Of a DNA stretch of 21,735 nt, positions 1 through 21,735 are shown in pieces (positions within the stretch are counted from its first letter, which is position 1; every line of letters starts with the position of its first letter). Both the position numbers and the translations under genes were made by a program. This stretch comes from a virus. Under the pieces are notes generated by a model, which saw only the letters and a list, made by a program, of their open reading frames with translations, was not told where the DNA came from and made no database searches. The stretch spans positions 1 to 21,735 of the IMG/VR virus record IMGVR_UViG_3300023174_000705; one strand, written 5' to 3'.

Positions 1-204
1 GAAGGCGATAAGATTCATTATGCAAAAGAACAAAAGAAACAAGAACTTCTTGACTTCCTTTATAATCTAAACTCTGAGCAGTTTGTTAAGGTTCAAAACT
101 TCTTTGCTACATTACCAAGGATTAAAAAGGATGTAGAGTATGATTGTCCAATTTGCAATCTACATCATAAGAAAACCTTGGAGGGTATGCAAAGTTTTTT
201 TTAA
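1..204 (+). CDS. 26: T4 gp26-like baseplate hub / tail assembly protein, 3' end only
   Basis: The reading frame is open from base 1 and ends with TAA at 202-204, giving 67 C-terminal residues. The C-terminus carries a CPIC-type pair (DCPICNLHH) followed by LEGMQSFF. This Cys-pair plus aromatic ending is typical of the gp26 baseplate hub subunit of T4-like phages. In T4, gp26 takes part in hub assembly. Its position directly before a gp51-like gene and the tape measure gene supports this and also fits a tail-assembly chaperone role. The stop overlaps the next start by one base (TAATG), so translation is probably coupled. The N-terminus lies outside the window. The assignment rests on the C-terminal motif and gene order. 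Confidence 0.6.
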   Translation, partial: EGDKIHYAKEQKKQELLDFLYNLNSEQFVKVQNFFATLPRIKKDVEYDCPICNLHHKKTLEGMQSFF

Positions 205-386
205 TGAATCTCTGTCATGAAAACTTGGCGAACTATTATAAACTAAACTTCGCTTTGATGCAGTACCACAAATACTCTCTGGCAGAGATTGAAGATATGA
301 TACCGTTTGAGCGAGAAGTGTACGTTGCTATGTTGATTCAGTATTTAGAAGAAGAAAAACAACGAATAGAAGCAAACAAGAGATAA
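204..386 (+). CDS. 51: gp51-like baseplate hub assembly protein (small)
   Basis: This is a 60-residue protein with no membrane segment. It begins with ATG overlapping the gp26-like stop and ends 5 nt before the tape measure gene. The core reads NYYKLNFALMQYHKYSL, then IEDMIPFEREVY and a charged LEEEKQR tail. This pattern is typical of small proteins annotated as baseplate hub assembly catalyst (gp51) in aquatic T4-like phages. T4 gp51 itself is about 250 residues, so the symbol follows position and motif, not length. The pair gp26/gp51 immediately before the tape measure gene resembles the two-part tail chaperones of other tailed phages. An alternative is a generic tail assembly chaperone not orthologous to T4 gp51. 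Confidence 0.55.
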   Translation: MNLCHENLANYYKLNFALMQYHKYSLAEIEDMIPFEREVYVAMLIQYLEEEKQRIEANKR

Positions 387-391
387 CTAAA

Positions 392-2152
392 ATGGCAAAA
401 AGAAATAATAGAGCAAAACCACCAGTAGTTAATGTTACCAGTTCTACGACAGTAGAAGTTAATGGTGGCATTTCTTCATCTGAGTTTAAACAATTACTTG
501 ATCTTCAAGCTGCTACTGTTGGTGAACTTACCTCTATTAAAACATTGTTAGATTTATCGAGAGAGGTTAAGAAAGCAGAAACTCCTGGACCTGTTGTTGC
601 TAAAGTAGATTATTCTAAGATTCAAGAAGAAATGCTAAAGGTTGCCAAAGAACAATTCAAAGGTAGCCGTCGTTCATGGAAACTTCAAGAAGATTTCCAA
701 AAAGAATGGGACAAAGAAGCCAAGAATATCGCTGAAATGGCGAAAGGTATGAAGACCTTTTTAACATTCGGTGAACGAATGAAAGAAAAGAAAGAAGGTT
801 TCAAAGAGAAGTTTGGTTCAGCAGCTGGTCTTAAGAAGACTATGCTTGGCGCACTTAATGTTGGTGGTATTTTTAATAAAACACTAGAACGTGATAAATT
901 TGTTGAGCAACAAAGAGCATTGGGTAGTACTGCTTCTACAAAAGAACTCAAGAAAGATTACGAGGGTGCTGCCAAAGCATCTAAAGCGACAAAGAAAACT
1001 GAAGCTGCAATTGCTAAACATAAAGCCAAAGCTGGTGTAGATGATGAAGAACACCTAAAGAAAGTTAGTCCAGAGTTTGCTAAACTTATGGAAGATAGAC
1101 AAGCAAATGCTGATGAGTTCGGCAAATACCAAAGAGCAACAGATATACATAGCCCAACTCCAGTAAATCGTAACCTAGTTCCTACTGCAGCAACAAATAC
1201 AGATAAAGCCAAAGTTGCTGTTGCGAAAACTGCTCCAGTTGAAGCAAAGACAATGTCTAATATTGTCCCTATGTCAGCTGCTCCTGAACTTGGTAAAACT
1301 CCAACAGCTACTGCTGCTGAAGCAACACAAGGGGCTGAAGTTGCTGAAGAAAATAAGAAAATGGAAGAAGAACAATTAGATATTCTTAAACAAATTGCTG
1401 AAAATACTGGTGGCGCCAATAAAAAAGGTTCTGATAAAAAACCAGAGGAAACTAAAGCATCTGGTGGTGGCTTAATGGACACTATTATGAGTTTCCTTGG
1501 TGATGCATTAATACAGGGATTCAAACGTCTGTTTAATCCAATGAATATCTTAAAAGCATTAGGTAAAGTATTCGCAATTGGCATGATTATCGGTGCACTA
1601 TTTGAAGGTGTTATGGATGGCTTCGATGAGTATATGAAGACAGGTGATATTGGTGCAGCACTTATCGCTGGTCTTGCTGGTATCATTGACTTCTTAACCT
1701 TTGGATTATTCGATAAAGAAAAGATCAAAGAAGTTATTGGAGACTTTAGTAAATTCTTATATGATCATGTAATAAAGCCATATGTTGATTTTATTACGTA
1801 TATCAAAGACGCATTTATGTCCATGATTGAAAATATTGGCATACCAGAAATTAAATTTAAAATTCCTGTTATTAATAAAGAAGTTGGTATTGGTCCATTC
1901 TATCCATTTAAGAAAGATGCTCAACCACAGGCTGCAGCGCCAAGTGCTGCTCCGCCAACAACTGCTAATCAAGTTGAATCAAAGTCTGCTGAGAATGCTG
2001 GCGCCAAAGAAACTCCTGCTCCATCTAACAAGACTAATGTGGTCAATGCTCCAGTTACTACAAATAATAATACTACTCAAGTACAAATGAGACCTCCAAT
2101 TAGAAATGAGGAATCATCTCAAAGTAGATACGCATTAAGTCGATATGCATAA
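392..2152 (+). CDS. 29: tape measure protein / tail length determinator (gp29-like)
   Basis: This 586-residue protein is almost the length of T4 gp29 (590), which sets tail tube length and sits in the baseplate hub. The N-terminal half is Lys/Glu/Ala-rich and likely coiled coil (about residues 60-230). A low-complexity Ala/Thr/Pro linker spans about 250-360. A hydrophobic stretch with membrane-segment character covers about residues 383-440 (around AIGMIIGALFEGVMDG and AALIAGLAGIIDFLTFGLF), as expected for a tape measure protein that inserts into the inner membrane. The Asn/Thr/Pro-rich C-terminus ends with an RPPIRNEESS motif similar to gp29-type tails. The gene follows the gp26/gp51-like pair and is the last + strand gene before the terminator. 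No T4 gene 27 or 28 homologue lies between gp51-like and this gene. Confidence 0.75.
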   Translation: MAKRNNRAKPPVVNVTSSTTVEVNGGISSSEFKQLLDLQAATVGELTSIKTLLDLSREVKKAETPGPVVAKVDYSKIQEEMLKVAKEQFKGSRRSWKLQEDFQKEWDKEAKNIAEMAKGMKTFLTFGERMKEKKEGFKEKFGSAAGLKKTMLGALNVGGIFNKTLERDKFVEQQRALGSTASTKELKKDYEGAAKASKATKKTEAAIAKHKAKAGVDDEEHLKKVSPEFAKLMEDRQANADEFGKYQRATDIHSPTPVNRNLVPTAATNTDKAKVAVAKTAPVEAKTMSNIVPMSAAPELGKTPTATAAEATQGAEVAEENKKMEEEQLDILKQIAENTGGANKKGSDKKPEETKASGGGLMDTIMSFLGDALIQGFKRLFNPMNILKALGKVFAIGMIIGALFEGVMDGFDEYMKTGDIGAALIAGLAGIIDFLTFGLFDKEKIKEVIGDFSKFLYDHVIKPYVDFITYIKDAFMSMIENIGIPEIKFKIPVINKEVGIGPFYPFKKDAQPQAAAPSAAPPTTANQVESKSAENAGAKETPAPSNKTNVVNAPVTTNNNTTQVQMRPPIRNEESSQSRYALSRYA

Positions 2153-2160
2153 TGAAAAAA

Positions 2161-2180
2161 AGGGATCCTTGCGGATCCCT
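2161..2180. terminator. bidirectional intrinsic terminator between convergent tape measure and gp32 genes
   Basis: A perfect 8-bp stem (AGGGATCC / GGATCCCT) encloses a 4-nt loop. On the - strand the loop is GCAA and the stem is followed by a run of seven T, an ideal terminator for the gp32 transcript. On the + strand it follows an A-run and is followed by TTAAACTTTT, a weaker tail that can still stop the tail-gene transcript. It sits exactly between the stops at 2152 and 2202. Confidence 0.85.
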
Positions 2181-2201
2181 TAAACTTTTGGGTATTAAGT
2201 T

Positions 2202-3116
2202 TTATTCTTCAGCTGCAATTTTCTTGAAGTAAGACATAACATCTTCGTCATCATCCTCAGCCATTGCTTTTGGAGCAGGTGCTGGTTTAGAAGCAAAGGT
2301 TGGGGCTGCAGCAACTGGACGATCTTCTTGTTCAGCCATCTGAGCAGCAGACTTACCAGAGAAAGTATCACCAGAAAGAACTGCGTCTAGTTTCTTCTTC
2401 AATTCATCATAAGACTTGAAGTTGCTACGATCTGTAAACTCAGACAACTTGTACTGAGCATTAACGATACGAACCAATTCCTCATCGGAATCAGCAGCAG
2501 GACATGGGTCAGAAAACACGGACTCATCGTAGTTAGCATAGCCATCTTTCTTGCGCATACGCAATTTAAAGTTGGCACCTTCCCACAAATCAAACACGTT
2601 TACTGGCTTTTCGTCTTCAAAGGTTGGACGAGCCTTGTCCATAATCTTATCAAAGATTTTCTTGCCGAATTTAAACAAGAATACCTTACCTTCATTCTCG
2701 GGGTGCTTTGGGTCAGACACAATGAGTACGTTGGCAGTGAAAGACAACTTACGCTTTTGTTTACGAGCGATCTCTTTGTTAGCATCAGAACCTGAGTTCC
2801 AAAGCATAGTGTTCAATTCACCGACTGGATCATTTTCACCAAGAGTTGTTAGGGAGTTTTCGATATACCACTTACCAGTTGGACCCTGGAAACCATGGCT
2901 GAAGATACGAACCCATGGGAGTTCATCGCCTTCAACACGTGGTAGGAATCGGAGAGTTGCTGTTCCGTTGCCAGCTTTATCGCCCTCTAGACGCCAGAAG
3001 CGATTGTCGTCATAAGACTTCTTTTCGCCACTTTGTGGGTTAGAGATTTTATCAAATTCTCCAGCGATTTTGCTGAAGTCTTGATTGCGCATTTTACGGA
3101 GTGTTTGAATATCCAT
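2202..3116 (-). CDS. 32: single-stranded DNA-binding protein gp32
   Basis: This 304-residue protein (T4 gp32 has 301) coats ssDNA during replication, recombination and repair. The core matches gp32: NGTATLRFLP near residue 50, FSHGF near 72-76, then FTANVLIVSDP..PENEGKVFLFKFGKKIFDKI (about 126-157), WEGANFKLRMRKKDGYANYDES (about 178-199) and an acidic C-terminal tail (EDDDEDVMSYFKK) that would bind partners such as gp59. The zinc ligands of T4 gp32 (His64, Cys77, Cys87, Cys90) are not conserved: His74 remains, but no Cys occurs in the aligned segment and the only Cys in the protein is Cys205. A ribosome site AAAGGA precedes the ATG. It is last in the gp33-gp59-gp32 transcription order and ends at the terminator. 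Confidence 0.93.
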   Translation of the reverse strand: MDIQTLRKMRNQDFSKIAGEFDKISNPQSGEKKSYDDNRFWRLEGDKAGNGTATLRFLPRVEGDELPWVRIFSHGFQGPTGKWYIENSLTTLGENDPVGELNTMLWNSGSDANKEIARKQKRKLSFTANVLIVSDPKHPENEGKVFLFKFGKKIFDKIMDKARPTFEDEKPVNVFDLWEGANFKLRMRKKDGYANYDESVFSDPCPAADSDEELVRIVNAQYKLSEFTDRSNFKSYDELKKKLDAVLSGDTFSGKSAAQMAEQEDRPVAAAPTFASKPAPAPKAMAEDDDEDVMSYFKKIAAEE

Positions 3117-3142
3117 CGTATTTTTCCTTTGTATTAAAAATA

Positions 3143-3364
3143 TTACTTTGTATTAGTATTATGTTGTATTGAAACTTCATCATCTAACTCAACTTCATCA
3201 TTAAAGTCTTCGTCATTCAAATCATAATCTTCTTCAACATAGTTATTTATCGTTCTCATTCCGCCAGTTTTTTTACCATTAGAATGTTTGGCAGGTTTCC
3301 CTGAACGATTACCAAAATCAGAATCATCATAACTCTTTGATGATTTATAATAAGTGCGACCCAT
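3143..3364 (-). CDS. small acidic hypothetical protein between gp59 and gp32
   Basis: This 73-residue protein is not recognised. The N-terminal half is basic and low in hydrophobics (MGRTYYKSSKSYDDSDFGNR, then a Lys/Gly/Asn stretch). The C-terminal half is strongly acidic (EEDYDLNDEDFNDEVELDDEV). It is probably disordered. Its ATG lies one base after the gp59 stop, so it is likely translated by coupling with gp59 and cotranscribed with gp32. Position and charge suggest a partner of replication proteins, but that is inference only. Confidence 0.7.
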   Translation of the reverse strand: MGRTYYKSSKSYDDSDFGNRSGKPAKHSNGKKTGGMRTINNYVEEDYDLNDEDFNDEVELDDEVSIQHNTNTK

Positions 3365-3365
3365 T

Positions 3366-3974
3366 TTAATCTAACTCTTCAACAAAATGTGTAAATATCT
3401 TACGTAGTTTTTCTTTATCGTATTTAACGAATCCAGTCAACTTCTTAATTCGCAATAACTCATTATTCCATATATACTGAACAGTAGGGTTATCAAGCCA
3501 GTGTTCAACGATATGATCAAGTTCATTTACAATTACAAGAGTTTCAATTGAAATTTTGTTACCAAGAAACAACTTTAATGCAGCTGGATATTCATTAAAA
3601 TTAAAATCAAAGATACTAGAAGTTGGTAGTTTATTTATCTCAACATACGTCAATAAAGACGCTAGATCATCAATAAAAATCTTAGTAATACTCTGTTTTC
3701 TTTTATTCCATTCAGCTAGATTATCATCGGCTTCTTGTCCTGCATAAATTGCAGACTCATTACCATAAGCAAAATTTGCAACAAAGAACTGAATGATATC
3801 ACGATCTGAGTTGAACTTCCTTGCCAACTTCTCAAAAATATACCTATCATTTCTCGCTTCAAACGCTTCACGCGAACCTTTAACATTTCCTCGATTTTCA
3901 AAGACGTTAAATTTTTCAGAGGTAAAGTGTAATTTTAAGGCGAGGTAATAGCGATATGCTTTAAATCCGTCCAC
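3366..3974 (-). CDS. 59: gp59-like replicative helicase loader
   Basis: This 202-residue protein (T4 gp59: 217) would load the gp41 helicase onto gp32-coated forks. The all-alpha pattern and signature stretches agree with gp59: an N-terminal GFKAYRYYLALKLHF, then RNDRYIFEKLARKF, FFVANFAYG, a Lys-rich helix after WNKRK, and IWNNELLRIKKLTGF near the C-terminus, matching the WNN..LK segment of T4 gp59. The start is GTG at 3974, with AGGA about 9 nt upstream. It overlaps the upstream small membrane gene by 14 nt. The gene order gp33-gp59-gp32 is that of T4, with one small gene inserted on each side of gp59. Confidence 0.85.
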   Translation of the reverse strand: MDGFKAYRYYLALKLHFTSEKFNVFENRGNVKGSREAFEARNDRYIFEKLARKFNSDRDIIQFFVANFAYGNESAIYAGQEADDNLAEWNKRKQSITKIFIDDLASLLTYVEINKLPTSSIFDFNFNEYPAALKLFLGNKISIETLVIVNELDHIVEHWLDNPTVQYIWNNELLRIKKLTGFVKYDKEKLRKIFTHFVEELD

Positions 3975-4143
3975 TGTTTATTTTCCTACACTCATTCTTA
4001 ACATCAACTGGATAATCTGGGGAAATTTCAGCGAGCCTACAATCATAAACAACTACACCATGACGTGGCATTAATTCAATTACAGTGCCCCATAAAAGAA
4101 TAAAAACGACAATAGATACAACTGCCATTTGTAGGTCAGACAT
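3961..4143 (-). CDS. small single-pass membrane protein between gp33 and gp59
   Basis: This 60-residue protein has one N-terminal transmembrane segment (about residues 6-24, AVVSIVVFILLWGTVIEL) and a polar C-terminal domain with two Cys (residues 35 and 52). The ATG is preceded by GAGG at about 9 nt. It overlaps the end of gp33 by 8 nt and the start of gp59 by 14 nt, so it is embedded in a coupled operon. The family is not recognised. The C-terminal Cys pair could form a disulfide if that part faces the periplasm. Confidence 0.7.
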   Translation of the reverse strand: MSDLQMAVVSIVVFILLWGTVIELMPRHGVVVYDCRLAEISPDYPVDVKNECRKINSGRI

Positions 4144-4375
4144 CTAACTTTGCCCTCTTTGGTAAATAGTTTTCATCTTGGAAGTTCACCTCAAGTTTAT
4201 CCTTGAGTGACTTATTAACAAGTTTTGCAACATCCTCTGGTTCAATAAAGTTTTCTTTACAATATTGGAGGACAGCATCCATATAAGATATCTTTTTATC
4301 GCGCACAATTTGTTCAATGTGCATAGAAAAATCATTTGATGATTTAAACACTTTTCTTGATCCAATATTCAACAT
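4136..4375 (-). CDS. 33: gp33-like late promoter transcription co-activator
   Basis: This 79-residue protein (T4 gp33: 112) bridges host RNA polymerase and the sliding clamp for late transcription, together with sigma gp55. The core HIEQIVRDKKISYMDAVLQY, then CKENFIEPEDVAKLVNKSLKDKLE, aligns with the T4 gp33 segment around GMSYLEATTAFLEENSIPE. The chosen start (ATG at 4375) has AGGA at 8 nt spacing. A longer frame extends to 4474 but would run through the upstream gene and lacks a better ribosome site. The frame overlaps the upstream gene by 32 nt and the downstream membrane protein by 8 nt. The C-terminal hydrophobic-acidic clamp-binding motif of T4 gp33 is not obvious here (the ending is KRAKLDV). 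Confidence 0.8.
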   Translation of the reverse strand: MLNIGSRKVFKSSNDFSMHIEQIVRDKKISYMDAVLQYCKENFIEPEDVAKLVNKSLKDKLEVNFQDENYLPKRAKLDV

Positions 4376-4556
4376 TACGAATTTCCTGACATAATTTAGT
4401 ATATTCAGCAGACTTCTGCTTAAAGAGTTTCCAAACAGGGGTGTTTGGTTTTTCACAGTCCATCTGTTTATCAAATTTGTCTAGATACATTGTAAAGAAC
4501 TTATCTAGTTTCATCTTCTGAACTAGAAGTTCGTGGCGTTTGGTTTTGTAATCCAT
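4344..4556 (-). CDS. small charged hypothetical protein upstream of gp33
   Basis: This 70-residue, helical, charged protein (MDYKTKRHELLVQKMKLDKF, then TPVWKLFKQKSAEYTKLCQE and NVEYWIKKS) is not recognised. The ATG at 4556 lies only 6 nt after a TATAAT box, so a transcript from that promoter would begin at or next to the start codon and carry no ribosome site. An AAGG lies 12 nt upstream but inside the promoter spacer. An internal ATG at 4514 would give a 56-residue protein, but it also lacks a good ribosome site. The C-terminal part overlaps gp33 by 32 nt. Confidence 0.65.
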   Translation of the reverse strand: MDYKTKRHELLVQKMKLDKFFTMYLDKFDKQMDCEKPNTPVWKLFKQKSAEYTKLCQEIRNVEYWIKKSV

Positions 4557-4562
4557 AATGTA

Positions 4563-4591
4563 ATTATACCTTAGTTTTTAATAAAAGTCAA
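4563..4591 (-). promoter_or_regulatory. sigma70-type promoter P1 for the gp33-gp59-gp32 operon
   Basis: The -35 box TTGACT is at 4591-4586, the spacer is 17 bp and the -10 box TATAAT is at 4568-4563, preceded by GG. The predicted start is about 4556, which is the A of an ATG. It lies between the stop at 4593 and the gene starting at 4556 and would drive gp33, gp59 and gp32. Confidence 0.85.
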
Positions 4592-4592
4592 A

Positions 4593-4940
4593 TCAATTTC
4601 TTCGCATAGTTGCAATATCTTTTGCTTCTTGATCAGAAAAGACTGGAACTGCATTTGACTTGTGCATAGTGCCAATACCTTTGATCTTGTCGCCAGTGTA
4701 AACTGGATTTGGCTTTAATGGGCATGGACCACCAGTAAATGGAAGACTTGAAATCTTAGGTGTCTCACGACAAGCAGGTTTTCCAAGTGAGTATACATCA
4801 CTGAGTTGTTGCTTTGGTTTAGCAACAGTCTTTGTGGCATACTTCTTAAGCAACTTCTCCCAACTTGCATCTAACTCACGTTGTTTAGCAGTGGGTTTTT
4901 TCTTCTTAGACTTTCCAGGTGATGTAAAGATTATTTGCAT
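4593..4940 (-). CDS. conserved phage hypothetical protein, Lys-rich
   Basis: This 115-residue soluble protein starts at ATG 4940 (MQIIFTSPGKSKKKKPTAKQ). An in-frame GTG at 4967 would add nine residues, but it falls on the predicted transcription start and has no ribosome site. The middle is helical (ASWEKLLKKYA). The C-terminal segment PVYTGDKIKGIGTMHKSNAV, then PVFSDQEAKDIATMRR, is a motif I associate with widespread small proteins of aquatic tailed phages whose function is unknown. It is a single-gene unit between promoters P2 and P1. No clear Shine-Dalgarno sequence precedes the ATG. Confidence 0.75.
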   Translation of the reverse strand: MQIIFTSPGKSKKKKPTAKQRELDASWEKLLKKYATKTVAKPKQQLSDVYSLGKPACRETPKISSLPFTGGPCPLKPNPVYTGDKIKGIGTMHKSNAVPVFSDQEAKDIATMRRN

Positions 4941-4974
4941 AATATAGTCATCAAAATAGTTATTCACATTATAT

Positions 4975-5003
4975 ATTATACCCTAAATTGACATCAAAGT
5001 AAA
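4975..5003 (-). promoter_or_regulatory. sigma70-type promoter P2
   Basis: The -35 box TTTACT is at 5003-4998, the spacer is 17 bp and ends in GGG, and the -10 box TATAAT is at 4980-4975. An ATG (4969) follows 5 nt later but is closed at once by TGA. The usable ATG for the downstream gene is 4940, giving a leader of about 28 nt. Confidence 0.8.
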
Positions 5004-5021
5004 GGGAAATTTTGAATTCCC
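5004..5021 (-). terminator. weak terminator-like hairpin after the 69-residue membrane protein gene
   Basis: A 5-bp stem (GGGAA / TTCCC) with an 8-nt AT-rich loop is followed on the - strand by TTTACTTTG. It lies between the stop at 5037 and promoter P2, so it may end the upstream unit. The stem is short and the T-run is interrupted. Confidence 0.4.
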
Positions 5022-5036
5022 CTCAACTTTATAGGG

Positions 5037-5246
5037 TTATTTCGCCTTTGCAGCGTATACGGTACACATTGTAGATTGTGGAGAATATGCACATTTTACT
5101 GCAACAGGGTCAATTCCCTTTACAATTGCAGACTCAATGTTTCGCTCCATAGATTTCAATTCGGTATATTGATTATGCGCCATTGAAAGAATTAATGCAA
5201 GAACACCAAGTGTAACTGCAATAACAAAACTAATTTCGGTTTTCAT
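5037..5246 (-). CDS. small membrane-anchored phage protein
   Basis: This 69-residue protein has one N-terminal transmembrane or signal-anchor segment (about residues 6-24, FVIAVTLGVLALILSMA), a short helix, and a C-terminal part with IVKGIDPVAVKCAYSPQSTM and two Cys (51 and 61). A very strong ribosome site (AAGGAG, 6-7 nt) precedes the ATG. The AI.KGIDP.AVKCAY motif resembles small membrane proteins seen in several aquatic phages. Their function is unknown to me. It is the last gene of the block that begins with the tmRNA. Confidence 0.75.
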   Translation of the reverse strand: MKTEISFVIAVTLGVLALILSMAHNQYTELKSMERNIESAIVKGIDPVAVKCAYSPQSTMCTVYAAKAK

Positions 5247-5262
5247 AATTTCTCCTTAAATT

Positions 5263-5454
5263 TTACCACGAGCCATCATCTAAGATTGCGCGAACAGATA
5301 GTGGACCAATTGTAATGCTACATTGATACATTGCTGGGTCTGTATCATTGGGTCTATCAAATCTATATGCTAATCTCCAATGATATGGATTTATTGCAAA
5401 ATTAATCCACACACCAGAGAATTTTAAATAATCAAGAAAGTTCTTTAATGTCAT
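5263..5454 (-). CDS. small conserved hypothetical phage protein
   Basis: This 63-residue soluble protein has a Trp- and Tyr-rich middle (WINFAINPYHWRLAYRFDRP) and the ending CSITIGPLSVRAILDDGSW. AGGA lies 7 nt before the ATG at 5454. It overlaps the 3' end of the ClpP-like gene by 23 nt in another frame, so it is translated in that operon. It is not assigned to a family. The beta-strand-rich, aromatic composition suggests a small folded domain. Confidence 0.65.
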   Translation of the reverse strand: MTLKNFLDYLKFSGVWINFAINPYHWRLAYRFDRPNDTDPAMYQCSITIGPLSVRAILDDGSW

Positions 5455-5989
5455 CGCAGAGTCCTAGTTTTTTTGCTTCGATTGCGCTTAACCAAATATC
5501 TTGAGGTGGCAATAGAACCTCTCTAATTTTTGCTTCAGATAAACCTGTGCACTTTTTATAGTGTGCAATCATTTTCTTAGTTGTTAAGTCAAATTCTTTG
5601 ACTGTGGCGAAAAGTTCATGTTCTTTACCAAACGCACCCCATGAGTACTGATGACTCAGAATAGAAGTGTTTGGAGTAAGCAAACGATGTCCTTTTGCAC
5701 CAGCAATAAAAATCATAAGTCCAGCTGACGCTACTTGGCCAAGACCGATTGTTCTAACTGGAATTGCTGAACCTTTCATAGTATCAATTAATGCAAATGC
5801 TGCATTAAGATCACCGCCTGGACTTGTAATAATTAAATTAAGTAGTTCTGGTGGTTCTTCAGAGAAGTTTGCTTCAAAGATCCACTCTACCGCAGTTTTA
5901 ACGCTGGTAAGAGTAATCTCCTCCATCAGCAGCATAAAAGAATGCTTTGTTTGTTCTTCCTTCAATTGCAGATTCATCTTTGACATCAT
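5432..5989 (-). CDS. ClpP-like serine protease
   Basis: This 185-residue protein has the ClpP/crotonase-type fold signatures. The oxyanion-type segment is LIITSPGGDLNAAFALIDTM (about 52-71), the nucleophile is Ser88 in GQVASAG, His113 is in ILSHQYSWG, and Asp164 is in PQDIWLSAIEAKKLGL. The spacings (25 and 51 residues) match the ClpP catalytic triad. It would cleave peptides inside a barrel-like oligomer and might pair with host ClpX/ClpA, process phage proteins, or act alone. The start is uncertain: ATGs at 5989, 5986 and 5977 all lack a strong ribosome site. The first 92 nt overlap the end of the SleB-like gene in another frame. Usual ClpP is about 195-200 residues without a propeptide, so the length is normal. 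Confidence 0.85.
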   Translation of the reverse strand: MMSKMNLQLKEEQTKHSFMLLMEEITLTSVKTAVEWIFEANFSEEPPELLNLIITSPGGDLNAAFALIDTMKGSAIPVRTIGLGQVASAGLMIFIAGAKGHRLLTPNTSILSHQYSWGAFGKEHELFATVKEFDLTTKKMIAHYKKCTGLSEAKIREVLLPPQDIWLSAIEAKKLGLCDDIKELS

Positions 5990-6500
5990 AGTATTTACCG
6001 CTTTCTTTATAAAAAATATGTCTACCTATTACAGTAGTCTTTTCGAGTTTCCATCGTGGGCTAACATAATCTGCGTGATAGTATAACGCACCTTTTGTTA
6101 TGTCTTTCAAATTTTCATAATTTGCATAGACATAAACTGCTACTTCTTTTGCTTGCTCATATGCATCTTTATTTTTTATAGAGACTTTATGACAAAACCA
6201 AGAGAATTGGCATACTGAAGCAGTTCTTTGTTTAACTACTCCGCATATATCTTTTGGGAATCTAGGATCTTGCATCCTATTAAGTGTGACAAGAGCGACC
6301 GCTACTTTGCCATCATTGGGTTCAAAACCTGCTTCATGGTAAATATTTTCTGCTAAACAATCAACTTGTGTTTGAGTTTCTTTAGTCAATTGATTATAAC
6401 TTACATCAAGTAATATTGCATCAGAAAACACATTCTTTGTTAATAATATTGCACTTAGTATTAATAATATTAATGGTATGTATATACGATATGTACGCAT
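5898..6500 (-). CDS. SleB/CwlJ-type cell wall hydrolase with signal anchor (candidate endolysin)
   Basis: This 200-residue protein has an N-terminal hydrophobic segment (about residues 7-25, YIPLILLILSAILLTKNVF) that would act as a signal peptide or signal anchor. The hydrolase_2 domain follows: CLAENIYHEAGFEPNDGKVA (48-67) with the likely catalytic Glu in AENIYHEA (Glu51, Glu56), VALVTLNRM, FPKDICGVVKQR and CQFSWFC. It should cut peptidoglycan in the periplasm after host-dependent export. The ribosome site AAGGAG is 6 nt before the ATG. The last 30 residues extend beyond the usual domain end (HIFYK) and overlap the ClpP-like gene. A GH19-type enzyme at 10017-10637 is a second candidate lysin. 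Confidence 0.85.
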   Translation of the reverse strand: MRTYRIYIPLILLILSAILLTKNVFSDAILLDVSYNQLTKETQTQVDCLAENIYHEAGFEPNDGKVAVALVTLNRMQDPRFPKDICGVVKQRTASVCQFSWFCHKVSIKNKDAYEQAKEVAVYVYANYENLKDITKGALYYHADYVSPRWKLEKTTVIGRHIFYKESGKYYDVKDESAIEGRTNKAFFYAADGGDYSYQR

Positions 6501-6521
6501 ATTGATCTCCTTTTAAAAGAA

Positions 6522-6543
6522 GACAGGTGCGCGAACACCTGTC
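6522..6543 (-). terminator. hairpin terminator/attenuator before the SleB-like gene
   Basis: An 8-bp perfect stem (GACAGGTG / CACCTGTC) with a 6-nt loop is followed on the - strand by TTCTTTTAAAA. It lies between the stop at 6554 and the ribosome site of the SleB-like gene, so it probably lowers read-through into the lysis gene. Confidence 0.6.
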
Positions 6544-6553
6544 CAATTCCCTA

Positions 6554-6829
6554 TCAGGCGGACTTTTTGCTATTAGTCTTTGTATCTAGTGGGATGTTTG
6601 AAACAAAACCATTTAGGGTCTGAGCCTTTGCAATGATATCTGCTTCGGATGGGTAGGCTGGAAATCCTGGATGTTCAGGTAAAGCACCACCATTGATTTT
6701 AGCAACTTCCAGTTGAGCATGCCAACTATTGCTAATTACTTCACGCTTACCGTAGTAGTCATCGTTAAGCATGTCTTTCGCCATTTTTAATAGTTCAAGG
6801 CGAATCTCGAACGGGGTCATATTACTCAT
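6554..6829 (-). CDS. conserved T4-like phage hypothetical protein
   Basis: This 91-residue soluble protein begins MSNMTPFEIRLELLKMAKDM, followed by DDYYGKRE. A later segment PSEADIIAKAQTLNGFVSNI is also characteristic. The TPFEIRLELLKMAKDML start and IIAKA..LN.F segment recur in proteins of unknown function in T4-like phages of aquatic bacteria. A strong ribosome site (AAAGGAG, 7 nt) precedes ATG 6829. Downstream, a terminator hairpin separates it partly from the SleB-like gene. No catalytic motif or membrane segment is visible. Confidence 0.75.
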   Translation of the reverse strand: MSNMTPFEIRLELLKMAKDMLNDDYYGKREVISNSWHAQLEVAKINGGALPEHPGFPAYPSEADIIAKAQTLNGFVSNIPLDTKTNSKKSA

Positions 6830-6860
6830 AGTTAAACTCCTTTGTGTGTTATGTGTAATT

Positions 6861-6881
6861 GGAACTTTTATTGAGAGTTCC
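6861..6881 (-). other. hairpin in the 6830-6912 intergenic gap
   Basis: A stem GGAACT / AGTTCC with a 9-nt loop can be extended by TTGG / CCAA with a bulged G. It has no T-run, so it is more likely an RNA-stabilising or processing hairpin than a terminator. It lies after the stop of the Pro/Lys-rich secreted protein gene. Confidence 0.35.
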
Positions 6882-6912
6882 CAACTCGTAGTGTAATATT
6901 ATTTAGGAAGAA

Positions 6913-7110
6913 TTATTTCTTCTCTTCAGCCTTCTTCTTCGGAGTTGGCTTCTCAGACTTTGGTGGCGGAGGACAATTACCTTTCTTATCCTTCGTTACA
7001 CAATTAGTTTGTTCTTTTGCAGCAATCTTTTCTGGAGCAGGTTGTTTGGCAGGTTGCGCAAACGATGCAGTCGCGAAAGCCAATGCAACAATAGCAATTA
7101 ATGTTTTCAT
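6913..7110 (-). CDS. small secreted Pro/Lys-rich protein
   Basis: This 65-residue protein has a classical signal peptide: MKTLIAIVALAFATASFA with cleavage expected after SFA (residue 18), leaving a 47-residue mature peptide rich in Pro, Lys and Glu with two Cys (NCVTKDKKGNCPPPPKSEKP). The two Cys, 9 residues apart, could form a disulfide in the periplasm. The ribosome site AAAGGA is 6-7 nt upstream, and the start lies 1 nt after the previous stop. It is not recognised. The composition suggests a disordered periplasmic peptide, perhaps acting on the envelope. A lipobox is absent. Confidence 0.75.
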   Translation of the reverse strand: MKTLIAIVALAFATASFAQPAKQPAPEKIAAKEQTNCVTKDKKGNCPPPPKSEKPTPKKKAEEKK

Positions 7111-7111
7111 A

Positions 7112-7624
7112 TCATTCCTTTATAAAATTAAAAGTAACCTCAGGATAATCATTTTGGAGTCTATCCCAGTTCAACCTCCAATGTACTATACGTTGTCGTT
7201 CAGAATCAGGATTATGATCATGCACTAGCGTATTAGTAAAACTTTCAACAGTGTCCTTGAATATTGAGTCAACCCCATATATGTCAAGTTCAGTAAAATC
7301 ATTTTCACACATAATCTGAGCAGCAACATGACCAGCAGAAAAGAATTCTCTTACATCTGGCATTAAGTCAATAAACAGATTATTGTTTAATATATATTCA
7401 CGAATTTTATATTCATCAGTAGATCGCCATGCTCTGGTTGTAAAAAAGGCTGGGCAAGAAATCAAACTAAGATCTCTTGACCAGCGTTCTATTACATTAC
7501 CATCGAGAATAACAGTAGCGTCTACTTTCGTCCAAGGTATATTGCAGCCAATAGTATAACTATACCCATTACTATTATTAAACCTATTTCTACTTGGACC
7601 ATTGGCAACTACTGCTCCTCTCAT
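7112..7624 (-). CDS. Rossmann-like phage protein with NGPS motif, function unknown
   Basis: This 170-residue protein opens with MRGAVVANGPSRNRF, a beta-strand plus NGPS loop seen in several glycosyltransferase-like and DUF115-type families. It continues with TKVDATVILDGNVIERWSRD (strand-helix), SCPAFFTTRAWRS, FSAGHVAAQIMCEN (helix) and FTELDIYGVDSIF, which looks like a second Rossmann strand with a GVD loop. This layout suggests a nucleotide-sugar or phospho-sugar handling fold, but no catalytic set can be assigned. Its ATG overlaps the GroES-like stop (TAATG) and its stop lies 1 nt before the next ATG, so it is tightly coupled in the operon. Confidence 0.7.
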   Translation of the reverse strand: MRGAVVANGPSRNRFNNSNGYSYTIGCNIPWTKVDATVILDGNVIERWSRDLSLISCPAFFTTRAWRSTDEYKIREYILNNNLFIDLMPDVREFFSAGHVAAQIMCENDFTELDIYGVDSIFKDTVESFTNTLVHDHNPDSERQRIVHWRLNWDRLQNDYPEVTFNFIKE

Positions 7625-7887
7625 TAGTCAACCACTGCAACAATAAATTCTTCTTTAATCATAACACGTTGAGCATCGCCAATCTTAACGACTTGACCTT
7701 TGTTCCATTCCAAATAGATTTTATCACCAACATTAACTGCAGTGACTTCAGATCCTATTGCTAAAACAGTTCCAGTTTTTGAATCGCGATTAGATGTAGT
7801 TCCATCTAAGATAATACCAGACTTAGTTGTTTGATCAACTGAGTTCTCGGCAACCAAAACCATTTTACGTAGTGGTTTAACAATCAT
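7624..7887 (-). CDS. GroES-like co-chaperonin (Cpn10)
   Basis: This 87-residue protein aligns along GroES: IVKPLRKMVLVAENSVDQTTKSGIIL corresponds to the N-terminal strand and mobile loop, with GIIL as the GroEL-binding tripeptide, then KTGTVLAIGSE, VNVGDKIYLEW and the ending MIKEEFIVAVVD. It would cap the host GroEL and adjust the cage for phage proteins, as T4 gp31 does, although it looks closer to bacterial GroES than to gp31. It is about ten residues shorter than GroES. The missing part falls between LAIGSE and VNVGD, where GroES has its roof hairpin. AAGG lies 9 nt before the ATG, and the ATG follows directly on the OMP stop. Confidence 0.85.
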   Translation of the reverse strand: MIVKPLRKMVLVAENSVDQTTKSGIILDGTTSNRDSKTGTVLAIGSEVTAVNVGDKIYLEWNKGQVVKIGDAQRVMIKEEFIVAVVD

Positions 7888-8454
7888 TTAGAATGACCTT
7901 GTATAAGCGATAGTTGTTTGCTTGTTAGCACCATCACCACTTTGTACGTCATATCCAAGGCGGATAGCGTCTTTCTTAGTGATAGCATAACCTACGCTGT
8001 AACGCATAGTTTGGCTAGTATCAGCATTTACATTTGAATCATATGCAGTGCGGAAACGATATGCTACACGAGCACTAAAGTCGCCAAGTTTAGCAGAAAC
8101 ACCTGGCTCTACAGAGTAGTAACCAAAATCAGGTGAACCAGACTTTTGTTTAATACCAGTAGCAATACGAACGTCACCACGGAAAATTTCTGTTACGTTA
8201 TAACCTGGAGTTACACCTACTTCATAACGATTAGTTACAGAACGCGAAATATCAGCAGTTTCAGTATTGATACCTGCATCAACATCCACATTCGTAAATG
8301 CGCGAGTCTTAACAGACATGTTCAATACATGGCTTTGAACTGATGGAGTTGCATCAGTATCTTTAACACCATAAGTCAAAGTTGCTGAGGATTGTGCGTT
8401 AGCAAACGCAGAGAATGCTACTAGTGATGCAGCAGCGATAAGTTTTAATTTCAT
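7888..8454 (-). CDS. outer-membrane beta-barrel protein (porin-like) with signal peptide
   Basis: This 188-residue protein starts with a strong signal peptide, MKLKLIAAASLVAFSAFANA, with cleavage before QSSATLTYGV. This closely resembles the start of betaproteobacterial porins. The mature part alternates polar and hydrophobic residues in strand-like stretches (for example YEVGVTPGYNV, DVRIATGIKQK, GYYSVEPGVSAKLG, FSARVAYRFRTAY, MRYSVGYAI, AIRLGYDVQSG) and ends TTIAYTRSF. The terminal Phe is the usual BamA recognition signal for outer-membrane barrels. The size fits an 8-strand barrel, not a 16-strand general porin. AGGA lies 8 nt before the ATG. It is cotranscribed with the tmRNA upstream and GroES-like gene downstream. 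Possible roles are receptor masking or envelope modification, both inference. Confidence 0.8.
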   Translation of the reverse strand: MKLKLIAAASLVAFSAFANAQSSATLTYGVKDTDATPSVQSHVLNMSVKTRAFTNVDVDAGINTETADISRSVTNRYEVGVTPGYNVTEIFRGDVRIATGIKQKSGSPDFGYYSVEPGVSAKLGDFSARVAYRFRTAYDSNVNADTSQTMRYSVGYAITKKDAIRLGYDVQSGDGANKQTTIAYTRSF

Positions 8455-8489
8455 TTAGTTGTCCTAAAATTAATAAAGGTTAAAAGGTA

Positions 8490-8514
8490 TGGCTGGCACA
8501 CAATGTGGCTGGCA
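8490..8514 (-). repeat. 9-bp direct repeat after the tmRNA
   Basis: TGGCTGGCA occurs at 8490-8498 and 8506-8514 on the + strand (16 nt period). It lies between the tmRNA coding piece and the OMP gene and may mark the unassigned 3' part of the tmRNA precursor. Confidence 0.5.
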
Positions 8515-8522
8515 TAATAAAT

Positions 8523-8687
8523 GGTAGGTTATTCTGTTACGAGGAAACCTACCGAAACCCTAAGCAGTGTTTAGGCTGCTAATGCGAACTGTGCGTCGTT
8601 TGCGTTTACGTTGTTTTAGTTTTTATGTCTTCTCTGACAAGTTGTCCACTTCTGTACTTGTTACCCTGTCGAAACCTAGTCACCCCC
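8523..8687 (-). ncRNA. tmRNA coding piece
   Basis: It begins with the 5' acceptor strand at 8687 and the TTCGAC D-arm analogue. ACAAGT/ACTTGT can form the first pseudoknot stem. The tag frame (8603-8571) is GCA-AAC-GAC...GCC-TAA. Two stems follow. The 3' end is not defined and may run to about 8490. Confidence 0.8.
8571..8603 (-). other. tmRNA tag reading frame, ANDAQFALAA
   Basis: Ten codons from the resume codon GCA to TAA. The tag starts AND and ends ALAA. The terminal LAA is the degron read by ClpXP and ClpAP in bacteria. The tag resembles betaproteobacterial tags such as ANDxxFALAA. Confidence 0.92.
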
Positions 8688-8788
8688 ATCAGAAACATAC
8701 TATGGTGAAATTGACTTACATCGTAGAGGTCACGGCTTACCAATCCTGATCCCAACCTTTCGGTTTTGTAGAGATTTAAGTATGCTTC
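8688..8788 (-). ncRNA. tmRNA intervening (excised) segment
   Basis: The segment joins acceptor and coding pieces. Its ends pair: 8790-8780 with 8700-8690 over 11 bp (one G.U), which extends the acceptor stem and brings both processing sites together. It contains a GAAA-capped hairpin (AACC-GAAA-GGTT). By analogy with known permuted tmRNAs it should be removed, probably by RNase P at G8687 and 3' trimming at 8789. Confidence 0.75.
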
Positions 8789-8852
8789 TGGTGGAGGTGG
8801 GGAGAATCGAACTCCCGTCCAGAATACTTTTCTAGTTGCTTCATACAACCAT
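8789..8852 (-). ncRNA. tmRNA acceptor piece
   Basis: This piece holds the T-arm, the 3' strand of the acceptor stem and an encoded CCA end. Upstream of the T-arm, GUUG and CAAC can form a small hairpin. Its mature 5' end is unknown. The transcript is predicted to begin at about 8852. Confidence 0.8.
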
Positions 8853-8858
8853 ATCACT

Positions 8859-8887
8859 ATTATACATTATATATTACTGCAAGTCAA
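8859..8887 (-). promoter_or_regulatory. sigma70-type promoter P3 for the tmRNA
   Basis: The -35 box TTGACT is at 8887-8882, the spacer is 17 bp and the -10 box TATAAT is at 8864-8859. Predicted start is at 8852. The -35 box overlaps the stop codon of the upstream 2OG oxygenase gene. It lacks the GG before the -10 box that the other promoters share, but keeps the ATG 6 nt after it although the product is not coding. Confidence 0.85.
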
Positions 8888-9363
8888 TTATTTATTCGAA
8901 ATACTAGAGTATATCTATCCGATGATGCTGCAGTTGTGTAATGAATATAATCTATACCACAAGATGCAACTACCATAGTACCCTTTACTGGTCTTATTAA
9001 AACTCCCTGATTTGGAAATACTAACTCACCACCATCAAAATCATCATTTAAAAATATAATTGCACTACGTAGCCATTCTGCAGTCCTAACACCTATACCA
9101 TCTATAATAGAAAAACTATCTGCATGCGGGGAATTAGTTACTCCAGGTTTATACCATAATATAGGTACATTTTTTACTTCAAAATTATATATTTCACATA
9201 TTTTTTTAGAAATATAATGTTCTGTTAAATTTCTTCTCTCTAGGTCATTTACATCACCATATGCAGGCAAATTATTTTTAGAATTTAAAAAATCAGCACC
9301 TTTGATTAAGGTATCACATTCATCATGAGTTAATACATTTGGTATTATTTCAAGTAGTTCCAT
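8884..9363 (-). CDS. 2OG-Fe(II) dioxygenase, prolyl-4-hydroxylase type
   Basis: This 159-residue protein shows the complete facial triad and co-substrate residue: His80-x-Asp82 (SPHADSF), His141 (YIHYTTAASSDR) and Arg150 for the 2-oxoglutarate carboxylate. The strand AIIFLNDDFDGGELVFPNQG, then RPVKGTMVVAS, is typical of P4H-like enzymes. It hydroxylates an unknown protein or small-molecule substrate in the cytoplasm. The ATG follows the exonuclease stop directly, with AAAGGGG about 6 nt upstream. It is the last gene before the tmRNA promoter. Related folds occur at 13244-13837 and 17042-17659, but the sequences are only distantly similar. Confidence 0.85.
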   Translation of the reverse strand: MELLEIIPNVLTHDECDTLIKGADFLNSKNNLPAYGDVNDLERRNLTEHYISKKICEIYNFEVKNVPILWYKPGVTNSPHADSFSIIDGIGVRTAEWLRSAIIFLNDDFDGGELVFPNQGVLIRPVKGTMVVASCGIDYIHYTTAASSDRYTLVFRINN

Positions 9364-10017
9364 TTAAATCCCCTTTAGATTTTTATAATCTAATCTTAAC
9401 TTTCTGAAACCACCAATCCAATTATCTCGTTTTTCAATAAACCAGCGTGGATCATCATTATCAACTGCCATAATAATAACAAGTCTTCCGATTGGAATTC
9501 CTGTTCGCTCTTCAAATGCTACTGCATATGCTGCAGTTTGCATGAAGTAGTTATGAATGTCATCTCTATCTTTTGGTTTACTTGATGTTTTAAAATCTAT
9601 AACACTAAGTTTACCTTGGAACTCTGCGATGCAGTCAACTGTGCCAGCGACTTGTAGGAAGTCAGACCATAATGGAGTTTCCAAGCAGTGTATGTTATCG
9701 ATTTGGTCGAGGAGTGGTCGGATTGAATTGAACATCTCTGCATCAAACATATCTGGCTCAACATGCTCTCCAAGGAGAAAGTCTTCACAGTGTTGATGGA
9801 TTCTTGTACCTCTTGCGCTGGCTCTTCCAGAGATTCGGTTTGCTTCTGCTTCTCCGACTCGTTTTCGCCACTCCATGATTCCCTTCGCTGAGTGCAGTCC
9901 TGTAACTGTTGTAACGGAGGGATAGGATTTACCCGATGGGGTTTTGTATAACCTTGTACCATCGGGTTTTGTGTCACGTTCAAGTTTGCCGAAATCATGA
10001 TGTATAAATGTTTTCAT
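9364..10017 (-). CDS. PD-(D/E)XK (RecB-family) exonuclease
   Basis: This 217-residue protein has the nuclease core in order: GTRIHQHCEDF (70-80), the first acidic residue in GTVDCIAEF (Asp128), the DFK triad in LSVIDFKTSSKPK (Asp141, Lys143) and the QTAAYAVAFEE helix (Gln160, Tyr164) of RecB-like nucleases. It resembles the PDDEXK_1 / MGME1-type exonucleases found in many phages, which degrade ssDNA or DNA ends. The likely role is host DNA breakdown or recombination. The ATG overlaps the preceding stop (TAATG), so it is coupled to the GH19 gene upstream. Confidence 0.85.
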   Translation of the reverse strand: MKTFIHHDFGKLERDTKPDGTRLYKTPSGKSYPSVTTVTGLHSAKGIMEWRKRVGEAEANRISGRASARGTRIHQHCEDFLLGEHVEPDMFDAEMFNSIRPLLDQIDNIHCLETPLWSDFLQVAGTVDCIAEFQGKLSVIDFKTSSKPKDRDDIHNYFMQTAAYAVAFEERTGIPIGRLVIIMAVDNDDPRWFIEKRDNWIGGFRKLRLDYKNLKGI

Positions 10018-10637
10018 TAAGTTAGTAGTTCAATACACTCGTTATAATGTTTAATTCTGTCTTCTAAACCAATGTAACCACCATTAATCTTCTTAGTCAT
10101 TAGTTTAATATCACCTGCATCTGCTTGTACATTTAGTTTATTTTTATTCCAAAACCAAATAGCTGACATCAGAGCAAAGTCACGATCTGCTGTGACCCAA
10201 TCTGGATTCTCGAAAAGATTTTCCCAGTCATCAAACATTTCTTTGGCAAATGCTCGGTAGTTATCTTTACCAGTCAATTGAATTGGTCCACGTCCACGAT
10301 ATTTGTATCCATCGCCAGTTTCTGGACCGCCATTACCCATGCGATTAGCATAGATCTTATTAGCGATCATCTCTGGCTTGCGAGCATATGGTTGAGCAGA
10401 CTCAAGTGTAGGAAAATACTTCTTGAAGATGCTATTCAATCCCTGTGCGGAATAGTTTAGGTTTTCTTCGAATACTGTCCAACCACCAGACTCATGGCCA
10501 CACTGAGCAAGGAATGCTGCAATACGATGTGGTGTATCAATCTCATACGTAGGGAATACATTTGCCATTGACTCTGCCCAAGATTCTGGATCCTGTGCAC
10601 GAGGAAATAGATGTTTGAATTGTTCTGCTGTTATCAT
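10017..10637 (-). CDS. GH19 chitinase-like endolysin
   Basis: This 206-residue protein is a compact glycoside hydrolase family 19 domain: AAFLAQCGHESGGW with catalytic Glu49, FEENLNYS, the IYANRMGNGGPETGDGYKYR segment followed by GRGPIQLTGKDNYR, and ALMSAIWFWNKNKLN near the C-terminus. In phages this family cuts peptidoglycan glycan strands and acts as endolysin. There is no signal peptide, so release would depend on a holin not seen here. AAAGGA precedes the ATG, which overlaps the previous stop by 1 nt. With the SleB-like gene at 5898-6500 the phage carries two cell wall hydrolases of different chemistry. Confidence 0.88.
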   Translation of the reverse strand: MITAEQFKHLFPRAQDPESWAESMANVFPTYEIDTPHRIAAFLAQCGHESGGWTVFEENLNYSAQGLNSIFKKYFPTLESAQPYARKPEMIANKIYANRMGNGGPETGDGYKYRGRGPIQLTGKDNYRAFAKEMFDDWENLFENPDWVTADRDFALMSAIWFWNKNKLNVQADAGDIKLMTKKINGGYIGLEDRIKHYNECIELLT

Positions 10638-11461
10638 TAGTGTTCCTTTAATTTGTAAATTCCATATGTATATATGTCGCCTGATTCTATAAACATATCA
10701 ATGTTATCAAACGCTTGTTTGAATGTAATTTTAGTTACAATTGGATCGGTCTCATAATCTTTTATTGTACAATACCAAAATATATCATCATCATTAAGGA
10801 TTTCTTTTAAATCCATAAAAAACTGATTTAACATTGGAAGATTAGTATTATAATTTCTTCGATTATCAATACTACCAAAAATATTTATTACATCTTCATG
10901 GATAGTTCTATTTTTATTTTCTAAAAAATCAGCAGTATACTCACGAATTTTTACAAATTTAATATCAGGATTTAATTTTAATAATGTATCTGCTATAATA
11001 CGAATTGTTGATTTTGCATCTATAACTGAAACTGCTCTAATTTTTTGTAAAGAATTAGTTATACCATCATAAACATATGGACTACCAGGTGTAAATATAT
11101 AAACTCTATTAAATTTAAGTCTGGTATATTGTTCATCAAGTAAATTAAGTAAAACCTGAACTAAGGTGCTACTATCTCTAAATTTACCTTCAGAATTAGC
11201 GATATCCCAAATACTACCAAAAGTATTAACTATATTACAGTGTAGGGTATCCTCAAATCTATTGAATTCCAGATTATCAAATAATATTTTATGGCCAGCT
11301 GGCGCTGATAAAACATCAGTATTATAATTATTTGGATAATCTATAGTTGTAAGAGCAATACAATCATTACGATTTTTTATATTTTGTACTGTTTCTAAAA
11401 AACTGATAGAAACATCTTCAATACGGCTTGGTATACCAACTCTAACAATTTCATATTTCAT
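10637..11461 (-). CDS. tandem paralogue A, tetrapyrrole-methylase-like motif, function unknown
   Basis: This 274-residue soluble protein is paralogous over its whole length with the next gene upstream (11458-12219). Both share YEI.RVG.P.R..DV..SFL near the N-terminus, FG..WD, and FTPGSPYVYDGITNSLQK (123-140 here) followed by R..SVIDAKSTIRIIA. The GSP loop followed by a strand ending in a small-residue turn faintly resembles the SAM-binding core of tetrapyrrole methylases, but the usual N-terminal glycine loop is not evident. Function is not assigned. The start overlaps the paralogue's stop by 4 nt (ATGA) and the stop overlaps the GH19 start. It is strongly AT-rich. Confidence 0.75.
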   Translation of the reverse strand: MKYEIVRVGIPSRIEDVSISFLETVQNIKNRNDCIALTTIDYPNNYNTDVLSAPAGHKILFDNLEFNRFEDTLHCNIVNTFGSIWDIANSEGKFRDSSTLVQVLLNLLDEQYTRLKFNRVYIFTPGSPYVYDGITNSLQKIRAVSVIDAKSTIRIIADTLLKLNPDIKFVKIREYTADFLENKNRTIHEDVINIFGSIDNRRNYNTNLPMLNQFFMDLKEILNDDDIFWYCTIKDYETDPIVTKITFKQAFDNIDMFIESGDIYTYGIYKLKEH

Positions 11462-12219
11462 AGTTTATATACACCAAACGTAAAAGCATTATTTGTATTT
11501 TTAAATGTATCAATTCCTATTGTAGCATCAGTAAACGACATACATTTTAAATAAGAAGAACCATCTTCTAAAATACTGCAGTATAAAAATTTATCATCTT
11601 TAGAAACAATATTACCCAATACATTAAAATAACTATCAACATTTATACCATAATTTTCAGAAATACATGGAAAAACATGAAGTTTTTTATTTTCTAATTT
11701 TTCTGGTATTGTATTGTGTATAATATATGTCTGTAAATTTAAGTATTCTTTCATATTATTTGCACATATTTTTATTGGTGATTCGCAATCTATAATATTT
11801 AAGGTTCGTTGTGTAGTTAAAATATTAGTTAAATCATCAAAGATAAATGGGCTCCCATTTGTAAACAAATATAACTGTTTATATTTTAACATATTATATT
11901 GCATATCAAAAAACTCTAATAATTTTGAAACGGATTCATTTGGTGTTGACGCACCGAGACGATCCCAAACATCACCAAAACAATTTAACACATTAGGTTT
12001 TAGATTAATATCAACATTATATGTTTGTAGGGTATCAAATATTAACCGATATCCATATGGAGCAGTTGAATATTCAAAACTTGATTTACTAAAATCTACA
12101 GTAACTAATCCAATTGCATCTTTAGAAGTTTTAATATGTTGAATACTATCTAAGAATGATTGAGTAACATCCTGTTTTCTTGCTGGGACACCAACTCTAA
12201 TTATCTCATATGATATCAC
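11458..12219 (-). CDS. tandem paralogue B, tetrapyrrole-methylase-like motif, function unknown
   Basis: This 253-residue protein is the sister of the gene at 10637-11461. Matching stretches include SYEIIRVGVPARKQDVTQSF, NCFGDVWDRLG, LYLFTNGSPFIFDDLTNIL (117-135), RTLNIIDCESPIKICA and the ending FTFGVYKL (YTYGIYKL in the other). It starts with GTG at 12219, overlapping the PhoH stop by 4 nt (GTGA). No signal peptide or membrane segment is seen. The two copies have diverged strongly, so the duplication is not recent. Function is not assigned. The methylase-like resemblance is weak and needs profile comparison. Confidence 0.75.
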   Translation of the reverse strand: MISYEIIRVGVPARKQDVTQSFLDSIQHIKTSKDAIGLVTVDFSKSSFEYSTAPYGYRLIFDTLQTYNVDINLKPNVLNCFGDVWDRLGASTPNESVSKLLEFFDMQYNMLKYKQLYLFTNGSPFIFDDLTNILTTQRTLNIIDCESPIKICANNMKEYLNLQTYIIHNTIPEKLENKKLHVFPCISENYGINVDSYFNVLGNIVSKDDKFLYCSILEDGSSYLKCMSFTDATIGIDTFKNTNNAFTFGVYKL

Positions 12220-12983
12220 TTATTATCCTCAAAATCTTCGTATTTTAGTTTGGCTAAAATATAATCTTTGACTAGGGATGATCTGACAATATCGTCTACA
12301 GTGAATTCGATACGAGTAAATGCTTTCATATGCTGAGCAATATCAAAGAATTTCAAAATACCTGTAACATCATTCTTACGTTTATTTAAGTCAGTCTGAC
12401 GATAATCTCCACACCAAATAATTTTTGACATATGACCAACACGAGTCATAACCGTATCAATTTCATCATATGTTAAATTCTGCATTTCATCAACAAGGAT
12501 AATTGCATTATCAAAAGACATACCACGAATAAATGACGTAGAGATAAATTGGATATAACCTTGTTCTTCTAAACGATCCCAAGCATCTTTACGATCAAAC
12601 AGTTGATGACAGATTTGACGGTATGGCTGCTCATAGATTTCCATCTTTTCACCAACGTCACCTGGAAGGTGACCAATCTCACGACCTTGCACTGCTGAAC
12701 GAACTACAATAATTTTATTAAATGGATTTGATTTATCAAGCACTTCTTCGATTGCTTTGTATAGAGCAATAAATGTTTTACCTGTACCTGCGACACCATG
12801 CAATGCTATAAAATAATCTCCTGTTTTATAAGCATCGAAAAATAACTTTTGATTATTAGTTAATGGTTGAAAAGTACGTAAATTATCTAACCTTAATTTT
12901 AATTGATTACTAGCAACTGGTTTTGTTTCACGCTCGTCATGATGAATTTCTACTACTTTTTTTGCTGCTGAGGTACGAGCCAT
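12216..12983 (-). CDS. phoH: PhoH-like P-loop ATPase
   Basis: This 255-residue protein has Walker A GVAGTGKT (63-70), Walker B AIILVDEMQN (160-169), the PhoH segment VVRSAVQGREIGHLPGDVGE, and the sensor-like SKIIWCGDYRQTDL. PhoH is a common auxiliary gene of aquatic phages, often linked to phosphate stress, but its biochemical role (perhaps RNA helicase or RNase partner) is unsettled. The N-terminal 40 residues are a charged extension. AAGGA lies 7 nt before the ATG. It heads the tandem paralogue pair and overlaps its first member by 4 nt. Confidence 0.93.
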   Translation of the reverse strand: MARTSAAKKVVEIHHDERETKPVASNQLKLRLDNLRTFQPLTNNQKLFFDAYKTGDYFIALHGVAGTGKTFIALYKAIEEVLDKSNPFNKIIVVRSAVQGREIGHLPGDVGEKMEIYEQPYRQICHQLFDRKDAWDRLEEQGYIQFISTSFIRGMSFDNAIILVDEMQNLTYDEIDTVMTRVGHMSKIIWCGDYRQTDLNKRKNDVTGILKFFDIAQHMKAFTRIEFTVDDIVRSSLVKDYILAKLKYEDFEDNK

Positions 12984-12992
12984 TAGAATTCC

Positions 12993-13241
12993 TTATAGTT
13001 GTGAAGACGTTTTATTTAATTCGCTGCCAGGAGATCTTTCATGTATTTTTTGTAATACTTCTTTAAATCCTGAATCAAATTTTCTAGTTGTGGTTAATTT
13101 AGTGGGGTCTCCAAACGCCACTGCTTGAATTACGGTTTCTAGATGGGGGTTCTCTGCCCTGAATGGGTCGAGTTCTGACATTCTCATCACTTGTTCAAAC
13201 TGTTCACCAGTTTCTTTATTACGAAATACATAAGTTGGCAT
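12993..13241 (-). CDS. FmdB-like small phage protein without zinc cysteines
   Basis: This 82-residue protein begins MPTYVFRNKETGEQFEQVMR, the N-terminal beta-hairpin of FmdB-type putative regulators. The CxxC zinc ribbon that normally follows is absent: there are no Cys. The middle MSELDPFRAENPHLETVI is shared with proteins of T4-like phages. The C-terminus DSGFKEVLQKIHERSPGS matches the GFKE.L..I....PG signature of that phage family. A weak GGAT lies 6 nt before the ATG, which comes just after the 2OG oxygenase stop. Function is unknown. Confidence 0.75.
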   Translation of the reverse strand: MPTYVFRNKETGEQFEQVMRMSELDPFRAENPHLETVIQAVAFGDPTKLTTTRKFDSGFKEVLQKIHERSPGSELNKTSSQL

Positions 13242-13243
13242 AA

Positions 13244-13837
13244 TTATCCATTTACATTAAATGCAATTGCAATTCTTTCTTCAGAGCAATTGCTTGGTGG
13301 AACTTGGTGTTCCAACCAACTTGGCCATAATAAAATCATACCCTCTGTAGGGTTGATCACATATTCAGGTAATAATTTATACATATCCCTTGGGTTACCA
13401 AATTTAATGGGGTATTGTATATACTTATAATGATCGCGAGGGTCATTGAATATAATTGGAGGAGAATTTTCTGGTATTTTTAAATAAAATACGCCAGACA
13501 ATATGCTTTGGGGGTGGGCATGAAGAGAATGTTCACCACCCAATTTTATTTTATTGAAAAGATAATATAAACTGACATCTGGTGGAATAATAGAAATATC
13601 TTCGAAATATTTCTTTGATAGATTCTTGATATGAGTGGTAAGAGGATCTAATCTATCATCAGAATTTTGCTCAATTCTGGCAGAATCTACACCATACGTA
13701 GAAATATAACTTGACTGAGTACGATATGGTCTGCCATGACGATTAATATAATCTTCAGCTACTGATAATATTTGATTGCGTAAGTCTAATTCAGTGCCAA
13801 CGTAAACTGGGGTTGGGAACATATTAATATATTGCAT
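13244..13837 (-). CDS. 2OG-Fe(II) oxygenase, phage PF13759-type
   Basis: This 197-residue protein starts with MQYINMFPTPVYVGTELDLR, the FPTP..... opening of the putative 2OG-Fe(II) oxygenase family common in aquatic T4-like phages. It has HSLHAHPQSILSGVFYLKIP (103-122), with metal ligands among His106 and His108, then IIFNDPR, MILLWPSWLEHQVPPS with His177, and ERIAIAFNVNG with Arg188. Substrate is unknown. It sits between the unknown 203-residue protein and the FmdB-like gene, and its ATG follows the preceding stop directly. Confidence 0.85.
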   Translation of the reverse strand: MQYINMFPTPVYVGTELDLRNQILSVAEDYINRHGRPYRTQSSYISTYGVDSARIEQNSDDRLDPLTTHIKNLSKKYFEDISIIPPDVSLYYLFNKIKLGGEHSLHAHPQSILSGVFYLKIPENSPPIIFNDPRDHYKYIQYPIKFGNPRDMYKLLPEYVINPTEGMILLWPSWLEHQVPPSNCSEERIAIAFNVNG

Positions 13838-14449
13838 TTAAGCAGGAACCATTCTAAATCTTATTTTATTATCTTGTTTTTTGTATATCGGTTTATGATT
13901 TTGTTCTGTCAATGCGTCAACATACCATTGAGGAATTGGTCTATTTGTCCAAACAGCAAATGGTTGTTTATCGTTGATATAATAATTATGATATGCTTGG
14001 ATAGAATCACCAATTACTTTATATTGCTCTGGCATGCATTGTGGCATTGGAGAAGCAATTGCTACTGGAGTGTTAGTTGGAGCAGAAGATAAAAATGGAA
14101 TTAGTCTTTCAGCGACATGATGTTTTCCATAACGAAATGTGTATTCTTTCATTAGATCTCGCCACAGATTATACAACCACCAGTAATTATCTAATGATTG
14201 ACGACACCAGATACCTGATGGGTGTTTCATATGCGATGCAATATACAAATTATCTTCACGATCATCATCTAATTTCCAACGCATTGCTTTGCGACCAGAA
14301 ATAGACTTACCTTCATACTCATACCCATCGAGTAAACGATGAGCAGTAGAAAGAAGTTGTGCATATTCTAGAATCATCTTAACGACATGTTTGTCAAGAT
14401 GTTGCTTTGCACATTCTTTAGTATCTTCGTGAAGATAAAATATATTCAT
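13838..14449 (-). CDS. conserved phage protein, function unknown
   Basis: This 203-residue soluble protein has a characteristic N-terminus, MNIFYLHEDTKECAKQHLDK, then HVVKMILEYAQLLSTAHR. The Cys, His, Lys and Glu pattern recurs in phage proteins annotated only as hypothetical. Other stretches are HPSGIWCRQSLDNYWWLYNL and YHNYYINDKQ near the C-terminus. The conserved DKH.VKM.LE..Q segment could hold catalytic residues, but no activity can be named. It is coupled to the membrane protein gene upstream by a 4-nt ATGA overlap. Confidence 0.75.
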   Translation of the reverse strand: MNIFYLHEDTKECAKQHLDKHVVKMILEYAQLLSTAHRLLDGYEYEGKSISGRKAMRWKLDDDREDNLYIASHMKHPSGIWCRQSLDNYWWLYNLWRDLMKEYTFRYGKHHVAERLIPFLSSAPTNTPVAIASPMPQCMPEQYKVIGDSIQAYHNYYINDKQPFAVWTNRPIPQWYVDALTEQNHKPIYKKQDNKIRFRMVPA

Positions 14450-14736
14450 ACCATGAGCATTCTAATTAGACCAAATGTGTCAATAGAAGTTAGCAAGATA
14501 TAGTTAGCCAGCATGCCAAATGATTTCCGAGTATAACTAGCCCAAGCATACATGGCACAACCACTAATCCACACAGGATAAAGAGCCAGAAGAGGAGGAT
14601 TTGGGACTGTAAGTGCCATGGTAATTGAACACCCAATACTAACAGCCCAAGCCAACAACTCAACAGCAAAGCGAATGCGATTAGAACGGTAATCATCTTT
14701 TATCCATTGTAAAGTAGGTGCAAAAATATCAAGCAT
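14446..14736 (-). CDS. small multi-pass membrane protein
   Basis: This 96-residue protein has about three hydrophobic segments: FAVELLAWAVSIGCSITMAL, LLALYPVWISGCAMYAWASY and MLANYILLTSIDTFGLIRML. The motif YPVWISGCAMYAWASYTRKS looks loosely like half of a PnuC or SWEET-type bundle, but the assignment is not secure. I chose ATG 14736, overlapping the HAD stop by 8 nt. The longer frame begins with TTG at 14760. GGGT is the only upstream purine tract. Confidence 0.65.
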   Translation of the reverse strand: MLDIFAPTLQWIKDDYRSNRIRFAVELLAWAVSIGCSITMALTVPNPPLLALYPVWISGCAMYAWASYTRKSFGMLANYILLTSIDTFGLIRMLMV

Positions 14737-15253
14737 AAGAACCCATCGAATCCCATCCAAATTTTAATGCGTGTAATCCGTTAATTCCACGAATTGTATC
14801 ATGAATTTGTTGAATAGAATCAGAAGATTTTGTGTGCAGAATACCATGACCACCTTTAACATTAAAGGGATTGATACAACCAGTAGAATCATCAACTAAA
14901 ATTGCTCTATCATGAGCAAAATTGGCTTTTTCTTGTTTTGCACGAACAAAATTGGCTTTGTAAGGAATATTATGTTTGTGTAACCAGTATAATTTCTGTG
15001 TTTTTGCTTCATGACCTTGCAATTCATCATAAGTACCCATTGAAGTCAAAATTTCAATGTTTATATCTTCAAGTTTAGCAACATAATCAAGCAATACATG
15101 AGCATCATGCATAAATTCAAGGTCTTCAAAGATTTTATGCATGAAAACAGCTTCACGAAACTTCTTTCGATCAGCTTTTTCGGGATCAAATGCTCTATAT
15201 GCTTTGTCAAAGTTGCAAAGCACGCCATCCATGTCTAAGTATAGTGTAATCAT
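14729..15253 (-). CDS. HAD-superfamily phosphatase / 5'(3')-nucleotidase-like
   Basis: This 174-residue protein has the HAD nucleophile motif at its very start, MITLYLDMDGVLCNFDKAYR (Asp7, Asp9). It has motif II in IEILTSM (Thr), a Lys in the RAKQEKANFA region, and motif III in AILVDDSTGCINPF. The compact cap resembles deoxynucleotidases (NT5C type) that dephosphorylate nucleoside monophosphates, which fits phage nucleotide metabolism next to MazG. Because the DxD strand begins at residue 3, the ATG at 15253 must be the true start. It lies exactly 6 nt after TATAAT, so the transcript from promoter P4 would be leaderless. Confidence 0.85.
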   Translation of the reverse strand: MITLYLDMDGVLCNFDKAYRAFDPEKADRKKFREAVFMHKIFEDLEFMHDAHVLLDYVAKLEDINIEILTSMGTYDELQGHEAKTQKLYWLHKHNIPYKANFVRAKQEKANFAHDRAILVDDSTGCINPFNVKGGHGILHTKSSDSIQQIHDTIRGINGLHALKFGWDSMGSYA

Positions 15254-15259
15254 ATCAAT

Positions 15260-15288
15260 ATTATACCTGACTTTTTGATTAAAGTCAA
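15260..15288 (-). promoter_or_regulatory. sigma70-type promoter P4
   Basis: The -35 box TTGACT is at 15288-15283, the spacer is 17 bp and ends in GG, and the -10 box TATAAT is at 15265-15260. The predicted start is the A of the HAD gene ATG (15253). It lies right after the MazG-like stop. Confidence 0.87.
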
Positions 15289-15289
15289 G

Positions 15290-15664
15290 TTATTTAACGA
15301 ATTTTGCAAAATTAGGTGGTTTCCAACCCTCTGGCTTCATAATTTTACCATCTTCACGACGAATAACCATGCCAGTGATAGGGTCAATCTTAATTAAATT
15401 AGATTTTGCGCCTTCATCCCATGCTGCTTCACAATCCCAGCCACGAGATTTCATATAACCGATGATAACCCACATCATATCAAAACAAGCATCGAGCTGT
15501 TCAGCGTCATTATCTTCTGCCAATGCTTCTCTGAACTCATTATATTCTTCCTGAATAAGTTTTAGATATAATTTTGAAAGATCGTTCTGCGGGACAGGGG
15601 TGTTAGCATGTTTTTGACCGCATGCTGCAAGAAATACTTCTACATCAGTAAATGTTTTGCTCAT
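15290..15664 (-). CDS. MazG-like nucleotide pyrophosphohydrolase
   Basis: This 124-residue all-alpha NTP pyrophosphatase has KLIQEEYNEFREALAEDNDA (metal-binding Glu39, Glu40, Glu43) and QLDACFDMMWVIIGYMKSRG with the second acidic helix, then the conserved tail NLIKIDPITGMVIRREDGK, followed by PEGWKPPNF. The tail is typical of phage members of the HisE/MazG group. It hydrolyses NTPs or (p)ppGpp-like nucleotides. The ATG overlaps the preceding stop by 4 nt (ATGA). Promoter P4 lies just after its stop. Confidence 0.85.
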   Translation of the reverse strand: MSKTFTDVEVFLAACGQKHANTPVPQNDLSKLYLKLIQEEYNEFREALAEDNDAEQLDACFDMMWVIIGYMKSRGWDCEAAWDEGAKSNLIKIDPITGMVIRREDGKIMKPEGWKPPNFAKFVK

Positions 15665-15996
15665 TTGTTTCTTTCTGTATCAAAATAGTATTGTGAATGA
15701 AGATTTCCTGCTCCGCTAGATTCTATATCAGAACCTGCGCCAGCGAATGGCCAATTATTATTTGGTAAATCAGGATTAGTAATGTTTAAATCCTGCGGAG
15801 TGTAAAACTCTTCAGTATTCCATTCTCCTTCATTTTCAAAATCATTAACAAAATCAAGATTACCATCAAAGACAAACCCTACTCCCTTTAGAAATAGTTC
15901 TACTTCAGATAAAACATCTGGTAAATGATCTACTTCAAATTCACGAGTGGTTTTTGAACCACCATACGTATCTTCAGCTATTAGGGTGTATTTCAT
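15661..15996 (-). CDS. hypothetical phage protein, acidic
   Basis: This 111-residue protein starts at ATG 15996 (MKYTLIAEDTYGGSKTTREF), with AAGGA about 9 nt upstream. A TTG at 16002 would add two residues. The first 50 residues look like a beta-strand/helix domain (FEVDHLPDVLSEVELFLKGV), followed by an acidic, Asn/Pro-rich, probably disordered tail. It overlaps the AbrB-like gene by 23 nt and MazG by 4 nt. The family is not recognised. Confidence 0.7.
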   Translation of the reverse strand: MKYTLIAEDTYGGSKTTREFEVDHLPDVLSEVELFLKGVGFVFDGNLDFVNDFENEGEWNTEEFYTPQDLNITNPDLPNNNWPFAGAGSDIESSGAGNLHSQYYFDTERNK

Positions 15997-16165
15997 TTTC
16001 AATTTCCTTTTTCTTTAAAGTCCACGAACCATCTTTATTGTCTGTCCATATTAGGGTATCACCAATAGACCAAGCAACTTCAACTAACATCTCATCAGAG
16101 AAGGGGAGAACTAACTCCCCTGTCTCTGGATCTTCTTCAACTGTAATAGTCCAGCGTTTACTCAT
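15974..16165 (-). CDS. small AbrB/SpoVT-like phage protein
   Basis: This 63-residue protein reads MSKRWTITVEEDPETGELVL, then PFSDEMLVEVAWSIGDTLIW and TDNKDGSWTLKKK. The pattern LP.p.elL...gW..GD.l.W.dn.DGs..L is common in small phage proteins that resemble the swapped-hairpin AbrB fold of DNA-binding regulators and antitoxins. DNA binding is not shown. Its ATG overlaps the metallophosphoesterase stop by 1 nt, and its 3' end overlaps the next gene by 23 nt. Confidence 0.7.
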   Translation of the reverse strand: MSKRWTITVEEDPETGELVLPFSDEMLVEVAWSIGDTLIWTDNKDGSWTLKKKEIENEIHPNS

Positions 16166-17082
16166 TAGACCTCCACATACTTCAGTTCAAAGCGATCTGC
16201 GCGATCTTCGTAGTTGATGTAGCCACGAGGATTGCAAACAACACGACAAGACTTAATCATGTAGTCAAAGTCTTCATGAGTATGACCATGAGTCCAGAGT
16301 TTGATTCCTGGACGATCCATAATGAATTGATCCAAACGAGAATTGTATGCACCATTCATCAATTGATCGTGCTTATAACGAGGATGCTCAGAACCTTTGC
16401 TTGGAGCATGATGTGTACAAACAACAACAGTTTTCCATGGAGGGGTGTTGGCGTAAGTTTCTTCAATAACTTTTAGCATGGCTTTGTGATCAACTACTGC
16501 ATCCTGCGGAGACAAGTATGCTTCACGAGTCTTAAAGACTGCATGATACAATGGCTTACCATCAGCATCTTTCTTCTGCTCACCATTCTCATCTAGAGTT
16601 GGTTCCTGAGTTCTGAAATTAACTTCTCTTGAACTGTTTTTGCAGATCTGAAAGTCATTCATTCGTCTCTCAACATGACGCATGGTCATCTCATCTTCAC
16701 CATTCATATCAGTCCACAGAGTGCCACCGATAAAGACATGGTCTTCATGTTCCCAAACTTCTTTGTCGAGGAAGTGAATGTTATCACCACACTGCTTCAT
16801 GGCATCTCTTAGATAACCAGCAGAAGTAGCGTAGTCGCCATGATAGTGCTCGTGATTACCCATAATGTAAACCACATGAGGGAAGTTCCTACTACAAGCA
16901 GTAAAAAAATCAAGATAGCGATCAGTTTTAGCAGAAGATAAAATACTATCGGTGACACGAAGATCAACAGAAGTACAAATATCACCAGATAGAACAAGGA
17001 CTTCAGCATTCTGTGTATTTTCTAATTCAAGTTGTCCAAATTCAAGATGGACGTCCGAGCAAATTGCTATTTTCATATTCAT
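16165..17082 (-). CDS. metallophosphoesterase
   Basis: This 305-residue protein has all five calcineurin-like motifs in order: SDVHLEF (Asp10, His12), LSGDICTS (Asp34), YIMGNHEHY (Asn76, His77), VVCTHHAPS, and LWTHGHTHEDF. A two-metal site is therefore intact. Substrates may be nucleotides, RNA ends or phospho-proteins. An insertion after residue 150 (EPTLDENGEQKKDADGKPLY) distinguishes it from compact phage phosphatases such as lambda NinI. The start could be ATG 17082 or 17076, and GGAAA lies just upstream. It overlaps the 2OG oxygenase gene by 41 nt. Confidence 0.88.
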   Translation of the reverse strand: MNMKIAICSDVHLEFGQLELENTQNAEVLVLSGDICTSVDLRVTDSILSSAKTDRYLDFFTACSRNFPHVVYIMGNHEHYHGDYATSAGYLRDAMKQCGDNIHFLDKEVWEHEDHVFIGGTLWTDMNGEDEMTMRHVERRMNDFQICKNSSREVNFRTQEPTLDENGEQKKDADGKPLYHAVFKTREAYLSPQDAVVDHKAMLKVIEETYANTPPWKTVVVCTHHAPSKGSEHPRYKHDQLMNGAYNSRLDQFIMDRPGIKLWTHGHTHEDFDYMIKSCRVVCNPRGYINYEDRADRFELKYVEV

Positions 17083-17659
17083 TTTCCAAATTATACCAGC
17101 CAGTAATAATAGTCTTTTCTTCCGTTAAAGAAACCACACCTCTGTGGGTAAACGTCCAATCAGCTGGCCAAAAAAGTGTTAATCCTTTAACAGCACGAAT
17201 CTTTACTCCTTGAAATAAAAATTCAGTGCCACCTTCGTCTGTTACATTATTAAGATATGTCATAAAAACTATATGTCTTGAAACATCTGGTAGTTTAGAA
17301 CTAGATCTTTCTTTATGCCACACTTTAAAACCACCACCAGCTGGATATCGCTGAATATAGAAAGGGTTTGTGATTTTAAAATCTTCCTCACATTCAACGG
17401 CTGGATATTTTTCAATATATTTTTTTTTACAGTCATCCAATATTTTATCATATCCAAATAATAACTTAGATGAATGCATCTCTAAATCAGTTGATTCTTT
17501 CATGTTATTATCAACTATACCCGATGTACCAAATCTACCCTTTGTAGTTTTATCTACATTAGAATTATACAAATCAATAAATTTATCGCAAAAAGTAGTA
17601 TCTTTTAAATACCACCCCATGATAAAATTATTCATTGAATTTACTTCATGTTCTATCAT
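17042..17659 (-). CDS. 2OG-Fe(II) oxygenase with HxE variant motif
   Basis: This 205-residue protein has the double-stranded beta-helix pattern: YIQRYPAGGGFKVWHKERS, then RHIVFMTYLNNVTDEGGTEF and LFQGVKIRAVKGLTLFWPAD, then TFTHRGVVSLTEEKTIITGW. The metal-binding pair is His115-x-Glu117 in place of the common HxD, with distal His172. Lys182 stands where Arg normally binds 2-oxoglutarate. Some 2OG enzymes use HxE, so activity is plausible. Its ATG overlaps the preceding stop by 1 nt without a ribosome site of its own, so coupling is likely. The 3' end overlaps the phosphoesterase gene. Confidence 0.78.
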   Translation of the reverse strand: MIEHEVNSMNNFIMGWYLKDTTFCDKFIDLYNSNVDKTTKGRFGTSGIVDNNMKESTDLEMHSSKLLFGYDKILDDCKKKYIEKYPAVECEEDFKITNPFYIQRYPAGGGFKVWHKERSSSKLPDVSRHIVFMTYLNNVTDEGGTEFLFQGVKIRAVKGLTLFWPADWTFTHRGVVSLTEEKTIITGWYNLENEYENSNLLGRPS

Positions 17660-17871
17660 TAATTATACGTGCGAGGGGTAAAATTAGTTGCAGCGACATG
17701 ATTACATAATTTATTAAACTCATCAACTTGTTGGTGCGCTTCCGATACGATTTTAAGACGAGCGAGGATTACTGCAGTCAAAGATAGTGGAGTGGTCTCA
17801 TAATTCTTAATACAACGATGAATTATACTATCAATTTCATTGCTCAATGCTACTAGATTGTGATCTTGCAT
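17659..17871 (-). CDS. small helical hypothetical protein
   Basis: This 70-residue protein starts at ATG 17871 (MQDHNLVALSNEIDSIIHRC), with AAGGA at 5 nt. A longer frame from 17901 lacks a ribosome site. It is mostly helical and charged, with no motif that I recognise. It is the first gene after promoter P5, with a leader of about 37 nt that contains a 23-codon ORF starting at the predicted transcription start. Its stop overlaps the 2OG oxygenase ATG. Confidence 0.65.
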   Translation of the reverse strand: MQDHNLVALSNEIDSIIHRCIKNYETTPLSLTAVILARLKIVSEAHQQVDEFNKLCNHVAATNFTPRTYN

Positions 17872-17914
17872 TTTGTTCCTTATAATATTTAACTTCTTCA
17901 TCTGTCATAATACT

Positions 17915-17943
17915 ATTATACCCTACATCTTAATTAAAGTCAA
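17915..17943 (-). promoter_or_regulatory. sigma70-type promoter P5
   Basis: The -35 box TTGACT is at 17943-17938, the spacer is 17 bp (TTAATTAA at its start, GGG at its end), and the -10 box TATAAT is at 17920-17915. Predicted start is at 17908, again the A of an ATG. The -35 box overlaps the stop of the 94-residue gene. Confidence 0.88.
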
Positions 17944-18224
17944 GTATTATATTGACGATTTACATCTGTTCGCCATAGTTGCATATATTCTTGCAACTCA
18001 TTGGCTTCGTCTGGAGAACAATCATACTTTAATTGAATCAAACGGATAATCGATTCTGGGTGTTCTTGCAACAAAGAATCTACTCTTTCATATGACCAAG
18101 AGATCTGATGTTCATCGCTCATATCATACCAACAAGCAAGGTGTTGATTTTCCTTGAGATCACCTGACATTGCAGAATCCCAAAAGACATACCAACTACC
18201 ATTGCTCCACCTACTGTAACTCAT
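17940..18224 (-). CDS. small conserved phage hypothetical protein (SRWSN... start)
   Basis: This 94-residue protein begins MSYSRWSNGSWYVFWDSAMS, a Trp-rich start that I associate with small phage proteins of unknown function. The C-terminal half is helical (SPDEANELQEYMQLWRTDV). GAGGA lies 6 nt before the ATG, a strong ribosome site. It is the last gene of the small-gene train before promoter P5. Confidence 0.72.
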   Translation of the reverse strand: MSYSRWSNGSWYVFWDSAMSGDLKENQHLACWYDMSDEHQISWSYERVDSLLQEHPESIIRLIQLKYDCSPDEANELQEYMQLWRTDVNRQYNT

Positions 18225-18226
18225 CT

Positions 18227-18565
18227 TTAATCCTCTTGTTTTGTTTTGCTCTTTCGGATTTCCAGAAAATACGCTTCCAATCCCTTAGATGCTTCCACCA
18301 TTGAGGGGGACGAGCTAAATTCCCTTGCTTCACGTTCGCCATATAATTCTCCACCAAAGTCTTCTAAGACTTTATTAATACGTTTTACTGTTTTAAAGTT
18401 ACGAGCATAATCGTCGGGATGAAGCCAATATCCATCAGGATTATCATCATCTTTTGGATTGGCTTCCCAACGATCAATTTCACTCTGCAAATAATCTCGA
18501 TAGTCCGTAAGGGTCAATCGTGTAATATTATTCGCTGTTTCCATATCAATTTCAAGACCGATCAT
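18227..18565 (-). CDS. hypothetical phage protein
   Basis: This 112-residue, charged protein has the helix TLTDYRDYLQSEIDRWEANP, a loop with DDDNPDGYWLHPDDYARN, and a helix FKTVKRINKVLEDFGGELYG. The ATG at 18565 has GGAAAG at 8 nt. METANN at 18544 is an alternative start. It overlaps the upstream gene by 14 nt. I do not recognise a family. Confidence 0.65.
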   Translation of the reverse strand: MIGLEIDMETANNITRLTLTDYRDYLQSEIDRWEANPKDDDNPDGYWLHPDDYARNFKTVKRINKVLEDFGGELYGEREAREFSSSPSMVEASKGLEAYFLEIRKSKTKQED

Positions 18566-18950
18566 AATGCGCTTTCCATATTGTGTTGTAATGCTCTTTT
18601 AAATAAATGCGCTGAAATACTCTAAACTTTGCGCCACCATAACGAACTGCTTCAATTAGTTTTGATTCTTTCATAATCCAAAAACAATTTTCAAGAGTAA
18701 TTCCTGGAACTTCATTTTCATCCACTAGAAATTCTTCGTGTAGATTAGAATTAAATTCATTCTGAGTTATTGGATTATAGTTCTTAAATGGACCAGAAGT
18801 CAAATGAAACTTATCCTGCGCAACCATCTCACTACGTAACTCTTCAACAGAAAATCCGTAGATCTCGGTTTCAGTAGTTATCTTTAAGAAATTATTCGCA
18901 GTAAGTGTTGGTTCTACCTTTGCAATATGATCAACAATTACTCTAATCAT
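18552..18950 (-). CDS. hypothetical phage protein
   Basis: This 132-residue protein has a mixed alpha/beta pattern: MIRVIVDHIAKVEPTLTANN, then IYGFSVEELRSEM, and GITLENCFWIMKESKLIEAV followed by RYGGAKFRVFQRIYLK. There is no membrane segment or recognised motif. The ATG overlaps the CDGSH gene stop by 4 nt (ATGA), so it is translationally coupled. Function is unknown. Confidence 0.65.
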   Translation of the reverse strand: MIRVIVDHIAKVEPTLTANNFLKITTETEIYGFSVEELRSEMVAQDKFHLTSGPFKNYNPITQNEFNSNLHEEFLVDENEVPGITLENCFWIMKESKLIEAVRYGGAKFRVFQRIYLKEHYNTIWKAHYDRS

Positions 18951-19126
18951 TTGTTATAGTAGTCATCCGTTTTATCATGCCATGAGTCATTGGGGTTTTT
19001 ATCTCCCTTATACTCATAATTCATATCTAGCCATTGATCATCAGTAAAGGTATGAGAACCATCACATTTACCAGTCTTACTACGACCGCACCAACACGCC
19101 ATCATGTCATCTGCACTAATACTCAT
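18947..19126 (-). CDS. CDGSH-type iron-sulfur mini-protein
   Basis: This 59-residue protein starts MSISADDMMACWCGRSKTGK, then CDGSHTFTDDQW. Cys11-x-Cys13, then Cys21 and His25 in the literal CDGSH string, provide the 3Cys:1His ligand set of CDGSH [2Fe-2S] proteins. The spacing between the CxC and CDGSH is one residue shorter than the usual pattern and lacks the Pro. I chose ATG 19126, not 19138, because GGAG lies 6 nt upstream and the ATG overlaps the preceding stop by 4 nt (ATGA). It could transfer electrons or clusters. The rest is an acidic, Trp/Tyr-containing tail. Confidence 0.78.
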   Translation of the reverse strand: MSISADDMMACWCGRSKTGKCDGSHTFTDDQWLDMNYEYKGDKNPNDSWHDKTDDYYNK

Positions 19127-19323
19127 GCTACGCTCCATATGGCTTTACCACCTGTTGATTCAAAATCTTCAAAGGACAAACGTATATATTGCTGTCCCTC
19201 TACTCCTGCGGACTGCACATACCCTTGAATACCCCAAGACTTAACTTCGGTGACCACAACCATGCATCCACCAAAGACTTCCTTACTGGGATCAACCTGT
19301 ACAATATCACCTACTTCAATCAT
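19123..19323 (-). CDS. small conserved beta-rich phage protein
   Basis: This 66-residue protein reads MIEVGDIVQVDPSKEVFGGC, then MVVVTEVKSWGIQGYVQSAG. The opening resembles an SH3-like or KOW-like barrel (VGDIVQV.P....GG.MVVTEVK.WG..GYV) found in many aquatic phage proteins with no known function. The start overlaps the upstream gene's stop by 8 nt, and the stop overlaps the CDGSH start by 4 nt. Confidence 0.7.
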   Translation of the reverse strand: MIEVGDIVQVDPSKEVFGGCMVVVTEVKSWGIQGYVQSAGVEGQQYIRLSFEDFESTGGKAIWSVA

Positions 19324-19510
19324 CTTTTAAACTTTCCATAATATATTTCTCAAGACTTGGTTCCATACGAGTCTGCCCAAACTTATACACACAGTGCATG
19401 ACAATGGCTTGAGTATACGCTTCTAAACGCATATCCCATTTGGCTTTATCCTTGCCAAGAGCATAAACGTCTAAGTTAGCATCAGATGCAAATCTATCAA
19501 TCCGCTTCAT
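19316..19510 (-). CDS. small helical phage protein
   Basis: This 64-residue protein starts at ATG 19510 (MKRIDRFASDANLDVYALGK). GGGAG lies about 10 nt upstream. A longer frame to 19564 runs through the upstream gene and is rejected. It is helical and charged, with LEAYTQAIVMHCVYKFGQTR in the middle. The family is not recognised. It overlaps the upstream gene by 14 nt and the next by 8 nt. Confidence 0.65.
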   Translation of the reverse strand: MKRIDRFASDANLDVYALGKDKAKWDMRLEAYTQAIVMHCVYKFGQTRMEPSLEKYIMESLKDD

Positions 19511-19838
19511 AATCAATAGTCTCCCAATCAGTATCCTCGGGAAGGATCTCCATACAAATACCATTGTCAGCAGCAGTGTTAATCATATTACTAAGAACAC
19601 TCTGTCCGTAAAAGTTAGTCCCATAAGAATCTGTGTGACACTCATAAACAGAACCAGACGCTCCCTCAAATGAATATACGAATCCCTCTCTACTTACTGA
19701 GGTAATGCCACTATTAAGTTTCCAAGAATCACTCCCTGCATAGCCACCATACCAACAAGCAAATACCTTGTAGATGGGCAAATGACCATTACCATCAATT
19801 TTAACAACGACCCATTTATCGGGATTATACACACTCAT
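19497..19838 (-). CDS. beta-rich hypothetical phage protein
   Basis: This 113-residue protein reads MSVYNPDKWVVVKIDGNGHL, then YKVFACWYGGYAGSDSWKLN, SGITSV and FEGASGSVYECHTDSYG. Many Gly, Ser and aromatic residues suggest a compact beta fold. KW.VV.I....LP.YKV.A.W.GGY...D.W..NSGI..V is a pattern seen in T4-like phage proteins of unknown function. A strong AAGGAG lies 6 nt before the ATG. It overlaps the upstream gene by 14 nt. Confidence 0.72.
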   Translation of the reverse strand: MSVYNPDKWVVVKIDGNGHLPIYKVFACWYGGYAGSDSWKLNSGITSVSREGFVYSFEGASGSVYECHTDSYGTNFYGQSVLSNMINTAADNGICMEILPEDTDWETIDYEAD

Positions 19839-19986
19839 CTGTTTCTCCTTCTTCTTTGGGTAAGGTTGCTTCCAATAAACGAATCAGCTGAATTACCGCA
19901 TCACGACCCATAGTCAGTGTAGTGGTAAAATCTGTTCCTACTTTAAGGATAGTATATCCTTCGTTATCAACTCCAACTGAATACAT
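19825..19986 (-). CDS. small hypothetical phage protein
   Basis: This 53-residue protein starts at ATG 19986 (MYSVGVDNEGYTILKVGTDF), chosen because GGAGG lies 6-7 nt upstream. The longer frame from 20010 would read through the preceding gene. It reads as a beta-hairpin followed by a helix with an acidic end (LIRLLEATLPKEEGETDE). The first strands (G.T.L.VG....TLTM......LIRLLE) fit a small dimeric fold. No function is assigned. Confidence 0.68.
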   Translation of the reverse strand: MYSVGVDNEGYTILKVGTDFTTTLTMGRDAVIQLIRLLEATLPKEEGETDECV

Positions 19987-19988
19987 AA

Positions 19989-20090
19989 TTATCCTCCATA
20001 TACACCCCATTTTCTAATACAAAGAGTGATGATTAACCCTACAGTAAGTTCTACCGTAAATAAGCCAAGAATCACCCATAAAACAATCAC
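19989..20090 (-). CDS. 33-residue single-pass membrane protein
   Basis: A GTG start at 20090 overlaps the previous stop by 4 nt (GTGA). The product is VIVLWVILGLFTVELTVGLI (Met in place of Val at residue 1) followed by ITLCIRKWGVYGG. It is one long hydrophobic helix with a basic C-terminal RK anchor, so it should sit in the inner membrane with the tail in the cytoplasm. The stop lies 2 nt before the next ATG and its last codons carry that gene's GGAGG. It is too short for standard gene calling. The hydrophobic pattern and precise coupling at both ends support a real gene. Function is unknown. Confidence 0.6.
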   Translation of the reverse strand: MIVLWVILGLFTVELTVGLIITLCIRKWGVYGG

Positions 20091-20236
20091 TTAAAGGATT
20101 CCATCCACTTTAATAGGATATCCCTTGCTTCTGCACGTGATAGATTAAATGCATCCTGTAGATAAGGTGCTGCTCCGTACATGTTTACCACTCCTGAATC
20201 ACGGAGTGCCACTAGATATGCAAAATAATTTTCCAT
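20087..20236 (-). CDS. 49-residue conserved-looking phage protein
   Basis: ATG 20236 overlaps the preceding stop by 1 nt (TAATG) and has AAGGA about 10 nt upstream. The product reads MENYFAYLVALRDSGVVNMY, then GAAPYLQDAFNLSRAEARDI and LLKWMESFK. It looks like a small helical domain with a helix-turn-helix feel (L..AF.LSR.EAR.IL..W), a motif I associate with many small phage proteins. It was found by reading the gap between larger genes. Coding is supported by couplings at both ends. DNA binding is only a guess. Confidence 0.7.
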   Translation of the reverse strand: MENYFAYLVALRDSGVVNMYGAAPYLQDAFNLSRAEARDILLKWMESFK

Positions 20237-20370
20237 TATACAATTTCCTTTTCAAGTTCTTCAACAACCAAGTAAGCAAACTTCTGACAGAATATGTTAA
20301 ACCACAGAGTGTTAATAACTTCCTCAGGTGCACCAGCCTCAATCGCTATTGCTTTCAATGCTTCATTCAT
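20236..20370 (-). CDS. 44-residue hypothetical protein
   Basis: ATG 20370 starts MNEALKAIAIEAGAPEEVIN, then TLWFNIFCQKFAYLVVEELE and KEIV. It is helical and amphipathic with an acidic balance. The stop overlaps the next ATG (TAATG). A GAAAG purine tract lies about 7 nt upstream. It is the first gene after the structured 20371-20535 gap. The family is not recognised. Coding is inferred from the uninterrupted frame, coupling and composition. Confidence 0.6.
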   Translation of the reverse strand: MNEALKAIAIEAGAPEEVINTLWFNIFCQKFAYLVVEELEKEIV

Positions 20371-20397
20371 ATAGTTCTTTCTACAAAGGTTTTAACT

Positions 20398-20550
20398 AAA
20401 AAAATTTCTCGGGGATTTTTCAGACCGAAAGAGGTTTTACATTGTGTAGGGTTTTCCGAGATAAAATCGGTCGGTCGTACATAGCGTCCTCTGGGAGAGA
20501 CTCCCGTCCAACTCAATATAGATTTCAAAATACCCCTACCCCCTATGTAC
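20398..20550 (-). other. structured intergenic RNA region with nested and crossing inverted repeats
   Basis: This gap (20371-20535) holds no convincing gene. On the - strand GTACATAG (20550-20543) pairs with CTATGTAC (20484-20477) over 8 bp and encloses a GGGAG/CTCCC hairpin (20505-20493). Downstream, GACCGA (20476-20471) can pair with TCGGTC (20428-20423), and TCTCGG (20461-20456) with CCGAGA (20412-20407). These two pairings cross, so they form a pseudoknot or exclude each other. The second stem is followed by AA and seven T (20404-20398), as in an intrinsic terminator. It may be a terminator with an anti-terminator alternative or a small structured RNA. No known riboswitch class is recognised. 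Confidence 0.5.
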
Positions 20551-20760
20551 CACACTCAGCTGCACATCGTACTTGTGCTGGACCATCTTGTGGTCATAGT
20601 AGCGAACAGTCGTAGCAAAGCCATCGCTGCTGCCCATACAATGTAAGCAATAAGAAAGAGCATCGTTCTGCATACTAAAATCACCGACACGACGCTGGCG
20701 AATAGCACTACGAGTAGTATAGAATGATACCCCATTAACAATAGCACGAATCTTATTCAT
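20536..20760 (-). CDS. small conserved phage hypothetical protein
   Basis: This 74-residue protein starts MNKIRAIVNGVSFYTTRSAI, then RQRRVGDFSMQNDALSYCLH. The ending is YYDHKMVQHKYDVQLSVVHRG. It is beta-rich and basic, with two Cys (residues 38 and 41) and no membrane segment. GAGG lies about 6 nt before the ATG. The start overlaps the end of the 56-residue membrane protein by 8 nt. The last codons form one arm of the long inverted repeat that follows. Function is not recognised. Confidence 0.68.
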   Translation of the reverse strand: MNKIRAIVNGVSFYTTRSAIRQRRVGDFSMQNDALSYCLHCMGSSDGFATTVRYYDHKMVQHKYDVQLSVVHRG

Positions 20761-20923
20761 TGATACCTCGATTCATAGCACGTACGCCACTATACATAAG
20801 AGCGAGACCTGCCAACGCTACTACTATAACAACAGGTAATTGCGCATCGGTAGCATTATCCATACCACCAACAGATCCAAAGACCACGAGTAAACCGATG
20901 AATGTACGAATAGATCCTCTCAT
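20753..20923 (-). CDS. 56-residue two-segment membrane protein
   Basis: ATG 20923 overlaps the preceding stop by 1 nt (TAATG). The product is MRGSIRTFIGLLVVFGSVGG, then MDNATDAQLPVVIVVALAGL and ALMYSGVRAMNRGINE. Two hydrophobic helices flank a short acidic loop (MDNATDAQ), with basic ends at both termini, so a hairpin with both ends in the cytoplasm is expected. The layout is compatible with a small class II holin, but many phage membrane proteins look alike. It ends inside the next gene start (8-nt overlap). Confidence 0.68.
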   Translation of the reverse strand: MRGSIRTFIGLLVVFGSVGGMDNATDAQLPVVIVVALAGLALMYSGVRAMNRGINE

Positions 20924-21210
20924 TATAGTGATACCCCTACAGATGACCCCTCTATAGAATGACCCCCACGAGGAAGACCAGTCAACTTAGAATCCATCAT
21001 TTCAGAGAGAATAAACTTGGCGATGTTAATGTTCTTGCGAGCCTGATCAGTTGCTTGATCGTGACCGAAAGTCATCAGTTCTTGGGCATCAGACAACACA
21101 CCCATAGCAACCATTTCCAAGCCAGACAGGCGAGCAGTGATTGACCCCATATATTCTTCACGGATATCGGCTTCAGTCATACCGTAGCAGTTCTTCTCAA
21201 ACTCAGTCAT
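20923..21210 (-). CDS. conserved small phage protein
   Basis: This 95-residue protein starts at ATG 21210 (MTEFEKNCYGMTEADIREEY), with AAGGAAG as ribosome site. A frame extension of eight residues begins with ATG 21234 exactly at the predicted transcription start of promoter P6 and is probably not the main start. It is helical (ITARLSGLEMVAMGVLSDAQ, ARKNINIAKFILSEMMD), with a Gly/Ser tail. No function can be assigned. It is the first gene of the train driven by P6. Confidence 0.7.
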   Translation of the reverse strand: MTEFEKNCYGMTEADIREEYMGSITARLSGLEMVAMGVLSDAQELMTFGHDQATDQARKNINIAKFILSEMMDSKLTGLPRGGHSIEGSSVGVSL

Positions 21211-21240
21211 TTTTACTTCCTTTTCAATTATCATACAGTA

Positions 21241-21269
21241 AGTATACCGTATTTCTTAATTAAAGTAAA
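21241..21269 (-). promoter_or_regulatory. sigma70-type promoter P6
   Basis: The -35 box TTTACT is at 21269-21264, the spacer is 17 bp (TTAATTAAG at its start, GG at its end) and the -10 box TATACT is at 21246-21241. Predicted start is at 21234, the A of an ATG. It would drive the small-gene train from 21.2 kb down to about 17.9 kb. Confidence 0.83.
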
Positions 21270-21285
21270 GGGATTTCTTGGATAA

Positions 21286-21303
21286 CCCTACAGATTAGTA
21301 GGG
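21286..21303 (-). other. hairpin upstream of promoter P6
   Basis: A 6-bp stem CCCTAC / GTAGGG has a 6-nt loop and no T-run. It lies between the terminator-like hairpin at 21322-21340 and P6. Confidence 0.4.
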
Positions 21304-21321
21304 ATTACGCTACGGTCAAAA

Positions 21322-21340
21322 ACCCTTGTTACTACAGGGT
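21322..21340 (-). terminator. terminator-like hairpin after promoter P7
   Basis: A 5-bp stem ACCCT / AGGGT with a 9-nt loop is followed by TTTTG. It begins about 27 nt after the predicted start of promoter P7, and the stop codon of an 11-codon ORF (21367-21332) falls in its loop, so it could act as an attenuator. Confidence 0.5.
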
Positions 21341-21372
21341 CTTTATAGGGAATATCAAACCTCTCATGGTTT

Positions 21373-21401
21373 ATTATACTCAGGTATCTGCTGCAAGACA
21401 A
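21373..21401 (-). promoter_or_regulatory. candidate sigma70-type promoter P7
   Basis: The -35 box TTGTCT is at 21401-21396, the spacer is 17 bp and the -10 box TATAAT is at 21378-21373. An ATG (21367) follows 5 nt later, in keeping with the other promoters. The -35 box lies in the loop and stem of the hairpin after the upstream gene. Confidence 0.6.
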
Positions 21402-21425
21402 GTTTATTTGATGAGTTTCTTGCAG
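21391..21425 (-). other. hairpin directly after the zinc-ribbon gene stop
   Basis: An 8-bp perfect stem CTGCAAGA / TCTTGCAG with a 19-nt loop starts immediately after the TAA at 21426. It lacks a T-run. It may protect the mRNA 3' end or mark an RNA processing site. Confidence 0.5.
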
Positions 21426-21722
21426 TTAATCGGCTTCGGTCCAAAGGTCACCATCGGATATAAACTGATTTAAACCCATCGGTGATTCTGTCATAGGGGG
21501 AATGGGAATATCAGGAATAATCTTGGCGATCTGTTTTTCTTTATATTCAGGATCGTCAATCATCTTTTGCTTCAGCGCATTTGATACCTTGGCTTTATAG
21601 GTAGCAGTAAAGACACGAGAATTACCGCATGCTCGCGAACAATACTTACCTTGCTTGGCGAATTTAATACCGCACGTGGGGCAGTTCTTCTCGGGATATA
21701 TTCGTGTGCGTTTAGTTGGCAT
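21426..21722 (-). CDS. zinc-ribbon phage DNA-binding-type protein
   Basis: This 98-residue protein has a four-Cys zinc site: Cys14-x2-Cys17 (CPTCGIKF) and Cys28-x3-Cys32 (YCSRACGNSR). Its segment VFTATYKAKVSNALKQKMID is typical of DNA-binding modules that accompany phage HNH endonucleases and stand-alone phage zinc proteins. No nuclease motif is present. The C-terminus is Pro/Met-rich and acidic. ATG 21722 is 13 nt from the window edge with no visible ribosome site, so a start farther upstream cannot be excluded. Confidence 0.68.
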   Translation of the reverse strand: MPTKRTRIYPEKNCPTCGIKFAKQGKYCSRACGNSRVFTATYKAKVSNALKQKMIDDPEYKEKQIAKIIPDIPIPPMTESPMGLNQFISDGDLWTEAD

Positions 21723-21735
21723 GGCGATTGTGGAA

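Follow-up and report, generated by a model that had tools for sequence, protein, structure and literature searches.

Background

Outer-membrane barrels encoded by phages are exemplified by Lom of lambda, which is of the Ail/OmpX kind with 8 strands, and by the Lc porin of phage PA-2, which has 16; both change the surface of the host, and the phages that carry them are temperate. To our knowledge, most phage genes reported to remodel the outer membrane of the host come from temperate enterobacterial phages, and we know of no link between phage barrels of the Lom or Lc type and a tmRNA.

In the Methylophilales phage Melnitz, genes follow the T4-like order PhoH, nuclease, permuted tmRNA, gp33, gp59 and gp32. 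The same order is found in the DNA analyzed here, from which Melnitz differs in having no barrel between the tmRNA and gp33. In the same module of Melnitz, csgF-csgG, an outer-membrane pore pair, is located just past gp32 (14732-15996 of locus L195). Permuted tmRNAs are already known in aquatic phages; PMC9004378 counts 53 two-piece forms among 133 unique phage tmRNA structures and places the Melnitz tmRNA in the alphaproteobacterial type. Phage outer-membrane proteins and permuted phage tmRNAs are therefore not new in themselves; what appears to be new is the barrel family described below and the slot that it occupies beside a tmRNA. No report of either was found in the literature, among open-licence papers judged by title and the start of the abstract.

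Organization of the locus

The window, that is, the whole stretch of 21,735 nucleotides analyzed (positions 1 to 21,735 of IMG/VR virus record IMGVR_UViG_3300023174_000705), contains in order PhoH, an endolysin, an exonuclease, the tmRNA, the barrel, GroES with other cargo, gp33, gp59 and gp32 (Table 1). The barrel gene is the first in an interval of cargo that has a conserved landmark on either side. The gp32 of the window is closest to those of Pelagibacter phage HTVC008M and of Melnitz (about 52%), both of which are filed under Kyanoviridae. An earlier note on this DNA had called the gene phage-encoded, and the T4-like genes on both sides of it agree with that statement.

Table 1. Positions of the features of the barrel locus within the window
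Feature	Position	Strand	Evidence and remarks
gp32-like ssDNA-binding protein	2202..3116	minus	phrog_224
gp59-like helicase loader	3366..3974	minus	phrog_269
gp33-like late-transcription regulator, conserved right edge of cargo interval	4136..4474	minus	phrog_254; same order in Melnitz
Cell-wall hydrolase (endolysin family), N-terminal hydrophobic segment	5898..6500	minus	Hydrolase_2 84.5 bits; phrog_938 endolysin; 15/42 clusters
91-aa conserved phage protein, no PHROG	6554..6829	minus	16/42 clusters
65-aa secreted Lys/Pro-rich protein	6913..7110	minus	ORF; homologues in 6/42 clusters
170-aa protein, no family match in Pfam, NCBIfam, PHROGs	7112..7624	minus	homologues in 4/42 clusters
GroES-like co-chaperonin	7624..7887	minus	Cpn10 52.4 bits vs cut-off 21.1; phrog_3188; ATG abuts barrel stop codon
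Outer-membrane beta-barrel gene (predicted)	7888..8454	minus (ATG at 8454, stop at 7888)	single ORF of 188 aa with exactly these coordinates
Signal peptide, residues 1-20	8395..8454	minus	read from sequence; predicted cut after Ala20 (ANA/Q)
AGGAC, likely ribosome-binding site	8461..8465	minus	read from sequence; 6 nt before barrel ATG
Permuted (two-piece) tmRNA	8480..8881 (Rfam span 8515-8901)	minus	ARAGORN; RF01850 134.5 bits, RF04321 127.4 bits
tmRNA tag frame ANDAQFALAA-stop	8571..8603	minus	ARAGORN and sequence
Sigma-70-type promoter TTGACT-17-TATAAT of tmRNA	8859..8887	minus	11/12 consensus
Exonuclease, conserved on the other side of the tmRNA	9364..10017	minus	phrog_298
GH19 endolysin	10017..10637	minus	profile match

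Two different muralytic enzymes flank the barrel, the GH19 endolysin on one side and the Hydrolase_2-type enzyme on the other. Further out, two adjacent minus-strand genes (10637-11461 and 11458-12219) encode proteins whose N-termini look alike by eye; these are likely tandem paralogues and have no significant family match. Secreted proteins near the tmRNA locus in L039, L043, L045 and L121 presumably resemble TctC/Bug periplasmic solute-binding proteins.

The barrel gene and its protein

Conservation was computed on 42 clusters of barrel sequences (90% identity). The Sec-type signal peptide read from the sequence is MKLKLIAAASLVAFSAFANA, with Ala at position -1 of the predicted cut, and this Ala20 is invariant in 42/42 clusters. 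A C-terminal Phe was found in 77/77 barrel loci examined, Tyr is present at -5 from the C-terminus in 41 of the 42 clusters, and Cys is absent from all 42. The strand alternation of the window barrel (24.5) exceeds that of 2000/2000 within-strand shuffles (mean 13.4, sd 3.1). Compared with the nearest relatives (75-92% DNA identity), dN/dS is 0.11-0.17, a value that points to purifying selection. Signal peptide, terminal Phe, alternation and low dN/dS together imply that this open reading frame is a selected gene and not a chance one. The clean signal peptide, strand-like alternation and terminal Phe that the earlier note had listed are all borne out by these figures.

Predicted fold and family identity

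The AlphaFold2 model built with an alignment of 15 family sequences is a ten-stranded barrel with no other domain (pLDDT 84.9, pTM 0.76). From the barrel sequence alone the model had no confidence (pLDDT 32); the fold prediction thus rests on the alignment. The best match among solved structures is OpcA of Neisseria meningitidis (PDB 1k24; Z 20.9, rmsd 2.0, 168 residues aligned), followed by a Legionella Dot/Icm porin (Z 19.9), a designed 10-stranded barrel (Z 17.9) and Pla/OmpT (Z 15.5-18); NanC and KdgM, channels for acidic oligosaccharides, match at Z 11-13. Sequence and prediction together give the protein the features of the broad class of bacterial outer-membrane beta-barrels: a Sec signal, a closed even-numbered barrel with in/out alternation and a C-terminal Phe. 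The earlier view of an exported outer-membrane beta-barrel is upheld by the predicted structure and the fold matches, and we regard the barrel identity as very probable; the estimate of about 8 strands gives way to the ten predicted.

OpcA, Pla and OmpT share ten strands with the window barrel, and the alignments extend over 164-178 residues. Their chains, however, are 225-317 residues long, compared with about 168 in the mature window protein, and the identity is 6-12%. For OpcA it is 8% in the structure alignment; neither an OpcA chain nor an omptin match appeared in the PDB profile search, and there was no OpcA match in Pfam. OpcA and the omptins have long outer loops.

At the sequence level the window barrel falls below every Pfam and NCBIfam cut-off and has no significant PHROG; the Porin_4 profile gives 12.2 bits where the cut-off is 27. 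The 15 aligned members give mostly weak matches to barrel families, the best being Porin_4 at 26.3 bits, just under the same cut-off. Some of the sub-threshold matches of the window protein are to unrelated families, such as SLFN_AlbA_2 (E 0.006). Taken by themselves, such matches would also fit another secreted beta-rich protein that is not a barrel. The confident barrel model, the predominance of barrels among the top matches and the terminal Phe of all 77 loci make that reading very improbable.

Several known types were considered within the barrel class. A general porin (Porin_4) was rejected on the curated cut-off and on the ten predicted strands, general porins being 16-stranded barrels with a constriction loop. 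The number of strands fits an omptin protease, the catalysis of which uses conserved Asp/His residues, but no His is suitably conserved: it exceeds 14/42 clusters in no alignment column, and the mature protein lacks His altogether in 5/42 clusters. The 8-stranded OmpA, OmpW and Ail-Lom types were also rejected because ten strands are predicted.

Distribution of the family

In a first scan of viral contigs, 43 candidate stretches yielded 27 confirmed barrel relatives; the profile scan confirmed 191/193, of which the best 80 were kept. Each of 14 whole records holds exactly one copy. No bacterial relative was confirmed among 18 candidates from the genome collection, in a pattern-limited search that can miss distant bacterial kin, and none was found in plasmids. 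The earlier proposal of gain from a bacterial host accordingly found no backing within the reach of that search. In tblastn against 50,697 named-phage records, neither the window barrel with three diverged members nor one short barrel of the second family described below had a match. The top BFVD match, uncultured Caudovirales A0A6J5TAD3 (Foldseek TM 0.85, 35% identity, same length), belongs to the same family and is already deposited under the automatic name 'Porin domain-containing protein'.

The tmRNA beside the barrel

In the window, the tmRNA sits directly upstream of the barrel on the same strand. It fits the betaproteobacterial type (Rfam beta_tmRNA, 134.5 bits vs cut-off 84) and carries CCA, an alanine-type G-U third acceptor pair and an AND...ALAA tag. 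The betaproteobacterial host suggested earlier thus gains independent support from the adjacent RNA. In close phages the middle of the tag varies (ANDAQF, ANDSQF, ANDELF, ANDSVY...ALAA) while both ends are constant; a pattern for the tags ANDSQF/ANDAQF matched 0 stretches in the genome collection. A ClpP-like protease gene (5432-5989, minus strand; phrog_94 and phrog_1827) is located near the tmRNA; having both a tag RNA and such a protease, a phage might in principle be able to label proteins and break them down on its own.

Linkage was counted in both directions. Starting from the barrel, 4 of the 42 clusters had less than 400 nt upstream and were left out, and tmRNAs were called by ARAGORN, with Rfam coordinates used where ARAGORN found none. 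Among the 38 testable clusters, the tmRNA lies directly upstream on the same strand in 18, upstream with one gene between in 5, further upstream in 2 and directly downstream in 1; 12 have no tmRNA in the locus. All tmRNAs found in barrel loci share the strand of the barrel. A permuted tmRNA is present in 8 of the 14 whole records, including all 7 longer than 100 kb; it is about 18 kb from the barrel in L068, and in L059 it is on the opposite strand at a distance of about 115 kb.

For the count from the tmRNA side, 90 stretches fitted a T-arm pattern; 80 of them were examined, and 69 had at least 1 kb downstream. A barrel lies directly behind the tmRNA in 36 of these 69 loci (17 of the same family as that of the window, 19 of a second, shorter family); 3 carry a window-type barrel about 1.4 kb further on, and 30 carry neither. 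A barrel upstream of the tmRNA or on the other strand was seen in 0/80 loci. The barrel found about 1.4 kb on is a diverged one in L123 and L158, where the gene for a hydrophobic protein that probably spans the membrane lies between it and the tmRNA; L126 also has a diverged barrel, equally far from the tmRNA.

When mapped on the barrel tree, direct linkage turns up in every deep branch and requires 11 changes (mean after shuffling 13.8, 37/500 shuffles as low), and absence of linkage is clustered (5 changes, 0/500 as low). When up to 2 mismatches were allowed, 7 of the 18 directly linked clusters showed a promoter near the start of the tmRNA, against a background of 188/3600. Between tmRNA and barrel, 6 of these clusters, all diverged, have terminator-like hairpins of 7-11 bp, 2 have weak 5-bp hairpins and 10, including the window, have none; nor was a terminator-like site found on the minus strand of the window between 7000 and 9400. 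Co-transcription of tmRNA and barrel is therefore not general, since terminator-like hairpins separate them in 6/18 clusters. As judged from the sequences, it is likely in the clade of the window and unlikely in the diverged clusters.

An operon may also be unnecessary to explain the linkage. The neighborhood of the tmRNA could simply be a permissive insertion spot, with no functional or regulatory tie, and the linkage could reflect shared descent. In other loci this spot is taken by the shorter barrel, by GroES on its own or by different genes, and both the hairpins just described and the distant tmRNA of L059 would be expected under this explanation. On the other hand, the barrel was on the same strand and downstream of the tmRNA in 36/36 direct cases, and the 11 changes over all deep branches are little fewer than in shuffled trees; for this reason the linkage is not one inherited block. 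We give the permissive spot slightly less than an even chance. It competes with the operon step and not with a role at the cell surface, and its odds overlap those of the best explanation.

A swappable slot and a second barrel family

From the upstream stretch through the tmRNA to T-arm +274, L125 and L149 share 95% identity. Past this point L149 lacks exactly the short barrel, and identity with L125 resumes at GroES (87%). L148 and L130 repeat this pattern of presence and absence. The short barrel is also found in L137 and L179 where L162, which is 93% identical across the tmRNA, has the long one; downstream, the sequences are homologous again. Because near-identical phages differ by the presence or the type of barrel, the gene is dispensable cargo and its two kinds are interchangeable. 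An accessory slot for the barrel behind the tmRNA is thus highly probable.

The second family comprises proteins of 147-154 aa (14 distinct sequences aligned). Two of the three members scanned pass curated barrel cut-offs, one for OmpA_membrane, Opacity, YfaZ and Porin_4 and the other for OMP_b-brl. When the two families were compared with hhalign, only 56 columns were aligned (signal and first strands), and hmmsearch gave E values of 1e-3 to 1e-5 in a few members.

Lumen, loops and possible function

The inward face of the barrel is more conserved (0.70) than the outward face and loops (0.57-0.58) across the 42 clusters. R76, E78, R96, K102, E116, R133, R135, R151 and D169 are invariant or nearly invariant inward residues. 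Part of the conservation seen at E116, R133 and R135 comes from the search itself, because the profile demanded 'YYSVEPG' or 'YRYR'-like stretches; that at R76, E78, R151, D169 and F188 is independent of these stretches. The 64 inward positions include 9 Arg and 5 Lys vs 4 Asp and 3 Glu, so that the lumen is basic. The five outer loops have 3-9 residues and change little in length. In the model, the barrel would be narrow, its lumen filled by salt bridges among charged residues of both signs. A wide porin or a loop-variable adhesin is unlikely in view of the invariant, mostly charged residues along the lumen and of outer loops that are short and vary little. The description of the protein as porin-like in the earlier note finds no support, either in this narrow, charged lumen or in the low Porin_4 score.

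Our main reading, to which we assign a probability of roughly 0.5, is that this phage, T4-like and with a betaproteobacterial host, encodes a small accessory outer-membrane barrel that alters the infected cell's surface, most likely for superinfection exclusion. With no terminator between, the window barrel would be read through from the host-type sigma-70 promoter of the tmRNA, and on that account its production may start early, once the DNA has entered the cell, and reach high levels. The protein would then be exported by Sec, folded and inserted by the host BAM complex, and would change the cell surface by displacing, pairing with or blocking a host surface protein used by competing phages. 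The short, constant outer loops make a decoy loop less plausible than displacement of such a protein or pairing with it.

The accessory status, the swap partner of the same kind and the host-type promoter make a change of the surface the most likely role, and competition fits better than a core role because the barrel is an accessory, interchangeable membrane protein. Superinfection exclusion as the main function is held more tentatively, at somewhat less than even odds; masking against superinfection, one of the roles suggested in the earlier note, is thus our leading candidate. The loops speak against a surface role: in the model they span only 3-9 residues and hardly vary in length, which is not what diversifying selection on a surface would lead one to expect, and the conserved residues face the lumen.

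The same basic lumen, together with the fold matches to NanC and KdgM, raises the main rival to a surface change, a narrow selective channel that alters permeability, for example by letting anionic nutrients in while host porin synthesis is off. NanC and KdgM, however, have 12 strands, ten strands make a narrow barrel, and the nine conserved charged residues, which are of both signs, point to a lumen filled with salt bridges. We consider such a channel unlikely.

The position of the window barrel between two muralytic enzymes, with a small secreted protein nearby and a hydrolase near the barrel in 15/42 clusters, would also suit a protein that weakens or disrupts the outer membrane late in infection and so aids lysis. 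The nearest promoter is nevertheless of host type, and the late-promoter motif TATAAATA is absent within 120 nt of the barrel ATG in 18/18 linked clusters. Near-identical phages without the barrel do not need it to lyse, which makes a contribution to lysis less likely still, and we hold it to be improbable.

Implications

Returning to the altered cell surface, the most far-reaching form of that reading is that T4-like betaproteobacterial phages keep a dedicated, swappable barrel slot behind their own tmRNA, the host-type promoter of which would coat the cell early with a lumen-plugged barrel, ten-stranded or shorter. This would be a surface-immunity device of lytic phages, linked within a single operon to ribosome rescue and GroES. 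As a whole we regard this picture as speculative and rather unlikely.

The barrel family is widespread in T4-like phages, lies outside Pfam, PHROGs and NCBIfam at their cut-offs, and has a precise address beside the tmRNA. The natural pairs with and without the barrel (L125/L149) and with one kind swapped for the other (L137/L162) make its role directly testable. The tmRNA address may also help to annotate other phage membrane proteins that lack annotation.
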